From assembly GCF_009811555.1 (NCBI RefSeq), contig NZ_BLIN01000005.1, positions 3,233,501 through 3,297,500 of the forward strand: a stretch of DNA of 64,000 bases. Reading direction: 5' to 3'. A program made the translations under genes and the position numbers. Shown here piece by piece: positions 1-64,000 of the stretch (position 1 is its first letter; the number at the start of each line of letters is the position of its first letter). The notes under the pieces are model-generated. The model saw only the letters and a list, made by a program, of their open reading frames with translations. It made no database searches and was not told where the DNA came from. Source of the DNA: Streptomyces caniferus. GTDB lineage: Bacteria > Actinomycetota > Actinomycetes > Streptomycetales > Streptomycetaceae.

Positions 1-1257
1 GCGCTGTCGGGCGCCAAGGAATCGGAGGAACGCTGGCGGGCCGGTGCGCCTGCCGGGCCGGTGGACGGGGTGCCCGTCACCGTCAAGGACCTGATCCTCA
101 CCCGGGGCGTGCCGACGCTGCGCGGTTCGCGGACGGTACGGGCCGAGGGGCCGTGGGAGGAGGACGCCCCGTCGGTCGCCCGGCTGCGGGAGTCCGGGGC
201 GGTGTTCGTCGGCAAGACCACCACCCCGGAGTTCGGCTGGAAGGGCGTCACCGACAGTCCACGGCACGGGGTGACGGGCAATCCGTACGACCCGGGACGC
301 ACCGCGGGCGGCTCCAGCGGCGGCAGCGCGGCGGCGGTGGCGCTGGGCGCCGGACCGCTGAGCCTGGGCACGGACGGCGGCGGCTCGGTGCGCATCCCGG
401 CGTCGTTCTGCGGGATCTTCGCCCTCAAGGCGACCTACGGGCGGGTGCCGCTGTATCCGGCGAGCCCCTTCGGGACGCTGGCGCACGTCGGGCCGATGAC
501 CCGGGACGCGGCGGACGCGGCGCTGATGATGGAGGTGATCTGCGGCGCGGACTGGCGCGACTGGTCGCAGCTCGGTCCGGCCGGCGGGTCGTTCCGGGAG
601 GCGCTGGCCGGTCCGGTCTCCGGGCTGCGGGTGGCCTACAGCCCGTCCCTCGGCTGGGACGTGCCGGTGGCCCCGGAGGTCGCCGCGGCGGTCCGCCGGG
701 CCGTCGACACGCTCGCCGGGCTCGGCGCGTCCGTCGAGGAGATCGACCCGGGCATCGCGGATCCGGTGGAGGCCTTCCACACGCTGTGGTTCAGCGGCGC
801 GGCCCGGGTGGTGCAGCATCTGGACGACGCGGACCGGGCGCTGCTCGATCCCGGGCTCCAGGAGATCTGCGCGCAGGGCGCCCGGTACAGCGCGCTCGAC
901 TACCTGGCCGCGGTCGACACCCGCATGGCGCTCGGTCAGGCCATGGGCCGCTTCCACAGCGCCTATGACCTGCTGGTGACCCCGACCGAGCCGATCACCG
1001 CCTTCGAGGCGGGCGCCGAGGTCCCGGCCGGCTCCGGCCACACCCGCTGGACGGGCTGGACCCCGTTCACCTATCCGTTCAACCTCACCCAGCAGCCGGC
1101 CGCGACGCTGCCCTGCGGGGTGGACGGCGACGGGATGCCGATCGGCGTCCAGCTGGTCGGCGCGCGGCATGCGGACGCGCTGGTGCTGCGCGCCGCGCAC
1201 GCGCTCTACGAGGCGGGGACCGCGGAGATCCCCGCGCCCACCGCTCTCAAGGGGTGA
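1..1257 (+). CDS. Amidase (amidase-signature family), 5'-truncated by window edge
   Basis: Hydrolyses a carboxamide with a Ser-cisSer-Lys triad in the cytoplasm; the substrate cannot be read from sequence. The frame is open from base 1 and the first residues already match the family, so the true start lies before the window. The catalytic Lys sits in the VTVKD motif (codons near 85-100), the Gly/Ser-rich GGSSGGSAAA segment follows near 310-330, and the nucleophile Ser lies in DGGGSVRIP (about 375-400). The C-terminal part is complete and ends at TGA 1255-1257. It converges on the DUF3830 gene and lies beside an EhuBCDA-type importer, so it may process an amide brought in by that transporter (inference). 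Family assignment is firm; substrate is open. Confidence 0.93.
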   Translation, partial: ALSGAKESEERWRAGAPAGPVDGVPVTVKDLILTRGVPTLRGSRTVRAEGPWEEDAPSVARLRESGAVFVGKTTTPEFGWKGVTDSPRHGVTGNPYDPGRTAGGSSGGSAAAVALGAGPLSLGTDGGGSVRIPASFCGIFALKATYGRVPLYPASPFGTLAHVGPMTRDAADAALMMEVICGADWRDWSQLGPAGGSFREALAGPVSGLRVAYSPSLGWDVPVAPEVAAAVRRAVDTLAGLGASVEEIDPGIADPVEAFHTLWFSGAARVVQHLDDADRALLDPGLQEICAQGARYSALDYLAAVDTRMALGQAMGRFHSAYDLLVTPTEPITAFEAGAEVPAGSGHTRWTGWTPFTYPFNLTQQPAATLPCGVDGDGMPIGVQLVGARHADALVLRAAHALYEAGTAEIPAPTALKG

Positions 1258-1262
1258 GCGGG

Positions 1263-1300
1263 CCGTCCCGTCGTCCGCCCGTGGGCGGGCGACGGGACGG
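1263..1300. terminator. Bidirectional terminator between amidase and DUF3830 gene
   Basis: A near-perfect stem of about 18 bp (CCGTCCCGTCG at 1263-1273 pairs with 1290-1300, and CCGCCC/GGGCGG extends it inward) closes a two-base loop. It sits between two convergent genes and fits transcript ends on both strands. Confidence 0.8.
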
Positions 1301-1324
1301 ACGCCTTTCCAGGGCGTGTCCGCC

Positions 1325-1825
1325 CTAGGCCCGCCGGAAGTTGAGGGTCTCTCCCAGGGCTCCGGCCCGCCACAGGTCCTGACAGGCGTCGGCCATCCGG
1401 TCCAGACCGTCGACGACGCTGCCCCACACGATGCCCGGCACCCAGCCCGCGTCACCGTTGATCAGCAGATTGTTGCGCTCGTAGAACAGCGCGAGGTCGA
1501 CGACGGTGGAGCGGCCCTGGTGCTGGGCCCGGGACTCGTAACCGTAGGACTTCGTCCCCAGTTGGGTGTCGGTGAAGGTGAAGTAGCACAGGTCGCCGGG
1601 GATCGGAGTGATCGTCGGATTCTCCAGCGGCGGCTCCTCGGGAGCGAACGGCGGGAGCAGGGCGTAGATCTCGTTGCGGGCGTATTTGGCGTGATAGACG
1701 TCGCCGCCGAGCGGGAGCGCGTCCCATACGGCATTGCAGGTGATCGGCGCGCGGTCGTCGAGCAACTTGGCCGTGCAGCTCACGCCGCGCTTGTCCAGGG
1801 AGACTTCGATGAAGCGATCGGTCAT
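1325..1825 (-). CDS. DUF3830 family protein (cyclophilin-like fold)
   Basis: A 166-residue cytoplasmic protein starting MTDRFIEVSLDKRGV. The family is known structurally as a cyclophilin-like barrel of unknown reaction and is often found beside amidases and amino-acid-type ABC transporters, as here. The ATG at 1825 is preferred to longer in-frame starts because a -10-like TACGAT lies six bases upstream (1832-1837 on the plus strand), the usual layout of a leaderless actinobacterial transcript. It is divergent from the solute-binding protein gene and convergent with the amidase. A role in handling the imported compound is inferred from context only. Confidence 0.82.
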   Translation of the reverse strand: MTDRFIEVSLDKRGVSCTAKLLDDRAPITCNAVWDALPLGGDVYHAKYARNEIYALLPPFAPEEPPLENPTITPIPGDLCYFTFTDTQLGTKSYGYESRAQHQGRSTVVDLALFYERNNLLINGDAGWVPGIVWGSVVDGLDRMADACQDLWRAGALGETLNFRRA

Positions 1826-1899
1826 GCCCTGATCGTAGGTGGGCAATACCGGCGTACGGAACAAGTCCGAGGCGGTTGTATCAAGGGCCGGAAACGATC

Positions 1900-1911
1900 G
1901 GCATATATGCC
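1900..1911. promoter_or_regulatory. Palindrome GGCATATATGCC in the DUF3830/ehuB divergent control region
   Basis: A perfect 12-bp palindrome lies between the divergent starts at 1825 and 1963. It closely resembles TTGGCATATGCCAA at 5349-5362 upstream of the IclR gene at the other end of the cluster. The shared GGCATAT/ATGCC arms suggest one regulator binds both. The operator role is inferred. Confidence 0.5.
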
Positions 1912-1962
1912 AGGCGTTCGGGTAGCCGCGCGCCCATGGCTCCACCACAGGAGAACACCAAA

Positions 1963-2874
1963 ATGATCAAGAGAAAATTGGCCGGCGGTATCCGGCGGCG
2001 AACGCTGCTCGCGGGGGTGGCGGCGCTCGGCGCGGCGGGTGCGATGGGAGCGGGCACGGGCTGCTCCCGGGTCGATGTCTCCGGGGCGACCGGGGGCGGA
2101 CACCAGCTGGAGGACCTGCGGAAGAAGGGCACGGTCCGTATGGGTATCGCCAGCGAACCGCCCTATGCCTCGATCAACAGCAAGGGCGAACTGACGGGTG
2201 AGGCACCCGCGGTGGCCAAGACCATCTTCCGTCGGCTGGGCATCAAGAATTTCGAGCCGGTACCGGTCGAATTCGGCGCGTTGGTGCCCGGTCTGCATTC
2301 CTTCCAGTACGACGTGATCGTCGCGGGAATGTTCATCAACAAGGCCCGTTGTGCGGCCGTCCTCTTCTCCGACCCGGATTACGAGAGCAAGGACGCCTTC
2401 CTCGTACTCAAGGGCAACCCGAAAAATATCCACTCCTATGCGGATATCGCCAAGGGGCATTACCGGATGGGGTCCGGTATCGGCTACGCGGAGATCGACT
2501 ACGCGGTCGGCAACGGCGTCGAGAAGAGCACGATCCAGACCTACGGCGACCAGATCGCCGGTATGGAGGCCCTGGAGGCCGGCCGGATCGATGTCTTCGC
2601 CGGCACCGCGCTGACCATGATCGAGGCGCTGAAGACCGGCGCCCATCCCAAGGTCGAGATGACCGCGCCGTTCACACCGGAGGTCGACGGCAAACCGCAG
2701 CGCGACGGCGGCGGTTACGGCTTCCGGATCGGCGAGACCAAGCTGCGCGACGCCTTCAACCGCGAGCTGCAGAAGATGAAGAAGAGCGGCGAACTCCTGC
2801 GCATCGCCCGGCCGTACGGCTTCACCAAGGAGTTCCAGACCGACCTCACGGCGAAGGAGCTCTGTAAAAAGTGA
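1963..2874 (+). CDS. ehuB: Polar amino-acid/ectoine-type ABC transporter substrate-binding protein (EhuB-like)
   Basis: A 303-residue extracytoplasmic binding protein of the family-3 (SBP_bac_3) type, closest in layout to EhuB, the ectoine/hydroxyectoine receptor. The N-terminus has a twin-arginine run (RRRTLLAG) followed by a hydrophobic stretch and a Cys in GTGCS, so Tat export with a lipoprotein anchor is likely although the lipobox is weak. The body begins with GTVRMGIASEPPYASINSKG, the ligand-domain start typical of the family. ATG 1963 has GGAG about nine bases upstream; the longer frame to 1876 has none. It is the first gene of a tightly coupled B-C-D-A operon. Ligand identity is inferred from operon type. 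Confidence 0.82.
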   Translation: MIKRKLAGGIRRRTLLAGVAALGAAGAMGAGTGCSRVDVSGATGGGHQLEDLRKKGTVRMGIASEPPYASINSKGELTGEAPAVAKTIFRRLGIKNFEPVPVEFGALVPGLHSFQYDVIVAGMFINKARCAAVLFSDPDYESKDAFLVLKGNPKNIHSYADIAKGHYRMGSGIGYAEIDYAVGNGVEKSTIQTYGDQIAGMEALEAGRIDVFAGTALTMIEALKTGAHPKVEMTAPFTPEVDGKPQRDGGGYGFRIGETKLRDAFNRELQKMKKSGELLRIARPYGFTKEFQTDLTAKELCKK

Positions 2875-3602
2875 CCGGCGCCCTGTGGCAACTGTTCTTC
2901 GAAGGCCTGTGGATCACCGTCCAGTTGATGATCTACAGCGCCGCCCTGGCCGCCGTCGTCGCCTTCGGCATCGGCCTGGCACGCACCTCACGCTTCTGGA
3001 TCGTCCGCTTCCTGTCCGGCTGCTACGTGGAGTTCTTCCGCGGCACCTCGGCGCTGGTGCTGATGTTCTGGCTGTTCTTCGCCCTGCCGTTGCTGGGCTG
3101 GCAGCTGGTCGGCATCTGGGCGGGCACCCTGGCGCTGGGCCTGTCGTACGGCGCGTACGGCTCCGAGATCGTGCGTGGCGCGGTCCAGGCGGTGGCACCC
3201 GCCCAGCGCGAGGCGGCCATCGCGCTGAGCTTCTCGCCCTGGCAGCGGCTGCAGAAGGTGATACTGCCGCAGGCCGTCCCCGAGATGATGCCGCCCTTCA
3301 ACAACCTGCTGATCGAACTGCTCAAGGGCACCGCGCTGGCGTCGCTGCTGTCCATCGGCGAACTCACCTTCCAGGCCAAGCTCGCCCGGCTGTCGACGGG
3401 CCAGAGCGCCCAGATCTACGGAATCATCCTCGTCCTGTACTTCGCGGTCGCGTTCGTGCTGACCCGGATCATGCGGGTGCTGGAGCGCCGCGCCAAGGCC
3501 TCGATCGGCCGGGCGGTGCCCAAGGGCGAGGGCTGGTTCTCCCGCAAACTGCCCGTCGAGAAGCAGGGCCCCGAGGCGCTGGCCACCGGAGGAAAGCCGT
3601 GA
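2871..3602 (+). CDS. ehuC: ABC transporter permease, EhuC-like
   Basis: A 243-residue inner-membrane permease of the HisM/GlnP type that forms half of the import channel. The start GTG at 2871 overlaps the ehuB stop (GTGA), indicating translational coupling, and GAAGGAG lies upstream inside ehuB. The EAA-type coupling motif for the ATPase appears as REAAIALSFSPWQRLQKVILPQA near residues 107-129. Several hydrophobic segments cover residues 10-215 and a short basic cytosolic tail follows. Order and length match EhuC of the ectoine transporters; a glutamine-type permease cannot be excluded. Confidence 0.83.
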   Translation: MTGALWQLFFEGLWITVQLMIYSAALAAVVAFGIGLARTSRFWIVRFLSGCYVEFFRGTSALVLMFWLFFALPLLGWQLVGIWAGTLALGLSYGAYGSEIVRGAVQAVAPAQREAAIALSFSPWQRLQKVILPQAVPEMMPPFNNLLIELLKGTALASLLSIGELTFQAKLARLSTGQSAQIYGIILVLYFAVAFVLTRIMRVLERRAKASIGRAVPKGEGWFSRKLPVEKQGPEALATGGKP

Positions 3603-4252
3603 ACAACTGGTCATGGAGCTACGTCGGCGAGATCATGCCCGACATCCTCAAGGGCCTGTGGATCACCGTCCAGGCGACGATCTACGGCTCGCTGGTGTCC
3701 TTCGCGCTCGGGCTGGTCTGGGCGCTGGCCCTGCGTGCGCCCAGCCGCTGGGTGACCTGGCCGGTGAGCATCTTCGTCGAGTTCGTCCGCAACACCCCGC
3801 TGCTGGTGCAGTTGTTCTTCCTGTTCTTCGTGCTGCCGGGGTGGGGACTGGCCTTCGCGCCGCTGACCACCGGCGTCATCGGCCTGGGCCTGCACTACTC
3901 GACGTACACCTCCGAGGTCTACCGCGCCGGTATCGACGGGGTGCCGCCCGGCCAGTGGGAGGCCGCCACCGCACTGAGCCTGCCGCGCCGGCGCACCTGG
4001 ACCGCGGTGATCCTGCCGCAGGCGTTCCGCCGGGTGGTGCCCGCGCTGGGCAACTACGTGATCGCGATGTTCAAGGACACGCCGCTGCTGGCCGGTATCA
4101 CCGTCGCCGACATGCTCTTCCAGGCGAACAGCATCAGCGCCACCACCTTCGACTACCTGGAGCCGATCACCGTCGTCGGCATCCTCTTCGTGGTCATCTC
4201 CTACCCCACCTCCCTCCTCCTGCGAGCCCTGGAGCGTCGCCTTGTCCGCTGA
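3599..4252 (+). CDS. ehuD: ABC transporter permease, EhuD-like
   Basis: A 217-residue second permease subunit, starting at GTG 3599 inside the end of ehuC (GTGA overlap) with GGAGG immediately before. The family motif EFVRNTPLLVQLFFLFF marks the second membrane helix region and the ATPase-coupling loop reads WEAATALSLPRRRTWTAVILPQA. It pairs with the EhuC-like subunit to form a heteromeric pore, as in polar amino-acid importers. Confidence 0.83.
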   Translation: MNNWSWSYVGEIMPDILKGLWITVQATIYGSLVSFALGLVWALALRAPSRWVTWPVSIFVEFVRNTPLLVQLFFLFFVLPGWGLAFAPLTTGVIGLGLHYSTYTSEVYRAGIDGVPPGQWEAATALSLPRRRTWTAVILPQAFRRVVPALGNYVIAMFKDTPLLAGITVADMLFQANSISATTFDYLEPITVVGILFVVISYPTSLLLRALERRLVR

Positions 4253-5060
4253 CAACACCACCCCCTCGAAAGAAACGGCCAACCCGGCGGTGGACGGCAC
4301 CGAGCTGATCCGCTTCGACAAGGTCACCAAGCGGTTCGGGACCAACACCGTCCTGGACTCCCTGGACTTCACCGTCTCCTCGGGCAAGCACGTCACCCTC
4401 ATCGGCCCGTCCGGTTCCGGCAAGACGACGATCCTGCGGCTGCTGATGACGCTGCTGAAGCCGGACGAGGGCACCATCAAGGTCGGCGGCGAGTACCTGA
4501 CGCACGAGGAGAAGGGCGGCAAGCTCGTCCCCGCCGGGGAGAAGCACATCCGCGAGGTCCGCAAGAACATCGGCATGGTGTTCCAGCAGTTCAACCTCTT
4601 CCCGAACATGAAGGTGCTGCGGAACATCACCGAGGCGCCGGTGCACGTGCTCGGGCTGGACAAGGACGCCGCCGAGGAGCGGGCCCGCGGCCTCCTCGAG
4701 CTGGTGGGCCTGACCGAGCACCTCGACAAGTACCCGACACAGCTCTCCGGCGGCCAGCAGCAGCGGGTCGCCATCGCCCGGGCGCTGGCGATGCGCCCGC
4801 AGGTGCTGCTGCTGGACGAGGTGACCTCCGCGCTCGACCCGGAGCTGGTGGCCGGGGTGCTGGACGTCCTGCGGGACATCGCGCACACCACGGACATCAC
4901 CATGCTGTGCGTCACCCACGAGATGAATTTCGCCCGGGACATCTCCGACGACGTCCTGATGTTCGACGCGGGCCGGGTCATCGAATCCGGTTCTCCGGAA
5001 AAGATCTTCACGGAGCCGGAGCACGACCGCACCCGGGAATTCCTGAGCGCCGTGCTGTGA
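4242..5060 (+). CDS. ehuA: ABC transporter ATP-binding protein, EhuA-like
   Basis: A 272-residue ATPase that powers the EhuCD channel. The Walker A GPSGSGKTT lies near residue 51, the Q-loop in MVFQQFNLFP, the signature LSGGQQQR, Walker B VLLLDEVTSALDPE and the switch His in CVTHEMNFA. The only plausible start is TTG at 4242, overlapping ehuD by 11 bases with GGAG nearby; no ATG occurs before the Walker A region. A strong hairpin follows the stop, so it ends the operon. Confidence 0.88.
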   Translation: MSADNTTPSKETANPAVDGTELIRFDKVTKRFGTNTVLDSLDFTVSSGKHVTLIGPSGSGKTTILRLLMTLLKPDEGTIKVGGEYLTHEEKGGKLVPAGEKHIREVRKNIGMVFQQFNLFPNMKVLRNITEAPVHVLGLDKDAAEERARGLLELVGLTEHLDKYPTQLSGGQQQRVAIARALAMRPQVLLLDEVTSALDPELVAGVLDVLRDIAHTTDITMLCVTHEMNFARDISDDVLMFDAGRVIESGSPEKIFTEPEHDRTREFLSAVL

Positions 5061-5085
5061 ACGACACCCCCTAGGCCCTGAGTCC

Positions 5086-5119
5086 GGGTGGTGCGTCCCC
5101 TCCGGGGGATGCGCCACCC
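5086..5119 (+). terminator. Terminator of the ehuBCDA operon
   Basis: GGGTGGTGCGTCCCC (5086-5100) pairs with the GGGGATGCGCCACCC arm (to 5119), with two G-U pairs and a four-base loop. It is followed by TTTCTCGTTTC and lies 26 bases after the ehuA stop. Confidence 0.85.
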
Positions 5120-5231
5120 TTTCTCGTTTCCGCACACCGGAGCCATGGCGGCCGACGGAATGCGTATCGAGGTGCGCGGTTCGGTCGACAGCAAGGGCCG
5201 GCCCGGATATCGCTGCCAGCGGGTCGCCTCG

Positions 5232-5261
5232 CGGAACCGGCCACGGATATGGCCGGTTCCG
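5232..5261. repeat. 12-bp inverted repeat CGGAACCGGCCA/TGGCCGGTTCCG
   Basis: Perfect arms 5232-5243 and 5250-5261 around a six-base spacer, with no T-run after it. It lies in the gene-free stretch 5120-5545 between the ehu operon and the IclR gene. It could be an operator or a second weak terminator. Confidence 0.5.
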
Positions 5262-5348
5262 TACCCTCCCCGAGCCCTCCCCCGCGTCGCACGGGGTTGC
5301 CGGGTGCCGTGGGGCGCAAAGTGCCAGGACATCCGGGGCCTCATGACC

Positions 5349-5362
5349 TTGGCATATGCCAA
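5349..5362. promoter_or_regulatory. Palindrome TTGGCATATGCCAA upstream of the IclR gene
   Basis: A perfect 14-bp palindrome about 185 bases before the IclR start. It shares its GGCATAT/ATGCC arms with the palindrome at 1900-1911, which makes it a candidate autoregulatory operator. The remaining intergenic sequence shows only a -10-like TATCGT near 5440. Confidence 0.5.
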
Positions 5363-5545
5363 AGTCTCAAGCCCCAGTACAGAAACGCCGAGCACGGCTC
5401 TTTTCAGTCAAGACCCCCTCCATCGAGGGCCGTTGACCGCTATCGTGAGACCCACGCCGTTGTCCGGGATCGGCCGCGCAAGCGCCGGCCGAGACCACCA
5501 ACGACCGTCATGCCGCAAGCGGTAACAACCTGCTAGGGGGACACC

Positions 5546-6304
5546 GTGGCGCTGAAGCCCGAGCCGACCGCGCCGTTCCATTCGGTGCAGTACGCCCTTC
5601 GCGTGCTCGAAACGATCTCCCGGCACGCCGATGGCGTGACCGACGCGCAGATCGCCCGCGAAACGGGCCTGCCCCCGGGCCAGCTCGCCCACATGCTGTC
5701 GATGCTCCGGCGCGAGGGCTATGTCGAGCAGATCGCCGACGGGGCCTATGTCGTCGGCGCCTCGCTCCTGCTGCTGGGCACGGGCGGCGACCGCGACCAG
5801 GCCCTGCGCGACAAGCTCCAGCTCACCCTCGACCACCTGCGCGACTCGGTCGGCGCGGCGGTCTACATCAGCCGGTACATCGACGGCGAGGTGAAGATCC
5901 TCCACTACGCCGACGGACCGCTGGCCCCCAAGGTCAACGAGTGGGCGGAGTTCCACCGCACGGCGCACGCCAGCGCGGTCGGCAAATGCCTGCTGGCGCA
6001 GCTCGACCACGACGGCCGCAAGGACCACCTCTCCCGCCACAAGACCGCCCGGCTCACCTCCCGGACGATCACCAATGAGAAGGTCCTGTTCCACAAGCTC
6101 GACAGCCAGCCGCCTACGGTCCCCGTCCTCGACCTGCAGGAGTACGCCGTCGGCACGGTCTGCGCGGCCGTACCGATCACCGCCGGCGCGACGGTCGGGT
6201 GCCTCGCCCTCTCCATGCCGCTGGAGCACGCCCACCGTCTGCGCCAGGCCGCCGACGCCCTGAACCGGCAGGCCGCTCCGGTGCTGCTGTCGCTGGCGAT
6301 CTGA
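5546..6304 (+). CDS. IclR family transcriptional regulator
   Basis: A 252-residue regulator with an N-terminal winged HTH (about residues 10-70, SVQYALRVLETISRHADGVT) and a C-terminal GAF-like effector domain (about 80-250). GTG 5546 is preceded by AGGGGGACACC. IclR proteins bind small carboxylic or aromatic effectors and usually control an adjacent catabolic or transport operon. Its placement beside ehuBCDA and the two related palindromes suggest that it controls that cluster, but it could equally be a stand-alone gene next to the tRNA. Confidence 0.88.
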   Translation: MALKPEPTAPFHSVQYALRVLETISRHADGVTDAQIARETGLPPGQLAHMLSMLRREGYVEQIADGAYVVGASLLLLGTGGDRDQALRDKLQLTLDHLRDSVGAAVYISRYIDGEVKILHYADGPLAPKVNEWAEFHRTAHASAVGKCLLAQLDHDGRKDHLSRHKTARLTSRTITNEKVLFHKLDSQPPTVPVLDLQEYAVGTVCAAVPITAGATVGCLALSMPLEHAHRLRQAADALNRQAAPVLLSLAI

Positions 6305-6442
6305 GCCGGGGCGCGCGGCGGGCCGCGATCCCGGCGGGTACGGCAGGCACGGCCGGGACCGGCCGGCGCCACCCGTCGCCCTCCCCCGCCGCCGTGGTCA
6401 TGAGCACCCCTCTCGACCAGGTAGTATTTCTTTCGTCAGCGC

Positions 6443-6516
6443 GCGCCGCTAGCTCAGTTGGTTAGAGCAGCTGACTCTTAATCAGCGGGTCCGGGGTTCG
6501 AGTCCCTGGCGGCGCA
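6443..6516 (+). tRNA. tRNA-Lys (anticodon CTT), copy 1
   Basis: A 74-base cloverleaf. The acceptor GCGCCGC/GCGGCGC is perfect, the D arm is GCTC/GAGC, the anticodon stem GCTGA/TCAGC encloses loop CTCTTAA, the T arm is CGGGG-TTCGAGT-CCCTG, and the discriminator is A. CCA is not encoded. It is identical to the copy at 11698-11771. Confidence 0.96.
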
Positions 6517-6522
6517 CGTAAC

Positions 6523-6558
6523 AAGTGGGCGTTTCCGGTTCTCCGGGGACGCCCACTT
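6523..6558 (+). terminator. Terminator after tRNA-Lys copy 1
   Basis: AAGTGGGCGTTTCC pairs with GGGGACGCCCACTT (right arm 6545-6558, some G-U pairs), followed by TGTGTTGTC. It begins seven bases after the tRNA. Confidence 0.8.
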
Positions 6559-6612
6559 TGTGTTGTCGGGACGGACGCGGACCCGGAGACGGATTGCCGA
6601 GCCGGGCCCAGG

Positions 6613-8382
6613 TCACCGGTCCAGGAGAGCGGCCCGGTCGTGAGCGCGGTACAGCGCCAGCAGTGCGGACCGGTCCTCGGCGGTGAACGGGCGGTAGGCG
6701 CTGCCCGCGGGGACGGCGGGCGCGGGGCCAGCCGAGGTCACCGGGGACCACCAGACCGGATCCGGGCACCGGAACCCGGCCCGCCGCAGCGCGACCCGAT
6801 GCACCTTGTGGGTGGCGGTCACCGGCAGCGCGTCCATGGTCCGTACGAACCGGGGTGCCATCTTCGTGCCCAGGTCGGGCTGGGCCGCGAGAAAGGCCAC
6901 GAAGTCGTCCGGGTCGAACACGGCACCGTCCCGCAGCGCCAGGGCCGCCATGACCTGGTCCCCGGCTACGGGGTCGGGCACCGCGTACACGGCCACGCCG
7001 GCGGCCGGGGCGTACCGGGCGAGGATGTTCTCGATCATCGCGGCGGCCAGATTCTCGCTGTCGACCCGCAGCCGGTCGTCGGTGCGCCCGACGAAGTGGA
7101 AGAACCCCTCGGTGTCCCGGAAGAAGAGGTCACCGGTCCAGTACCAGCCAGCGCCGACCCGGCCTTCGCCCCGGCCGCGGGTGCGGGCGGCGGTCGCCTC
7201 GGCATTGCGCCAGTAGCCCTCGAAGGAGCTGCGGCCGCGGTTGACCAGCTCCCCTATCGCCCAGTCCCCGTTGAGCAGCCGGCCGGCCGGATCGAGGCGG
7301 CCGCGCGGCAGCTCGTCGCCGGTCTCCGGGTCGACGACGGCGAGATCGCCTCCGGGGGCGGGCCGGCCGATGGCGCCGGGCGGGGTGTCCGGTGTGCGCT
7401 GGATCGCGGCGCCGCCCTCGGAGGAGCCGTACCCCTCGGTCAGGCGGACGCCGAACCGTTCGGCGAAGCGGGCGGCGTCGACGGAGCCCGCCTCGGTGCC
7501 GAACCCGCGGCGCAGCGGGTGGTCCCGGTCGTCGGGGGCGGGCGGGGTGGCCAGCAGGTACTGCACGGCCCGGCCGACGTAGGTGAAGTAGGTGGCCCCG
7601 TAGCGGCGTACGTCGGGGAGGAAGGCGGAGGCCGAGAAGCGGGGGCGCAGTGCCACGGCGGCGCCGCGGGCGAGCGCCGGGGCCCAGCCGGCGATCACGG
7701 CGTTGCCGTGGAACATCGGCATACAGAGGTAGTGGACGTCGTCCCGGCGCACCCCGAGCTGCCCGGCGAGCGCATGCCCGGCGGCGGCCAGCCGGCCCTG
7801 GGTGCACACGGCGGCCTTGGGCGCGCCCGTGGAGCCGGAGGTGAAGTAGAGCAGCATCCGGGAGGCCGGCGTCGGGGTGCACAGGGCACCGCGGCCGGCC
7901 GCGATCTCGCCGGGCGTCGCGCCCTCGTACGGCCCGAGGAGTTCCCGGTAGGCCGGGTCGTCCACGACGAGGATCCGCTCGGGCGGGAGGGGGAGGCCGG
8001 GGCCGGCGAGCAGCGGCAGCAGGGCACGTTCGGTGATCAGCAGCGCGCAGTCGGTATGGCCGATGTCGCGGGCGAGCTCCGGTCCGCGGCGGGTGGGGTT
8101 GATCCCGGCGACCGCGGCCCCGGCGAGCGCCGCCGCGCTCAGCCACAGCGGGTACTCGGGCACATTGCCGAGCAGCACCCCGAGGTGCGGCGGTGCGCCC
8201 CGCGGCAGCAGCTCGCCCAGCAGCGCTGCCCGCGCGGCCGCGCCACCCGCCAGCTCGTGATGGGTGAGGACGAGGTCCCCGTACTTCGCCCCCGCCCGGT
8301 GGTCGCCCCACTGCGCCTGTACGAGCTCCGCGACGGTGGCGGCGCCCGAACTGCCCTGCGCGCTGGTGCCGTTGACTGCCAT
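6613..8382 (-). CDS. Long-chain fatty-acid-CoA ligase / AMP-dependent synthetase (FadD-like)
   Basis: A 589-residue adenylate-forming enzyme that activates a fatty or other carboxylic acid with ATP and CoA. The AMP-binding P-loop YFTSGSTGAPKAAV lies near residue 190, the A5 motif is LTEGYGSSEG, the hinge region carries WYWTGDLFFRDTEGFFHFVGRTDDRLR, and the C-terminal Lys region contains PVTATHKVHRVALRR. The C-terminus has an extra tail of about 50 residues. ATG 8382 (MAVNGTSAQ) is chosen because an operator-like inverted repeat sits directly before it; a GTG at 8445 with GAAGG upstream is the alternative. Substrate chain length is not readable. Confidence 0.87.
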   Translation of the reverse strand: MAVNGTSAQGSSGAATVAELVQAQWGDHRAGAKYGDLVLTHHELAGGAAARAALLGELLPRGAPPHLGVLLGNVPEYPLWLSAAALAGAAVAGINPTRRGPELARDIGHTDCALLITERALLPLLAGPGLPLPPERILVVDDPAYRELLGPYEGATPGEIAAGRGALCTPTPASRMLLYFTSGSTGAPKAAVCTQGRLAAAGHALAGQLGVRRDDVHYLCMPMFHGNAVIAGWAPALARGAAVALRPRFSASAFLPDVRRYGATYFTYVGRAVQYLLATPPAPDDRDHPLRRGFGTEAGSVDAARFAERFGVRLTEGYGSSEGGAAIQRTPDTPPGAIGRPAPGGDLAVVDPETGDELPRGRLDPAGRLLNGDWAIGELVNRGRSSFEGYWRNAEATAARTRGRGEGRVGAGWYWTGDLFFRDTEGFFHFVGRTDDRLRVDSENLAAAMIENILARYAPAAGVAVYAVPDPVAGDQVMAALALRDGAVFDPDDFVAFLAAQPDLGTKMAPRFVRTMDALPVTATHKVHRVALRRAGFRCPDPVWWSPVTSAGPAPAVPAGSAYRPFTAEDRSALLALYRAHDRAALLDR

Positions 8383-8397
8383 GGCGTCGCAGGGTAG

Positions 8398-8412
8398 CTG
8401 ACGTAGCGTCAG
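8398..8412. promoter_or_regulatory. Inverted repeat CTGACG-TAG-CGTCAG before the acyl-CoA ligase
   Basis: Perfect six-base arms around TAG, ending 16 bases upstream of the ATG at 8382. Its size and symmetry suit a TetR-type lipid-metabolism repressor. No such regulator is adjacent, so the assignment is inferred. Confidence 0.45.
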
Positions 8413-8465
8413 ATGTGGAGCGGGTGGGGTGATGGGCCGGACCACGGGGCCCTTCAGGGGGAAAT

Positions 8466-8501
8466 CGGGGCCTCCCCGGGGGGAAAGGCGGGGAGGCCCC
8501 G
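8466..8501. terminator. Terminator of the LPMO gene
   Basis: Arms CGGGGCCTCCCC (8466-8477) and GGGGAGGCCCCG (8490-8501) are perfect complements. On the minus strand the stem lies 40 bases after the LPMO stop and is followed by ATTTCCCC. Confidence 0.8.
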
Positions 8502-8541
8502 TGGGGCGAGGGGCGTGCCGTGCCCCGGCGCCCGGCGGGCG

Positions 8542-9135
8542 TCAGGAGAGGTCGACGTCCGAGCAGGCGTAGAAGGCGTTGCCCGTGTCGGCGATGTTCC
8601 AGACGCCGAGGATGAGGTGGCGGCCGGACTTCTGGGTGGGGACGGTGCCCTGGTGCTGGACGGTTTCGCCCGGCCGGGCGCCGCCCATGGGAACGGTCAT
8701 GAACGGCTGGGGCTCCAGGTCGGCACGGGTGAGCGGCTTGCCGGGGTCGTAGCCGTCCTTGGTGATGAAGTACTCGAAGTCGGTGGTGGCATGCCGTGCG
8801 GTCAGCCGCCAGGTGAAGGTGTAGCCCTGCCCCGCGGAGAGCTTGGTGCCGGGCCAGTTGCCGCCGCGCGGGTCGTCCAGCTGGGCGAAGTTCTCGTGCC
8901 CACCGGAACAGATCCTGCCGTCCGCCGGGCCGGCGGCCGGGAAGCCCTTGGGGCCCTCGACGCTCTGCGGTTCGTACTGGATCGCACCGCAGTCCTTGAC
9001 GGTGCCCTTGGCGCAGAGCGCCTGCCGACTGGGGGGTGCGTCGCTGTAGCCGTGACTGGAGGCGCTGCCGGTCGAGAGCAGGGAGACGCCGAGGACGCCC
9101 AGGCCGATCACGGCAGCACTGATCTTTTTGCGCAT
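8542..9135 (-). CDS. lpmP: Secreted AA10 lytic polysaccharide monooxygenase (LpmP-like)
   Basis: A 197-residue secreted copper enzyme that oxidatively cleaves chitin- or cellulose-type glycans. The signal peptide covers residues 1-27 (MRKKISAAVIGLGVLG...), and cleavage after ASS exposes His28 as the N-terminal copper ligand. The second histidine-brace ligand is His115 in ARHATTDFEYF, and the axial Phe region is GNAFYACSD. It is a single catalytic domain without a binding module. ATG 9135 begins the signal peptide. A DasR-type box lies 70 bases upstream. The symbol rests on proximity to cslA-glxA, which matches the S. coelicolor SCO2833 neighbourhood as I recall it, so it is less certain than the family. 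Confidence 0.9.
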   Translation of the reverse strand: MRKKISAAVIGLGVLGVSLLSTGSASSHGYSDAPPSRQALCAKGTVKDCGAIQYEPQSVEGPKGFPAAGPADGRICSGGHENFAQLDDPRGGNWPGTKLSAGQGYTFTWRLTARHATTDFEYFITKDGYDPGKPLTRADLEPQPFMTVPMGGARPGETVQHQGTVPTQKSGRHLILGVWNIADTGNAFYACSDVDLS

Positions 9136-9179
9136 GCTTCGCTCCTGAAGAACGTGGGGGAGTTCCGTGCCGGAGAAAT

Positions 9180-9215
9180 GCAGTGCACTGCGATGCCGAG
9201 CGTGCGGTCTAGACC
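9180..9215. promoter_or_regulatory. DasR-type box (GGTCTAGACC core, 9206-9215) and 12-bp palindrome upstream of the LPMO
   Basis: GCGGTCTAGACCAAGT at 9204-9219 has a perfect GGTCTAGACC core, close to the DasR consensus ASTGGTCTAGACCAST. A second perfect palindrome, GCAGTGCACTGC at 9180-9191, lies between it and the start codon. DasR control would induce the LPMO when GlcNAc-derived sugar phosphates accumulate. Confidence 0.65.
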
Positions 9216-9342
9216 AAGTGGCAGAGTAAGCGGGCGGCGTTGGGCATGTCCATACCAATGACCGGCCGCGCCCGGCCCCTTGCCGGGAGCGGAGCGGCGA
9301 CGATGCGGGCCGGGCCATGGCACGGCCCTGGTCGGGGGCGCG

Positions 9343-10821
9343 TCAGGCGGCCGCCGTGAGCGGGGCCGTGGTGGGGCGGGCGGCGGCCTGCACGAGAGCG
9401 GTGTAGGTGCGGCGGAGGGCGATCAGGGACTCCTGGGCCTCGCGGTAGACGGCGGCGTCGGGGCCGCCGCGGTGGGCGAGGGTGCGTACGGGTGCGCAAT
9501 GGCGGTCCATCGCGCTCAGCCAGGCACGGTGCTGCGCCGGGAGATGGCGGCGCAGCAACTGGCGCCTGCCCTCACCCATCCGGCGTCCGCCGATGCCCAG
9601 CACCGCCTCGGCCGCCTGGAGGACCGGCGGCTCCAGCGCGCCCTGTTCGGCGAGCGCACCGAGCACCGCACGCTGCTGCGGCGTGGCCGGCGCGGCCGTC
9701 AGATCCGTCGCCTCGGCGAGGAGCTGGGCGCGCAGCGCATGCTGGACACGGACCAGTCGGCGCAGCGCCGTCGGGGTGGAGGAGTCGTCGGGCGACCGGC
9801 CCGCAAGGGTTTCTGCGAGCCGGAAGAGCCAGATCCCGTGCGCCTCCAGGCGGGTCGCGGCCAGCATCAACCGGTCCAGCCGGCTGAGCGGCTGCCCCTC
9901 CGGGGCCCAGCGGACGATCGGCACGAGCACCTCGGTGCGGGCCAGTTGATCGATGGGGATGTGGCGGCGGGGTTTGCGCTCGGGCACCCAGTTGTGGAGC
10001 GCGAGGGTGGGCAGGGCGACGAACTGATCATGGTCGATACGGTGCGCGACCGCCGCCCACAGGTCGAGGAACGCCTCGTCGGCGACCTCGCGAGCGGCCG
10101 GAGCCTGCGGGTCGAGACCACACCAGCCGCAGGAGACCGCGATCACCGCGATCCGCATGGCAGCGGCCTCCGCGTTGCGCAGGGAGAGGCGGGAGACCCG
10201 TTGCCGCAGGGCGGACAACTCCCCGGCACGGTGCGCTCGTTCGACGAGCGCGACGGCGGCCGCACGGTCGGGCGCGACGGCGGCCGTGCGCGCCATGGCG
10301 TCCAGCCGGGTCCAGGTTCCGATCATGGAACGGACGGGCGGCCGCTCGGGCAGAAAGCCGTGGGTGCAGGGGTCGTGCGGGGAGGCGGTGGCGGCGGGGC
10401 CGGTGGGGGTGGATGGGGTGGATGGGGTGGATGGGGTGGACCCGGTGGCCGACGGTATGCCGGGGGTGGGGTCCGGTGTGCGGGGCGGCGTTACGGGGCT
10501 GTTCCCCGTAACGGCGGAGGGGCCGGCCGCCTCGGCGCGTATACCGGCGCCGGGAGCGGTCGCCGGCGCAGCCGTGGGTCCGGTCGCGCCCGTGCGTGCG
10601 GTCGGGCTCGTGGAGCCGGTCGATGCCCCGGCCCCGCCCGCGGTCGCCCGCCTGGCCGCGGGGACGTCCGCAGCCCCGGCCGCACCTCCGGTCACAGGTA
10701 TGGCGGCAGCCGCAGTCACAACCGCCGCCGCATCCCTCGTCGCGGTCGTGGTCGCGCTGGTGCCGGTCGTCGCGCTCGTCGTGGTGCTCGTGGTCGTGGT
10801 CATGATCGCCCTGTCCCCCAT
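9343..10821 (-). CDS. Hypothetical protein with low-complexity N-terminus, coupled to the SsgA-like gene
   Basis: A 492-residue protein with no recognised family. The first ~160 residues are Thr/Ala/Pro/Gly-rich low complexity with a STPSTPSTPSTP run encoded by a 9-base tandem repeat (about 10406-10440). The remaining ~330 residues look helical and soluble, with conserved-looking stretches such as VSCGWCGLDPQAPAAREVADEAFLDLWAAVAHRIDHDQFVALP. No signal peptide or membrane helix is evident. ATG 10821 shares its A with the TGA of the SsgA-like gene (TGATG), so the two are translationally coupled; ATG 10803 after GGGGGACAGGG is an alternative start. A role in morphogenesis is suggested only by this coupling. 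Confidence 0.7.
   Translation of the reverse strand: MGDRAIMTTTTSTTTSATTGTSATTTATRDAAAVVTAAAAIPVTGGAAGAADVPAARRATAGGAGASTGSTSPTARTGATGPTAAPATAPGAGIRAEAAGPSAVTGNSPVTPPRTPDPTPGIPSATGSTPSTPSTPSTPTGPAATASPHDPCTHGFLPERPPVRSMIGTWTRLDAMARTAAVAPDRAAAVALVERAHRAGELSALRQRVSRLSLRNAEAAAMRIAVIAVSCGWCGLDPQAPAAREVADEAFLDLWAAVAHRIDHDQFVALPTLALHNWVPERKPRRHIPIDQLARTEVLVPIVRWAPEGQPLSRLDRLMLAATRLEAHGIWLFRLAETLAGRSPDDSSTPTALRRLVRVQHALRAQLLAEATDLTAAPATPQQRAVLGALAEQGALEPPVLQAAEAVLGIGGRRMGEGRRQLLRRHLPAQHRAWLSAMDRHCAPVRTLAHRGGPDAAVYREAQESLIALRRTYTALVQAAARPTTAPLTAAA
10406..10440 (+). repeat. 9-bp tandem repeat (GGGGTGGAT x ~4) in coding sequence
   Basis: The unit GGGGTGGAT is repeated about four times and encodes the Ser-Thr-Pro tripeptide run on the minus strand. 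Length variation here would keep the reading frame. Confidence 0.8.
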
Positions 10822-11240
10822 CAGCACTTCCCGGCGAACAGCCGGGCCAGGTGGGTGTCCATGTCGAGGTAGCGGTCCTCCTGGCCGGGCGGAACGATCG
10901 CCGCGGTCTGCTCCAGCCAGGCGGTCAGCTCGATCGCGCGCACCGACAGTTCGCACACGCTGTCATCGGTGGACAGCTCGATGTGTACGCGGCGCGAGGC
11001 ACCCGGTCGGCGGAAGGGCCACACCCGTACGTCGCCCTCGCCTGCTTCGTCGTACAGCCCCGCCAGCAGCAGATCACGGGCGAACAGCCAGGTGGCCACC
11101 TTCTGGCCACGACTGAGGAACGCGACCTCGACCTCGAACGGACGGTCACTGCGATAGCTGAACCGGCCGGCCACCGGAACTGCTTCGTCCGGCCCGAGGA
11201 GGAGCTGCATCTCGAGGGTGCGCTTGGCTGTCGACACCAT
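10821..11240 (-). CDS. SsgA-like sporulation/cell-division regulator (SALP family)
   Basis: A 139-residue cytoplasmic protein of the SsgA-like family, which is confined to sporulating actinomycetes and directs septum placement, peptidoglycan maintenance or spore autolysis. The hallmark SALP segments are present: VAGRFSYRSDRPFEVEVAF, VATWLFARDLLLAGL, GEGDVRVWPFR and PPGQEDRYLDMDTHLARLF. Length matches SsgB-type members. The start is ATG 11240. The specific paralogue cannot be named from sequence alone. It is transcribed with the coupled hypothetical gene. Confidence 0.9.
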   Translation of the reverse strand: MVSTAKRTLEMQLLLGPDEAVPVAGRFSYRSDRPFEVEVAFLSRGQKVATWLFARDLLLAGLYDEAGEGDVRVWPFRRPGASRRVHIELSTDDSVCELSVRAIELTAWLEQTAAIVPPGQEDRYLDMDTHLARLFAGKC

Positions 11241-11697
11241 GACGATCAACCTTTCCGACGGAGGGGCGAGTCCCGGGGACCCGGTCCGGGGCGCGCGTCC
11301 TGGCAGACGTTGCTGTGGAGGGTGGGGTTGCAAGACAGGGAGGAGGAGTGACGGACGCCATGGCCCGGCACCCTCCGGGCGTGTTCAGTTCTTTCGTCCC
11401 GACGTTCGCCTCAGCCTCTCAACCGGTAGGAGATATCGCATGTTGACGGGGCAACTGATGGCCTACCGCCATGGACCCGGTGAAATCGATCCTCACAGAT
11501 CAATGCGGACGAGTTGTCGGCCGAAGGTCCACAGAGCAAGGGACTTTTGCCCCATATGGGGTGCCCGCTCATGAGATAGGGCCCACCGGCCGACCGTCGG
11601 CACGAGTGGTCCGGATCACATGGGCCGAGCGCGTGAGCGGCTCGGCCGGGGGTACGGAGCACCCCTGGAGTTCGTGTAAAGTTCTTCAGGTCAGCGC
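11241..11697. other. Intergenic region between the SsgA-like gene and tRNA-Lys copy 2
   Basis: About 450 bases with no convincing gene. It holds the promoter side of the SsgA-like gene and, near 11678, a -10-like TAAAGT before the tRNA. Short open frames here lack codon bias and ribosome sites. Confidence 0.6.
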
Positions 11698-11771
11698 GCG
11701 CCGCTAGCTCAGTTGGTTAGAGCAGCTGACTCTTAATCAGCGGGTCCGGGGTTCGAGTCCCTGGCGGCGCA
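11698..11771 (+). tRNA. tRNA-Lys (anticodon CTT), copy 2
   Basis: Identical over 74 bases to the copy at 6443-6516. Identity extends a few bases on each side (GTCAGC before, CGTA after), making an 86-bp direct repeat. Confidence 0.96.
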
Positions 11772-11776
11772 CGTAG

Positions 11777-11811
11777 GACTGAGGCCCCTCGCCATGCGGG
11801 GGGCCTCAGTC
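11777..11811 (+). terminator. Terminator after tRNA-Lys copy 2
   Basis: GACTGAGGCCCC (11777-11788) pairs perfectly with GGGGCCTCAGTC (11800-11811). The stem starts six bases after the tRNA. Confidence 0.85.
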
Positions 11812-13001
11812 GTGCGGTCGGCCGGATGGATGACCGGCCCCGCCCTGCGGTTGCGGTGGCGCCCCCCAGGGCCAGAGACCTGCCCCCGCCCTCCACGCCC
11901 ACGCCCGGCACCCGCCCTTCGCGTCGCCGGACGGCAGCCGATTTCCTTGCGATCACAAACGGTAATGACGCGATCGCACACCGATTCACCCGTCGACCGC
12001 CTCCGCCTTTCCCTCCGCGGACCCCTTCCCCGAAGCACCGCTGTTTCGCCGCCCCGCCCCTCTCGGACTCCACCCCCGGACTCGCCGGGCCCACCCGCGA
12101 TCGGCGGCCACCCACCCGGCCCCCCATCCGGTGACGACCCCATTACAGAGGGCATCGATATCCCGGCGTCGTCACCCAGGGACGGGATACTCCAGGCACT
12201 CCCTCGCCGGCGGTCGCCAATGAGGACGGCCGGACGGCGATTCCCCGGGTAATGGCCACAGCTTCGGCCAAATCGGTGTACGCGGAGGTAACTTCAGCAG
12301 AGGCGGCAATCGGGCCGAACTCCCCACGGATCCGCCCCGCACCCGCCCCGTCGGCAAATTCCCCCGGGCGTCGGCCACTGTCGTACCCACGAGACCATCA
12401 AGTGGCTTGACCTGCCCGTTCGTTCAGGTCGCGACGCCTTGCACACCCTCCACTCCAGCATCCCGGAAATGCCTCGGCGGGCGGTTCGCCTTTGCCGGTT
12501 GAAGGAGGGGTGACGTGGGCAATAACGCTACGGGGCGACCTCTTTACGCGCTGGATTGCTCCGGGCACCCAGAGCTAGCCCGCCGCAGCTATTGCACCGA
12601 TATCCGTTGACAGCAGGAAATTTGGCGGCAGTTCCGTATCAAAGATGATGCGCCCCGCGCCACCTGCGACCCCGTCTTGCGCACTCTTGTACACAATTCC
12701 CTGGACAACTCTTGCCATCACGACGGCTGTTAGGGACCCTGACCTGGTAACTCGGTGAAATGAGGGCCGCATCCAGCCGAGTGGGACCAGTCGGGCACGC
12801 CGGATGGCGTGATGTGAACACGGGGAAATCGCCGCTTGGCAGGATCGCGGCAGCGTTGCATACGCAACCGGAAGGTGGCTGCCACCATCTGACGGTGCAG
12901 GCGGCCGACATCAGAGCGCCCGAGTCGGCCGCGGGGGACCGCGGACTCGGGCCATCAGCGAGACGGCACGCAGCCAGTGTTGCGTGCGGGGGGATGGACT
13001 C
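11812..13001. other. 1.2-kb gene-free region upstream of cslA
   Basis: No open frame here has convincing codon bias or a ribosome site. Bases 12520-12860 are visibly less GC-rich than the surroundings and use poorly Streptomyces-like codons in every frame (for example AGA and ATA in the minus-strand frame 12575-12772). A TTGACA hexamer occurs at 12607-12612 without a well-spaced -10. It may hold a long regulated leader for cslA or an eroded gene. Confidence 0.55.
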
Positions 13002-15104
13002 ATGACGTCGCCGCCTGACGGCTCCCGGCCGCAGCGCCCGTACGACCCGTCGGACACGACGCGCCTGCGGGTGCCGCGCCAGCACTGGCAGCGGCGGATG
13101 CAGCGCCAGCACTGGCAGCGGCGGATGCAGCGCAAGCCGCTGCCCCGCTATGACTACGAGCACTACAGCCGGCTGGCCGGACCGCTCACCCGGCCCGACC
13201 CGGACAAGCCCTACAAGGTCCGCTACCGCTCGCTGCTCGCCGACGAACCGCACCGGATACGCGCGGCCCTGCTGCTCGGCGCCGCGCCTCTGGTGTCGTT
13301 CGGGCTGCTGGTCTGGCTGATGCAGCCGAGCCACTGGACCGAACGCGACTACCCCGCCTACGACTTCCTTCCGACGCTGGACGTCGTCATGCTGGTCTCG
13401 ATCGGGCTGATCGAGCTCTTCCGGTGCATGAACGTGCTGTCCAACGCGCATGCCACCCTCGTCGCCCGCGATCCCGTCCCGGTCATTCCCGAGAGCGGCA
13501 CCCGCGTCGCCTTCCTCACCTCGTTCGTGCCGGGCAAGGAACCCCTCGCCATGGTGACGAAGACGCTGGAGGCGGCGGTCAAGATCCGCCATCGCGGTCT
13601 GCTGCACGTCTGGCTGCTCGACGAGGGCGACGACCCCGAGGTCAAGGAAGTCTGCCGGCGTCTGGGCGTCCACCACTTCAGCCGCAAGGGCGTCCCGGAG
13701 TGGAACCGGGCCAAGGGCCCGCACCGCGCCAAGACCAAGCACGGCAACTACAACGCCTGGCTGCAGGCACACGGCGACGCCTACGACTACTTCGCCTCCG
13801 TCGACACCGACCACGTCCCGCTGCCCAACTACCTGGAGCGGATGCTGGGCTTCTTCCGCGACCCGGACGTCGGCTTCGTCATCGGCCCGCAGGTGTACGG
13901 CAACTACGACACCTTCGTCACCAAGGCCGCCGAGTCGCAGCAGTTCCTCTTCCATGCGCTGATCCAGCGGGCCGGCAACCGCTATGGCGCGCCGATGTTC
14001 GTCGGCACCTCCAACGCCGTACGCATCAGCGCGCTGAAGCAGATCGGCGGGCTGTACGACTCGATCACCGAGGACATGGCGACCGGCTTCGAGATGCACC
14101 GGCACCGCAACCCACGGACCGGCCAGAAGTGGCGTTCCGTCTACACCCCGGACGTGCTCGCGGTCGGCGAGGGCCCGACGGCCTGGACCGACTTCTTCAC
14201 CCAGCAGCTGCGCTGGTCGCGCGGGACCTACGAGACGATCCTCAAGCAGTTCTGGAAGGCGCCGTTCACGCTGCCGGCGGGCCGCCTCTTCAACTACAGC
14301 ATGATGGTGATCTTCTACCCGATGTCGGCCCTGAACTGGATCCTGGCGGCGCTCAGTTGTGCGCTGTTCCTGGGGCTGGGCGCATCGGGTGTGGAGATCG
14401 ATCCTGCGGTGTGGATGATGCTCTACGGCAATGCCTCGGCGCTGCAGATCGGCCTGTACATCTGGAACCGTCGGCACAACGTCTCGCCGCACGAGCCGGA
14501 GGGCTCCGGCGGGGTCGCCGGCATGGTGATGTCCGCGCTGTCCGCGCCGATCTACGCCCGGTCGCTGTTCGACACGGTGCTGCGCCGCAAGAGCAAGTTC
14601 GTGGTCACGCCCAAGGGCGACTCCTCCAGCCCGGACACCCTCTTCGGGACGTTCCGGGTGCACCTCTTCTTCCTTCTCGTCTTCGGGGGCTCGCTGGGTG
14701 CCTCGTTCGTACTGGGCCACAGCCATCCGGCGATGGTCACCTGGGCCACGCTCGCGATGCTGATCACCGCCGCGCCGATCATCGCCTGGCGGATGGGCGT
14801 ACGGGACGAGATGCGGAAGCGGAGGGAGGCGGCTGCCGCCACCGGGGGCGCCGCCGCCGGGGATGCGGTCACCGGGAGTGCCGCCACCGGTGCCACGACC
14901 GCCGTCGGCGCCGCCACCGGTGCCGGGGCCGGGCCCGCCGCCGCTCCAGCCGCCGGTCAGCCGGCCACCCCGGCCGCCGGCCGTCCCGCGGCCCTTGACC
15001 AAGCCACCGGACAGGGCCCTGACCAGGCCCGTGGCCAGGCCGCCGACCCGGCCCTGACCGCCGAACAGACCCTGCAGATCGCCCTTGGGGGACGTCACAC
15101 ATGA
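13002..15104 (+). CDS. cslA: Cellulose synthase-like glycosyltransferase CslA (GT2)
   Basis: A 700-residue membrane glycosyltransferase that makes the beta-glucan deposited at hyphal tips, needed for attachment and normal morphogenesis in Streptomyces. GT2 motifs are in order: SVDTDHVP (DxD, near 265), TEDMATG (catalytic Asp, near 356) and QQLRWSRG (QxxRW, near 401). About seven hydrophobic segments surround the catalytic loop, two before it and five after. The last ~85 residues are Ala/Gly/Thr-rich. No PilZ domain is present. ATG 13002 has GGGGGGA upstream; a GTG at 12984 is the alternative. The cytosolic N-terminus carries a perfect tandem 9-residue duplication. The stop overlaps the glxA start. 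Confidence 0.94.
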   Translation: MTSPPDGSRPQRPYDPSDTTRLRVPRQHWQRRMQRQHWQRRMQRKPLPRYDYEHYSRLAGPLTRPDPDKPYKVRYRSLLADEPHRIRAALLLGAAPLVSFGLLVWLMQPSHWTERDYPAYDFLPTLDVVMLVSIGLIELFRCMNVLSNAHATLVARDPVPVIPESGTRVAFLTSFVPGKEPLAMVTKTLEAAVKIRHRGLLHVWLLDEGDDPEVKEVCRRLGVHHFSRKGVPEWNRAKGPHRAKTKHGNYNAWLQAHGDAYDYFASVDTDHVPLPNYLERMLGFFRDPDVGFVIGPQVYGNYDTFVTKAAESQQFLFHALIQRAGNRYGAPMFVGTSNAVRISALKQIGGLYDSITEDMATGFEMHRHRNPRTGQKWRSVYTPDVLAVGEGPTAWTDFFTQQLRWSRGTYETILKQFWKAPFTLPAGRLFNYSMMVIFYPMSALNWILAALSCALFLGLGASGVEIDPAVWMMLYGNASALQIGLYIWNRRHNVSPHEPEGSGGVAGMVMSALSAPIYARSLFDTVLRRKSKFVVTPKGDSSSPDTLFGTFRVHLFFLLVFGGSLGASFVLGHSHPAMVTWATLAMLITAAPIIAWRMGVRDEMRKRREAAAATGGAAAGDAVTGSAATGATTAVGAATGAGAGPAAAPAAGQPATPAAGRPAALDQATGQGPDQARGQAADPALTAEQTLQIALGGRHT
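13077..13130 (+). repeat. 27-bp perfect tandem duplication in the cslA N-terminus
   Basis: Units 13077-13103 and 13104-13130 are identical and encode RQHWQRRMQ twice. The duplication is in frame and lies in the basic cytosolic segment before the first membrane helix. Confidence 0.92.
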
Positions 15105-17053
15105 AGTACCGTCCGAGCCGTCGCACCCGCAGAGTGACGATAGCGGCGGCCGTGGTGCTCGCGCTGGCCGCGATGAACGGGCCGGCCCTCTACGGCTTCG
15201 CTTCGGAGCAGTACCACCAGTACGAGATCAACAAGCCCGAGTACAAGGCGGCGAACGGCCACTGGGACGTCGTCAACGTGCCGGACAAGTACCGCATCAA
15301 CACCATCCACGCGGCCCTGCTGCACACCGGGAAGGTGCTGCTGGTCGCGGGCTCGGGCAACAACGCGGCGAACTTCAGGGCCAAGTCGTTCCGTACGGTC
15401 CTGTGGGATCCGGAGAAGAACACCTTCACGAACATCCCCACGCCCAAGGACCTCTTCTGCTCCGGGCACACCCAGCTCCCGGACGGCAAGCTGCTGGTGG
15501 CCGGCGGCACCCAGCGCTACGAGAAGCTCAACGGCGATGTGAAGAAGGCCGGCGGCCTCATGATCGTCTACAACGAGAATCCGGACGCCCCGAAGACGTT
15601 CCCGGCCGGCACCCTGTTCACCGGCAAGAAGAACGGCAAGACCTTCGCCTCCAAGGACCCGGTCGTGGTGCCGCGGGCGAAGAAGGTCACCGACCGGAGG
15701 ACCGGCAAGGTCACCGTGGTGCACAGTGAGGCCCGGGTCTACGTCGAGGCCCTCAAGGACGGCCCCTCCCACTCCACGGGCGCCCAGGACAACTACCGGA
15801 TCCACGGCCTGACCGGCGCGGACGCCCATAACTTCTACGGCATCGCGCAGAAGCTGTCCTTCGACAAGAAGGACTTCCAGGGGATCAAGGACTCCTTCGA
15901 GTTCGACCCGGTGGCCGAGCGCTACATGCCCGTGGACCCGATGAACGAGGCGCGCTGGTACCCGACGCTCACCACCCTGCAGGACGGCAAGGTCCTCTCC
16001 GTCTCCGGGCTGGACGAGATCGGGCAGGTCGTCCCCGGCAAGCAGGAGATCTACGACCCGAAGACGAAGAAGTGGCACTACCTGCCCAAGCGGCGCTTCT
16101 TCCCGACCTACCCGGCGCTCTTCCTCACCGACCAGGGCCGGATCTTCTACACCGGCTCCAACGCCGGCTACGGCCCGGACAACATCGGCCGCACCCCCGG
16201 TATCTGGGACCTGAAGTCCAACAAGTTCCAGGTCGTGCCCGGGATGAGCGACCCGAAGATCCTGGAGACATCGATGTCGGTGCTGCTGCCGCCGGCCCAG
16301 GAGCAGCGGTACATGGTGCTGGGCGGGGGCGGCGTCGGCGAGGACCCCAAGTCCACGGACAAGACCCGCATCGTGGATCTGCACGCCCCGTCGCCGCGCT
16401 TCAAGGACGGGCCCCCGCTGTATGCGAAGGCCCGCTACCCGAGCAGCGTGATCATGCCGGACGACACCGTGCTGACCACGAACGGCTCCGGTGACTACCG
16501 CGGCCGCAGCGACTCCAACATCCTCAAGGCGGAGCTGTACGACCCGGCGACCAACTCCGCCCGCCAGGTGGCCGACCCGCTGGTGGGCCGCAACTACCAC
16601 TCCGGTGCGCTGCTGCTGCCCGACGGCCGGGTGATGACCTTCGGCTCGGACTCCCTCTACGCCGACAAGGACAACACCAAGCCGGGCGTCTTCCAGCAGC
16701 AGATCGACCTCTACACCCCGCCGTACCTCTACCGGAAGTCGCGCCCCGAGCTGACGGACAAGGGCCCCCGGACGCTCTCCCTCGGCAGCAGCGCGACGTA
16801 CGGCTCCTCGCACGCTTCCGGCATCAAGAAGATGCGGCTGATGCGCCCCGGCTCGTTCACCCATGTCACCAACGTCGAACAGCGCTCGATCGCGCTGGAC
16901 TTCACGGTGACGAAGGGCGGGGACGGGGTGACGGTCACCCTGCCCAAGGACCCGTCGCTGGTGCCGCCCGGCTGGTACATGCTGAACGCGGTGGACGGGA
17001 AGGGGACACCGTCCAAGGCGGTGTGGGTGAAGGTCGCGGCGGGGCGTGGGTAG
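15101..17053 (+). CDS. glxA: Mono-copper radical oxidase GlxA
   Basis: A 650-residue galactose-oxidase-like copper enzyme that works with CslA on the nascent glycan at the hyphal tip. An N-terminal membrane anchor spans about residues 12-33, followed by a seven-bladed kelch-type propeller and a C-terminal Ig-like domain. The Cys-Tyr cofactor is readable as Cys120 (LFCSGHTQLPDG) and Tyr287 (EARWYPTL). The copper ligands are Tyr499-His500 (GRNYHSGALLLPDG) and a His near 590 (THVTNVEQRS), in the galactose-oxidase order. ATG 15101 overlaps the cslA stop (ATGA), so the pair is translationally coupled. Confidence 0.94.
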   Translation: MKYRPSRRTRRVTIAAAVVLALAAMNGPALYGFASEQYHQYEINKPEYKAANGHWDVVNVPDKYRINTIHAALLHTGKVLLVAGSGNNAANFRAKSFRTVLWDPEKNTFTNIPTPKDLFCSGHTQLPDGKLLVAGGTQRYEKLNGDVKKAGGLMIVYNENPDAPKTFPAGTLFTGKKNGKTFASKDPVVVPRAKKVTDRRTGKVTVVHSEARVYVEALKDGPSHSTGAQDNYRIHGLTGADAHNFYGIAQKLSFDKKDFQGIKDSFEFDPVAERYMPVDPMNEARWYPTLTTLQDGKVLSVSGLDEIGQVVPGKQEIYDPKTKKWHYLPKRRFFPTYPALFLTDQGRIFYTGSNAGYGPDNIGRTPGIWDLKSNKFQVVPGMSDPKILETSMSVLLPPAQEQRYMVLGGGGVGEDPKSTDKTRIVDLHAPSPRFKDGPPLYAKARYPSSVIMPDDTVLTTNGSGDYRGRSDSNILKAELYDPATNSARQVADPLVGRNYHSGALLLPDGRVMTFGSDSLYADKDNTKPGVFQQQIDLYTPPYLYRKSRPELTDKGPRTLSLGSSATYGSSHASGIKKMRLMRPGSFTHVTNVEQRSIALDFTVTKGGDGVTVTLPKDPSLVPPGWYMLNAVDGKGTPSKAVWVKVAAGRG

Positions 17054-17099
17054 CGGGTAGCGGGTAGCGGCGGACAAGGCCGCCGGGGCTCGGGTCATT

Positions 17100-17133
17100 C
17101 CCGGGTTCCCCGCGGTTCCGTGGGGAACCCGGG
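17100..17133. terminator. Bidirectional terminator between glxA and cslZ
   Basis: CCCGGGTTCCCC (17100-17111) pairs perfectly with GGGGAACCCGGG (17122-17133) over a 10-base loop, between convergent genes. Confidence 0.82.
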
Positions 17134-17221
17134 TCCCTTCAGCCGTGACGGCGGTCGGTCGCGGTCGCCGTCACGACGGGCGGGTGGACGCGGGGCAGCG
17201 ATCGCCGTCGCGCGTCCGGCG

Positions 17222-18298
17222 TCATTCCGCGCTGCGCGCCAGTCCCAGGGCGTACTCGGGCCACCAGGTGCCGGCCTTGGGGCCGCCCTTGCAGGTGCCG
17301 TCCGACTCTCCGGGGCGTTTGATCCACAGATAGGCAGCCACCTGAGGGTCCTCGGTCTTGGTGGTGGGCGGGGTGCCCAGGGCGCGGCCGGGCGGGTTGC
17401 ACCAGTTCTCCGGGTCGTCGCCGCCGGGGGCCGGGCCGTTGCCGTTGCGGCTGGTGTCGATGACGAAGTGCTTGCCGCCGACCATGGCGGACAGCCGCTT
17501 GCCGTACTTCGTGTTCTCCGCGGTGGTCTGGTAGTTGGAGATGTTCAGCGCGAAGCCGTCGGCGCGGTCGATGCCCGCCCGCTTGAGGGGCTCGACCATC
17601 TGGCCCGGGTCCTTGATCCAGTGCGGATTGCCGGCGTCCAGATAGACCTTGGTGTGCGGCAGCGCCTTGAGCTTGCCGACCGCCTCCGTCAGCAGGGCGT
17701 AGCGCTCCTCGTGGAACTGCTGCGGAGTGCACTTGTCCGCGATGTGCGGGAGCGCGTCGGGCTCCAGGATGACGGTGGTGGCGCGGTCGCCGATGCCTTT
17801 GAGTACGCCGTCCAGCCAGGACCGGTACGCGTTGCCGTCGGCGGCGCCGCCCTGGGAGTAGCGGCCGCAGTCGCGGTGCGGGATGTTGTAGAGAACGAGC
17901 AGCGCCTCACGGTCGGCCTTGGCGGCGGCCTGGGTGAAACCGCGCGCCTCCCCCTCCGGATCGTCGACACCTATCCACTCCGCGACCGGCTGCGCCGCGA
18001 TCCTGTTGGCCAGGCGGGCGTCCGCGGCCTTGCCGTCGTCGCCGTAAGCGGAGACCTGGCGGGCCGCCTTGCTGTCCGGGTTGACCCAGAACGGTGCGAC
18101 GGACTTGGGGCGCTGGCCCGGTTTGGCCGGTACGCCGTCGCCGTCGCCGGACGAGGAGCAGCCGGCGAGCAGCAGCAGCGCCAGCGCCCCCACGGCCGCC
18201 GTGGCCGATGCGGTCCTGGCCTGCGCGGTGCGCCGCCGGCCGTCGCGGGTCCCGTCCGGCGGACCGACCCCGGCCATCCGTCGCAGATCGCCGTACAT
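17222..18298 (-). CDS. cslZ: GH6-family endoglucanase lipoprotein CslZ
   Basis: A 358-residue surface-anchored glycosidase expected to trim or release the CslA-made beta-glucan. The lipobox LLLAGCSSSG follows a hydrophobic signal near residues 38-55. The GH6 fold is indicated by PVAEWIG, RDCGRYSQGG and the catalytic-acid motif VILEPDAL. Later segments include KVYLDAGNPHW, GFALNISNYQ, KHFVIDTSRNGNG and WIKRPGESDG. ATG 18298 is preferred over ATG 18316 because GAGGGGGAG lies just before it. It converges on cslA-glxA, completing the known three-gene set. Confidence 0.9.
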   Translation of the reverse strand: MYGDLRRMAGVGPPDGTRDGRRRTAQARTASATAAVGALALLLLAGCSSSGDGDGVPAKPGQRPKSVAPFWVNPDSKAARQVSAYGDDGKAADARLANRIAAQPVAEWIGVDDPEGEARGFTQAAAKADREALLVLYNIPHRDCGRYSQGGAADGNAYRSWLDGVLKGIGDRATTVILEPDALPHIADKCTPQQFHEERYALLTEAVGKLKALPHTKVYLDAGNPHWIKDPGQMVEPLKRAGIDRADGFALNISNYQTTAENTKYGKRLSAMVGGKHFVIDTSRNGNGPAPGGDDPENWCNPPGRALGTPPTTKTEDPQVAAYLWIKRPGESDGTCKGGPKAGTWWPEYALGLARSAE

Positions 18299-18441
18299 CC
18301 ACTCCCCCTCGAACATCGGTCACGGCCGGCGGGGACCGTCGGCCACCACCCATCGTGGCACACGGCCAACCGCCGCGGTCGGCCTGTGGATTGGCTGTCC
18401 ACAGGCTGCTAAGACGCTTGACGAACGGCGTTCATGATGGT

Positions 18442-19446
18442 TCAGCCGTCCTCGGTGTCCGCCCTCTGAAGGGACGTCAAGTGGGCCGACACCACGACGA
18501 CGTTCGCGGACCCGCCGTCGCGCACCCGACCCCCGGCGCGGCCGCGGCCGCCGGCGTCGACGATCAGCCGGAGCTCGGAACGGCCCCGGTCGCGCGCGGC
18601 GTAGGCCTTGCGCGCGTCGAAGCGGCCGCGGCCGTAGAGCTGGACGTCCTCGACGGCGAAGCGTGCGGTACTGCCGTCGGAGCGCTGGATGTCCACCCGC
18701 TCCCCCGGCTTGAGGGCGGTCAGACGGTGGACGACGGTCCACCGGGCGCGCGGGTCGCGGCCGGCGCCGGTCCGGCCCACGAGCAGCGCCGCGCCCGCCT
18801 CACCCGGCCGCGGCCCTGCGGCGTACCAGCCGAAGAGGTCCGGGGCCGTGTCCGGGGGCGGGGTGAGGATGCCGTGCTCGTCGAGACCGCGTGCGGCGAT
18901 GCCGCCCTCCCGTATACCGAGTGCGTCGATGGTGATGCGGACGGGCTCCGCGTTCACGGTGGCGGGCACCGGGGCGTGCGCGTGCGGAGGCACCTGGCGG
19001 CCCAACGGGCGCCCGGCGGCGGCGACATCCCCGGTCGTGGCGAGCTGCGCGGCCACCCCGTCCGCCAGGTCTCTGCCCCACAACCACAGGCCCAGCAACA
19101 GCACGGCCCAGGCCACGCCGGCGAGGAGCTTTCCGGGGGTGGAGCCTGGGTGGTGACTGCGGCTGGTGCCGTGGGGGCTGGTGGCCGGGGTGGGGACCGT
19201 GGCGGCTCTCCCGCGGGTGTGGAGGTCGGCGGCGGCGTGCGGGCTCGCGTGGGAGTGAGTGTCCGGTGAGGCGAGAGAGCTGAGAGTGCCACGAGGGCTG
19301 GAGGCGGGGGGTGCGCCGGACGTACCGCTCACCGCCCTCGCGCCGGTGGCAGCGGCCGTGCCATGGATGCCGGCCCTGCCGCCGGTGCCGGACAGGGCGG
19401 GCACCCCGGCCGTCGCCCCGGCCCGCCCTTGCTCCTCAGTGCTCAT
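18442..19446 (-). CDS. Class F sortase-fold protein lacking the catalytic His and Cys (pseudosortase)
   Basis: A 334-residue membrane protein: a ~105-residue low-complexity cytosolic N-terminus, one membrane helix (about 107-124, LLAGVAWAVLLLGLWLWG) and an extracytoplasmic sortase barrel. The barrel is aligned by RITIDALGI, DLFGWYAAGPRPGEAGAALLVG and the end strand ANVVVVSAHL. Active class F enzymes read LVGHxD and LITCGG at the active site. Here they read LLVGRTG (Arg225 for His) and LRLIVDAGG (Asp297 for Cys), leaving only Arg309 in place. Transpeptidation is therefore unlikely and a binding or scaffold role is inferred. ATG 19446 overlaps the upstream gene by 11 bases. Confidence 0.82.
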   Translation of the reverse strand: MSTEEQGRAGATAGVPALSGTGGRAGIHGTAAATGARAVSGTSGAPPASSPRGTLSSLASPDTHSHASPHAAADLHTRGRAATVPTPATSPHGTSRSHHPGSTPGKLLAGVAWAVLLLGLWLWGRDLADGVAAQLATTGDVAAAGRPLGRQVPPHAHAPVPATVNAEPVRITIDALGIREGGIAARGLDEHGILTPPPDTAPDLFGWYAAGPRPGEAGAALLVGRTGAGRDPRARWTVVHRLTALKPGERVDIQRSDGSTARFAVEDVQLYGRGRFDARKAYAARDRGRSELRLIVDAGGRGRAGGRVRDGGSANVVVVSAHLTSLQRADTEDG

Positions 19447-19945
19447 CGGCATCACCGTCCCGGCGGCGCAGTCGCAGGCGGAGCCGGAGCAGTTGGCCCG
19501 CGATGACCAGGATGGCGCCACCGGCCAGCACCAGGCCGACGGCCGACGTGCTGCTCAGCTCGCCTCGCGACGAGGCCTCGGCGGGCGCCTCGGGGCGGAC
19601 GGCCGGAGCAGGCGCGGGAGCGGGGTGGATTGCCGGAGCGGGGAAGGCGGACGGAGCGGGAGGGGCGGCCGCGGCGAGGGGGACGACCCGAACGCCGTGG
19701 ACGACCGGAGCGGGATGGACATGCGGTATCGCCTCCGCGAAGGCCGCCGGTCGGATTCGGATGGTGACCTGCCCGGTGTGGCGGCCGGTGCCCCGCAGGG
19801 CGACCGCGGCCCCGGGGGCGGCCGGGGCGGGGGCGACGGAGACCGTTGTGGTCCCGGTGGGGCGTGCGTCCGCGCCGTACGCGGGCGGCATCGTCACCGC
19901 GCAAGCCGCGACCGCGGCACAGAAAGCAAGTTGCCGTGAGCGCAT
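19436..19945 (-). CDS. Exported membrane-anchored protein paired with the pseudosortase
   Basis: A 169-residue protein with an N-terminal signal peptide (MRSRQLAFCAAVAACAVTMPPAYGA), a ~60-residue beta-rich body (TTTVSVAPAPAAPGAAVALRG), an Ala/Pro-rich linker and a C-terminal membrane helix (VGLVLAGGAILVIAGQLL) followed by an Arg-rich tail. This is the layout of a sortase substrate, but no LPxTG or related sorting motif precedes the helix, in keeping with the degenerate active site next door. It overlaps the pseudosortase start, so the two are coupled. The function is unknown. Confidence 0.75.
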   Translation of the reverse strand: MRSRQLAFCAAVAACAVTMPPAYGADARPTGTTTVSVAPAPAAPGAAVALRGTGRHTGQVTIRIRPAAFAEAIPHVHPAPVVHGVRVVPLAAAAPPAPSAFPAPAIHPAPAPAPAVRPEAPAEASSRGELSSTSAVGLVLAGGAILVIAGQLLRLRLRLRRRDGDADEH

Positions 19946-20195
19946 GGTGAACCTCCGATAAGTCCGAAGGTCCGCCCGCACGAGCCCGGCCGCATCCGGT
20001 GCGGTCCGAGGCTGCGCCGTTCGGGTGGGAGCCCGGGGCCGCGGGGCCGGCCGGCGGCGTCAGGGACGGCCGCCGGCGTCGGGGACGGCCGAGGGGGGCG
20101 GGGCGCCGCCCGGCCGCACCCCGCCCCACCCCCTCTACCTCATACGCCCGGGACGCCGCCCAGGCCCCTCACACCGCTCACACCGCTCACGCCCC

Positions 20196-20975
20196 TCACA
20201 CCAGGTCGATGAGGTCCGCGATCGAGTCCACTACACGGGAGGGCCGGAACGGGTGCCGGTCGACCTCCTCGGGGCGGGTCAGTCCGGTCAGGACGAGGAA
20301 GGTCTCCATGCCCGCCTCCAGACCTGCCAGCACATCGGTGTCCATCCGGTCGCCGATCATCGCGGAGGTCTCGGAATGCGCGCCGATGACATTGAGCCCG
20401 TGCCGCATCATCAGCGGGTTGGGCTTGCCGACGAAGTACGGATCGACGCCCGTCGCCTTGGTGATCAGCGCGGCCACCGAACCGGTCGCGGGCAGCGCGC
20501 CCTGCGGGGAGGGACCGGTCTCGTCGGGGTTGGTGGCGATGAACCGCGCGCCTTCGTTGATCAGCCGGATCGCCTTCGTCAGCGCCTCGAAGCTGTAGGT
20601 GCGGGTCTCGCCGAGGACGACGTAGTCCGGGGAGTGGTCGGTCAGGACGTAGCCGATGTCGTGCAGGGCGGTGGTCAGGCCCGCCTCCCCGATGACGTAC
20701 GCGGTGCCGCCGGGCCGCTGGTCGTCCAGGAACTGGGCGGTGGCCAGCGCGGACGTCCAGATCGACTCCCACGGCACGTCCAGCCCGATGCGGTTCAGGC
20801 GGGCGTGCAGGTCACGCGGGGTGTAGATGGAGTTGTTGGTCAGCACGAGAAAGGGCTTGCCCGACTCGCGCAGCCGCTTGATGAAGGCGTCCGCCCCGGG
20901 GACCGGAATGCCCTCGTGCATCAGGACGCCGTCCATGTCGGTGAGCCATGACTCGATCGGCTTGCGCTCTGCCAC
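20196..20975 (-). CDS. HAD-IIA family phosphatase (NagD-like)
   Basis: A 259-residue cytoplasmic phosphatase of the NagD/HAD-IIA type. The nucleophile motif is WLTDMDGVL (near residue 12), the Thr/Ser motif VLTNNS, the cap domain lies between about 85 and 190, and the last motif is [15 protein letters not shown]. NagD enzymes act on nucleoside monophosphates and small phosphates, so a housekeeping clean-up role is likely. The start is GTG 20975 with GGAG nine bases upstream; a long open frame continuing upstream is antisense to the ROK gene's neighbourhood and lacks coding character. Confidence 0.88.
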
Positions 20976-21223
20976 TGCCGGACTCCTGCCGTACGTGTTG
21001 ACCAGGGGCGCCGGCCGACTCCCGCACACGCCGTGGCCCACGCGAGTGCCTCCACGGCGTCGTACACACGGCCGACGCCCCCACCCTAAGTCAGCGGGCG
21101 GCACCCCCGACCCTCGCGCTCGCCCCGGATCTTCCGCCCCACCACGCCCGGCACCTCGGCTCTCGGCGCTCCGCAGTGGGCCGGTCTGCTGTCGCCGGGA
21201 GAGAGCGAGAGGTCCCCGCCACC

Positions 21224-22387
21224 TCATGCCGGGGCCGGCCCAACGCGCCCGGCCGCGAGGCCGGTCCGCCGCCGTCCGAACAGCGGCGCCAGCACCAGTT
21301 CCGCCGCCCCGTCGGCGACCACCCGGGCACCGCCGCGGGCGAGCGCCACCGGCACCGGTTCCCCGGCCCGGCCGCGGGTGCGCGCCTGCTCGGCGAGCAC
21401 CCCGGCCACGCCTTTGAGGAACACCTCGGGGTGCTCCAGCACGGTCCGCCCGCCGAGCAGCAGCCGGTCGATGTCCAGCAGCTCGACGAGGTTGGCGGCG
21501 CCCACGCCCAGCGCCCGCGCCGCACCCGGCAGATCGCCGCGGGCCACCGCCGCGAGGCACAGCGCCTCGATGCAGCCGCGCCGCCCGCAGCCGCAGCGCG
21601 GCCCGTCCCACTGCACGGTCTGGTGGCCGAATTCGCCGGCGCCGGTGCGCGGGCCGCGGTAGAGGCCGCCGTCCAGGACGAGCCCGGCGCCCAGGCCGGT
21701 GCCCAGGTGGAGGTAGCCGAACGAGCCGGGACCCGCCGGTATCCCCTGGGCGAGGCCCAGCGCCGCCGCGTTGGTGTCCTTGTCGACGACGACGGGCAGG
21801 CCGAGCCGTTCGGCGAGCGCGTCCCGCAGGGGAAAGCCGTCCCACCGGGGCGCGCCGGTGACCCGGTGCAGGACGCCGGTGGTGTGGTCCAGCGGGCCCG
21901 GGCAGGCCGCCCCGGCGCCCAGTACGGGCGGGCCGCCGGCCTGTGCGCGCAGCGCGGCGACCTCCCGTTCGACGGTGGCGAGCACCTGACCGGCACCCTC
22001 CTCGAAGGCGAGCGGGGCACGGCGTACGGCGACCGCTTCGCCCGCGAGGTCGGCGAGGACGGCGGTGAGCTCGTCGCGGTCGAGGTGCAGTCCGACGGCG
22101 TGCCGGGCGCCGGGGACCAGCCGCAGGACGGTGGCGGGCTTGCCGCCGGTGGAGGCGCGGCGGCCCGCCTCGGCGACCAGGCCGTCGGCCCGCAGCCGGG
22201 CGGTGATCTTGCTGACGGCCTGCGGGGTCAGCCCGGTGCGGCCGGCGAGCTCCCGCCGGCTGACCCCCTCCTCGCCGGCCGCGCGCAGCAGCCCGAGCAC
22301 CAGCGCGGCGTTGTGGTCGCGCAGGGCGGGGAGGTTGGCGCCCGGAGGGCCGGCGACGCCGTCGTGGGAGAGATCGTTGCTGCTCAC
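21224..22387 (-). CDS. ROK family transcriptional regulator
   Basis: A 387-residue sugar-responsive repressor. An N-terminal winged HTH (about 25-85, [23 protein letters not shown]) is followed by a ROK kinase-like domain with the zinc-binding [10 protein letters not shown] motif near 260-270 and the [18 protein letters not shown] segment. The start is GTG 22387. It is divergent from an oxidoreductase gene 56 bases away, with an operator-like inverted repeat between them, so it probably controls itself and that gene. The effector is not readable. Confidence 0.9.
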
Positions 22388-22411
22388 CCACCCATTGTCC
22401 GCATCGCTTGC

Positions 22412-22436
22412 ACTTTGGCAACACCGTTGCTTAAGT
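22412..22436. promoter_or_regulatory. Operator-like inverted repeat between the ROK regulator and oxidoreductase
   Basis: ACTTTGGCAAC-ACC-GTTGCTTAAGT has 11-base arms with nine matching pairs and fills the short divergent promoter region. ROK repressors of the NagC/XylR type bind repeats of this size with TT/AA-rich ends. Confidence 0.6.
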
Positions 22437-22443
22437 GGGTCCC

Positions 22444-23559
22444 ATGAGCGAGATGAGCGACTCCACCGGCACCGCCGCCCCCCACGACCCGCTCCGCGTC
22501 GGCCTCATCGGCTACGGCCTGGCGGGCTCGGTCTTCCACGCGCCGCTGATCGCGGCCGCCGAGGGCCTGCAGCTCGACACCGTCTCGACCTCCGACCCGG
22601 AGCGGCAGGCGCAGGCCCGCGCCGAGCATCCGGGGGTCCGTACGGTCGACACCCCCGAGGCGGTGCTCGCCCGCGCCGCGGACCTCGACCTGATCGTGCT
22701 GGCGACGCCGAACAAGACGCATGTGCCGCTCGCCACCGCCGCCCTGGAGGCCGGCCTGCCGGTGGTGGTCGACAAGCCGCTGGCCGCGACCGCCGCCGAG
22801 GCCGAGAAGCTCGCCGCGCTCGCCGGGGACCGCGGCCTGCTGCTCTCCGTCTTCCAGAACCGCCGCTGGGACAACGACTTCCGCACCGCCCGCAAGCTGA
22901 TCGAGGACGGCGCGCTCGGCGACGTCTACCGCTTCGAGTCCCGCTTCGAGCGCTGGCGGCCGCAGCCCAAGGGCGGCTGGCGCGAGTCCGGCGACCCGGC
23001 GGAGATCGGCGGACTGCTCTACGACCTCGGCAGCCACCTCGTCGACCAGGCGCTGGTTCTCTTCGGCCCGGCCGTCTCCGTGTACGCCGAGTCCGTCGTC
23101 CGCCGCCCGGGCGCGGAGGCCGACGACGACTCCTTCATCGCCCTCACCCACGCCGGCGGCGTCCGCTCCCACCTGTGGATGAGCGCCACCACCGCCATGC
23201 TCGGCCCGCGCTTCCGGGTGCTGGGCAGCCGGGCGGGCTATGTGAAGCACGGCCTGGACCCGCAGGAGGCCGCGCTGCGCGAGGGCCGCCGGCCCGGCGA
23301 CGAGAAGGGCGAATGGGGCGTGGAGCCGGAGTCCCACCGGGGCCGGCTCGGCGCCGGGTCGTCCCCGCAGTCCGGTGGCGGCGAGCAGGTGCCGACGCTG
23401 CCGGGCGACTACCCCGCCTACTACGCCGCGATCGCCCGGGCGCTGCGCGAGGGCGGCCGGCCGCCGGTGACCGCCACCGAGGCCGCGGCCGCGCTGCGCG
23501 TCCTGGAGGCCGCCAGGCGCTCGGCCGCGGAAGGCCGCACGGTCCGGATCGTGGGCTGA
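22444..23559 (+). CDS. Gfo/Idh/MocA family oxidoreductase
   Basis: A 371-residue NAD(P)-dependent dehydrogenase. The Rossmann motif is VGLIGYGLAGSVFHAPLI near residue 18, the family EKP-like motif is VVDKPLA near residue 110, and the substrate domain includes YDLGSHLVDQALVLFG with its catalytic His. The family acts on sugars, inositol or sugar acids; the exact substrate is unknown. The start could be ATG 22444 or ATG 22453. The divergent ROK regulator suggests induction by a sugar. Confidence 0.88.
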   Translation: MSEMSDSTGTAAPHDPLRVGLIGYGLAGSVFHAPLIAAAEGLQLDTVSTSDPERQAQARAEHPGVRTVDTPEAVLARAADLDLIVLATPNKTHVPLATAALEAGLPVVVDKPLAATAAEAEKLAALAGDRGLLLSVFQNRRWDNDFRTARKLIEDGALGDVYRFESRFERWRPQPKGGWRESGDPAEIGGLLYDLGSHLVDQALVLFGPAVSVYAESVVRRPGAEADDDSFIALTHAGGVRSHLWMSATTAMLGPRFRVLGSRAGYVKHGLDPQEAALREGRRPGDEKGEWGVEPESHRGRLGAGSSPQSGGGEQVPTLPGDYPAYYAAIARALREGGRPPVTATEAAAALRVLEAARRSAAEGRTVRIVG

Positions 23560-23560
23560 A

Positions 23561-23662
23561 TCCCACGTTTTTGTCTTTCCCGCCGTTGCTCCCCCACTGC
23601 CTAAAGGGCGTGGGGGAGCAACGGCGAACAACCCCCACGGCGGGCCGGCCGACAACGTGGGA
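23561..23662. terminator. Nested bidirectional terminator (17-bp stem inside a 9-bp stem)
   Basis: The inner arms 23581-23597 and 23610-23626 (CGCCGTTGCTCCCCCAC and its complement) are perfect. An outer pair, TCCCACGTT (23561-23569) and AACGTGGGA (23654-23662), brackets them and is followed by T-runs on each strand. It lies between convergent genes. Confidence 0.85.
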
Positions 23663-23666
23663 AAAA

Positions 23667-24524
23667 CTACGCGTCGCGCAGGCGCTGACGCTGCCGGCCC
23701 AGGCCGTCGATCTCCAGCTCCACGACGTCACCGGCCCGCAGGTACGGCTTGGGTTCCGGGCGGCCCATGGCGACGCCGGCCGGGGTGCCGGTGTTGATGA
23801 CGTCGCCCGGGTAGAGGGTCATGAACCGGCTGACGTAGCGGACCACTTCGGCCACCGGGAAGATCTGCTCGGCGGTCGTGCCGTCCTGTTTCAGCTCGCC
23901 GTTGACCCACAGCCGCAGGCCGAGGGCCTGCGGGTCCGGCACCTCGTCGGCGGTCACCAGCCACGGCCCCAGGGGGTTGAACGTCTCGCAGTTCTTGCCC
24001 TTGTCCCACTGGCCGCCGCGCTCGATCTGGAAGGCACGCTCGGAGACGTCGTGCGCCACCGCGTAGCCGGCCACCGCCGCCAGCGCCTCGTCGTCGCTCT
24101 CCAGGTAGCGGGCCGTACGGCCGATGACGACCGCCAGCTCCACTTCCCAGTCGGTCTTCACACTGTCCCGCGGGACCAGCACGGTGTCCTCGGGTCCGAC
24201 GACCGTGTCCGGGGCCTTCATGAAGAGGATCGGCTCCTCGGGGGTCGCGGCGCCCGTCTCCCGGGCGTGGTCGTGGTAGTTCAGCCCGATGCACACGATC
24301 TTGCCGATCCGGGCCAGCGGCGGGCCGGTGCGCAGCCCGGCCGCGTCGAGCGGCGGCAGGTCACCGGACGCGGCCGCGGTGCGGAGGCGCGCCAGTGCCG
24401 CGTCGTCCGCGAGCAGCACCGGGTCGATGTCCGTGACCAGGCCGGACAGGTCCCGCAGGACCCCTGTTCCGTCGAGCAGCGCCGGGCGTTCCGCCCCCAC
24501 CGTGCCGACACGCAGCAGCTTCAT
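23667..24524 (-). CDS. Fumarylacetoacetate hydrolase family protein
   Basis: A 285-residue metal-dependent enzyme of the FAH/HpcE fold, used for C-C hydrolysis, decarboxylation or isomerisation in degradation of aromatic or sugar acids. The C-terminal FAH domain carries KIVCIGLNYHDHARE, PILFMKAPDTVVGP, DWEVELAVVIG and GDVINTGTPAGVAMG, with the acidic metal ligands visible in the ExE...D arrangement. ATG 24524 (MKLLRVG) has GGGAG upstream. No pathway partner is adjacent. Confidence 0.9.
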   Translation of the reverse strand: MKLLRVGTVGAERPALLDGTGVLRDLSGLVTDIDPVLLADDAALARLRTAAASGDLPPLDAAGLRTGPPLARIGKIVCIGLNYHDHARETGAATPEEPILFMKAPDTVVGPEDTVLVPRDSVKTDWEVELAVVIGRTARYLESDDEALAAVAGYAVAHDVSERAFQIERGGQWDKGKNCETFNPLGPWLVTADEVPDPQALGLRLWVNGELKQDGTTAEQIFPVAEVVRYVSRFMTLYPGDVINTGTPAGVAMGRPEPKPYLRAGDVVELEIDGLGRQRQRLRDA

Positions 24525-24664
24525 CGGTTCCACTCCCGTGGTCGAAGGGTCGGCCCCGGAAAGGGATTTCCCGGGCCGGCCGATGGGGGACGGCCATCGA
24601 GCGATTTGGTCGATCCTCCAAGAACGGGGTCCAGTCCACAAGACCCCGTTCACGGACTGGACCG

Positions 24665-25672
24665 TTACCGAGTGGTAGTGACGACCTCTCCGGGAGCCGT
24701 GCCGGCCTGCGGCTGCGCACCGTCGGCCGGGCGGGTCCTCGCCCGGTCCCCGGCCCGGGAGTTGGCCCTCGCACGGGCCGCCCGCTGCCGGGCCGCGCGG
24801 CTCTTCGGCGCGCCCTTCCGGTCCGTGCGCTGCGGCGCCGGACGCTGCTGCGGGGCGCGGGTGCCCGACGCCCCGTCAGCCGGTGCGTCCACCGGCCGCG
24901 CGGACGGAGCCGGCTTCCCCTCGGCGGCCGCCGTGGTGGCCGCGTCCCGGTCGCCTCGGCGCCGGTCCCGCTGCAGCAGCGCCCGCTCGCACGCCGTCCA
25001 GGTCGTCGTCGTCACCATGTAGAGGCCGGCGGCCAGCGGCACCACGGCCACCGTGATCAGCGTGCCGAAGGACAGCAGCGGCATCACCTTGGCCATGGAG
25101 GCCATCCCGGGCAGCGCGGCACTGCCGCCCGCGGCCGGCTGCGGGGCCTTGGCCATGGTTGCCCGGGCCCGCCGGAAGTTCCAGGTGGCGACCGCCGCGA
25201 TCAGCACGAACAGCACGAGGTAGACCCGACCCTGCGGCCCGAAGACCCCGCCGTCCGCCAGCGCCCCGCTCCAGTGACCGCCGAGCGGCGCCCCCAGCAG
25301 CGTGTGGTCCAGGAGGCCGCCGCCCCCGGTGGAGAACAGGTGGTACATCACGAAGAAGACGGGCAGTTGCAGCAGCGTCGGCAGGCAGCCGGCCAGCGGC
25401 GAGGAACCGGTCTCGGCGTACAGCTCGGACGTCGCCTTCTGCAGCCGCTCGGGGTTGCCCTTGTGCTTGCGCTGCAGTGCGGCGAGCTGCGGGGCGAGCG
25501 CCGTACGGGCCTTCTCGCCGCGGGCCGCGGCGCGGGCGAGCGGGTGCAGCGCGGCACGGACGCCGAGGGTGCACAGAACGATGGTGGCGGCCATGGCCGC
25601 GGTGCCGAAGAGCGGGGCGATCGCCTCGGCGCCGTGCGCCAGCGCGTCGCCGAGAAAGCCGAACATGGACAT
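24665..25672 (-). CDS. YidC/Oxa1 family membrane protein insertase (paralogue)
   Basis: A 335-residue membrane insertase-like protein. Membrane helices lie near 20-45, 90-115, 145-165 and 195-220, including PLAGCLPTLLQLPVFFVMYHLF, the family signature region. The hydrophilic-groove basic loop is AARGEKARTALAPQLAALQRKHKGNPERLQ. The last ~100 residues are a charged Arg/Ala-rich cytosolic tail. ATG 25672 has GGAGG eight bases upstream. It stands apart from the rnpA-rpmH locus that carries the primary yidC in most bacteria, so it is likely a second copy. The DUF6412 gene upstream is probably co-transcribed. Confidence 0.88.
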   Translation of the reverse strand: MSMFGFLGDALAHGAEAIAPLFGTAAMAATIVLCTLGVRAALHPLARAAARGEKARTALAPQLAALQRKHKGNPERLQKATSELYAETGSSPLAGCLPTLLQLPVFFVMYHLFSTGGGGLLDHTLLGAPLGGHWSGALADGGVFGPQGRVYLVLFVLIAAVATWNFRRARATMAKAPQPAAGGSAALPGMASMAKVMPLLSFGTLITVAVVPLAAGLYMVTTTTWTACERALLQRDRRRGDRDAATTAAAEGKPAPSARPVDAPADGASGTRAPQQRPAPQRTDRKGAPKSRAARQRAARARANSRAGDRARTRPADGAQPQAGTAPGEVVTTTR

Positions 25673-25791
25673 GGGTGAGCCCTCCACGGGTCTCGTCGTG
25701 CCGGGATGTGGATTCGGCGTGACGAGCCGCGCGGACGCGGAATGCGGTGCGGTGACCGGACCGGATGCGGTGCGGTGAGCGGACCGTGCGC

Positions 25792-26097
25792 CTACGCGGC
25801 CGTCGGGAGGGGACGGCCCGGTGCTCGGGGGCGCGGGCGGCCGGCCGCGTCGGGATCACGTTGGGACAGGAAGGCCGTACGCCGCTCGCGGTCGCGCAGG
25901 GCCGTACGGATCCGGCCCGGTGGCAGCGGCCGGGCGCAGGCCGCGATCAGGAAGGCGCGGCACAGCAGCAGCAGTGCGCCGGTGGTCGCGGCGGCGGTCA
26001 GGGCGGTGGTGAGCCCGGTCTGCGTGAGCAGGAACCCGGCCAGGACGAAGAGGAGCGCCGAGGTGTACAGACGCCACATGTCGACGATGCGGTACAT
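25792..26097 (-). CDS. DUF6412 family small membrane protein
   Basis: A 101-residue protein with two hydrophobic helices (about 10-28 and 33-53, TSALLFVLAGFLLTQTGLTT and AAATTGALLLLCRAFLIAA) and a basic C-terminal half. ATG 26097 is preceded by a strong GAGGAGG. It lies 119 bases upstream of the YidC paralogue on the same strand, a pairing I recall from other Streptomyces, so the two may act together. The function is unknown. Confidence 0.8.
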   Translation of the reverse strand: MYRIVDMWRLYTSALLFVLAGFLLTQTGLTTALTAAATTGALLLLCRAFLIAACARPLPPGRIRTALRDRERRTAFLSQRDPDAAGRPRPRAPGRPLPTAA

Positions 26098-26257
26098 CCG
26101 GCGCCCTCCTCAGGTTGTCCGGTCGTCAAGACTTATCGGCTTCCGCTCAAGAGTAGCCACAGATCTGGGCAGCCGGGAGACCGGCCGATAACTTGCCCCC
26201 CTGCCGTCGGGACGGCGGCGGACCAGGGGGACCAAGGGGGAACACCTAGGAGGTGCT

Positions 26258-28156
26258 GTGCGCGACATCAGCGTTCCGGCCGTCGCGGCTCCACTGCGGA
26301 CCGGCGGTCTCGCCGACTCCGTTTTCGACACCGCCGACCACCAGCCGGATTTCGCTCAGCTCGCACGCCGCGACGCCCGAGCGTCCGGCGGCTGGCAGGA
26401 GGTGTCCGCGGCGGAATTCCGGGACGAGGTCATGGCCCTGGCCAGGGGGCTGCTGGCGGACGGGGTGCGGCCCGGCACCCGGGTCGCGCTGATGTCCCGT
26501 ACGCGCTACGAGTGGACGCTGTTCACCTATGCGCTGTGGGCGATCGGCGGACAACTCGTACCGGTCTATCCGACCGCATCGGCCGAGCAGCTGCGCTGCA
26601 TTCTGGTCGGGGCGAAGGTCACCGCGATCGTCGTCGAGAACGAGGCGCAGGCCATGACCGTGGCCGAGGCCTGCAACGAGCGGTCCACGCTGCGCCGGCT
26701 GTGGCAACTGGACCTGGACTGCGTCCGGCGCCTGACGGAGGAGGGCACCCGGCTGCCCGAGGCGGATGTGCACCGGCTGCGGCACCTGGTCTCCCCGGAC
26801 GGGGTCGCCGCCATCGTGTACACCTCGGGGACCACCGGGCGCCCGCGCGGCTGCGTGATCACCCACGCCAATCTCGCCGCCGAGTGCGACACCCTCTACG
26901 CGGGCTGGGGCGGGCTGCTGGCCGCGCCGGGCGAGCGCCCGTCGCTGCTGGCCTTCCTGCCGTTCGCGCACATCTACGGGCTGATGGTGCAGGTGGCCTG
27001 TCTGCGCGGCGGGGTGAAGCTCGCCCATCAGCCCGATGTGACGTCGGAGGAGCTGCTGCCGGCCCTCGCGTCGTTCCGTCCGACCTTCCTGTTCGCGGTG
27101 CCGTACGTCTTCGAGAAGATCTGTACCCGCGCCCGGCTGGCCGCGGAGGCGGCGGGCCGGCGGCGGACGTTCGACGCGGCGATGACGGTCGCGGTGCGCT
27201 ACGCGGAGGCGCTCGCCGAGGAGGCGCGGGGCACCGGGCGCGGGCCCGACCCGTTCCTGCGGGCCCGGCACGCGCTCTACGACCGGCTGGTGTACTCCCG
27301 TATCCGGGAGACGCTGGGCGGCCGGGTGCGGACCGCGGTCTCCGGCGGCTCACCGCTCTTCCGTGAGCTGGGGCTGCTGTTCGCCGGGATCGGTATCACC
27401 GTCTACGACGGCTACGGCCTGACGGAGACCAGCGGCGCGATCACCGTGCAGCCGCCCGGCAGGGTGCGGTTCGGGACGGTGGGCCGCCCGCTGCCGGGCA
27501 GCGCGGTGCATCTGGCGCTGGACGGCGAGGTGTGGGTGCGCGGTCCGGTGGTGTTCGCCGGGTACCTCGACGAGGGCGACACACCGGGCAGCGGGCTGTA
27601 CGACGGCTGGCTGCCGACCGGTGACCTGGGCCATCTGGACGAGGACGGCTATCTCGTCATCACCGGCCGCAAGAAGGACATCATCATCACCAGCAACGGC
27701 AAGAGCGTGGCCCCGCAGGGGCTGGAGCAGCGGCTGTGCGCCCATCCGCTGATCTCGCAGTGCGTGGTGGTCGGCGACAACCGGCCCTACGTCACCGCGC
27801 TGATCACGCTGGACCCCGAGGCGCTGGCGCACTGGCGCAAGCTGCGCGACGAGCCCGGCCCGGACAGCACCGCGCCGTCGCCGGAGGAACAGCTCCAGGC
27901 GGAGGTGCGGCGGGCGGTGGCACGGGCCAACGCGTCGGTGTCGCGGGCCGAGTCGATCCGCGCCTTCCGGGTGCTGCCGGGCGAGTTCAGCCAGGAGTCC
28001 GGGCTGATGACGCCGTCGCTCAAGCTGCGGCGGGCGGCGATCGTCCGGACGTACGCGGCGGACATCGACGCCCTGTACGCCGAGGGCAAGCGCGAGGAGC
28101 CCGGCTCCCGCCGGGACCGCCGCAGATGGGCCGCGGCAGGGCTGTACGCGCGCTGA
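26258..28156 (+). CDS. Long-chain acyl-CoA synthetase / AMP-dependent ligase (FAA1-like)
   Basis: A 632-residue adenylate-forming ligase of the long-chain type that activates fatty acids for degradation or lipid synthesis. Motifs in order: AAIVYTSGTTGRPRGCVITHANL (near 190), AFLPFAHIYG, VSGGSPL, TVYDGYGLTETSG, WLPTGDLGHLDEDGYLVITGRKKDIIITSNGKSV and the C-terminal ESGLMTPSLKLRR containing the adenylation Lys. GTG 26258 has AGGAGGT upstream. It is distinct from the smaller ligase at 6613-8382. Confidence 0.9.
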   Translation: MRDISVPAVAAPLRTGGLADSVFDTADHQPDFAQLARRDARASGGWQEVSAAEFRDEVMALARGLLADGVRPGTRVALMSRTRYEWTLFTYALWAIGGQLVPVYPTASAEQLRCILVGAKVTAIVVENEAQAMTVAEACNERSTLRRLWQLDLDCVRRLTEEGTRLPEADVHRLRHLVSPDGVAAIVYTSGTTGRPRGCVITHANLAAECDTLYAGWGGLLAAPGERPSLLAFLPFAHIYGLMVQVACLRGGVKLAHQPDVTSEELLPALASFRPTFLFAVPYVFEKICTRARLAAEAAGRRRTFDAAMTVAVRYAEALAEEARGTGRGPDPFLRARHALYDRLVYSRIRETLGGRVRTAVSGGSPLFRELGLLFAGIGITVYDGYGLTETSGAITVQPPGRVRFGTVGRPLPGSAVHLALDGEVWVRGPVVFAGYLDEGDTPGSGLYDGWLPTGDLGHLDEDGYLVITGRKKDIIITSNGKSVAPQGLEQRLCAHPLISQCVVVGDNRPYVTALITLDPEALAHWRKLRDEPGPDSTAPSPEEQLQAEVRRAVARANASVSRAESIRAFRVLPGEFSQESGLMTPSLKLRRAAIVRTYAADIDALYAEGKREEPGSRRDRRRWAAAGLYAR

Positions 28157-28369
28157 GCGCAGGACGGAAGCACGCTGGACGGGCCCGGCCGGGCATACGG
28201 AAATCCGGCGCACGTCACCCGTTCCCCCGGCCGGGCCCGCCCGCGGCACGGTAGCAGCGCCGCGGCGGGCCCGGCCGTTATTTGTCCGTGCGTGAGGACC
28301 CGGGCCCGCGGGCCCGGTGCGGCACTTAGCGTCCGGTGGGATTCCAGTAGTGACGAACCGGGAGGCCGT

Positions 28370-29017
28370 GTGCGGTCCATCCTCAGCAATTCCGCAACAT
28401 CCGGGCGGACCATCGCCACCGGACTGGTGGTAGCCGCGCTCGTGGCCACGCTCGCGGCGCTGCTGCTGCCCGTCCAGCTCTTCGGCGAGTCCGCGGCCGC
28501 GGCGACCACCACGCTCACGTACGACGACGACGGTGGCGGCACGGTCGAGACCCGCTACGGTCCGCTCACCGCGATGGACCGGGACTTCGTGCGCAAGGTC
28601 AAGCTGGCCGGGCTGTGGGAGCTGCCCTCGGGCCGGATGGCCCAGCAGCGCGGGACGACCCCCGCCGTCCGCACGGCCGGCAACCACCTCGTGGCGGGAC
28701 ATACCGAGCTGGACCGGCGGTCGAACGAGGCCGGGCAGGCGCTGGGCGTCGACCTGCCCACGGAGCCCAACGTCGCCCAGCAGGGCTGGCTCGGGCAGCT
28801 CAAGGCCGCCCAGGGAAAGGAGTTCGACGCGACGCTCGCCGAGTTGTTGCGCCGGGCCCACGGCAAGGTCTTCGGGCTGGTCGCTCTGGTCCGCGATCAG
28901 ACCAAGAACACGATGGTGCGTGCCCTGGCGGACCGCGCCAACAGCGTCGTGCTGGACCACATCACGGTCCTGGAGAAGACCGGGAACGTCGACTTCAACA
29001 CCCTGCACAGCAGCTGA
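28370..29017 (+). CDS. Exported DUF4142 domain protein
   Basis: A 215-residue exported protein. An N-terminal hydrophobic segment (about 15-38, IATGLVVAALVATLAALLLPV) acts as signal or anchor. The ferritin-like four-helix DUF4142 domain follows (about 65-210), including LTAMDRDFVRKVKLAGLWELPSG and AGNHLVAGHTELDRRSNEAG. GTG 28370 has GGGAGG upstream. It is followed 94 bases later by the DUF1996 gene in the same direction and may share its transcript. The function is unknown. Confidence 0.84.
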   Translation: MRSILSNSATSGRTIATGLVVAALVATLAALLLPVQLFGESAAAATTTLTYDDDGGGTVETRYGPLTAMDRDFVRKVKLAGLWELPSGRMAQQRGTTPAVRTAGNHLVAGHTELDRRSNEAGQALGVDLPTEPNVAQQGWLGQLKAAQGKEFDATLAELLRRAHGKVFGLVALVRDQTKNTMVRALADRANSVVLDHITVLEKTGNVDFNTLHSS

Positions 29018-29111
29018 CCGCACGCGGTTCCCGGTTGTGCGGATACGCCCCCGACCCCGGTGAACCCCACCAGGACGACACCCCTCACATCGGACGAAGC
29101 GAAGTGATCTC

Positions 29112-30620
29112 ATGAGGCAACGGCAACAGGCCCATAAACGCTCGCGTTTGACGAACAGAATGCTCATCGGCGCCACCGCCCTCCTGCTGGGCGGCGGTGG
29201 GCTCGCCGCGTACGCCACCACGGCGCTGGCGGGCAACAGCACCACCTCCGGCGCGACGTCCGGCCATCAGCACACCGCGGCGGCCGCCTTCACCATCTCC
29301 TGCCCCGATGTGGGCGAGCGGCTGCGGACCGTCCCGCGCAGCGCCCAGCTCCCGGTCTCCAAGGGACTGTCGGCCCTCGACAAGCAGGTGCACGACGCGT
29401 ACCACAAGATGATGGGCGGCAGCGGTAGCGCCGTCATGTCGCCGCTCAAGGCGCAGCGGGAGAAGACCATCAGGATGATGGTCACGGCGATCGCCAAGAA
29501 CACCAAGCGGCCGGGCTACCTGCTGAAGATGAGCGGCTGTACCACCAAGCCCGTCAACGAGGGCGCCGGGGCCGGCGGCAACGATTCCACGAAGACCGTG
29601 AAGGAGGGCTGGTACCAGGGTCAGAACCAGACCCAGAACCAGACCCAGGACCAGCAGCAGAGCCAGCAGCCGGGCCAGGACCCGAACCAGCAGGGTCAGG
29701 ACCCGAACCAGAACGGCGGCCAGCAGGGCCAGGCCGGCGGCCCCTCCCCCGACGACTTCGTCGACATCACCACCGTCCAGCCGAACGCGGACGCCCCGCC
29801 GTTCGCCGCCCCCAAGGGGGGCAACGCCTCCACCGGCACCTTCACCACCGAGTGCGGCCGCAATGAGGACGGCCACTTCAACTCCGACAACGTCATCGTG
29901 ACGCCGGGCGTCAGCAACGGCGCGCACCACACCCACGACTACGTCGGCAACAAGGCCACCGACGCCTTCGCCGACGACAACAAGCTCGCCGCCTCCGACA
30001 CCACCTGCAACAACGGCGACCAGTCCACCCACTACTGGCCGGTGCTGCGCAAGCTGGACGGGAACGCGGAGCAGAAGCCGGGCGCCGCGCAGGACGCCAA
30101 CGTCGGCACGACGCTGACCCCGGCCACGGTGACCCTGAAGTTCCGCGGCAGCCAGGTCGGCCAGGTCGAGGCCATGCCGCGCTTCATGAAGATCATCACC
30201 GGTGACGCCAAGGCGTTCACCAACGGCACCAAGAACGCCAACGCCTCCTGGAGCTGCACCGGCTTCGAGGACCGGCAGCTGAAGGACAAGTACCCGCTGT
30301 GCCCGCAGGGCTCGCAGGTCGTGCGCACCTTCGCCTTCCAAAACTGCTGGAACGGCCGGGACATCGACAGCGGCAACCACCGCGACCACGTGACGTTCTC
30401 GGACCAGAACGGCGTCTGCCCCAACGGCTTCAAGGCGATCCCGCAGCTCACCCAGCGGATCACCTACGACGTCCCGCAGGGCGACAGCTTCGCGGTGGAC
30501 AGCTTCCCCGAACAGCTGCACAAGCCGGTGACCGACCACGGTGACTTCATCAACGTGATGCCCGACCAGCTGATGAGCAAGGCGGTCGACTGCATCAACA
30601 GCGGCCGCAACTGCACCTGA
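29112..30620 (+). CDS. Secreted DUF1996 protein with Gln/Asn-rich linker
   Basis: A 502-residue secreted protein. A signal-anchor lies at about 17-40 (MLIGATALLLGGGGLAAYATTALA). Residues ~55-160 form a first helical region, ~175-215 are an Asn/Gln/Pro-rich linker (NQTQNQTQDQQQSQQPGQ) and the DUF1996 domain occupies ~215-500, with many Cys (for example SWSCTGFEDRQL, PLCPQGSQVV, FQNCWNGRDIDSGNHRDHV) and His-rich NGAHHTHDYVGN. DUF1996 is best known from secreted fungal and actinomycete proteins of unknown function. Two strong hairpins follow the stop. Confidence 0.88.
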   Translation: MRQRQQAHKRSRLTNRMLIGATALLLGGGGLAAYATTALAGNSTTSGATSGHQHTAAAAFTISCPDVGERLRTVPRSAQLPVSKGLSALDKQVHDAYHKMMGGSGSAVMSPLKAQREKTIRMMVTAIAKNTKRPGYLLKMSGCTTKPVNEGAGAGGNDSTKTVKEGWYQGQNQTQNQTQDQQQSQQPGQDPNQQGQDPNQNGGQQGQAGGPSPDDFVDITTVQPNADAPPFAAPKGGNASTGTFTTECGRNEDGHFNSDNVIVTPGVSNGAHHTHDYVGNKATDAFADDNKLAASDTTCNNGDQSTHYWPVLRKLDGNAEQKPGAAQDANVGTTLTPATVTLKFRGSQVGQVEAMPRFMKIITGDAKAFTNGTKNANASWSCTGFEDRQLKDKYPLCPQGSQVVRTFAFQNCWNGRDIDSGNHRDHVTFSDQNGVCPNGFKAIPQLTQRITYDVPQGDSFAVDSFPEQLHKPVTDHGDFINVMPDQLMSKAVDCINSGRNCT

Positions 30621-30726
30621 GGCCCGCAGCCCCTTGGGGGATCTCCCCCAAGGGGCGCACCGCGGGCCCCCGGGCCATGACAGTGCGGCGGCCCCGACCC
30701 GGATCTCCCGGGGGTCGGGGCCGCCG
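30621..30726 (+). terminator. Double hairpin terminator after the DUF1996 gene
   Basis: The first stem pairs GCCCCTTGGGGGA with TCCCCCAAGGGGC (30629-30655), with an outer GGCCCGC/GCGGGCC pair. The second pairs CGGCGGCCCCGACCC (30686-30700) perfectly with 30712-30726. Confidence 0.85.
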
Positions 30727-30818
30727 CTCTGCGCCGGGCTGCTGTCGGTGTACCGGAAGGCTCTCGCCGTACCGGCCGGCTGTCAGCTCAAGGGGCGCGG
30801 TGGTTCAACCGTCGGCTC

Positions 30819-31874
30819 TCAAAGGCCGTTGACACGGGCCTCACGGGCCACGCCCAGCGGGCGTATGGACGAGGCGACGGCCCGTGCGCGACGGCCGGCG
30901 CGTGCGCGGTAGCTGCGGACATGTGCCATCAGCCGGCGGCTGCGCAACGCCATCTCCAGCTCGAAGCGGGTGCGCGGATCGCGCAGCACCGGGCCGAAGA
31001 GCTTCTCGATCTGACGCAGGCGGTATCGCACCGTCTGGGGGTGCACATGCAACAGTTTCGCCGCCTCGGGCGCTCCGCCGCCCTCCAGCCACGCCAGCAG
31101 CGTGACTTCGAGCCGCTCGCTCTGCCGGGGCGTCAGCTCCTCCAGCGGGCCGAGCCAGCGGGAGGTCAGCGCGTCCGCCAGCGACTCGTCCTGGAGCAGC
31201 AGCAGCGCCGAGAGGTGGTCGTCGACGAACGCCGGCCGCGACTCCGGACCGACCCGGCCCGGGGCCAGCGTCAGCAGGTACCGGGCCCAACGCAGCGAGG
31301 ACGCGGTGTCGGTGGCCGGTACGACGTGTCCGACCGCGGCCGGCCGGCCCTTGAGCGCCGCCTCCAGGCGGGCCCGGGTCTGGGTGGCCGGGTCGGGGAC
31401 GAACAGGCAGGTGTACCCGTCGACGGAGCCGATGAGGGCGTGGCCGAGCGCCGCGGCGAGCTGCGCCGCCTCGGCGGGTGTGGCGAGCACGACGGCCTGG
31501 AGGGTGTCGGGGACCGGCCAGCCGGCCGCGCGGGCCAGGTCGTCCAATCCCTCCTCCGGCAGCTCTCGTTGTCCGGCGAGGACGTCGAACAGGTCCTGGC
31601 GGGCCCGGGCAACGGGCATCGGAGTCACCACGGACGGAACCGCCCTAGGTTTACTCTCCGACTCTTTTTGGTACCCAAGAACTGTCAGCAAGGCCTGTTC
31701 AAGCGCCCATTGTGCCTCTTCTACGGGAGTATCCCCGAGAAGTGCGGACAATGCGGGAAATCCGCGTTGCAACTCCGCGACCAACTTGTCGGCGAGATCC
31801 GGAAGTTCATTTCTGACTACCCGGTTCCACTCGCCTCGTGGACGCGACCAGATGCGGTTCAGGAGATCACACAT
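30819..31874 (-). CDS. PucR/CdaR-type helix-turn-helix transcriptional regulator
   Basis: A 351-residue regulator. The first ~150 residues form an unclassified sensor-like region, a GGDEF-like PucR middle domain follows and the C-terminal HTH_30 domain is clear (LLAWLEGGGAPEAAKLLHVHPQTVRYRLRQIEKLFGP). ATG 31874 (MCDLLNRIWSRPR) has GAGGT just upstream; a GTG at 31958 would add 28 residues without a good ribosome site. It is divergent from the redox module starting at 32197, so control of that module is possible but unproved. Confidence 0.85.
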   Translation of the reverse strand: MCDLLNRIWSRPRGEWNRVVRNELPDLADKLVAELQRGFPALSALLGDTPVEEAQWALEQALLTVLGYQKESESKPRAVPSVVTPMPVARARQDLFDVLAGQRELPEEGLDDLARAAGWPVPDTLQAVVLATPAEAAQLAAALGHALIGSVDGYTCLFVPDPATQTRARLEAALKGRPAAVGHVVPATDTASSLRWARYLLTLAPGRVGPESRPAFVDDHLSALLLLQDESLADALTSRWLGPLEELTPRQSERLEVTLLAWLEGGGAPEAAKLLHVHPQTVRYRLRQIEKLFGPVLRDPRTRFELEMALRSRRLMAHVRSYRARAGRRARAVASSIRPLGVAREARVNGL

Positions 31875-31958
31875 CGCTACCTCGATCCTGGCGGGGATGC
31901 GGCTGTTACTGGGGATTGGCGCCCCCCGGGCGCCTGAGTCGGCATCATCCGGAGTCAC

Positions 31959-32196
31959 CCCGCGCGACCGCGATGCCAGTGCAGGAATTTGTCACAGCGC
32001 GATAAACCTTACGAAAGCCTGAACACGTTCGGAGATGCTTTTACACATCCGGATTACGGCCCTGCGTATCCAACCGGTCACAGAATGTTTAGTGTTACCG
32101 GGGGTCACCCGAACAAAAGCCCCGGGCAAATTACGCCCCCGGGAGATTTCATCGAAATTCGCATCCCGCACCCGCGCCCTGACACCGGGAGGTCCG
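31959..32196. other. Divergent control region of the PucR gene and the redox module
   Basis: About 240 bases, locally AT-richer than the neighbours (for example 31980-32140), with no gene. Related but imperfect elements CCGGTCAC and GTGTTACCGG occur near 32080-32102 and might be regulator half-sites. Confidence 0.45.
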
Positions 32197-32946
32197 ATGT
32201 CCGCACCGCGTATGCAGAGCCGCCGCGCCACGCACCGAGCCCGGCCCTCGCCGTTCGTGCCTCGCCCCCGGCGTCCCCCGAACGAACCCGGGCCGCCGGC
32301 CGGCCGACCGGCCGGCGGCTTCGCCGGAACTGCCATGCTCCGCCCGGCACTTCCGGCCTCACTGCTGCTCTTCCTCGCCGTCGTGCTGCACTCCGGCGCG
32401 ATGGACGCCCTGCTGAGCTTCCTCGACTTCGGCGCCGGTGTGCTCGCGCTGGTCTCCCTGTCGGTCACCGTGCTGTGGGGCCTGGCCGCCACCGACCGGA
32501 TGGTGCTGAAGTCCGGTCACCGGCTGCTCGCCCAGGCCGTGCACCGCGGCACCGGCATCGCCGGCCTCGGCTTCCTCGCCCTGCACATCTGGATCAAGAT
32601 CGCCCAGGGCCACACCGATGCGACAGCCGCCGCGGTGCCCTTCACCGATGGCGCCCGCCCCGGCCTCATCGGCCTGGGCACCCTCGCCGCCTACGTGTTC
32701 ATCGCCGTCGCGGTGACCGGCGCGGTGCGCGGCGCCTTCACCGGCATCACCGCCTCCCGGTGGTGGCGGGGCCTGCACATGAGCGCGTACGCCGCCTGGG
32801 GGTTCGCCCTGGTGCACGGCCTCAGGGCGGGCCGCCCCGCGGCCGGTTACGCCCTCGTCGGCTATGCCATCTGCCTCGTCGCGGTGGCCGTACGACTCGC
32901 GCTCCGGATGCGCGACTCACGCAGGAACACAGGAGAACTCCCATGA
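32197..32946 (+). CDS. Bis-histidine membrane cytochrome / ferric-reductase-like protein
   Basis: A 249-residue membrane protein with a Pro/Arg-rich cytosolic N-terminus (1-46) and about five to six helices. Two helices carry the ferric-reductase/NOX pattern of paired histidines: His116 and His130 (VHRGTGIAGLGFLALH) and His194 and His207 (LHMSAYAAWGFALVH), spaced 14 and 13 residues apart. This is the geometry for two stacked b-type haems that carry electrons across the membrane. ATG 32197 has GGGAGGT upstream. No FAD/NAD domain is attached; the next gene, overlapping by ATGA, supplies a flavin/iron-sulfur NADH module. Confidence 0.82.
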   Translation: MSAPRMQSRRATHRARPSPFVPRPRRPPNEPGPPAGRPAGGFAGTAMLRPALPASLLLFLAVVLHSGAMDALLSFLDFGAGVLALVSLSVTVLWGLAATDRMVLKSGHRLLAQAVHRGTGIAGLGFLALHIWIKIAQGHTDATAAAVPFTDGARPGLIGLGTLAAYVFIAVAVTGAVRGAFTGITASRWWRGLHMSAYAAWGFALVHGLRAGRPAAGYALVGYAICLVAVAVRLALRMRDSRRNTGELP

Positions 32947-34496
32947 CCGCCCCCGCTCCCACCCGCCCGCTCCCGGCCGTCCCCGGCCCTTCGGAGCCCG
33001 TACCGACGCTGGCATCCTTCGGCCCGCCGCGCCTGCTGGCCGGCCTGGACGAGGTGCCGCGCATGGACCGGGTGGCGCACCTGTCCCGGCACGGCAGCCT
33101 GCCCCAGCTCAACTCCACGGAGCTGGTGGCGCTGGCCGAGGACATCGATCTGCGCGGCCGGGGAGGTGCGGGCTTCCCCTTCGCCCGCAAGCTCACCGCC
33201 GTCATGGACGGGATGCGGCGCGCCGACGGCAAGGGCGCGGTGGTCGTCAACGGCAGCGAGGGCGAGCCCAGTTGCCTCAAGGACACCGCGCTGCTGCTGG
33301 GCGCCCCGCACCTGGTGATCGACGGCGCCCTGCTGGCCGCCGACGCCCTGGGCGCCCAGGAGGTCGCGCTCGGGGTGACCCGCATGGACGTACTGAACTC
33401 CGTGCAGCGGGCCATCGACGAACGCGGTCCGGTGCGGCCGACGTTACGGGTCACCCTGCTCACCGAACGGTTCGTCACCGGCGAGGGCTCCGCGATGACG
33501 AACGGGCTGGGCGGCGGCCCCGGCCTCCCCTCGGGCCGCAAGATCCGCTCCAGCGAGCGCGGCCTGAACGGTGTGCCGACGCTGCTGTCCAACACCGAGA
33601 CCTACGCCCAGCTCGCCGTGGCCGCCAGGCTCGGTGCGCTCGGCTACCGCTCGGTGGGCCTGCCCACGGAGCCCGGCACGCTGCTGCTGACGGTCGCCGG
33701 CAGCCGGGTGGTGGAGGTGCCCTACGGCGTCTCGCTGGCCCGGGTCCTGGCGCTGTGCGGCATGGACCAGGGGCAGGGCGTGCTGATCGGCGGCTACCAC
33801 GGCACGTTCGTGTCGCCCACCGACTCGCTGACCGCGGCGCTGTCGAAGGAGTCGCTGGCCGAGTACAAGGCGGTGCTCGGTGCCGGTGCGGTGCTGCCGC
33901 TGCCGTACGACACCTGCCCGGCGGGCGAGACGGTACGCGTCGCGCAGTGGATGGGCGCCGAGTCGGCCGGCCAGTGCGGCCCCTGCGTGCTGGGCCTGCC
34001 CGCGCTCGCCGAGCAGCTCGACCGCGCCGTACGGGGCGGCGGTGCCGCCGCTCTGGAGGCCGTACAGGCGCGGATGCGGGCGGTCGAGAAGCGCGGCGCC
34101 TGCAGCCATCCGGACGGCACCGCGCGCTTCGTGGCGTCGGCCCTCGCCGCCTTCCCCGAGGAGTTCGAGCGCCATGCGCAGGGGTTCGGCTGCGGCCGCC
34201 CGGTGACCGGCGCGCTGCCGGTCAGCGAGACCCTGCCGCTGCCGTCCACCGTCCCCCTGCCGATGCCCACCGTCTCCCGGGTGGTGGCGCCGCCGCAGGA
34301 ACGGCTGCTGGTCGACTGGACGCTGTGCCGCGGCCACGGCCTGTGCGCGGACGTGGTGCCCGGCATCATCAAGCTCGGCCCGGACGGCTACCCGGAGAAG
34401 GCCAGCATGCCGCTGCCGGCCCGGATGCGGCGCCGCGCGCAGCTCGCGGTCCGCCGCTGCCCGGCACTCGCGCTGCGGGTGCAGGGCGGCAACTGA
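32943..34496 (+). CDS. NuoF-like NADH-binding flavoprotein fused to a ferredoxin
   Basis: A 517-residue fusion. The NuoF part (about 40-420) carries the FMN/NADH motif LRGRGGAGFPFARK, an ExEP-like GSEGEPSCLKD, a SLBB region (GTLLLTVAGSRVVEVPYGVSLARVL) and the iron-sulfur region. There the usual SCGxCxPC is SAGQCGPC, with Cys345, Cys348 and Cys387 but Ala342 in place of the first Cys. Residues ~452-517 form a small ferredoxin with Cys462, Cys468 and Cys506 (LCRGHGLCADV...RRCPAL), the three-Cys [3Fe-4S] pattern. ATG 32943 overlaps the cytochrome stop. It likely passes NAD(P)H electrons to the membrane haems (inference). No Nuo complex subunits are nearby. Confidence 0.85.
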   Translation: MTAPAPTRPLPAVPGPSEPVPTLASFGPPRLLAGLDEVPRMDRVAHLSRHGSLPQLNSTELVALAEDIDLRGRGGAGFPFARKLTAVMDGMRRADGKGAVVVNGSEGEPSCLKDTALLLGAPHLVIDGALLAADALGAQEVALGVTRMDVLNSVQRAIDERGPVRPTLRVTLLTERFVTGEGSAMTNGLGGGPGLPSGRKIRSSERGLNGVPTLLSNTETYAQLAVAARLGALGYRSVGLPTEPGTLLLTVAGSRVVEVPYGVSLARVLALCGMDQGQGVLIGGYHGTFVSPTDSLTAALSKESLAEYKAVLGAGAVLPLPYDTCPAGETVRVAQWMGAESAGQCGPCVLGLPALAEQLDRAVRGGGAAALEAVQARMRAVEKRGACSHPDGTARFVASALAAFPEEFERHAQGFGCGRPVTGALPVSETLPLPSTVPLPMPTVSRVVAPPQERLLVDWTLCRGHGLCADVVPGIIKLGPDGYPEKASMPLPARMRRRAQLAVRRCPALALRVQGGN

Positions 34497-34682
34497 CGGT
34501 CCGGGCACGGTTTTTGCCCGCGGAGAAAATTCTTCGGCACCGTTGAACGCCCGGCACCCCGTAGCCCGTATTCCCCCGGCGACGGCACCCCGCCGGGGGC
34601 CCCGGGCCCCCAGGGCACCGGGCCACCGTCCCAGCCCTCACCTCAGCAAGCGACGGAACCACCACCCGACAGAGGAGACATC

Positions 34683-35648
34683 ATGATCACTCGACGTCGT
34701 GCGGGTCTCGCGGCCACGGCGGTCGCGACCCTGGCCCTGACCGCCGCCTGCGGCAGCAGCGGCAACCAGAGCGCGGGTACCCCCACCACCGACAACGTCC
34801 AGCCCGCCGGCCAGGGCACCAGCGACTACGGCTACGGCTCCTCGGGCTCAGGTTCGGGCTCCGCCGGCGGCTACGGCGGCCAGGCGGGCGGCGACAACGG
34901 CGGCAAGGCCCCGCAGGCCGTCAGCGCCGGCACACTGGCCCTGCACCAGGACACCGAGCTCGGCCCGGTCGTCACCGACTCCAAGGGCATGACCCTCTAC
35001 CGCTTCGACAAGGACACCGCGGACCCGTCCAAGTCCAACTGCTCCGGCTCCTGCGCCACCACCTGGCCGGTGGTCCCCTCCGACGGTGCCAGCGCCCCGG
35101 CCGGCATCGACAAGAGCAAGCTGGGCTCGGTCACCCGCGCCGACGGCACCAAGCAGCTCACCATCGGCGGCTGGCCCGCCTACCGCTACGCCAAGGACAC
35201 CAAGCCCGGCGACACCAAGGGCCAGGGCGTGGGCGGCACCTGGAACGCGCTGGCCGCCGACGGCAAGAAGGCCGGCACCCAGAAGCCCGGCGACGTCTCG
35301 GTGTTCGACCACCCCCAGCTCGGCTCGCTCCTCGTCGACGGCCAGGGCCGCACCCTCTACCGCTTCAACAAGGACAGCGCCTGGCCGATGAAGTTCGGCT
35401 GCAACGACGCCTGCCTGGACACCTGGAAGCCCGCCAAGCCGGCCGACCGCTCCAAGCTCAACGGCATCGCCCCCAAGCTCATCTCCACCGTCACCCGCCC
35501 CGACGGCACCCGTCAGCTGGCCGTCGACTGCTGGCCCGTCTACTGGTTCACCGGCGACAAGCAGCCCGGTGACATCAACGGCCAGGGCAAGATGGGCCTG
35601 TGGTTCGCGGTCTCCAAGGAGGGCAAGAAGATCACGACGACGCCGTAG
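34683..35648 (+). CDS. SCO0930-type lipoprotein with secreted repeats (PF03640-like)
   Basis: A 321-residue surface lipoprotein. The signal ends at LTAAC (Cys23), followed by a Gly/Ser/Tyr-rich spacer (about 40-80). Repeated units of the Lipoprotein_15/secreted-repeat family then appear: LYRFDKDTADPSKSNCSGSCATTWPVV and LYRFNKDSAWPMKFGCNDACLDTWKP, each with a CxxxC pair, alternating with VTRADGTKQLTIGGWPAYRY and VTRPDGTRQLAVDCWPVYWF. ATG 34683 is preceded by GAGGAGACATC. It follows the NuoF-ferredoxin gene in the same direction and could be the outer partner of an electron-export chain (inference). Its 3' end overlaps the convergent transporter gene by 17 bases. Confidence 0.86.
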   Translation: MITRRRAGLAATAVATLALTAACGSSGNQSAGTPTTDNVQPAGQGTSDYGYGSSGSGSGSAGGYGGQAGGDNGGKAPQAVSAGTLALHQDTELGPVVTDSKGMTLYRFDKDTADPSKSNCSGSCATTWPVVPSDGASAPAGIDKSKLGSVTRADGTKQLTIGGWPAYRYAKDTKPGDTKGQGVGGTWNALAADGKKAGTQKPGDVSVFDHPQLGSLLVDGQGRTLYRFNKDSAWPMKFGCNDACLDTWKPAKPADRSKLNGIAPKLISTVTRPDGTRQLAVDCWPVYWFTGDKQPGDINGQGKMGLWFAVSKEGKKITTTP

Positions 35649-37209
35649 GGCCGGCCGTCCCGCCCTGCGAGCCCGCACCGTCCCGGGGAAACTCGTCGTC
35701 CAGCGCCAGCACCTCGGCGTCCGGCCTCTCGTCCGTATCGCGCGGCCCCAGCCAGGTGACCCCAAGCGCCACCGCCACGTTCACGGCGAGCGAGACGAGC
35801 CCCGCGTTCATCCCCCAGACCGGGTCGTGTCCCCCGAAGACCAGGACACAGACGAGCGCAAAGCCCGCCACCAGGCCGCTCACCGCGGCGCGGAGCGTCA
35901 GCCGTCGCCACACCAGCCCCAGCAGCAGCATCGGCACGAGCTGTGCCATGCCCTCGTACGAGATCAAGGAGAGTCGGACGAGGGTGTCGGGGGCGGTGTA
36001 GGTCAGCGCCAGCGCCAGCGCCCCGGCCACCACCACGACCAGCTGCGACCACAGCTTCTGCCGCCCGCCCGCCGTCCGCCGCCCTCCGTCCCCGGCAGCC
36101 TCCCCGGCCTCCCCTTCGCCGGGGACCGAGCGCGCCCCCAGCACGCTCCTCCCCCACATCGTGCCGATGACCAGCATGAACACGGCCATCGGCACGATGG
36201 AGGAGAGGGCGGCGGCCACCCCGATCAGCCCCACGGCCCAGGCCGGAAGGGAGTCCACCACCAGCTTGAACAGCGCGAGATTGGAGTCCGCGCCCACCAG
36301 CCCGGGCACCACGAACAGCGCGGCCATCCCCAGCAGCATCGGCACGAACAACAGCACGTTGTAGAACGGGAGGTAGAGGGCGTTGCGGCGCAGCACCTCG
36401 GCGTTGCGGGCACCCAGATAGCCCGCCACGGTCGTCGGGAAGATCACCACCGTGAGGGAGTTGACGACGGTGGTGGTGACGAACCAGACCGGGCCCAGTC
36501 CGCCCGACGCATGGCCCGGGAAGGTCAGCCACTGCGGCCGCTCGGCGACGATTTTGTGCAGGAACGGCCCGTAGCCGTCGAAGTAGTGCAGCGGCACATA
36601 GACCGCGAGGAAGCCGAGGGTGCCGATGACGAGGACGTCCTTGAGCACCGACACCCAGGCACTGCCGCGCAGCCCACTGATCACGACGAAGCCCGTGGTG
36701 ACGGCGAAGGCTATGAAATAGGCCCAGTTGAGGCTGATGGCACCGTAGGAGATGGTCGAGACGACCACGCCCATGCCGGTGATCTGCAGCTGGATGTACG
36801 GCAGCAGGCAGACGGTGGCCAGCAGGGCGACGGCGGCGCCGAGCCAGGGCGCCCGGTAGCGGTGCGCCACCATGTCGGTGATCCCGACCAGGTGGTGCCG
36901 GCGGGCGTAGGACCACAGCATCGGCCCGACGACGTACCCGAGCGCATAGCCGCAGGACATGTAGGCCAGGACGTAGAGCACCGGGGCGCCGAAGTTGTAG
37001 CCCCAGCCGGCCGCGCCGAGGTAGCTGAAGCTCGTGTAGCTCTCACCGGCCATCAGCACCCAGATGAAGACGGTCCCCAGGCTCCGGCCGCCCACCGACC
37101 ACTCGGCGAGTCCCCCGCCGGAACCGCGGCCGCGCACCGCGAGCAGGCCGAGGGCGACGGTGAGCACCATGAAGACGCCGAAGACGGCGGTGGAAACGGT
37201 GGCGTTCAT
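35632..37209 (-). CDS. Sodium:solute symporter (SSS) family transporter
   Basis: A 525-residue transporter with about 13 membrane helices. The SSS family pattern is seen in LAEWSVGGRSLGTVFIWVLMAGESYTSFSYLGAAGWGY, HRYRAPWLGA and SSIVPMAVFMLVIGTMWGRSV. ATG 37209 overlaps the DUF3311 stop (ATGA); the DUF3311-SSS pair is a common two-component arrangement in which the small protein accompanies the symporter. The substrate is probably a monocarboxylate or similar solute but cannot be read. Confidence 0.88.
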   Translation of the reverse strand: MNATVSTAVFGVFMVLTVALGLLAVRGRGSGGGLAEWSVGGRSLGTVFIWVLMAGESYTSFSYLGAAGWGYNFGAPVLYVLAYMSCGYALGYVVGPMLWSYARRHHLVGITDMVAHRYRAPWLGAAVALLATVCLLPYIQLQITGMGVVVSTISYGAISLNWAYFIAFAVTTGFVVISGLRGSAWVSVLKDVLVIGTLGFLAVYVPLHYFDGYGPFLHKIVAERPQWLTFPGHASGGLGPVWFVTTTVVNSLTVVIFPTTVAGYLGARNAEVLRRNALYLPFYNVLLFVPMLLGMAALFVVPGLVGADSNLALFKLVVDSLPAWAVGLIGVAAALSSIVPMAVFMLVIGTMWGRSVLGARSVPGEGEAGEAAGDGGRRTAGGRQKLWSQLVVVVAGALALALTYTAPDTLVRLSLISYEGMAQLVPMLLLGLVWRRLTLRAAVSGLVAGFALVCVLVFGGHDPVWGMNAGLVSLAVNVAVALGVTWLGPRDTDERPDAEVLALDDEFPRDGAGSQGGTAGPTASS

Positions 37210-37475
37210 CCCCGGCCCCGCTTGAGGTCGGCGCGCCGCGCCAGCCACACCGCCAGCGGTGTCGCCAGCGTCGCCACGAGCATCCAGAAGAACAGGAACG
37301 GCAGGCCGAGCACCGTCGGTGTCACCCGGTTCACCAGCGGCAGCACCGCCAGGAAGAGCACATACGGCAGCAGCAGCCACAGCAGCGCGGGGCGCTTTCT
37401 CGAACCCGGGGCCCGCCCTGGGGAGGTGTCGTTTCGCACGGGGCGAGAGCCTAGGCGACGCGCGGCGGCCCTCAC
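37206..37475 (-). CDS. DUF3311 small membrane protein, partner of the SSS transporter
   Basis: An 89-residue protein with two hydrophobic helices (about 30-47, LLWLLLPYVLFLAVLPLV, and 52-75) and a basic end. DUF3311 proteins are regularly encoded directly before SSS symporters. GTG 37475 overlaps the sortase stop (GTGA); GTG 37439 (MRNDTSPG) is a possible shorter start. It overlaps the transporter by four bases. Confidence 0.82.
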   Translation of the reverse strand: MRAAARRLGSRPVRNDTSPGRAPGSRKRPALLWLLLPYVLFLAVLPLVNRVTPTVLGLPFLFFWMLVATLATPLAVWLARRADLKRGRG

Positions 37476-38293
37476 CGTGACTGTGTCGACCGCAACACGC
37501 CCCAGACCACCAGCCGGTAGGCCGAGGTGTACTCCGGCGTACAGGTCGTCAGGGTCAGATAGGCGCCCGGCGCCGTGAAGCGCTGGGCGGGGTGCACGCT
37601 GCTGTACGGGACGGCGGCGAGGACGGTGCCGTCGGCGGGTGTGGTCCGCGGCAGGGTGCGCCGGACCACATAGGTGTAGCGGGCCCCGGCGGTGTCGAGG
37701 AGGACGGTGTCGCCGGTGCGCAGCCGGTCCAGGCGGCGGAACGGCTCGCCGTGGGTGTTGCGGTGCCCGGCCAGTGCGACATTGCCGGCCTCGCCGGGCT
37801 GGGCGCTGTGCGGATAGTGGCCGACATAGCCCTTGTTGAGGACCGCGGCCTTGCCGACGCCCTCGGCGACCGGGGCGGTGAGACCGATCCGCGGGATGCG
37901 CAGGACCGCGTACGCCCGGTTCCGCGGCGGCGCCGGGGACCGGCCGGCGGCGCGGCGGGCGGAGGTGCCGGGCGACGGGCCGCCCCGCCCGGTCCGCGCC
38001 GCCGCTCCCTCGTCGTCACCGGGCGCCGGGGGCGCGGCGGGTGACGGCGCCCGGGCGTCCCACTGCCGCTCCAGCCGGTCCACCTGGTCGTCCGCCGCGT
38101 GCTGCGCCTGACGGTTCGTCCACCACAGCTGGTGGACGACGAGGAGCAGCAGGACGGCGCCGAGCGTCACGGCCAGCTCCGCACCCGTCCACAGCGCCCG
38201 CGCGGCACGGGAGCGACGGGTCCGTCGCCCCTGTACGACCACCGGTATCCGCTCCCGCACGCGGGCACCGTAAGCCCTGCGGGCCGAAGCCAC
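37472..38293 (-). CDS. Class E sortase
   Basis: A 273-residue membrane-anchored transpeptidase that attaches LAxTG-type proteins such as chaplins to the Streptomyces wall. An N-terminal membrane helix (about 36-56) and a Pro/Arg-rich linker precede the barrel. The triad is intact: His177 (ALAGHRNTHGEPF), Cys251 (LTLTTCTPEYTS) and Arg260. This contrasts with the degenerate sortase at 18442-19446. The start is GTG 38293 or possibly GTG 38260. It is upstream of and overlaps the DUF3311 gene. Confidence 0.9.
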   Translation of the reverse strand: MASARRAYGARVRERIPVVVQGRRTRRSRAARALWTGAELAVTLGAVLLLLVVHQLWWTNRQAQHAADDQVDRLERQWDARAPSPAAPPAPGDDEGAAARTGRGGPSPGTSARRAAGRSPAPPRNRAYAVLRIPRIGLTAPVAEGVGKAAVLNKGYVGHYPHSAQPGEAGNVALAGHRNTHGEPFRRLDRLRTGDTVLLDTAGARYTYVVRRTLPRTTPADGTVLAAVPYSSVHPAQRFTAPGAYLTLTTCTPEYTSAYRLVVWGVLRSTQSR

Positions 38294-38326
38294 CAGAGGC
38301 GCGCACGCCCGGCCCCGGACCGGGGG

Positions 38327-39679
38327 TCAGCCGCCGAAGGCCTGCGAGACGGCGTAGATGGCCAGTCCGGCCAGGGCGCCGACGACGGTGCCGTTGATCC
38401 GGATGAACTGCAGATCCCGGCCGATGTGCGCCTCGATCTTCTTCGAGGTGTGTTCGGCGTCCCAGCCGGCGACGGTGTCGGTGATCAGGGAGGTGATCTC
38501 GCTCTGATAGGTCGTCACCACATAGACGGCCGCGCCCTCCAGCCAGCCGTCCACCTTCTCCTGCAGCCGCTTCTCGTCGGACAGCCGCCGGCCCAGGGAC
38601 AGCAGCGCCGCCCGTACCCGCAGCCGCAGTTCGCTGCGCTCGTCCTCGGCCGCGGCGACGATCATCGCGCGCACCGAGCCCCAGGCCGAGGCGATCAGGT
38701 CCTGCACCTCGCCGCGCCCCAGCACCTCGGACTTCAGCCGCTCGACCTTGGCCCGGGTCGCCGGGTCGGACTGCAGGTCGTCCGCGAAGTCCCGCAGGAA
38801 GCGGTCGATGGCGCCGCGCGCCGGGTGCTCGGGCATGTCCCGCATCTCGGTGACGAAGCGCATCAGCTCCTTGTAGACCCGGTCGCCCACCTTGCGGTCG
38901 ACGAACCGCGGGGTCCATCCGGGCGCGCCGCCGGAGACCGCGCTCATCACGGAGTCGCCGTGTTCGACCAGCCAGTCGTGGACGCGGGCGACGAGCAGGT
39001 CCACCACCCGCTTGTGGCCGCCCTCGGCGACGATCTTCTCCAGCATCGTGCCGATCCCGGGCGCGATCTCCTGGGCGTCGGCGCGGCGGGTGATGGCCTC
39101 GCCGACCACCGCCTGCACATCGGAGTCGCGCAGCACGGTCAGCGCGCCGCGCAGCGCCGTGGAGACCTCGGCGGTGACCCGGTCGGCGTTCCGGGGCTCG
39201 GCGAGCCAGCCGCCGACCCTGCGGCCGATGCCGACCGAGCGCAGCCGACGGCGGACGACCTCGCCGGAGAGGAAGTTCTCGCCGACGAAATCACCCAGAC
39301 TCTGCCCCAGTTGGTCCTTTTTGGTGGGAATGATCGCGGTGTGCGGAATCGGCAGCCCCATCGGCCGCTTGAACAGCGCGGTGACCGCGAACCAGTCGGC
39401 CAGCGCGCCGACCATCCCGGCCTCCGCGGCCGCCGCGACGAACCCGGTCCAGCCGCCCGCCCCGGACGCCCCGGCCCACTTCGCCAGGACGTAGACCAGT
39501 GCGACGGCCAGCAGCAGGCCGGTGGCCAGCGTCTTCATCCGGCGTACGGCGCGCCGCCGCTCCTCGTCGGCGGCGCCGTAGGCGAAGCCGCCGGCCGGTG
39601 CGGGCCGGCCCGCCGGCGCCACGCCCGGCGCCGACGCCCGTTCCGCATCCGGCGCCATGTCCGCGTTTGTGCGTTCCAT
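38327..39679 (-). CDS. DUF445 family membrane protein
   Basis: A 450-residue protein with a membrane helix near the N-terminus (about 50-67, LATGLLLAVALVYVLAKWAG), the family-typical EAGMVGALADWFAVTALFKRPMGLPIPHTAIIPTKKDQ segment and a C-terminal helix (NGTVVGALAGLAIYAVSQAFGG). The central ~300 residues are long charged helices, probably coiled coil. ATG 39679 has GGAGCGG upstream. DUF445 proteins are widespread inner-membrane proteins of unknown function. Confidence 0.88.
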   Translation of the reverse strand: MERTNADMAPDAERASAPGVAPAGRPAPAGGFAYGAADEERRRAVRRMKTLATGLLLAVALVYVLAKWAGASGAGGWTGFVAAAAEAGMVGALADWFAVTALFKRPMGLPIPHTAIIPTKKDQLGQSLGDFVGENFLSGEVVRRRLRSVGIGRRVGGWLAEPRNADRVTAEVSTALRGALTVLRDSDVQAVVGEAITRRADAQEIAPGIGTMLEKIVAEGGHKRVVDLLVARVHDWLVEHGDSVMSAVSGGAPGWTPRFVDRKVGDRVYKELMRFVTEMRDMPEHPARGAIDRFLRDFADDLQSDPATRAKVERLKSEVLGRGEVQDLIASAWGSVRAMIVAAAEDERSELRLRVRAALLSLGRRLSDEKRLQEKVDGWLEGAAVYVVTTYQSEITSLITDTVAGWDAEHTSKKIEAHIGRDLQFIRINGTVVGALAGLAIYAVSQAFGG

Positions 39680-39960
39680 CCGCTCCACCGCTCCCACCGT
39701 GCCCCCGCCTCCATCCGGACCGGCCGGCTCCGCAGACCGGCCGCCGGTCCGGCCGTATATCCCACTGTGACCTACTCCTGGAACGAACCACGAGTTCCCC
39801 GCGTCCATGCCAGGGAGGCATCGAGCGGGGCGCCGGGCGGCGCCCCGGAGGTCCGTGGGATCATGAGAGACCGATCGGACCGCAACGGTGCCGCTGATCA
39901 TCCGCTGCCCTTGCCCGCCCGGAGCGTGCAGCTCCGCTTTACCCAGGAGACCCCTCCCGC

Positions 39961-41271
39961 ATGAAGAAAAGTGTGGGTTACTCCCTGCTCGCCGGTCTGG
40001 CGGCAGTGGTGGTGCTGATCTCGACCGCGATATTCGTCGGCTTCGGCGGCGACGACGGCGGGCTCGGCAGTTCCTCGCACAAGCCACGCGACCCGGCCGC
40101 GCCGGCGGTCTCCGGGCAGTGGGTCGGCACCTGGTCGGCGGCCGCGGCGGCGGCCGAGCCCGGCACCCTGAACGGCTACGCGGGGATGTCGATACGCAAT
40201 GTCGTGCACACCAGCGTCGGCGGCGCGGGCGTCCGCATCCAGCTCTCCAACCTCTACGGCACCCGCCCGCTGGTGGTGAGCCATGCCACCCTGGCGCTGG
40301 CCGCGGCCCCCAGCAACCCCACGGCCGCCGACGGCACCATGCGGCGGCTGTCCTTCAACGGCAAGCCCGCGGTGACCATCCCGGCGGGCGGCGCGGTCAC
40401 CAGCGACCCGACCCGGCTGAAGGTGCCCGGCGACGCGGACCTGCTGGTCACCACGTACTCCCCGTCCCCCTCGGGGCCCGCCACCTACCACCCGTACGCC
40501 CGGCAGACCTCCTACCTGGCGCGCGGCGACCGGGCCGAGGACGCCACCGGCGCGGCCTACACCGAGCAGAGCCCGTACTGGCGCTACCTGACCGGTGTGG
40601 ACGTGTGGAGCACCCAGGCCCGCGGCTCGGTCGTGGCGATCGGCGACTCGATCACCGACGGCATCACCTCCACCGCGGGCGCCAACCACCGCTGGACGGA
40701 CTTCCTCGCGGCCAGGCTGCGCAACGAGCCGGGCGCGCCCCGCTACGGCGTCCTCAACCAGGGCATCAGCGGCAACCGCCTGCTGGTCAACGGCTCCCGG
40801 TTCTCCCCGAACAACGGGCCCAGCGTGCTGTCCCGCCTGGAGCGCGATGCGCTGTCACGCACCGGTGTGAAGGCAGTGATCGTCGAGATCGGTCTGAACG
40901 ACCTGTTCAAGACCCCGCGCCAGCTCGACCCGCAGAAGATCGTCGCGGGGATGCGGGAGATCGTCCGCCAGGCGCACGCCCGCGGGCTGCGCGTCACCGG
41001 CAGCACCCTTACCCCGTTCGGGGGGCACCGCGGTTACTCCACCCTGCTGAATTCGGTGCGCGAACGGGTCAACCACATCATCCGCTCCGGCACCGTCTAC
41101 GACGAGGTCGTGGACTTCGACAAGGCGCTGCGCGACCCGTCGATGCCGGTGCGGCTGCGGCCCTCCTACGACTCGGGCGACCATCTCCACCCGAGCGACG
41201 AGGGCTTCCGGGCGATGGCCGACGCGGTGAACCTCGCCCACCTCAAGCTGGCCGCGCCCGCCGCGCTGTAA
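39961..41271 (+). CDS. Secreted SGNH/GDSL hydrolase
   Basis: A 436-residue exported esterase-type hydrolase. A signal-anchor lies at about 8-28 (LLAGLAAVVVLISTAIFVGF). An N-terminal beta domain (about 50-215) precedes the SGNH domain. The four blocks are GDSITDG (Ser nucleophile), NQGISGNR (Gly), IGLNDLF (Asn) and SGDHLHPSDEG (Asp/His). The substrate is unknown but an extracellular ester or deacetylation target is likely. ATG 39961 has CAGGAGA upstream. Confidence 0.88.
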   Translation: MKKSVGYSLLAGLAAVVVLISTAIFVGFGGDDGGLGSSSHKPRDPAAPAVSGQWVGTWSAAAAAAEPGTLNGYAGMSIRNVVHTSVGGAGVRIQLSNLYGTRPLVVSHATLALAAAPSNPTAADGTMRRLSFNGKPAVTIPAGGAVTSDPTRLKVPGDADLLVTTYSPSPSGPATYHPYARQTSYLARGDRAEDATGAAYTEQSPYWRYLTGVDVWSTQARGSVVAIGDSITDGITSTAGANHRWTDFLAARLRNEPGAPRYGVLNQGISGNRLLVNGSRFSPNNGPSVLSRLERDALSRTGVKAVIVEIGLNDLFKTPRQLDPQKIVAGMREIVRQAHARGLRVTGSTLTPFGGHRGYSTLLNSVRERVNHIIRSGTVYDEVVDFDKALRDPSMPVRLRPSYDSGDHLHPSDEGFRAMADAVNLAHLKLAAPAAL

Positions 41272-41296
41272 CGCGAACGGAGCAGGCGCCGCCGCC

Positions 41297-41980
41297 TCAG
41301 TCCCCCTCCTTGCGCGGGTGGGGCTCCAGGCGGCGGCGCTCCTCCTCCTTCAGGCGCCGCTTCTCGGCCTTGAGCAGCTTGCGCTCGACGCCGACGCCGC
41401 CCATCAGCGCCAGCCCGGTGACGATCACGCGGGGCGCACCGGGCTCGCCCGGCACCCCGTCCTCGCGCGAGTCGAAACCGCCCATGATGCCCAGGCCGCG
41501 CACCTCGACGTCGACGCCCGGCGGCACCACGATGTTGACCCCGCCCATGACCGCCCAGCAGCTGATGACGATCTCGGGCCCGGCGAAGTCCGCCTCGCGC
41601 AGATCGATCTCGCCGCCGCCCATGAGGCAGACCGCGGTGAAGCGGCGCCCGATCGTCCACCGGCCCTTGCGCTGGAAGCCGCTCATCACGGCGAGGCCGG
41701 CCGCGGACCCCCGCGCGCCGTCCACGATCCGCTCCGCCCAGAGCGTCGGCGCCGCGCCCTCCTTGCGCAGCGACAGCGGGGCCGAACCCGCGGCGGCCAC
41801 CGGCAGATCGGCGGTGAGCGGCTCCAACTCCCCGTAGGTGCGGGCCCGGTAGGCCGCATCGAGCCGCTCGTCGAACTCCTCCATCGCCAGCCGCCCTTCC
41901 GCGACGGCATCCCGCAGGATCTCCACGACCCGCTCGCGGTCGGCGTCGGAAGCGCGCAATTCCGGGAGGTCTTCAGTCAT
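41297..41980 (-). CDS. DUF1707 domain protein with LiaF-like C-terminus
   Basis: A 227-residue cytoplasmic or membrane-associated protein. The N-terminal DUF1707 domain reads LRASDADRERVVEILRDAVAEGRLAMEEFDERLDAAYRARTYGEL (about 8-55). The C-terminal part has the repeated strand motifs FTAVCLMGGGEIDLREADF and CWAVMGGVNIVVPPGVDVEVRG, resembling cell-wall-active-antibiotic response (LiaF) proteins. A charged Lys/Arg-rich tail follows. It is ten bases downstream of the ABC ATPase gene on the same strand, so it may be part of that operon. Confidence 0.85.
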   Translation of the reverse strand: MTEDLPELRASDADRERVVEILRDAVAEGRLAMEEFDERLDAAYRARTYGELEPLTADLPVAAAGSAPLSLRKEGAAPTLWAERIVDGARGSAAGLAVMSGFQRKGRWTIGRRFTAVCLMGGGEIDLREADFAGPEIVISCWAVMGGVNIVVPPGVDVEVRGLGIMGGFDSREDGVPGEPGAPRVIVTGLALMGGVGVERKLLKAEKRRLKEEERRRLEPHPRKEGD

Positions 41981-41989
41981 ACGGACACA

Positions 41990-43096
41990 TTAGAGGGCGC
42001 GGCTCGCGTTGCCCCCGCATTGTCCGGTATCCGGCCGCTTCCGGCTGCTCGCGTACAGCTCGGCGATCACGGCCTCGATGTCCGGTTCGCGCACCGACAG
42101 GTCCACCAGCGGATAGCGCGCGGCGACCGCCGCGACCAGCGGCGCCGCGCTCTGCGACGCCGGGAACGCCAGCCACTGCCGGGGCCCGTCCACCTTGACC
42201 GTACGGGCGCCCGGTACACCCTCGATCGGGGGCAGTTGCCGCTCCAGGTCCACCACCAGCGTCCGCTCACCGGCACCGGCCGCCCGCAGCCCGTCGAGCC
42301 CCCCGTCGTAGACCAGCCGGCCGTGGTCGATGACCATCACCCGGCGGCACAACTGCTCGATGTCGGTGAGGTCGTGCGTGGTCAGCAGGACCGTGGTGCC
42401 CCGCTCGGCGTTCACCTCGCGCAGGAACTCGCGCACCTTCGCCTTGCTGACCACGTCGAGGCCGATGGTCGGCTCGTCGAGATACAGCACCTCGGGGTCG
42501 TGCAGCAGCGCCGCCGCGAGATCGCCGCGCATCCGCTGCCCCAGCGACAACTGCCGTACCGGTACGGCCAGCAGCGGGCCCAGGTCCAGCAGCTCGACAC
42601 AGCGCTCCAGGTTGGCGCGGTAGACGGCATCCGGAACCCGGTACATCCGCCGCACCAGCTCGTAGGAGTCCTTCAGCGGCAGGTCCCACCACAGGGTGGT
42701 GCGCTGCCCGAAGACCACCCCGATCCGGCGGGCGAGCCGGGTCCGCTCGCGGTCGGGGTGCCCCCTGCGCAGCGCGGACCCCCCGGTTCGGGCGTCGCCG
42801 GGAGCCCGGGAGCGGAGCCGGGAGCCGGGCGAGGGGTCGATGCCCGCGATCCGCAGCCGGCCGCCGCTGGGCACCAGAATGCCCGTCAGCATCTTGATGG
42901 TGGTGGACTTCCCGGCACCGTTCGGGCCGATGTAGCCGACCATCTCGCCGCGCGGCACCTGGAAGGAGATGCCGTCCACGGCCCGGACCTCCTGCCGCAC
43001 CCGCCGCAGCCGGCCCGCCTTGCGCCGCACCGAGAAGACCTTCTCCAGGCCGTCCACCTCGATCAGCGGCTCCGCCCCGGCACTGTCGCTGCTCAC
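41990..43096 (-). CDS. ABC exporter ATP-binding protein, with a 26-residue insertion
   Basis: A 368-residue ATPase for the two ABC-2-type permeases upstream. Walker A GPNGAGKST starts at residue 57, the Q-loop is VVFGQRTTLWWDLP, the signature LSLGQRMR, Walker B VLYLDEPTIGLD and the switch His TTHDLTD. Residues ~90-115 are a Gly/Arg/Pro-rich stretch inserted between GIDPS and RERTRLARRIG, where relatives are expected to run straight through. The C-terminal ~110 residues are a DrrA-type regulatory extension. The transported compound is unknown. Confidence 0.88.
   Translation of the reverse strand: MSSDSAGAEPLIEVDGLEKVFSVRRKAGRLRRVRQEVRAVDGISFQVPRGEMVGYIGPNGAGKSTTIKMLTGILVPSGGRLRIAGIDPSPGSRLRSRAPGDARTGGSALRRGHPDRERTRLARRIGVVFGQRTTLWWDLPLKDSYELVRRMYRVPDAVYRANLERCVELLDLGPLLAVPVRQLSLGQRMRGDLAAALLHDPEVLYLDEPTIGLDVVSKAKVREFLREVNAERGTTVLLTTHDLTDIEQLCRRVMVIDHGRLVYDGGLDGLRAAGAGERTLVVDLERQLPPIEGVPGARTVKVDGPRQWLAFPASQSAAPLVAAVAARYPLVDLSVREPDIEAVIAELYASSRKRPDTGQCGGNASRAL
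42752..42829. repeat. 78-bp in-frame repeat-like insertion inside the ABC ATPase gene
   Basis: The segment is made of short GGGAGC/GCTCCC and GGGGTGCCCC elements and codes for a low-complexity PGSRLRSRAPGDARTGG stretch. Its length is a multiple of three, so the reading frame is kept. It resembles the small palindromic repeats scattered through Streptomyces genomes. Confidence 0.6.
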
Positions 43097-43142
43097 CCGT
43101 CCTCCTCCGTCGTCCCTGTTGCGGTCGCCCCTCGATGCCGCG

Positions 43143-43985
43143 TCAACTGCCGGTGCTCCGGTAGGCCCGGAGCCCCAGCCGCCACGCCAGCCCGGCCCCC
43201 GTACACATCAGCGCCGCCACCACGGGCCCCAGGAAGTCCACCCAGCCCGGCAGGCCCAGCGGATCGGGGCGGCCCAGCAGCCGCAGGGCGGGCAGCCAGT
43301 TCACAAAGGCCAGCGGGACGAGGAAGGTGACCCCGCGCACCAGCTCCTTGGCGAACACCGTCGGCGGGTACTGCAGCATCGCGTTGCCGCCGTAGGTGAA
43401 GGAGTTCTGCACCTCGGCCGCGTCCTGCGCCCAGAACTGGAAGGCGGCGCCCGCCGTGAAGACCGCCGCGAAGATGGCCGCTCCGCACACCGCCATCAGC
43501 GGCACCATCAGCACCCGGCCCACCGTCCAGTCCACCGGGAGCCGGGGCAGCGACCAGCCGAGCACCAGCAGCGCCTGGGTGAGCCGGCCCAGCCTGCGCA
43601 GCGCGAAACGGTCCGCCGCGACCTGCGCGAAGACCGGGGCGGGGCGCAGCAGCAGGACGTCGAGGGTGCCGTCCCGCACCCGCCGGCCCAGCCCCTCGAT
43701 GCTGCCCAGCAGCAGATCCGCCAGGCCCAGCGACACTCCGGACGTGCCGTACAGGAAGGCCACTTCGGGCAGCGAGAATCCGCCGAGGGCGTCGATCCGC
43801 GAGAACATCAGCATGATCGCGACGAAGTCCAGCGCGTTGGCCGCGAAGTTGCCGAACGCCATCATCAGGAACGAGGCCCGGTAGGCGAGGGCGGAGCGCA
43901 CCCACATCCGCACGATCAGCCCGTACGCCAGGAGCCCCTGCGCGATGCGGCCCCCGCCGTCGGTCCGGTCCCCCGGTCTAGCCAC
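43143..43985 (-). CDS. ABC-2-type exporter permease (second subunit)
   Basis: A 280-residue permease with about six helices. Marker stretches are VRSALAYRASFLMMAFGNFAANALDF, RRVRDGTLDVLLLRPAPVFAQV and FTYGGNAMLQYPPTVFAKELVRGVTFLVPLAFVNWLPAL, typical of the DUF990/ABC2_membrane_6 pair. The start is probably GTG 43985, overlapping the end of the first permease gene by eight bases. It forms the membrane part with its upstream partner and the ATPase at 41990-43096. Confidence 0.85.
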   Translation of the reverse strand: MARPGDRTDGGGRIAQGLLAYGLIVRMWVRSALAYRASFLMMAFGNFAANALDFVAIMLMFSRIDALGGFSLPEVAFLYGTSGVSLGLADLLLGSIEGLGRRVRDGTLDVLLLRPAPVFAQVAADRFALRRLGRLTQALLVLGWSLPRLPVDWTVGRVLMVPLMAVCGAAIFAAVFTAGAAFQFWAQDAAEVQNSFTYGGNAMLQYPPTVFAKELVRGVTFLVPLAFVNWLPALRLLGRPDPLGLPGWVDFLGPVVAALMCTGAGLAWRLGLRAYRSTGS

Positions 43986-44775
43986 CGTGCACCACCACCT
44001 TGCGGGTCGCCGCCGACTGCACCAGCCGCCCCAGCGCCAGCAGCGCCACCGCCCACGCGGCCTGGAACACCAGACCCCCGAGCACCGCGCCGCCACTGCG
44101 CGCACCCACCAGCACATCGGCCGGCACCTGCAGGATCGCCGCCCAGGGCAGCAACTGGGCGACCTCGCCCAGCGCGCCGGGGAAGACCCGCAGCGGCAAC
44201 AGCATCCCCGAGAAGAACATGCAGGCCAGGCCGCTGATCAGGGCGAGCCCCGCACCGTCGAGGAGCCAGAACGACGCCAGGGCGACGAGATACCGCAGCG
44301 TGAAGCTGACCAGCACCCCGAGCAGCACCGACAGCAGAAAGCCGCCCCAGGTCGGCGCATCGCCGGGCAGCGCGAGCGGAAAGGCCAGCGCGCCCACCGC
44401 CATCGGCACCACCCCGCGCCCGATCAGCTGCAGCCCGGCCCGCCCCAGATCCGCGGCGAGCCACCACAGCTGCAGATCCGCGGGCCGGTAGAGGTCCACC
44501 GCGATGTCGCCGGTACGGATCCGCTCCTGCAGCTCGTCCAGGCCGCCGCCGCCCATCAGCCCCGTGGTGGCCAGCAGCGCCTGCCCGGTCCACACGAAGG
44601 CCAGCGCCTGCGCCTGGTCGTAGCCGCCCAGATGCGGCCGCTCGTCCCACAGCGCGATGTACGTGAAGGCGACGATGAAGCCGAAGACGGTGTTGGTGAA
44701 CACGCCCGCCACGGTGGCGATGCGATAGGTGGCGTACCGCCGGAAGCTGCCGGCCGCCACCGCGATGTACCACAC
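43978..44775 (-). CDS. ABC-2-type exporter permease (first subunit)
   Basis: A 265-residue permease of the same two-permease exporter type. About six helices are visible, with ELQERIRTGDIAVDLYRPADLQLWWLAADLGRA corresponding to the conserved cytosolic loop. GTG 44775 has GGGGGAAG six to seven bases upstream; a longer frame to 44844 lacks support. It is the first gene of the exporter operon and diverges from the PBP gene. Confidence 0.85.
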   Translation of the reverse strand: MWYIAVAAGSFRRYATYRIATVAGVFTNTVFGFIVAFTYIALWDERPHLGGYDQAQALAFVWTGQALLATTGLMGGGGLDELQERIRTGDIAVDLYRPADLQLWWLAADLGRAGLQLIGRGVVPMAVGALAFPLALPGDAPTWGGFLLSVLLGVLVSFTLRYLVALASFWLLDGAGLALISGLACMFFSGMLLPLRVFPGALGEVAQLLPWAAILQVPADVLVGARSGGAVLGGLVFQAAWAVALLALGRLVQSAATRKVVVHGG

Positions 44776-45063
44776 GACGCTCTTCCCCCAGCCCCGTAGT
44801 GTCGGACGGCCAAAGCACCGGAGCCTAGGCCCCGGGCGCGGCAACCCGCCATCGCTTTATCACCGCTTCGGGTGAGGCATGGGCGCCGTTCGGCCGGTCA
44901 GCTGGCGGACTTCGGTGCGCGCCACCCCGTCTGACCGGGGCCCAGGATGCGAGAGTTTCCCAACGGGCGGGCAGTTGCTCTTGCGGCGTTCCGCGCGAAA
45001 CCCCCGACACGACACGACCGCCGCAGTACAACCTTCGGCGGCGGCCGAGGAGTCCTTACCCAC

Positions 45064-47265
45064 ATGAGCGCACAACGCACAGGCTGGCGCCGTGTCCTCC
45101 CCACCTGGCGCACGGTGCTGGGCACCATGCTGCTGTTCCTGCTGCTCATCGTCGGCGGCCTGGTCGCCGGCTATCTGCTCGTCGGGATCCCGCCCGCCAA
45201 CAGCGCCGCCAAGGCCCAGAGCACGGTCTACCTCTACTCCGACGGCTCCGAGCTGGCCCGCGACGGCGAGATCAACCGGCAGAACGTCACCCTCAGCCAG
45301 GTCCCGAAATCCGTCCAGCAGGCCGTGCTCGCCGCCGAGGACCGCGACTTCTACTCCGAGTCCGCGGTCGATCCCGCCGCGATGCTCCGCGCCGCCTGGA
45401 ACACCGTGACCGGCAAGGGCAAGCAGTCCGGCTCCACCATCACCCAGCAGTACGTGAAGAACTACTACCTCGGCCAGGAACAGACCGTCACCCGCAAGGC
45501 CAAGGAATTCTTCATCGCCATCAAACTGGACCGCGAGGTGAGCAAGGACAACATCCTGGAGGGCTACCTCAACTCCAGCTACTACGGCCGCAACGCCTAC
45601 GGCATCCAGGCCGCCGCCCAGTCCTACTACGGCCGCAACGCGGAGCAGCTGACCTGCGCCCAGGGCGCCTACCTCGCCACCCTCCTCAACGCCCCCAGCG
45701 CCTACGACATCAGCGCCCGCCCCGCGAACCGTGCGCGGGTACTGGCGCGCTGGAACTACGTCCTGGACGGCATGGTGAAGCAGAAGTGGCTCAGCCAGGC
45801 CGACCGGGCCGCGCTGGAGTTCCCCATGCCCCGGCCCGCCAAGCCCTCGGCGGGCCTGTCCGGCCAGCGCGGCTACCTCGTCGAGACGGTCAAGGACTAC
45901 CTCGTCGACCACAAGATCCTCGACGAGGACACCCTGCGGGCCGGCGGCTACCGCATCACCACCACCATCAGCAAGAAGCGCCAGAACGCCTTCGTCAAAG
46001 CGGTCGACACCCGGTTGATGGACCGCCTCGACGACTCCCGGAAGGTCGACCGCTACGTCCGGGCCGGCGGCGCCTCCATCGACCCCGCCAGCGGCCGGGT
46101 CGTCGCCCTCTACGGCGGCATCGACTACGCCAAACAGTTCGTCAACGGCGCCACCCGCAGCGACTACCAGGTCGGCTCCACCTTCAAGCCGATCGTCTTC
46201 GCCTCCGCCGTACAGAACGACTCCACCACCCAGGACGGCGCCCGGATCACCCCGAACACCGTCTACGACGGCACCAACAAGCGGATGACGGTCAGTCACG
46301 GCCGCTCCACCGGCTTCGCGCCCGCCAACGAGGACGACCGCTCCTACGGCCCGATCACCGTCACCGAGGCCACCGACAAGTCCGTCAACGCCGTCTACGC
46401 GCAGATGGGCATCGACGTCGGCCCCGCCAAGGTCAAGGCCACCGCCGTCGACCTGGGCATCCCCGCCGGCACCCCCAGCCTCGCCTCGTCCCAGGGCGCG
46501 ATCTCGCTGGGCACCGCCACTCCCAGCGTCCTGGACATGGCCCAGGTCTACGCCACCCTCGCCCACCACGGCACCCACCGGCCGTACACCCTGGTCGACA
46601 AGGTCACCAAGAGCGAGGAGGACATCGAGCTGCCCGAGCGCGAGGAGACCACCGCCGTCCCGCGGACCGCCGCCGACACCACCACCTCGATCCTGCGCAG
46701 CGTCGTCGACGGCGGCACCGGCACCGCCGCCCAGGGCGCCGGACGGCCCGCGGCCGGCAAGACGGGCACCGCCGAAAAGGACAAGGCCGCGTGGTTCGCG
46801 GGCTACACCCCCGACCTCGCCACCGTCGTCGCGGTGCTCGGCCAGAACCCGGAGAGCGCCGCGCAGGAGCCCCTCTACGGCGCCGGTGGCCTGGCGCGGG
46901 TCAACGGCGGCGACTACCCCGCCCAGATCTGGGCCGACTACACCGCGGCCGCGCTGAAGGGACGCCCGGTCCGCGGCTTCGACCTGCGGCTGGAGGAGGG
47001 CGCGGAGTCGGTGTCGCCCTCGCCGTCCGGCAGCGACTCGGCCTCGCCCAGCGTCTCGGGCTCGCCGTCCGACGGGCCGAGCGACTCCCCCACCGTCCCC
47101 ACGCCGACCCCCGGCGCCCCGACCGGGCCCACCGGACAGCCGCCCACCCCCACCTCGCCGTCCGAGCCCACCCCGACCGCCGAGCCCACCAACGACACCC
47201 CGACGTTCGAGCCCCAGAGCGACGACCTGGAACAGCGGCTGCGGTGGAGATGGGGCGGCGGATAG
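45064..47265 (+). CDS. Bifunctional penicillin-binding protein (class A PBP: GT51 + transpeptidase)
   Basis: A 733-residue cell-wall synthase that polymerises and crosslinks peptidoglycan. A cytosolic tip and membrane helix lie at about 13-42. The GT51 domain carries AAEDRDFYSE (catalytic Glu near 92), GSTITQQYVKNYYL and RKAKEFFIAIKLDREVSKDNILEGYLN. The transpeptidase has SxxK in VGSTFKP (near 372), SVNAVYAQ (SxN) and KTGTAE (near 565). A Ser/Pro/Thr-rich tail of ~80 residues follows, a common feature of actinobacterial class A PBPs. ATG 45064 (MSAQRTGWRR) is preferred; ATG 44947 is a longer alternative. It is divergent from the ABC exporter. Confidence 0.9.
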   Translation: MSAQRTGWRRVLPTWRTVLGTMLLFLLLIVGGLVAGYLLVGIPPANSAAKAQSTVYLYSDGSELARDGEINRQNVTLSQVPKSVQQAVLAAEDRDFYSESAVDPAAMLRAAWNTVTGKGKQSGSTITQQYVKNYYLGQEQTVTRKAKEFFIAIKLDREVSKDNILEGYLNSSYYGRNAYGIQAAAQSYYGRNAEQLTCAQGAYLATLLNAPSAYDISARPANRARVLARWNYVLDGMVKQKWLSQADRAALEFPMPRPAKPSAGLSGQRGYLVETVKDYLVDHKILDEDTLRAGGYRITTTISKKRQNAFVKAVDTRLMDRLDDSRKVDRYVRAGGASIDPASGRVVALYGGIDYAKQFVNGATRSDYQVGSTFKPIVFASAVQNDSTTQDGARITPNTVYDGTNKRMTVSHGRSTGFAPANEDDRSYGPITVTEATDKSVNAVYAQMGIDVGPAKVKATAVDLGIPAGTPSLASSQGAISLGTATPSVLDMAQVYATLAHHGTHRPYTLVDKVTKSEEDIELPEREETTAVPRTAADTTTSILRSVVDGGTGTAAQGAGRPAAGKTGTAEKDKAAWFAGYTPDLATVVAVLGQNPESAAQEPLYGAGGLARVNGGDYPAQIWADYTAAALKGRPVRGFDLRLEEGAESVSPSPSGSDSASPSVSGSPSDGPSDSPTVPTPTPGAPTGPTGQPPTPTSPSEPTPTAEPTNDTPTFEPQSDDLEQRLRWRWGGG

Positions 47266-47307
47266 CCGCCCCGGGCGCGGGCCGCTACGGCGTCCCGCCC
47301 GCTGCCC

Positions 47308-47628
47308 TCAGTGCCCCGAGGTCGCCTTGAGACCGACCACCGCGACCAGCAGCAGGCAGATGAAGAAGATCCGGGCCGCGGTGGCCGGTTCGCCGAGCAC
47401 CGTCATGCCGAGCACCGCCGCACCGGCCGCCCCGATGCCGACCCACACGCCGTAGGCGGTGCCGATCGGCAGGGTCCGGGCCGCGTACGAGAGCAGCAGC
47501 ATGCTGGCGACGATGCCCGCGCCGGTGAACACGCTGGGCCACAGCCGGGTGAAGCCGTCGGTGTACGTCATCCCGACCGACCAGCCCACCTCCAGCAGTC
47601 CGGCGGCCAGGAGCAGGATCCATGCCAT
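47308..47628 (-). CDS. sugE: SMR family guanidinium exporter (SugE/Gdx)
   Basis: A 106-residue small multidrug resistance protein with four helices. The proton/substrate Glu13 lies in LLLAAGLLEVGW, and the Gdx/SugE hallmarks are present: TYTDGFTRLWPS, SYAARTLPIGTAYGVWVGIGAAGAAVLG and a short GLKATSGH end. These match the guanidinium exporter Gdx rather than polyspecific EmrE. ATG 47628 has GGAGGTG six bases upstream. The guanidine-III riboswitch just upstream independently supports guanidinium as substrate. Confidence 0.92.
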   Translation of the reverse strand: MAWILLLAAGLLEVGWSVGMTYTDGFTRLWPSVFTGAGIVASMLLLSYAARTLPIGTAYGVWVGIGAAGAAVLGMTVLGEPATAARIFFICLLLVAVVGLKATSGH

Positions 47629-47662
47629 GACGGCACCTCCGTGAAAGAGCTTCAACAGGGGT

Positions 47663-47703
47663 GCGTCGTCTTGTCCTGACCCGGTACGGCGCGTCTCGTC
47701 GGG
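47663..47703 (-). promoter_or_regulatory. Guanidine-III (ykkC-III) riboswitch controlling sugE
   Basis: On the minus strand the motif begins CCCGACGAGACGCGCCGTAC (47703-47684) and continues CGGGTCAGGACAAGACGACGC to 47663. It matches the guanidine-III consensus, with the conserved CGAG, CCGUAC and UCAGGACAAGACG blocks and the pseudoknot-capable GCGCCGU/ACGACGC pairing. The element ends 35 bases before the start codon. The bases just after it (GCACC) can pair with the GGTGC of the ribosome site, which suggests translational control. Confidence 0.88.
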
Positions 47704-47734
47704 TGCTTCCCGAGGCTAGCAAAGGGCAGCGAAA

Positions 47735-47760
47735 CGGGCGGTGACCCCGGTCACCGCCCG
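47735..47760 (-). terminator. Palindromic terminator after the GroES-like gene
   Basis: CGGGCGGTGACC (47735-47746) and GGTCACCGCCCG (47749-47760) are perfect 12-base arms around two bases, followed on the minus strand by TTTCG. It separates the GroES-like gene from the riboswitch transcript. Confidence 0.7.
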
Positions 47761-47872
47761 CCGGGCCCGCGCCGGGGCCGGAGTTCAGGGAGCCACGGGC
47801 TCCACGCTGCCGCTCTGCCGCCGGGCCGCCGCCGAGGGCGCCGCGATGCGCCGTGGGGAGCCGCGGAAGGGG

Positions 47873-48223
47873 CTACAGGTACAGCCCGGTCGCGTCCTCC
47901 GCGCCCTCCAGCCGCTCCGCGGCCACCGCATGCAGATCGCGCTCGCGCATCAGCACGTACGCCACCCCGCGCACCTCGACCTCGGCCCGGTCCTCCGGGT
48001 CGTACAGCACCCGGTCGCCCACCTCGACGGTCCGCACGTTCTGCCCGACCGCCACCACCTCGGCCCAGGCCAGGCGACGGCCGACCGCCGCGGTCGCGGG
48101 AATGACGATGCCCCCCGACGAGCGGCGCTCGCCCTCGGGGATGTCCGTCCGGACCAGCACACGGTCGTGCAGCATCCGGATCGGCAGCTTGTCGTGGGTG
48201 TCCTTGGCGTTATTCGGGCTCAC
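47873..48223 (-). CDS. GroES-like (Cpn10 family) protein
   Basis: A 116-residue Cpn10-fold protein. The core reads RMLHDRVLVRTDIPEGERRSSGGIVIPATA, then GDRVLYDPEDRAEVEVRGVAYVLMRERDLHAV, matching GroES with the mobile-loop region. It stands without groEL, so it is not the main co-chaperonin gene. An N-terminal extension of ~15 residues and a C-terminal extension of ~15 residues differ from standard GroES. The start is GTG 48223. Confidence 0.87.
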   Translation of the reverse strand: MSPNNAKDTHDKLPIRMLHDRVLVRTDIPEGERRSSGGIVIPATAAVGRRLAWAEVVAVGQNVRTVEVGDRVLYDPEDRAEVEVRGVAYVLMRERDLHAVAAERLEGAEDATGLYL

Positions 48224-48329
48224 GGCATGACCGTACCTGCCCGGCGCCGCCCGGCACGCACCGCGGGCCGCCCCGGGCCCGGCCCCGGACGGCTCACCGG
48301 CGGCCGGTACGCCGTCCGGCCCACCCGTC

Positions 48330-48647
48330 TCAGCGGCGCCGCCTGGCGCGCAGCGTCAGCAGACCGACGACGGCCACGCCGACCATCGCCACCGGAACGA
48401 TCCGCTCCAGCCGCGGTGCCCCGTCCTCCGACACCAACTGGGCCCGCACGTCCGAGATCGCCCGGTTGGCGGCCACGTACGCCCGCCCCGCCGTACGGTC
48501 CACGGCCGCCGCGGCCCTGGCCTTCGCGTCATCCATGATCGTCTTCGGGTGCAGCCGCACACCGATCTCGTCGAGCGTGACGGCGAGCTCCTGCCGCCTG
48601 CGGACGATGTCCGTCTCGATCTGCGCCGGGGTCCTGGCTTCCGCCAC
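48330..48647 (-). CDS. DUF3618 domain protein
   Basis: A 105-residue protein with the DUF3618 signature TPAQIETDIVRRRQELAVTLDEIGVRLHPKTIMDDAKARA at the N-terminus and one C-terminal membrane helix (VPVAMVGVAVVGLLTL) ending in RARRRR. GTG 48647 has GGAGG upstream. These small actinobacterial membrane proteins have no assigned role. Confidence 0.86.
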   Translation of the reverse strand: MAEARTPAQIETDIVRRRQELAVTLDEIGVRLHPKTIMDDAKARAAAAVDRTAGRAYVAANRAISDVRAQLVSEDGAPRLERIVPVAMVGVAVVGLLTLRARRRR

Positions 48648-48841
48648 CGCGCTGCCTCCGTCGTCTCGCGCCGATGCGTACGAGGGCCGGGCACGAGGCC
48701 CCGTACGGAACCGCCAGCCGGCCGGCTGCCGATTCGTGATGGACAGTCTGTCAGCTCACACCCCCCTGCGCCCCACAGCACCCCCGTTTCGCCCCCCGAG
48801 ACGCCCCCGGCACCGCTCCGGGCTCCGGCTGGCTAATGTCG

Positions 48842-48884
48842 GGGGCGTACGGACCCACGCTTCAGGGGCGTACGGACCCACGCT
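48842..48884 (+). repeat. 20-bp direct repeat in the bcp promoter region
   Basis: GGGGCGTACGGACCCACGCT occurs at 48842-48861 and 48865-48884, three bases apart and just before the bcp ribosome site. It could be a tandem operator or a recent local duplication. Confidence 0.85.
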
Positions 48885-48894
48885 AAGGAGAGTC

Positions 48895-49362
48895 ATGAGC
48901 GAGCGACTGCAGCCCGGCGACACCGCGCCCGCCTTCACCCTGCCCGACGCGGACGGCAAGCAGGTCTCGCTCGCCGACCACCGGGGCCGCAAGGTCATCG
49001 TCTACTTCTACCCGGCCGCCCTGACCCCCGGCTGCACCAAGCAGGCCTGCGACTTCACCGACAACCTCGACTTCCTGGCCGGCCACGGCTACGACGTCAT
49101 CGGCATCTCCCCCGACAAGCCGGAGAAGCTCGCCAAGTTCCGGGAGAAGGAAGACCTGAAGGTCACCCTCCTCGGCGACCCCGACAAGCAGGTCCTCACG
49201 GCATACGGCGCCTTCGGCGAGAAGAAGCTCTACGGCAAGACCGTCACCGGCGTCATCCGCTCCACGGTCGTCCTCGACGAAGAGGGCAAGGTCGAGCGCG
49301 CCCTCTACAACGTCAAGGCCACCGGCCATGTCGCCAAGATCATCAAGGACCTGGCGCTGTAG
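48895..49362 (+). CDS. bcp: Thioredoxin-dependent thiol peroxidase (Bcp/PrxQ)
   Basis: A 155-residue cytoplasmic peroxiredoxin that reduces peroxides with thioredoxin. The peroxidatic Cys47 is in the P(x)3T(x)2C motif (PAALTPGC) and the resolving Cys52 follows in TKQACDF, the PrxQ atypical two-Cys layout. ATG 48895 has AAGGAG upstream. The 3' end overlaps the convergent histidine kinase gene by 20 bases. Confidence 0.93.
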   Translation: MSERLQPGDTAPAFTLPDADGKQVSLADHRGRKVIVYFYPAALTPGCTKQACDFTDNLDFLAGHGYDVIGISPDKPEKLAKFREKEDLKVTLLGDPDKQVLTAYGAFGEKKLYGKTVTGVIRSTVVLDEEGKVERALYNVKATGHVAKIIKDLAL

Positions 49363-50614
49363 GACACGGGGTCCCCACCCGGTCCGGCAGCTCCAGCACG
49401 GCCTCGGCGCCGCCGTCCGCGGCGGCGCCGAAGTCCAGCCGCGCCCCCAGCACATCCGCCTGCCCGGCCGCGATCGTCAGCCCCAGACCGTGCCCGGTCC
49501 CCCGCTCCGGCGCCGCCGTACGGAACCGCCGCGGCCCCTCCGCACACAGGTCCGCCGGATAGCCCGGACCGTGATCGCGCACCACGATCCGCGACCCCGC
49601 GACCACCACCTCGATCGGCGGCCTGCCGTGCTTGGCCGCGTTCGCCAGCAGGTTCACCAGCACCCGCTCCACCCGCCGCCGGTCCGTCTCCACGATCCGC
49701 GGCTCCCCCTCCACGCTCACCGACACCTCGTCCACCCCGCGCTGGCGCGCCGCCCGCTGCACGATCCCGCGCACCAGCGACGGCAGCTCGCAGGCGTCCA
49801 GATCGGCCCGCTCCACCCCCGCGTCCAGCCGCGAGACCTCCAGCAGGTCCTCCACCAGCCGCCGCATCGCCTGCGCCCGGTCCCGCACCAGCTCCACCGC
49901 CCGCTGCTGCGGCAGCAGCTCCGCGGCCGCCACCAGACCGGCCACCGGCGTCCGCAGCTCGTGCGCCACATCCGCGGTGAACTCCCGCTCCGCCTCCACC
50001 CGGGCCGCCAGCGACGTCGCCATGTGGTGCACGCTCCGGCCCAACTCGGCCACCTCGTCGCGGCCATGACTCGCCAGCGCATCCGCGTCCGGCGCCTCCC
50101 CCGCCGCGATCCGCCGGGCCGCCGCCGCACTCAGCCGCAGCCGCCGCGACAGCCGCTGCGCGACGAACCACGACACCACCGCCATCAGCACGACCGTGCC
50201 GCACCCCGCGATCAGCAGCGCCCGGTTCAGCGCCAGCTGCGCCGGATCGTCGTCCGGATACGCCGCCGAGACCGACAGCGTCCGCGTCGGCGCGCTCTCG
50301 CCGCTGTCGCCGACCCCGGTCGCCGCCCACACCCGCGGGTCCTCGCCGCCGCTGACATACGTCCCCGACCGCTTGTGGAACACCGCGCCGCGCAACGGCG
50401 ACGGCAGCGTCGAATCGTCCAGCTTCGCGCCCAGCGCGAGCGTGCCGTCCCGCTCGTAGATCTGCAGCGCCGAACTCAGGCGGTCGTCCTGATACGCCCG
50501 CGCCGACCGCTCGCGCTCGGCATCCGCTATGTGATGCACCGCGAACCCGAGCACCACCACGGCCAGCGCCGTCATACACGAAATGGCCAGGGCGATCCGG
50601 CCTCGAATGCCCAT
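49343..50614 (-). CDS. Sensor histidine kinase (orphan)
   Basis: A ~423-residue membrane sensor kinase. Two membrane helices (about 8-28 and 133-153) bracket a ~100-residue extracytoplasmic sensor region. A HAMP domain follows, then the H-box FTADVAHELRTPVAG, the N-box NLLANAAKHG, the G1 box DHGPGYP and the G2 box GTGHGLGL. ATG 50614 overlaps the stop of the small exported-protein gene (TGATG), so the two are coupled; a GTG at 50617 is adjacent. No response regulator gene is next to it. Confidence 0.9.
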   Translation of the reverse strand: MGIRGRIALAISCMTALAVVVLGFAVHHIADAERERSARAYQDDRLSSALQIYERDGTLALGAKLDDSTLPSPLRGAVFHKRSGTYVSGGEDPRVWAATGVGDSGESAPTRTLSVSAAYPDDDPAQLALNRALLIAGCGTVVLMAVVSWFVAQRLSRRLRLSAAAARRIAAGEAPDADALASHGRDEVAELGRSVHHMATSLAARVEAEREFTADVAHELRTPVAGLVAAAELLPQQRAVELVRDRAQAMRRLVEDLLEVSRLDAGVERADLDACELPSLVRGIVQRAARQRGVDEVSVSVEGEPRIVETDRRRVERVLVNLLANAAKHGRPPIEVVVAGSRIVVRDHGPGYPADLCAEGPRRFRTAAPERGTGHGLGLTIAAGQADVLGARLDFGAAADGGAEAVLELPDRVGTPCPTAPGP

Positions 50615-51120
50615 CACGCGAGGTTGTACATCTCCGTCGTGTCACCGAGCGGCGTCGAGCCCTCGTACGTCACTTCGAGGCCGGTGAACAGCACCGTGCC
50701 GTCGACCGGCTTCGGACCATAGAGCCGGAAGGTCGCCGGAAAACCCGCATCCCCGCCCGCCCCCGCGGCGGTCTTCTCCACCTGGACCACACCCGCACCG
50801 TACGCTTCCCGCGCCCCGTAGACCTTCCACTGGATCGCGGTCGCCACCATCCCCTCGTCCGCGCAGGTCAACCTGATCACATGCGGCTTGACCGCCCGCT
50901 TGCCGACCCCGCAGTCCCGGACGCCCGGCAGCCCTCCCGGCTCCTTGGCGTCCTCCTTCACGTCCTGCACCGCCGACGTCTTCGGCGCGGCATCCACCGC
51001 CGAGGCACGGTCCGACGCCTGGCCGAACCACACCCCGCCGGCCGCCAGCGCCGTCACCACGACAAAGGCCGCCAGAGCGGTGCGCCCCCGGACCCAGCGG
51101 GACCCTTCGCGGTCGCTCAT
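50614..51120 (-). CDS. Small exported protein coupled to the histidine kinase
   Basis: A 168-residue protein with a membrane anchor or signal (about 13-33, ALAAFVVVTALAAGGVWFG) and a soluble ~120-residue extracytoplasmic domain containing two Cys (VRDCGVGKRA and IRLTCADEG) likely to form a disulfide. ATG 51120 has GGAGGAGA upstream. Direct coupling to the sensor kinase suggests an accessory or signal-input role, like CseA for CseBC, but there is no sequence match that I can claim. Confidence 0.78.
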   Translation of the reverse strand: MSDREGSRWVRGRTALAAFVVVTALAAGGVWFGQASDRASAVDAAPKTSAVQDVKEDAKEPGGLPGVRDCGVGKRAVKPHVIRLTCADEGMVATAIQWKVYGAREAYGAGVVQVEKTAAGAGGDAGFPATFRLYGPKPVDGTVLFTGLEVTYEGSTPLGDTTEMYNLA

Positions 51121-51464
51121 CACGATCTCCTCCCGGGGACCACGCCCCGTACCCCCGCCCAGCACACACGAATGCCGCGCCCGGTGCCCCACTCTCCCGC
51201 CCCCCGGACACAGCGGGATTGCCCGAACGCTGCGGTGACCGCTCGGCTGTGTACCAGTCCTGTAACAAGCCCTGTCACACCTCTGGCGCGGACCCCGCCC
51301 GGCACCTGCCGGAAGCCACCCGGTGTGCCGGACGGCCCAGCCGCATGTGACGTATCTCGATTCCTCGCCCCAGAGTGGTTTGGATCCTCCCCCCACGGCG
51401 CAGGCGCACCTGTCGTATATCCCCACCGCGCACCGCGCACTGTTCAGACCGAGAGGACCGCCTC
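51121..51464. other. Divergent promoter region with CTGTnnC direct repeats
   Basis: A 344-base region between the kinase operon and the transporter gene, with no gene. Three related repeats, CTGTGTAC, CTGTAACA and CTGTCACA, start at 51247, 51260 and 51272, about one helical turn apart. They are possible response-regulator sites. Confidence 0.5.
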
Positions 51465-53003
51465 GTGCCGACCGGCAGCACCGAAGCAGAACCCACTCCC
51501 GACCAGGACCGGGAAGCGCTCAAGCGCCACCGGGTGCTCTTCCGTGCCGTCGCCCGGCGCAAGAACCCCAAACTGCGGCGCACCGACATCACCGTCACCG
51601 ACGAGCGCATCGTCAAGCGCGCAGTGAAGGCCGCCGCGCTCGGCAATGCCATGGAATGGTTCGACTTCGGGATCTACAGCTATCTCGCGGTCACCATCGG
51701 CAAGGTCTTCTTCCCCGGCGGCAGCGACACCACCAGCCTGCTGTCGTCCTTCGCGACCTTCGCCGTGGCCTTCCTCGTACGCCCCATCGGCGGCGCCTAC
51801 TTCGGCCCCCTCGGCGACCGGGTCGGCCGCAAGAAGGTCCTCGCCCTCACCATGATCATGATGGCGCTGGGCACCTTCTGCATCGGCCTGATCCCGTCCT
51901 ACGCCGCCATCGGCTTCTGGTCCCCGGCCCTGCTCATCCTCTTCCGCCTGGTCCAGGGCTTCTCGACCGGCGGCGAGTACGGCGGCGCCTCCACCTTCAT
52001 CGCCGAGTACGCCCCCGACAAGAAGCGCGGCTTCTTCGGCAGCTTCCTGGAGATGGGCACCCTCATCGGCTACACCGGCGCCGCCGGCATCGTGCTGCTG
52101 CTCAACACCACCCTCGGCGACGACGCCATGAACAGCTGGGCCTGGCGCCTGCCCTTCCTGATCGCCGGTCCCCTCGGCCTGGTGGGTCTCTACCTCCGGG
52201 TCAAGCTCGACGAGACCCCCGCCTTCCAGAAGTTCGAGGCCGCGCACACCCACAGCGCCACCGGCTCCGCCGTGGAGGCCGAGGCCGAGTTCTCCCACCT
52301 CTCGGAGAACGCCCCGAAGAAGAAGATCGGCGAGATCTTCGCCCAGCAGTGGCCCACCCTGATCCTGTGCATCGCCCTGGTCGGCGCGTACAACATCACC
52401 GACTACATGCTGCTGTCGTACATGCCGACGTACCTGACGGACACCCTCCACTACGAGGAGTCCCACGGTCTGCTGATCCTTCTCGGCACGATGATCGCCC
52501 TGATGTGCATCATCAGCACCATCGGCAAACTGAACGACCACTACGGCCGCAAGCCCCTCCTGATGGCCGGCATGCTCGGCTTCTTCATCACCGCCATCCC
52601 GGCCTTCCTCCTGGTCAACCAGGGCAGCCTCGGCGCGGTCATCGGCGGCATGGCCCTCCTCGGCCTCTCCCTGGTCTGCCTGTTGGGCACCATGTCCGCC
52701 GCCCTCCCGGCCCTCTTCCCCACCAACGTCCGCTACGGCTCCCTCTCCATCGGCTACAACCTGGCCGTCTCCCTCTTCGGCGGCACCACCCCCCTGGTGA
52801 TCACCGCCCTCATGGGCGCCTTCCACCAGAACGTCATGGTCCCCGCCTACTACACGATGGGCGCCGCCCTCGTCGGCGTCATCGCCGTGGCCTGCATGAA
52901 GGAGACCGCCCAACAGCCCCTCGAAGGCTCCCCGCCCTCCGTCGCCACCAAGGAAGAAGCCGTCGAACTCATCGAGTCCCAAACACCGGAACCACGCTTC
53001 TGA
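51465..53003 (+). CDS. MFS transporter, ProP-type (glycine betaine/proline symporter family)
   Basis: A 512-residue metabolite:H+ symporter of the ProP family with 12 helices. Markers are AMEWFDFGIYSYLAVTIGKVFFPG, VRPIGGAYFGPLGDRVGRKKVLALT, FRLVQGFSTGGEYGGASTFIAEYAPDKKRGF and NDHYGRKPLLMAG. A soluble N-terminal extension (~50 residues) and a short C-terminal tail without the E. coli ProP coiled coil are present. GTG 51465 has GAGAGG nine bases upstream. Osmolyte uptake is likely but other carboxylates are possible substrates. Confidence 0.87.
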   Translation: MPTGSTEAEPTPDQDREALKRHRVLFRAVARRKNPKLRRTDITVTDERIVKRAVKAAALGNAMEWFDFGIYSYLAVTIGKVFFPGGSDTTSLLSSFATFAVAFLVRPIGGAYFGPLGDRVGRKKVLALTMIMMALGTFCIGLIPSYAAIGFWSPALLILFRLVQGFSTGGEYGGASTFIAEYAPDKKRGFFGSFLEMGTLIGYTGAAGIVLLLNTTLGDDAMNSWAWRLPFLIAGPLGLVGLYLRVKLDETPAFQKFEAAHTHSATGSAVEAEAEFSHLSENAPKKKIGEIFAQQWPTLILCIALVGAYNITDYMLLSYMPTYLTDTLHYEESHGLLILLGTMIALMCIISTIGKLNDHYGRKPLLMAGMLGFFITAIPAFLLVNQGSLGAVIGGMALLGLSLVCLLGTMSAALPALFPTNVRYGSLSIGYNLAVSLFGGTTPLVITALMGAFHQNVMVPAYYTMGAALVGVIAVACMKETAQQPLEGSPPSVATKEEAVELIESQTPEPRF

Positions 53004-53166
53004 CCTGCGTCACGCACGGCGTCGAGGGCCTCGGGGATCGTCCCTGGGGCCCTCGGCCTTTCCGCCTTCCCTTTTCCACCACCTGCCGTAACCGGCCCCA
53101 CGTTCGATCGTTGTTCCGTTCGAGGCGTGCATGGGGGTGGGCCTGCTGCACGGAACGGGGGGAATC

Positions 53167-53793
53167 ATGCCGGTCAAGTACACGCCCGAGCGGCTCGCGG
53201 AGGCCGCACGCGCCTCCGCGTCGTTCGACGACGCCGTGCGATGGTTCGGCGGGAGACCGACGCCGGGCAGCAGACGCTATCTGCGCGCAAGGATGCGGGA
53301 GACAGGCATCGACACCGCGCACTTCGCCGTCCCTGGCGTACGGCACACCGAGGCCCGGCTTCGTGAGCTGGTCGCCTGCTCGCACAGCATCGCCGAGGTG
53401 GTACGCCGCCTCGGCATCAGCCCGGTCGGGGGAAATCAAGCGCACATCGGCCGCCGCCTCGCCGAACTGCGCCTCGACGTCTCGCATTTCACCGCCGCGC
53501 CGCCCCGCGCACGGACCAAAGCCACCAGGCACGACCGTCTGGTTCTCGGCTCGCCGGCCGACGGCCGCACCTCCGGCGAGCGCCTGCGCAGGGACCTGCT
53601 GCGCCGGGGAGTTCCGGAGCGGTGTGCGATGTGCGGCACGGGTGCGGAATGGAACGGCAAGCCGCTGCGCCTGGAGGTCGACCATCTCAACGGTGACTGG
53701 TGGGACAACCGCCCGGCCAATGTGCGTTTACTGTGCCCCAACTGCCATGCGGTGACCGACACATACCGCGGCCGCAAGCCCCGGCGGAAGTGA
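53167..53793 (+). CDS. HNH endonuclease with two GIDTxHF modules
   Basis: A 208-residue protein. Two ~50-residue helical modules, each ending in a (G/L)(I/L)D(T/V)(A/S)HF signature (RETGIDTAHF and AELRLDVSHF), precede a C-terminal HNH nuclease domain. That domain has CAMCGTG, LEVDHLNGDWWDNRPANVR and LCPNCHAV, giving the zinc CxxC...CxxC frame and the DH...N catalytic set. ATG 53167 has GGGGGAATC upstream. It is followed by a paralogue ten bases later. The modules are probably DNA-binding. Homing, phage-related or stand-alone defence roles are all possible. Confidence 0.85.
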   Translation: MPVKYTPERLAEAARASASFDDAVRWFGGRPTPGSRRYLRARMRETGIDTAHFAVPGVRHTEARLRELVACSHSIAEVVRRLGISPVGGNQAHIGRRLAELRLDVSHFTAAPPRARTKATRHDRLVLGSPADGRTSGERLRRDLLRRGVPERCAMCGTGAEWNGKPLRLEVDHLNGDWWDNRPANVRLLCPNCHAVTDTYRGRKPRRK

Positions 53794-53803
53794 CACCCTG
53801 CCC

Positions 53804-54670
53804 ATGGCCCGGCGCCCCGCCTACGACCGCGACCTGCTGCTCCGTACGGCCGCCGACTCCACCAGTCTGGTCGACATGATGCGCCGGCTCGGCGCGCCGT
53901 TGGGCAGCGGTCCGCGCAGATACCTGCGCATGCGGCTGGCGCACCACGGCATCGACACCGCGCACTTCGTCGACGAGCCGCTCCCCCGCCGTCAGCACCG
54001 GTCGTACACCGAGGCGCTGCTCACGGAAGCCGCCGCACAGTCCCACAGCATCCGCGACATGCTGGACCACATGGAGGTTCCGCCGTACGACAGCGCGTAC
54101 ACGCACCTCCGCAGGAAGCTGGACCAATTCGGCATCGACACCTCTCACTTCACCTGCCGCCGGCCCGGCTCCTCCCTGCTCCCCCGCGGTGAACTGGAAC
54201 GTGCCGTGGCCACCTCACGAAGCCTGGCCGGAGTCCTTTCCTGCCTCGCCCTGGCCGACAACGGCACCTCCCGACGAGCGGTGAAACGCAGTATCGAGGC
54301 CTACGGCCTGCCCACCGAGCACTTCACAGGGCAGGGCCACCGGCGGGGGATTCCTTCCCCGAACCGCAGGTCGGCCGACCACATCCTGCGACAACGCGAA
54401 CCGGGCTCCCGACGAGAGAGGACGACGTTGTTACGCCGTGCCCTTGAGGAGAAGAAGGTGCCCCGGCGGTGCGCGGAGTGCAGCCTCGGGGACACCTGGC
54501 AGGGCAAGTGGCTCGTCCTGGAGATCGACCACATCAACGGTGACCGGCTGGACAACCGGCTGGCGAACCTGCGCTACCTGTGTCCCTCATGCCACAGCCA
54601 GACGAGGACATTCTCGTGCCGGTCGGCGCACTCAGCCGTCCCCGCACAGCCGCGCGGCCGGGCACAGTAA
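53804..54670 (+). CDS. HNH endonuclease with three GIDTxHF modules
   Basis: A 288-residue paralogue of the preceding gene with three tandem modules (ending HHGIDTAHF, QFGIDTSHF and AYGLPTEHF) and the same HNH domain (CAECSLGD, LEIDHINGDRLDNRLANLR, LCPSCHSQ). Each module has the pattern acidic-hydrophobic helix, SxSxxxhhxxLG turn, then RxYLRxRL helix, which looks like a repeated HTH. It follows its neighbour by ten bases and ends 11 bases before the tRNA-Leu, so the pair occupies a tRNA-adjacent site. Confidence 0.85.
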   Translation: MARRPAYDRDLLLRTAADSTSLVDMMRRLGAPLGSGPRRYLRMRLAHHGIDTAHFVDEPLPRRQHRSYTEALLTEAAAQSHSIRDMLDHMEVPPYDSAYTHLRRKLDQFGIDTSHFTCRRPGSSLLPRGELERAVATSRSLAGVLSCLALADNGTSRRAVKRSIEAYGLPTEHFTGQGHRRGIPSPNRRSADHILRQREPGSRRERTTLLRRALEEKKVPRRCAECSLGDTWQGKWLVLEIDHINGDRLDNRLANLRYLCPSCHSQTRTFSCRSAHSAVPAQPRGRAQ

Positions 54671-54681
54671 GGTAGGCGCAC

Positions 54682-54756
54682 GGGCCCGTACCCCAGCTGG
54701 CAAGAGGGCGCCGGTTTAGGTCCGGTGTGTCGTGGGTTCGAATCCCACCGGGCCCA
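54682..54756 (+). tRNA. tRNA-Leu-like (anticodon TAG) with short variable arm
   Basis: A 75-base cloverleaf. Acceptor GGGCCCG/CGGGCCC is perfect, the anticodon stem GCCGG/CCGGT encloses TTTAGGT, and the T arm is GTGGG-TTCGAAT-CCCAC. The anticodon UAG would read CUA (Leu). Unlike normal tRNA-Leu, the variable region is only five bases (GTGTC), and the D stem CCCC/AGGG has a mismatch. CC of the CCA end is encoded after the discriminator A. Confidence 0.85.
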
Positions 54757-54824
54757 CCTACGCGTACGGCCTCCCCGTCATCGGACGAGGAGGCCGTTTT
54801 CGTGCGCACGGGCCGACTGCCGCC

Positions 54825-55460
54825 TCAGCCCAACAACTCCCGCACCACCGGTGCCAATGCCCGGAAGGCATGGCCGCGGTGGCTGATGGCGTTCTTCTCG
54901 GTGGGGGTCAGTTCGGCGCAGGTGCGGGTGTCGCCGAGGGGCTGGAGGACGGGGTCGTAGCCGAAGCCGCCGGTGCCGGCGGGGGTGTGGCGGAGGGTTC
55001 CTTCGAGGCGGCCCTCGACGACGCGCTCGGTGCCGTCGGGGAGGGCGAGGGCCGCGGCGCAGGCGAAGTGGGCGGTGCGGTGTTCGTCGGCGATGTCGGA
55101 GAGCTGGGCGAGGAGCAGGGCGAGGTTGGCCTGATCGTCGCCGTGCCGGCCGGCCCAGCGGGCGGAGAAGATGCCGGGCGCGCCGCCGAGGACGTCGACG
55201 CAGAGGCCGGAGTCGTCGGCGACGGCCGGGTGGCCGGTGGCCCGGGCAAGGGCGTGAGCCTTGAGGAGGGCGTTCTCGGCGAAGGTGACGCCGGTTTCCT
55301 TGACGTCGGGGACGTCGGGGTAGGCGTCGGCGCCGACGAGGTCGACGTCGAGGTCGGCGGCCTCCAGGATGGCCCGGAGTTCGGTGACCTTGCCGGCGTT
55401 GCGGGTGGCGAGGATGAGGCGACGGGTGCTTGCGGGGCGTCCACCGGTTTGAGGCTGCAT
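54825..55460 (-). CDS. rdgB: RdgB/HAM1 XTP/dITP pyrophosphatase
   Basis: A 211-residue enzyme that removes ITP, dITP and XTP from nucleotide pools. The family motif LILATRNAGKVTELRAIL starts near residue 15, followed by TFAENALLKAHALARATGHPAVADDSGLCVDVLGGAPG, GFGYDPV and the C-terminal EKNAISHRGHAFR. ATG 55460 is used. It lies in the conserved rdgB-rph order of actinobacteria. Confidence 0.95.
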   Translation of the reverse strand: MQPQTGGRPASTRRLILATRNAGKVTELRAILEAADLDVDLVGADAYPDVPDVKETGVTFAENALLKAHALARATGHPAVADDSGLCVDVLGGAPGIFSARWAGRHGDDQANLALLLAQLSDIADEHRTAHFACAAALALPDGTERVVEGRLEGTLRHTPAGTGGFGYDPVLQPLGDTRTCAELTPTEKNAISHRGHAFRALAPVVRELLG

Positions 55461-55469
55461 GGGGAGGGA

Positions 55470-55877
55470 TTATCCCGGTGTGCAGATCCTGGTCATCTCA
55501 CTGGTCCCGTCGACGATCGGCTGGATGTCCGGGGCCTTGTTGTTGTCGAGGGCCTTGCGGGCGGCCTTGATGCCGTTGTTCGTCTTGTCGACGGCCTTGG
55601 AGAGCGCGGGGTCGTCCGCGTCCTTGCTGAGCTTCTGCAGATTGCTGTCGATCTTGTCGAGGGCCTGCTCGGCCTTCTGCGGATCGGTGAGGGCGTTGTC
55701 CGCGGCCTGCTGGAGCTTGTCGACGGCGTTGACGGCGGAGGTGGCGGCGTGGGCGCAGTCCATGGCCTTGTTGACCGCTCCGCAGGCGGAGAGCAGCGGT
55801 ATCGCCAGGGTGGCGGCGGCTAACGCGGCGAGTGCGGTGGTGACGGGACGACGGTGCCGGCGCGGGCGCGGGGCCAT
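55470..55877 (-). CDS. Small helical lipoprotein
   Basis: A 135-residue lipoprotein with signal and lipobox LLSAC (Cys32), then a ~95-residue helical, probably coiled-coil domain rich in Asp/Lys/Ala (VNAVDKLQQAADNALTDPQKAEQALDKI). ATG 55877 has AAGGGAAGG upstream. It ends ten bases before rdgB on the same strand. The function is unknown. Confidence 0.84.
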   Translation of the reverse strand: MAPRPRRHRRPVTTALAALAAATLAIPLLSACGAVNKAMDCAHAATSAVNAVDKLQQAADNALTDPQKAEQALDKIDSNLQKLSKDADDPALSKAVDKTNNGIKAARKALDNNKAPDIQPIVDGTSEMTRICTPG

Positions 55878-56013
55878 GGTGCGGTTCCTTCCCTTTGGGT
55901 CATGCTCGGGCAAAGGAAGAAACGCGGGGCGGCGTGGTTTGGTTGCCCGGCCGTCGCCGCCAGGGGCGAGGATCGGACATCCAGCGGCCCGGCGGCCCCT
56001 GGGGAGGCCGCCG

Positions 56014-56157
56014 TCAGACGAGGCCGGTCTGGGTGAGCAGCATGGCGAGGACGACGACGAGGGTCCAGCCGAGGAGGTGCTCCAGGAGCCGGGAGTCGTC
56101 CTGGGGCCCGCCGGTGCGGGCGCGGACGCGGGGGGCGGTCACGGCAGTTGTGGGCAT
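56014..56157 (-). CDS. SCO1431-family small membrane protein
   Basis: A 47-residue protein: a basic N-terminus (TAPRVRARTGGPQDD), then one membrane helix (GWTLVVVLAMLLTQTGLV) ending at the C-terminus. The RVRARTGG...LLEHLLGWTLVVVLAMLLTQTGL pattern is that of the SCO1431 family of Streptomyces as I recall it. ATG 56157 is used. The role is unknown. Confidence 0.78.
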   Translation of the reverse strand: MPTTAVTAPRVRARTGGPQDDSRLLEHLLGWTLVVVLAMLLTQTGLV

Positions 56158-56284
56158 GGCTCCACACTGCGTCTGCCGCGGCGGCTTTTCCAGAGACGGA
56201 TGTCCCATGAGAAAAGGGTCACAGGGGGAGGTGTGCGGGACCTCCCCCTGTGACCCCTGTGACCCCGGCGTTCCGGGTGTGGGC

Positions 56285-57016
<732 letters not shown>

Positions 57017-57114
57017 GGCGTAGACCCTATCGGGAATGGCGAGGGCCCCACTCCGGGGCGGTGGATCGTCCGGGGCGGGGCCTTCGGGAGCGGCCTGGCG
57101 GCCGGCTCGTCAGC

Positions 57115-57348
57115 TCACATCATGTCTTCGATCTCGGCGGCGATGGGGTCCGCGTCGGTGCCGATGACGACCTGGATCGCGGTGCCCATCTTGACGACGC
57201 CGTGGGCGCCGGCGGCCTTGAGGGCGGCCTCGTCGACGAGGGAGGAGTCGACGACCTCGGTGCGGAGGCGGGTGATGCAGCCCTCGACCTCCTCGATGTT
57301 GTCGAGTCCGCCGAGCCCGGCGACGATCTTCTCAGCCTTGCTGGCCAT
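57115..57348 (-). CDS. nagF: PTS glucose/GlcNAc-type EIIB component (NagF-like)
   Basis: A 77-residue stand-alone EIIB domain that passes phosphate from EIIA to the sugar. The phosphorylated Cys is in EVEGCITRLRTEVVD (Cys24). Short but complete, as for S. coelicolor NagF. ATG 57348. It is divergent from the EIIC gene nagE1, and the two share a DasR-type box at 57499-57514. Confidence 0.9.
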   Translation of the reverse strand: MASKAEKIVAGLGGLDNIEEVEGCITRLRTEVVDSSLVDEAALKAAGAHGVVKMGTAIQVVIGTDADPIAAEIEDMM

Positions 57349-57498
57349 GTCCACTCCTGCTTGTCTCGGCCGCCGGCGGTTCCGCCGTGCGGTTTTCACA
57401 CCGTAACGCACGTTCAGCCCAACTATGTGGGCGTTTGTCCGCTGTCTGACGAAGGATGGCGATCATCGGAGTGCACGCCGGGAACGGTGCGCACCACG

Positions 57499-57514
57499 AG
57501 TGGTCTACACCACC
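57499..57514. promoter_or_regulatory. DasR-type box between nagF and nagE1
   Basis: AGTGGTCTACACCACC differs from the palindromic consensus ASTGGTCTAGACCAST in few positions. It lies 56 bases upstream of nagE1 and about 150 upstream of nagF, where DasR could repress both. Confidence 0.8.
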
Positions 57515-57569
57515 AGTATGCGGCAAGCACGAGGTCGGTTGCCGACGGGCCGACTGCCGGGAGGAACGG

Positions 57570-58883
57570 ATGAGTTCGAACGCAGCGGCGGCGGCACCGA
57601 GGAGGAACTGGGCGTCGAACCTCTTCCAGACTCTGCAGAAAATGGGGCGCAGTCTGCAGCTGCCGATTGCCGTCCTGCCCGCTGCGGGAATTCTCAACCG
57701 TCTTGGCCAACCGGATGTGTTCGGCGCGGACGGGCTGGGCTGGGACGCCGTCGGCAAGGTGTTCGCGGCAGCGGGCGGTGCGCTGCTGGATTCGGGGCTC
57801 GGGCTGCCGCTGCTGTTCTGCATCGGTGTGGCGATCGGGATGGCCAAGAAGGCGGACGGGTCGACGGCGCTGGCCGCGGTGGCCGGCTTCCTCGTCTACT
57901 TCTCGGTGATGCACGCGTTCCCGGCGGGCTGCGCCGCGGGCCAGACGTACACCCAGGCGGGCCTGTGGAGCGGGGTGTGCGTCGACCGGAAGCTGACCGT
58001 GACGCAGGCCTCCTTCCAGAACCCGGGGGTGTTCGGCGGCATCGTCATGGGGTTCCTGTCCGCCTGGCTCTGGCAGCGCTTCCACCGGGTGAAGCTGGTG
58101 GACTGGCTGGGCTTCTTCAACGGCCGCCGGCTCGTCCCCATCATCATGGCCTTCGTCGGCCTGGTGTTCGCGGTGCTGTGCCTGTTCGTCTGGCAGCCGA
58201 TCGGAGACGCGCTGACGAGCTTCAGCGAGTGGCTGACGGGACTGGGGTCCTGGGGCGCGGGGCTCTTCGGCGTCGCCAACCGTGCATTGCTGGTGATCGG
58301 CCTGCACCAGTTCCTGAACACCTTCGTCTGGTTCCAGTTCGGCAGCTTCACCAAGCCGGACGGCACGGTCGCCCACGGCGACATCAACCGGTTCCTGGCG
58401 GGCGACCCCACTGCCGGCCAGTTCACCACCGGGTTCTTCCCGATCATGATGTTCGCGCTGCCGGCCGCGGCGCTGGCGATCGCCCACTGCGCCAAGCCGC
58501 ACCGCCGCAAGGAGATCGCGGGCATGATGCTGTCGGTCGGCCTGACCTCGTTCGTGACGGGTGTGACCGAGCCGATCGAGTACTCGTTCCTCTTCGTGGC
58601 GCCGGTGCTGTACGCGATCCACGCCGTGCTGACGGGTGTGTCGATGGCGGTGAGCTGGGCGCTGGGGGTGCACGACAGCTTCAGCTTCTCGGCGGGCCTG
58701 ATCGACTACGTCATCAACTGGGGACTGGCGACCAAGCCCTGGCTGATCATTCCCATCGGCCTGTGTTTCGCGGTGGTCTACTACGTCCTCTTCCGGTTCG
58801 TGATCACGAAGTTCCATCTGGCGACGCCCGGCCGCGAGCCGGACGAGGTGGGGGACGCGATGGAGCGGGAGAACGTGAAGTAG
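57570..58883 (+). CDS. nagE1: PTS EIIC permease, GlcNAc type (NagE1-like)
   Basis: A 437-residue PTS permease. Markers are QLPIAVLPAAGILNRLGQPDVF, FFNGRRLVPIIMAFVGLVF, GLHQFLNTFVWFQFGSF, FPIMMFALPAAALAIAHCAKPHRRKEIAGMM and GVTEPIEYSFLFVAPVLYAIHA, the last containing the substrate-binding Glu. It has no attached EIIB, which is supplied in trans by nagF. ATG 57570 has GGGAGGAAC upstream. It is paralogous to nagE2 downstream. Confidence 0.9.
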   Translation: MSSNAAAAAPRRNWASNLFQTLQKMGRSLQLPIAVLPAAGILNRLGQPDVFGADGLGWDAVGKVFAAAGGALLDSGLGLPLLFCIGVAIGMAKKADGSTALAAVAGFLVYFSVMHAFPAGCAAGQTYTQAGLWSGVCVDRKLTVTQASFQNPGVFGGIVMGFLSAWLWQRFHRVKLVDWLGFFNGRRLVPIIMAFVGLVFAVLCLFVWQPIGDALTSFSEWLTGLGSWGAGLFGVANRALLVIGLHQFLNTFVWFQFGSFTKPDGTVAHGDINRFLAGDPTAGQFTTGFFPIMMFALPAAALAIAHCAKPHRRKEIAGMMLSVGLTSFVTGVTEPIEYSFLFVAPVLYAIHAVLTGVSMAVSWALGVHDSFSFSAGLIDYVINWGLATKPWLIIPIGLCFAVVYYVLFRFVITKFHLATPGREPDEVGDAMERENVK

Positions 58884-59037
58884 GGGGACGGCGGCAGGGA
58901 GACGGGGAGGCCGGGAAGTCCCGTAACCGCTTCCGCACCGCCCGCCGCCGCGTCCCCGTCACCGCTTCCGCACCACTTCCGCCCGCCTCCCCCAACCGCC
59001 TCCGCACCGCCGCCTCCCCCCTTTCCGCACACCCCCG

Positions 59038-59069
59038 CCGGCCCCCGGGTTGTCCTACCCGGGGGCCGG
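59038..59069 (+). terminator. Terminator between nagE1 and nagE2
   Basis: CCGGCCCCCGGGT (59038-59050) pairs perfectly with ACCCGGGGGCCGG (59057-59069). It lies 155 bases after the nagE1 stop and just before the nagE2 control region. Confidence 0.8.
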
Positions 59070-59075
59070 TCGTCG

Positions 59076-59175
59076 TGTGGTCCACACCACTTGGAAGAAT
59101 GGATTCCTTTATGTCGGGTCTACGTGCTAAGAATGGTCTAAACCACTAGTGGTGTAGACCAAGGTGTAGACCAAG
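59076..59175 (+). promoter_or_regulatory. Cluster of DasR-type boxes upstream of nagE2
   Basis: Four overlapping or adjacent matches to the DasR site: TGTGGTCCACACCACT at 59076-59091, AATGGTCTAAACCACT at 59132-59147, AGTGGTGTAGACCAAG at 59148-59163, and CAAGGTGTAGACCAAG at 59160-59175. The last two share bases. The cluster ends 48 bases before the nagE2 start. Confidence 0.82.
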
Positions 59176-59223
59176 CGCGGGCCGTCCCCCTCTTCGAGTG
59201 CCCGCCTCACCAGGAGGAATCCG

Positions 59224-60477
59224 ATGAGTACGGCCACCGCCACCAAGGCGGCTCCCGCGAAGAAGCGGGGATCCGGCCTGTTCCAGGGCCTGCAGAAGAT
59301 CGGCCGCAGCCTCCAGCTGCCGATCGCCGTCCTGCCCGCCGCGGGCATCCTCAACCGCCTCGGCCAGCCGGACGTCTTCGGCGAGAAGGGCCTCGGCTGG
59401 ATCGCCGTCAGCAAGGTCTTCGCGGCGGCCGGCGGCGCGGTCTTCGACAACCTGCCGATGCTGTTCTGCATAGGCGTCGCCATCGGCTTCGCGAAGAAGT
59501 CCGATGGCTCCACGGCGCTCGCCGCCCTGGTCGGCTTCCTGGTCTACAGCAATGTCCTCAAGGCGTTCCCGGTCACGGAAGGCCATATCGAGAAGGGCAA
59601 GTGGGTCGAGCCGGTCCTCAACAACCCCGGGGTCCTCGGCGGCATCATCATGGGTCTGCTCGCCGCGATCCTGTGGCAGCGCTACCACCGCAAGAAGCTG
59701 GTGGACTGGCTGGGCTTCTTCAACGGCCGCCGGCTCGTCCCGATCATCATGGCGTTCGTGGGGACCGCCGTCGGCGTCCTCTTCCTCCTGGTCTGGGAGC
59801 CCGTCGGCAGCGCCATCTCCAGCTTCGGCGAGTGGATGACCGGCCTGGGCGCGGGCGGTGCCGGACTGTTCGGTCTGATCAACCGTGCGCTGCTGCCGAT
59901 CGGCATGCACCAGTTCGTCAACACCGTCTCGTGGTTCCAGCTCGGTGACTTCACCGACGCGGCCGGCAAGGTCGCGCACGGCGACATCGGCCGCTTCTTC
60001 GCCGGCGACCCGTCCGCCGGGCAGTTCATGTCCGGCTTCTTCCCGATCATGATGTTCGGTCTGCCGGCCGCCGCCCTCGCCATCGCGCACTGCGCCCGTC
60101 CCGAGCGCCGCAAGACCGTACTCGGCATGATGATCTCGCTCGCGCTGACCTCCTTCGTCTGCGGTATCACCGAGCCGATCGAGTTCTCGTTCATGTTCAT
60201 CGCCCCGGTGCTCTACGGCATCCACGCCGTGCTGACCGCCCTCTCGATGGCTCTGACCTGGGCACTGGGCGTGCACGACGGCTTCACCTTCTCCGCCGGC
60301 TTCATCGACTACGCGCTGAACTGGAACCTGGCCACCAAGCCCTGGATGATCATCCCGATCGGCCTGGTCTTCGCCGCCGTCTACTACCTGCTGTTCCGCT
60401 TCGCGATCACCAAGTTCAACCTCACCACCCCGGGCCGGGAGCCCGAGGAGGAGGTCGAGGACCTGACGAAGGCGTAA
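59224..60477 (+). CDS. nagE2: PTS EIIC permease, N-acetylglucosamine (NagE2-like)
   Basis: A 417-residue permease, the main GlcNAc channel in S. coelicolor. It aligns with nagE1 throughout: QLPIAVLPAAGILNRLGQPDVFGEKGLGW, DWLGFFNGRRLVPIIMAFVG, QFVNTVSWFQLGDF and GITEPIEFSFMFIAPVLYGIHAVL. ATG 59224 has AGGAGGAATCCG upstream. The denser DasR-box array than at nagE1 suggests tighter control. Confidence 0.92.
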   Translation: MSTATATKAAPAKKRGSGLFQGLQKIGRSLQLPIAVLPAAGILNRLGQPDVFGEKGLGWIAVSKVFAAAGGAVFDNLPMLFCIGVAIGFAKKSDGSTALAALVGFLVYSNVLKAFPVTEGHIEKGKWVEPVLNNPGVLGGIIMGLLAAILWQRYHRKKLVDWLGFFNGRRLVPIIMAFVGTAVGVLFLLVWEPVGSAISSFGEWMTGLGAGGAGLFGLINRALLPIGMHQFVNTVSWFQLGDFTDAAGKVAHGDIGRFFAGDPSAGQFMSGFFPIMMFGLPAAALAIAHCARPERRKTVLGMMISLALTSFVCGITEPIEFSFMFIAPVLYGIHAVLTALSMALTWALGVHDGFTFSAGFIDYALNWNLATKPWMIIPIGLVFAAVYYLLFRFAITKFNLTTPGREPEEEVEDLTKA

Positions 60478-60501
60478 GCCGCGCAGGCCACCGCACCACG
60501 A

Positions 60502-60531
60502 GGGCCCCGGAACCGTAGGGTTCCGGGGCCC
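60502..60531 (+). terminator. Terminator after nagE2
   Basis: GGGCCCCGGAACC (60502-60514) pairs perfectly with GGTTCCGGGGCCC (60519-60531) over a four-base loop, followed by TTCGT. It starts 25 bases after the nagE2 stop. Confidence 0.88.
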
Positions 60532-60613
60532 TTCGTCATGACGTGCCGCGCGTCGTCGCCACGTACCGCGGGTCGTCGAGGCGCGTGCCGCGCGCCCCGC
60601 TCGGACGTCCCGC

Positions 60614-61366
60614 TCAGACCTCGTAGACCGCGCCCGCCTTGGCGACCTCGACCGGCCCGTCGTAGGCCTTCTGGGCGTCACGGACGCTGATGGCCGGGTC
60701 GGTCCACGGCGGGATGTGGGTCAGCACCAGGCGCCCCGCACCGGCCCGCTGGGCGATCTCGCCGGCCTCCCGGCCGTTGAGGTGCAGGTCCGGGATGTCT
60801 TCCTTGCCGTAGGTGAAGGACGCCTCGCACAGGAAGAAGTCGCTGCCCGCGACGAGGTGCTCCAGCGCGTCGCAGGGGCCGGTGTCCCCGGAGTACGTCA
60901 GGGACCTGCCGCCGTGTTCGATGCGGAAGGCGAAGGCCTCGACCGGGTGGCTGACCCGCTCGGTGCGGATCGTGAACGGCCCGGTGGTGAGGGTGCCCGG
61001 CGTCAGGGTGCGGAAGTCGAAGACCTCGCTCATCGCGCCGTCGTACGGCAGATCGGCGTGCGCGGCGGTGAGCCGGCGCTCGGTGCCGGCCGGGCCGTGG
61101 ACCGGCATCGGCGCGCAACGGCCGCCGTCCGGGCGGTAGTAGCGCACCACGAAGTAGCCGCACAGGTCGATGCAGTGATCGGCATGCAGATGCGACAGGA
61201 GTACGGCATCCAGGTCATAGAGGCCGATGTGGCGCTGCAGCTCGCCCAGGGCGCCGTTGCCCATGTCGAGGAGCAGCCTGAAGCCGTCGGCCTCCAGGAG
61301 GTAGCTCGAGCAGGCCGATTCCACGGAAGGGAACGACCCCGAGCATCCGACGACGGTGAGCTTCAT
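60614..61366 (-). CDS. Metallo-beta-lactamase-fold hydrolase (RNase Z-like)
   Basis: A 250-residue zinc hydrolase. The MBL motif SHLHADHC provides His59, His61, Asp63 and His64. RTERVSHPVEAFAFRIEHGGRSLTYSGDTGPC and the C-terminal LVLTHIPPW supply the remaining ligands. The layout resembles RNase Z/ElaC and phosphodiesterase-type members, but the long exosite arm of RNase Z is not evident, so another phosphodiester or thioester substrate is possible. ATG 61366. Confidence 0.88.
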   Translation of the reverse strand: MKLTVVGCSGSFPSVESACSSYLLEADGFRLLLDMGNGALGELQRHIGLYDLDAVLLSHLHADHCIDLCGYFVVRYYRPDGGRCAPMPVHGPAGTERRLTAAHADLPYDGAMSEVFDFRTLTPGTLTTGPFTIRTERVSHPVEAFAFRIEHGGRSLTYSGDTGPCDALEHLVAGSDFFLCEASFTYGKEDIPDLHLNGREAGEIAQRAGAGRLVLTHIPPWTDPAISVRDAQKAYDGPVEVAKAGAVYEV

Positions 61367-61777
61367 AGCGGGCGTGAACCTCCGTGGGCGGGGGCGGCGG
61401 ACGGGAGCCTCCCCTGCTCGAACGCAGTGGAGAGCGTGGGGAAGGCTCCATGCGGGCTTCCCGGCGGGGCCTTGCCGGGTGGTGCCGGGTCCTTGGCGGT
61501 CGGTGCGGTGCCCACGAGCGTAAGGCGCAAAAGGTGCTGTGGCTCCTCCGGCGGGGCGAGCTGTGGGCGGAATCACCAGTCTGGGCTGTCGCCCCGTACG
61601 CCCGTACGGAGTGGCCGGTGACTCAAGGGTGTTCCGCCCGCCCCTCGCCGTGCGGCGGACCGGACGCCGTAGGGGGGAGAAGGTGCTGCGGGGGTGCCCC
61701 GGTCCTCACCGGTGCACCCCCGAGTCCCTCGTCCCGCCGCCGCGGCGGGCCCCTGCGGCCGCTCCGCCGCCGGGCGG
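61367..61777. other. Intergenic region between MBL hydrolase and cysM, with cysM terminator
   Basis: No gene is seen. Arms 61690-61703 and 61708-61721 (GGGGGTGCCCCGGT and its complement with one mismatch) form a hairpin after cysM on the minus strand, and a CCCGCCGC/GCGGCGGG palindrome lies at about 61734-61750. The remainder includes the MBL gene promoter side. Confidence 0.6.
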
Positions 61778-63008
<1,231 letters not shown>

Positions 63009-63142
63009 GGAGTGCTCCTGTGGGAGTGCGGGGCGGGGGCTGTACGTCCCGGGGCACGGCGTACGGCGCGCCGGGAGGCGTCGGGTGACGCGGGAAGTGC
63101 GGGGTGCCGGAGGCGGGCGCCGGGCGCCCGGGGCAGGCCGGG

Positions 63143-63313
63143 TCAGGCGGCGCAGCGCGGACAGATGGCGCTGGAAAGGCGGCACAGATCCACGTGCAGC
63201 CGTGCGGCTCCGCAGCCGAACGCGCCCAGCAGGGCGGATGCGGAGCGACGCGTGGCGAGTGGAGCGCGCAGCAGCATGCCCGGCCTCTTCTCGCTCACGT
63301 CGTGGTCAACCAT
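63143..63313 (-). CDS. Cysteine-containing leader peptide of the cysO-cysM operon
   Basis: A 56-residue reading frame whose end is RLHVDLCRLSSAICPRCAA, with Cys at 34, 44, 51 and 54. The RLHVDLCRLSSAIC pattern is that of actinobacterial leader peptides found before sulfur-assimilation genes. ATG 63313 lies six bases after a -10-like TACGAT (63320-63325 on the plus strand), so the transcript is probably leaderless. The stop is 134 bases before cysO, and GC-rich inverted repeats at about 63114-63130 could form the attenuator. Stalling at Cys codons during cysteine shortage would then favour cysO-cysM expression (inference from the mycobacterial system). Confidence 0.75.
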   Translation of the reverse strand: MVDHDVSEKRPGMLLRAPLATRRSASALLGAFGCGAARLHVDLCRLSSAICPRCAA

Positions 63314-63397
63314 GCGGTCATCGTATCGATTCCCGGTCCGGGTATTGGAACCTCGTCCCATGATGCGGACGATCGGTGTACACCAGGTGGGACGGCC

Positions 63398-63823
63398 TCA
63401 GGAGTAGGCCGCCACGACCTCGACCTCTTCCTCGGTGACCTCGCCGTCCACGATCCGGTACGAGCGGAACTGGAAGGGCCCGGCGTCGTCGGTGTCGGCG
63501 GTCGATACCAGGACGTAGTGGGCGCCGGGCTCGTTCGCGTAGGAGAGGTCGGTGCGCGAGGGGTAGGCCTCGGTCGCGGTGTGCGAGTGGTAGATGATCA
63601 CCGGTTCCTCGTCCCGGTCGTCCATCTCGCGGTAGAGCTTGAGCAGGTCGGCGGAGTCGAATTCGTAGAACGTGGGCGACCGGGCGGCGTTCAGCATCGG
63701 GATGAAGCGCTCGGGGCGGCCACTGCCCGCCGGTCCCGCGACCACGCCGCAGGCCTCGTCGGGGTGGTCCTGGCGGGCGTGCTCGACGATCTGGTCGAAG
63801 AGCGCCTTGGTGAGGGTCAGCAT
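63398..63823 (-). CDS. mec: Mec-type JAMM metallopeptidase (Mov34/MPN)
   Basis: A 141-residue zinc peptidase that releases cysteine from the CysO-Cys adduct. The JAMM motif is complete: Glu23 in DEACGVV, then His79-Ser-His81 followed by Ser89 and Asp92 (YHSHTATEAYPSRTDLSYA). ATG 63823 lies seven bases after TATTCT, so it is probably translated from a leaderless transcript. It is upstream of the leader peptide on the same strand. Confidence 0.92.
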   Translation of the reverse strand: MLTLTKALFDQIVEHARQDHPDEACGVVAGPAGSGRPERFIPMLNAARSPTFYEFDSADLLKLYREMDDRDEEPVIIYHSHTATEAYPSRTDLSYANEPGAHYVLVSTADTDDAGPFQFRSYRIVDGEVTEEEVEVVAAYS

Positions 63824-63840
63824 GGCGCCAAGAATAGACA

Positions 63841-63881
63841 GCGGGCCCGCACGTACCGAAGAGTGGTACGCACGGGCCCGC
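63841..63881. terminator. Terminator of the gene at the right edge
   Basis: A 17-bp stem with two G-U pairs, formed by GCGGGCCCGCACGTACC and GGTACGCACGGGCCCGC around a seven-base loop. On the minus strand it follows the stop at 63928-63930. Confidence 0.8.
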
Positions 63882-63927
63882 ATGCTGGACGGTCGGGCGA
63901 TTCGCCCCGGTCCGCCCGAAAGGCGCC

Positions 63928-64000
63928 TCAGTCCTTGGAGCCCTTGGCGGAGGCGTCCTGCGGCGTCGTGCCGGCCGTCAGGCCGTTCGCCGCGTCCCGC
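63928..64000 (-). CDS. 3' end of an unidentified gene, truncated by the window edge
   Basis: The minus-strand frame reads RDAANGLTAGTTPQDASAKGSKD and then TGA (63928-63930), giving only the last ~23 residues. The low-complexity end does not identify a family. In S. coelicolor as I recall it, an amino-acid permease lies at this position, but that is synteny, not sequence evidence. Confidence 0.6.
   Translation of the reverse strand, partial: RDAANGLTAGTTPQDASAKGSKD

Follow-up and report, generated by a model that had tools for sequence, protein, structure and literature searches.

The window, a 64,000-nucleotide stretch of DNA from the soil bacterium Streptomyces caniferus, carries genes for a membrane cytochrome (CYT), a NuoF-ferredoxin fusion protein (NuoF-Fd) and a lipoprotein (LIPO), all on the same strand as the preliminary description had reported, together with upstream genes for a DUF4142 protein and a DUF1996 protein and a divergent regulator gene (see table). 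The stop/start overlap of the first two genes, also noted in that description, suggests that CYT and NuoF-Fd may be translated jointly.

Table. Features of the proposed electron-export locus and the evidence on which each rests.
Feature	Position	Strand	Basis
DUF4142 protein, probably exported, member of conserved set	28292-29017	+	Pfam, neighbourhood
DUF1996 protein, probably exported, CYT-linked subfamily, member of conserved set	29112-30620	+	Pfam, neighbourhood
PucR-type (HTH_30) regulator, divergently oriented to CYT; retained in Streptomyces version	30819..31958	-	Pfam, neighbourhood
CYT, membrane protein, 249 aa	32197-32946	+	ORF, Pfam, predicted structure, homologue alignment
His116 codon, putative inner haem ligand	32542..32544	+	inferred
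His130 codon, putative outer haem ligand	32584..32586	+	inferred
His194 codon, putative inner haem ligand	32776..32778	+	inferred
His207 codon, putative outer haem ligand	32815..32817	+	inferred
ATGA stop/start overlap, CYT/NuoF-Fd genes	32943..32946	+	sequence
NuoF-Fd, 517 aa, NuoF-type FMN/NADH domain, three-Cys cluster site and fused CxxHxxC...CP ferredoxin	32943-34496	+	Pfam, alignment
Cys345 and Cys348, NuoF-type cluster site; first of usual four Cys is Ala	33975..33986	+	alignment
Ferredoxin cluster Cys462, Cys468 ... Cys506	34326..34460	+	Pfam, sequence
LIPO, SCO0930-family lipoprotein, 321 aa, four PF03640 stretches in two domains with CxxxCxxxW	34683-35648	+	Pfam, NCBIfam, alignment

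The predicted structure of CYT consists of six long helices (residues 51-65, 68-99, 106-136, 155-176, 184-210 and 217-244; mean pLDDT 66), and this model resembles the NOX-type membrane fold. His116 and His130 lie on the predicted helix 106-136 and His194 and His207 on the predicted helix 184-210, so that the pairs occupy the third and fifth helices with a spacing of 13-14 residues, as in 80 of 80 aligned proteins. All four histidines are retained across 121 homologous loci, except for a single residue missing where a contig ends (L228). In alignment A1, some pieces had been trimmed by coordinate and include residues upstream of the likely start. The window protein searched alone against Pfam matched 0 families, and hence no flavin domain, while PF01794 (Ferric_reduct) was matched by 22 of 30 aligned CYT members (E ≤ 0.1; best 1.6e-10). 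The histidine positions, the ferric-reductase/NOX spacing of the haem pairs and the lack of a flavin domain had all been proposed from the first inspection, and they are borne out by the His pattern, the PF01794 matches of relatives, the fold resemblance and the Pfam result. CYT is probably a six-helix, bis-haem, MsrQ-like member of the ferric reductase/NOX superfamily that has no flavin domain, and the prediction that both of its ends face inside is supported.

NuoF-Fd combines PF01512, PF10589 and PF13459, in agreement with the proposed joining of a NuoF-like domain to a three-Cys ferredoxin, and scores 142.9 bits against the NuoF equivalog model TIGR01959, below its cut-off of 558.65. The cysteines of its NuoF-type cluster site are C345, C348 and C387. 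The absence of one cluster cysteine had been pointed out before; the first cysteine, which is present in 6 of 7 NuoF relatives not linked to this cytochrome, is Ala in NuoF-Fd, and Ala or Ser occupies this place in 107 of 110 cytochrome-linked NuoF copies; in the remaining 3 the motif was not found. As judged from the alignment, this replacement is a trait of the cytochrome-linked family. Elsewhere in the window genome, a distant NuoF-like gene (L034) neighbours a Rieske ring-hydroxylating oxygenase gene.

The identification of the third protein as a repeat lipoprotein also held: in addition to having its PF03640 stretches, LIPO is a member of NF040526, the NCBIfam model for the SCO0930 family lipoprotein (417.3 bits, cut-off 275). 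In the preliminary description LIPO was put forward as a putative electron acceptor or cofactor carrier. Its Cys23, the predicted lipid-modified N-terminal cysteine, is invariant in 76 aligned proteins. SCO0930 is named among the SigU-regulon genes of S. coelicolor (PMC6295645).

Conservation of the gene neighbourhood was analysed at 121 CYT loci, which comprise the wide stretches that were fetched plus 12 named Streptomyces loci rather than every match, and from which the window itself is excluded; 7 of the 51 matches of one CYT search and several Streptomyces matches lie outside the 121. A NuoF-based locus sample contained 12 Streptomyces loci and 6 distant NuoF-relative loci that have no CYT. 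Neighbouring genes were detected with purpose-built HMMs made from few members; the seeds of the ApbE profile were confirmed by Pfam in 4 of 4 cases, and DUF4142 and ApbE were also checked with Pfam in 23 chosen genomes.

A NuoF-Fd partner was located within 3 kb of CYT in 111 of the 121 loci, 12 of which were found through NuoF, and in 99 of 109 when these 12 are left out. Tight linkage of CYT to NuoF-Fd is supported. This linkage also bears on the possibility that NuoF-Fd supplies electrons to a soluble oxygenase or P450, its position next to the cytochrome being secondary. CxxHxxC ferredoxins serve P450s (cf. PMC6237146, PMC9868604), and the Rieske oxygenase neighbour of L034 points in the same direction, but the frequency of the NuoF partner at cytochrome loci and the joint translation suggested by the ATGA overlap argue against such a role, which we consider improbable.

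The earlier view of a three-gene unit fared differently, since only 23 of the 121 CYT loci have LIPO within 5 kb; of the adjacency predicted in other genomes, the part concerning CYT and NuoF-Fd stood and the part concerning LIPO did not. LIPO adjoins the cytochrome in 3 of 31 near genomes and lies elsewhere by contig or position in the others having both; among near Streptomyces relatives the two are apart except in G012 and G018. LIPO follows NuoF-Fd in the window clade and is kept in 12 of 12 Streptomyces loci of that clade, these loci having been found through the NuoF protein. As a general rule LIPO was thus rejected as a fixed third gene, and it was retained as such for the window clade.

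The combination of DUF4142, DUF1996, CYT and NuoF-Fd, with or without LIPO, recurs in window-type Streptomyces and also, with shuffled gene order, in another family, where 20 genomes from 19 genera carry it. A match to an ECF sigma factor was located near the set in 18 of these 20 genomes, the ECF matches being Pfam-checked in L111, L179, L180 and L193 only. A single origin of the set-linked cytochromes was not rejected (p-AU 0.249). The first CYT tree gave a warning of long branches meeting. The three genes originally singled out are real, but that extent was incomplete: the putative electron-export unit is larger, the upstream DUF4142 and DUF1996 genes belonging to the set by their conserved neighbourhood, and a predicted ECF sigma factor belongs to it in the other family. 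The conserved cluster exceeds what was first noticed both in size and in how widely it is retained.

Both added proteins matched Pfam above the cut-off of 27 bits (DUF4142, PF13628, 76.7 bits; DUF1996, PF09362, 89.6 bits). Conserved residues are His, Glu and Asp in DUF4142 and His, Asp and Cys in DUF1996. The signature given for fungal DUF1996 proteins is HxHxxxG ... DxSxYWxP ... CP ... HxDxxxGW (PMC4738358); the window protein has HxHxxxG (H273, H275), CP and HxD (H476, D478), has a differently spaced DxS..YW stretch (D303, W309) and lacks the final GW. Stress and metal phenotypes have been described for DUF1996 in one fungus (PMC4738358). Pfam assigns no function either to the DUF4142 domain or to Lipoprotein_15, which it enters as a secreted repeat, and among the literature matches listed no title or abstract opening linked DUF1996, DUF4142 and this cytochrome.

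The CYT-linked DUF1996 subfamily is sharply split from the rest (19 of 25 versus 0 of 24). Of the 25 lower-scoring DUF1996 places, 6 lie away from CYT (G156, G157, G172 and G193, plus the second copy in each of G185 and G188). With the purpose-built profile, a weaker DUF1996 was seen beside CYT in G157. The subfamily split, and the persistence of DUF4142 and DUF1996 with the cytochrome despite gene-order changes in many genera, speak against CYT and NuoF-Fd being a quinone- or oxygen-linked NADH oxidase, with DUF and lipoprotein genes that merely answer the same stress. Such an oxidase would be in keeping with the resemblance of CYT to superoxide-making NOX, with the description of MsrQ as a quinone-binding protein (PMC8238504) and with the 30 of 121 CYT loci that have no adjacent partner; on balance it appears unlikely.

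ApbE is encoded beside 55 of the 121 cytochromes, but it shares none of the 121 loci with the DUF1996/DUF4142/lipoprotein set. Whereas other cytochromes of the family are accompanied by the ApbE flavin transferase, the set-linked group has DUF1996, DUF4142 and the lipoprotein in its place. ApbE-linked members of the same cytochrome family sometimes share a genome with the set (G147, G185).

These distributions also concern the idea that the module, like the ApbE-linked family members, feeds a flavin path via ApbE and FMN-binding proteins encoded elsewhere. The window genome does have an FMN_bind gene (C5:371264) with ApbE beside it (C5:371535-372176), and ApbE is present somewhere in 13 of 23 genomes carrying the set; it is missing, however, from the other 10, FMN_bind was found at 0 places in G012 and G018, both of which carry a window-type cluster, and a one-pattern scan for flavinylation-like motifs at 69 cytochromes found none in exported frames near the five set-linked cytochromes among them. 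Two stretches matched in that scan: in L054 a frame rich in Ser, and in L150 the FMN_bind gene already known there. A distant flavin path is accordingly regarded as very improbable. Flavinylation as the outer step at the window locus itself was rejected, the genome's only FMN_bind gene, with its ApbE, being 2.9 Mb away.

In MsrPQ, the membrane haem protein MsrQ hands electrons to periplasmic MsrP. CYT, a probable haem protein of the membrane from the superfamily of MsrQ, would likewise serve an exported partner, and differs in its dedicated NuoF-Fd donor and in its DUF1996, DUF4142 and Lipoprotein_15 neighbours. CYT resembles NOX/SpNOX and eukaryotic ferric reductases in its predicted membrane fold and in the pattern of its four His, but it has no fused FAD/NADPH domain, the flavin domain being a separate NuoF-type protein. 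That protein resembles complex I NuoF in its PF01512 and PF10589 domains, and differs in its TIGR01959 score below cut-off, the family-wide replacement of one N3 cluster cysteine and the fused ferredoxin.

The closest published systems are the MsrQ-like flavinylation-associated systems described by Meheust et al. 2021, of which 31 clusters contain a NuoF-like (PF10589) protein; MsrQ homology is stated there, together with broad conservation of the MsrQ-like and NuoF-like systems in Actinobacteria and a proposed flow from NAD(P)H to the outside (PMC8238504). The locus agrees with them in its six-helix membrane protein of probable PF01794 type, its two predicted haem sites and its NuoF-like partner. 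Unlike them, the window-type and f17 loci analysed here have no ApbE, and have DUF4142, DUF1996 and often Lipoprotein_15, with the ferredoxin fused to NuoF; at the window the cluster has no FMN-binding gene. The outward logic proposed for NADH electrons in the preliminary description is the same as that published for the MsrQ-like and NuoF-like pairs, so the core electron-export idea was already known. What is new here is DUF1996 and DUF4142, and LIPO in some loci, as conserved partners of a core that belongs to the published class.

We propose, with a probability of roughly 0.6, that the locus encodes an NADH-driven transmembrane electron-export module with extracytoplasmic DUF1996, DUF4142 and Lipoprotein_15 partners instead of an ApbE-made flavoprotein. 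NADH would reduce FMN in the cytosolic NuoF-type protein, and electrons would reach the inner haem of CYT (His116/His194) by way of the three-Cys cluster and the fused ferredoxin, move on to the outer haem (His130/His207), and leave at the outer face for the exported partners encoded nearby, DUF1996, DUF4142 and the CxxxC lipoprotein. Together these partners may serve a reductive function in the envelope, for example by reducing or handling metals or by repairing oxidised proteins. The basis of this proposal is the sequence features, the fold resemblance, the conserved neighbourhood and the absence of ApbE from the set loci and from some genomes; from it we infer the haem, FMN and Fe-S content, the direction of electron flow, the export of the DUF proteins, direct contact between the proteins and their function.

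More broadly, and at slightly less than even odds, the set may represent a distinct bacterial class of outward electron transfer, driven by NADH via NuoF-ferredoxin and a bis-haem protein and ECF-switched in many genera, in which DUF1996, DUF4142 and Lipoprotein_15, probably metal-centred, replace the ApbE-made flavoprotein. A built-in comparison is provided by cytochromes of this family that adjoin ApbE, some of them in a genome that also has the set. If true, this would be the first redox role in bacteria for DUF1996, DUF4142 and Lipoprotein_15, and tying them to one NADH-driven haem module would make one testable system out of three uncharacterised families.

Three genes lie on one strand at 32197-35648, as the preliminary description had stated, and an ATGA overlap indeed couples the first two of them, which encode CYT, an MsrQ-like putative bis-haem membrane protein, and NuoF-Fd, a NuoF-type protein with a fused ferredoxin. 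Structure prediction and the sequence give CYT (249 aa) six long helices and a basic N-terminus, and both of its ends are predicted to lie in the cytosol because Lys and Arg account for 20 of the 108 inner residues versus 4 of the 59 outer residues. Pfam identified PF01512, PF10589 and PF13459 in NuoF-Fd (517 aa), and the third product, LIPO (321 aa), is a SCO0930-family lipoprotein with four PF03640 stretches. The closest named relatives belong to Streptomyces. The 3' end of the LIPO gene overlaps that of a convergent sodium:solute symporter-family gene by 17 bases (35632-35648).

The observation of these genes is real, and the proposed export of NADH electrons via CYT and NuoF-Fd is sound, though in print in outline; LIPO is no more than a candidate participant. 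Passages of Meheust et al. 2021 (PMC8238504) describe MsrQ-like systems as broadly conserved across Actinobacteria, count 31 MsrQ-like clusters that include a NuoF-like protein, and put forward NAD(P)H as donor; therefore, as far as these passages go, the core inference had already been published for the class. In the retrieved text of the follow-up study, the term NuoF does not occur in either the preprint (PMC10979944) or PMC11334425, and the term "lipoprotein" does not occur in PMC11334425, the one version checked for it.

Pfam analysis of the window identified further genes upstream of CYT.

Genes of the CYT region in the window
Gene	Position	Placement	Source
DUF4142	28292-29017	upstream of CYT	Pfam
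DUF1996	29112-30620	upstream of CYT	Pfam
PucR-type regulator	between DUF1996 and CYT	divergent	Pfam
CYT	32197-32946 (+)		
NuoF-Fd	32943-34496 (+)		
LIPO	34683-35648 (+)		

CYT, NuoF-Fd, LIPO and PucR occurred together in 12 of 12 named Streptomyces loci, which were retrieved through NuoF-Fd, so that the presence of NuoF there is by construction; within the fetched stretches, DUF1996 was found in 11 and DUF4142 in 10 of the 12. Among 31 near genomes, CYT was present in 24 and LIPO in 26, and LIPO adjoined CYT only in the window genome (G000), G012 and G018. NuoF adjoined CYT in all 30 short loci from near genomes except one, L008, whose stretch is short.

A wider search of 118 genomes of the class detected CYT in 45 of them. 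NuoF lay within 3 kb of CYT in 111 of 121 loci (99/109 once the 12 Streptomyces loci were removed), the flavin transferase ApbE within 2.5 kb in 55, DUF1996 and DUF4142 within 7 kb in 32 and 33, respectively, and LIPO within 5 kb in 23. At none of the 121 loci did ApbE occur together with DUF1996, DUF4142 or LIPO.

A second family of the class, f17, was sampled with 61 genomes from 60 genera, 32 of which had CYT. Custom profiles identified CYT, NuoF, DUF1996 and DUF4142 together in 20 of these genomes (19 genera), with LIPO also in nine and an ECF sigma factor match in 18 of the 20. The DUF1996 places within 5 kb of CYT were 0/24 for the higher-scoring matches and 19/25 for the lower-scoring ones. 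Gene order was not fixed: sigma / LIPO-DUF4142-DUF1996-CYT-NuoF, CYT-NuoF-DUF4142-DUF1996, and a set split into two divergent halves were all seen. Pfam assigns the sigma factor at locus L111 to the ECF type, and a zf-HC2 protein lies next to it. LIPO, DUF1996 and an ECF sigma factor were also clustered at L179 and L180, from two same-genus genomes in which the CYT search was negative. The L180 cluster (G004:C2:5743000-5760000, 4847-8890) additionally encodes CHRD-domain and zf-HC2 proteins, and its Lipoprotein_15 gene is small; the genome search found no CYT in G004.

In a first CYT tree, 26 cytochromes, namely window-type kin, f17-type proteins and the same-genus paralogues that neighbour leucyl-tRNA synthetase, grouped apart from the ApbE-linked ones (SH-aLRT 99). 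In a larger tree, the set-linked label takes six changes, and a single clade of set-linked CYT was not rejected (p-AU 0.249). In L043 and L047, the paralogous CYT-NuoF pair is divergent from leucyl-tRNA synthetase (Pfam) and CYT carries a C-terminal low-complexity tail of about 200 residues; lengths hint at a similar tail in L045, L046 and L048-L050.

Asp96, Glu110, His137, His190, His223 and Glu228 were invariant in 34/34 DUF4142 proteins, and Cys248, His273, His275, Asp276, Cys299, Asp303, His476 and Asp478 were invariant in all DUF1996 rows covering each residue (26-31 of 34). CxxxCxxxW was present in 24/24 LIPO domains compared, one per locus. These conserved residues would fit putative metal or thiol redox sites. 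No PDB fold matched the confidently modeled LIPO structure. SCO0930 is named in the SigU regulon in an excerpt of PMC6295645 and listed in changed-transcript tables of PMC3610822 and PMC2267785, and PMC4738358 reports that DUF1996 deletions made Beauveria more sensitive to oxidation and to a number of metal ions, though not to Cu2+. None of the literature matches listed ties the DUF1996, DUF4142 or LIPO families to CYT.

The loss of one NuoF cluster Cys was confirmed: the first is replaced by Ala or Ser in 107 of 110 CYT-linked copies, and the remaining three gave no match to the motif. This is a family-wide trait and no peculiarity of the window copy. Among solved structures, those closest to NuoF-Fd in sequence are the flavin subunits of complex I, hydrogenases and formate dehydrogenases. 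Where the locus had no ApbE match, the ferredoxin was in frame with NuoF in 51/55 copies; where it had one, this held for 0/55, and a separate match often lay downstream. The window genome has a second, distant NuoF-like gene (PF01512, PF10589; L034, G000:C3:395000-409000, 6071-9285), which neighbours a Rieske ring-hydroxylating oxygenase gene, with no ferredoxin domain found by Pfam and no CYT nearby.

ApbE adjoins CYT-NuoF at ApbE-linked loci such as L040, L054 and L113, and a comparison of positions by eye showed no FMN_bind gene closer than 10 kb to CYT there. In the window genome, a single FMN_bind gene was found (L150, G000:C5:366000-377000); it adjoins ApbE, has a weak CYT-like match nearby, and is probably part of a separate flavin-type system. 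G147 and G185 each have an ApbE-linked as well as a set-linked CYT locus; therefore, the two kinds coexist. A Pfam cross-check covered 23 genomes picked for having the set (G000, G012, G018 and the 20 of f17). DUF4142 lay within about 4 kb of the set CYT in 22, the exception being G012; ApbE was near the set CYT in none, but 13 genomes had it at another place and 10 lacked it altogether. What is new is a larger conserved set, which operates without ApbE as far as its genomes show.
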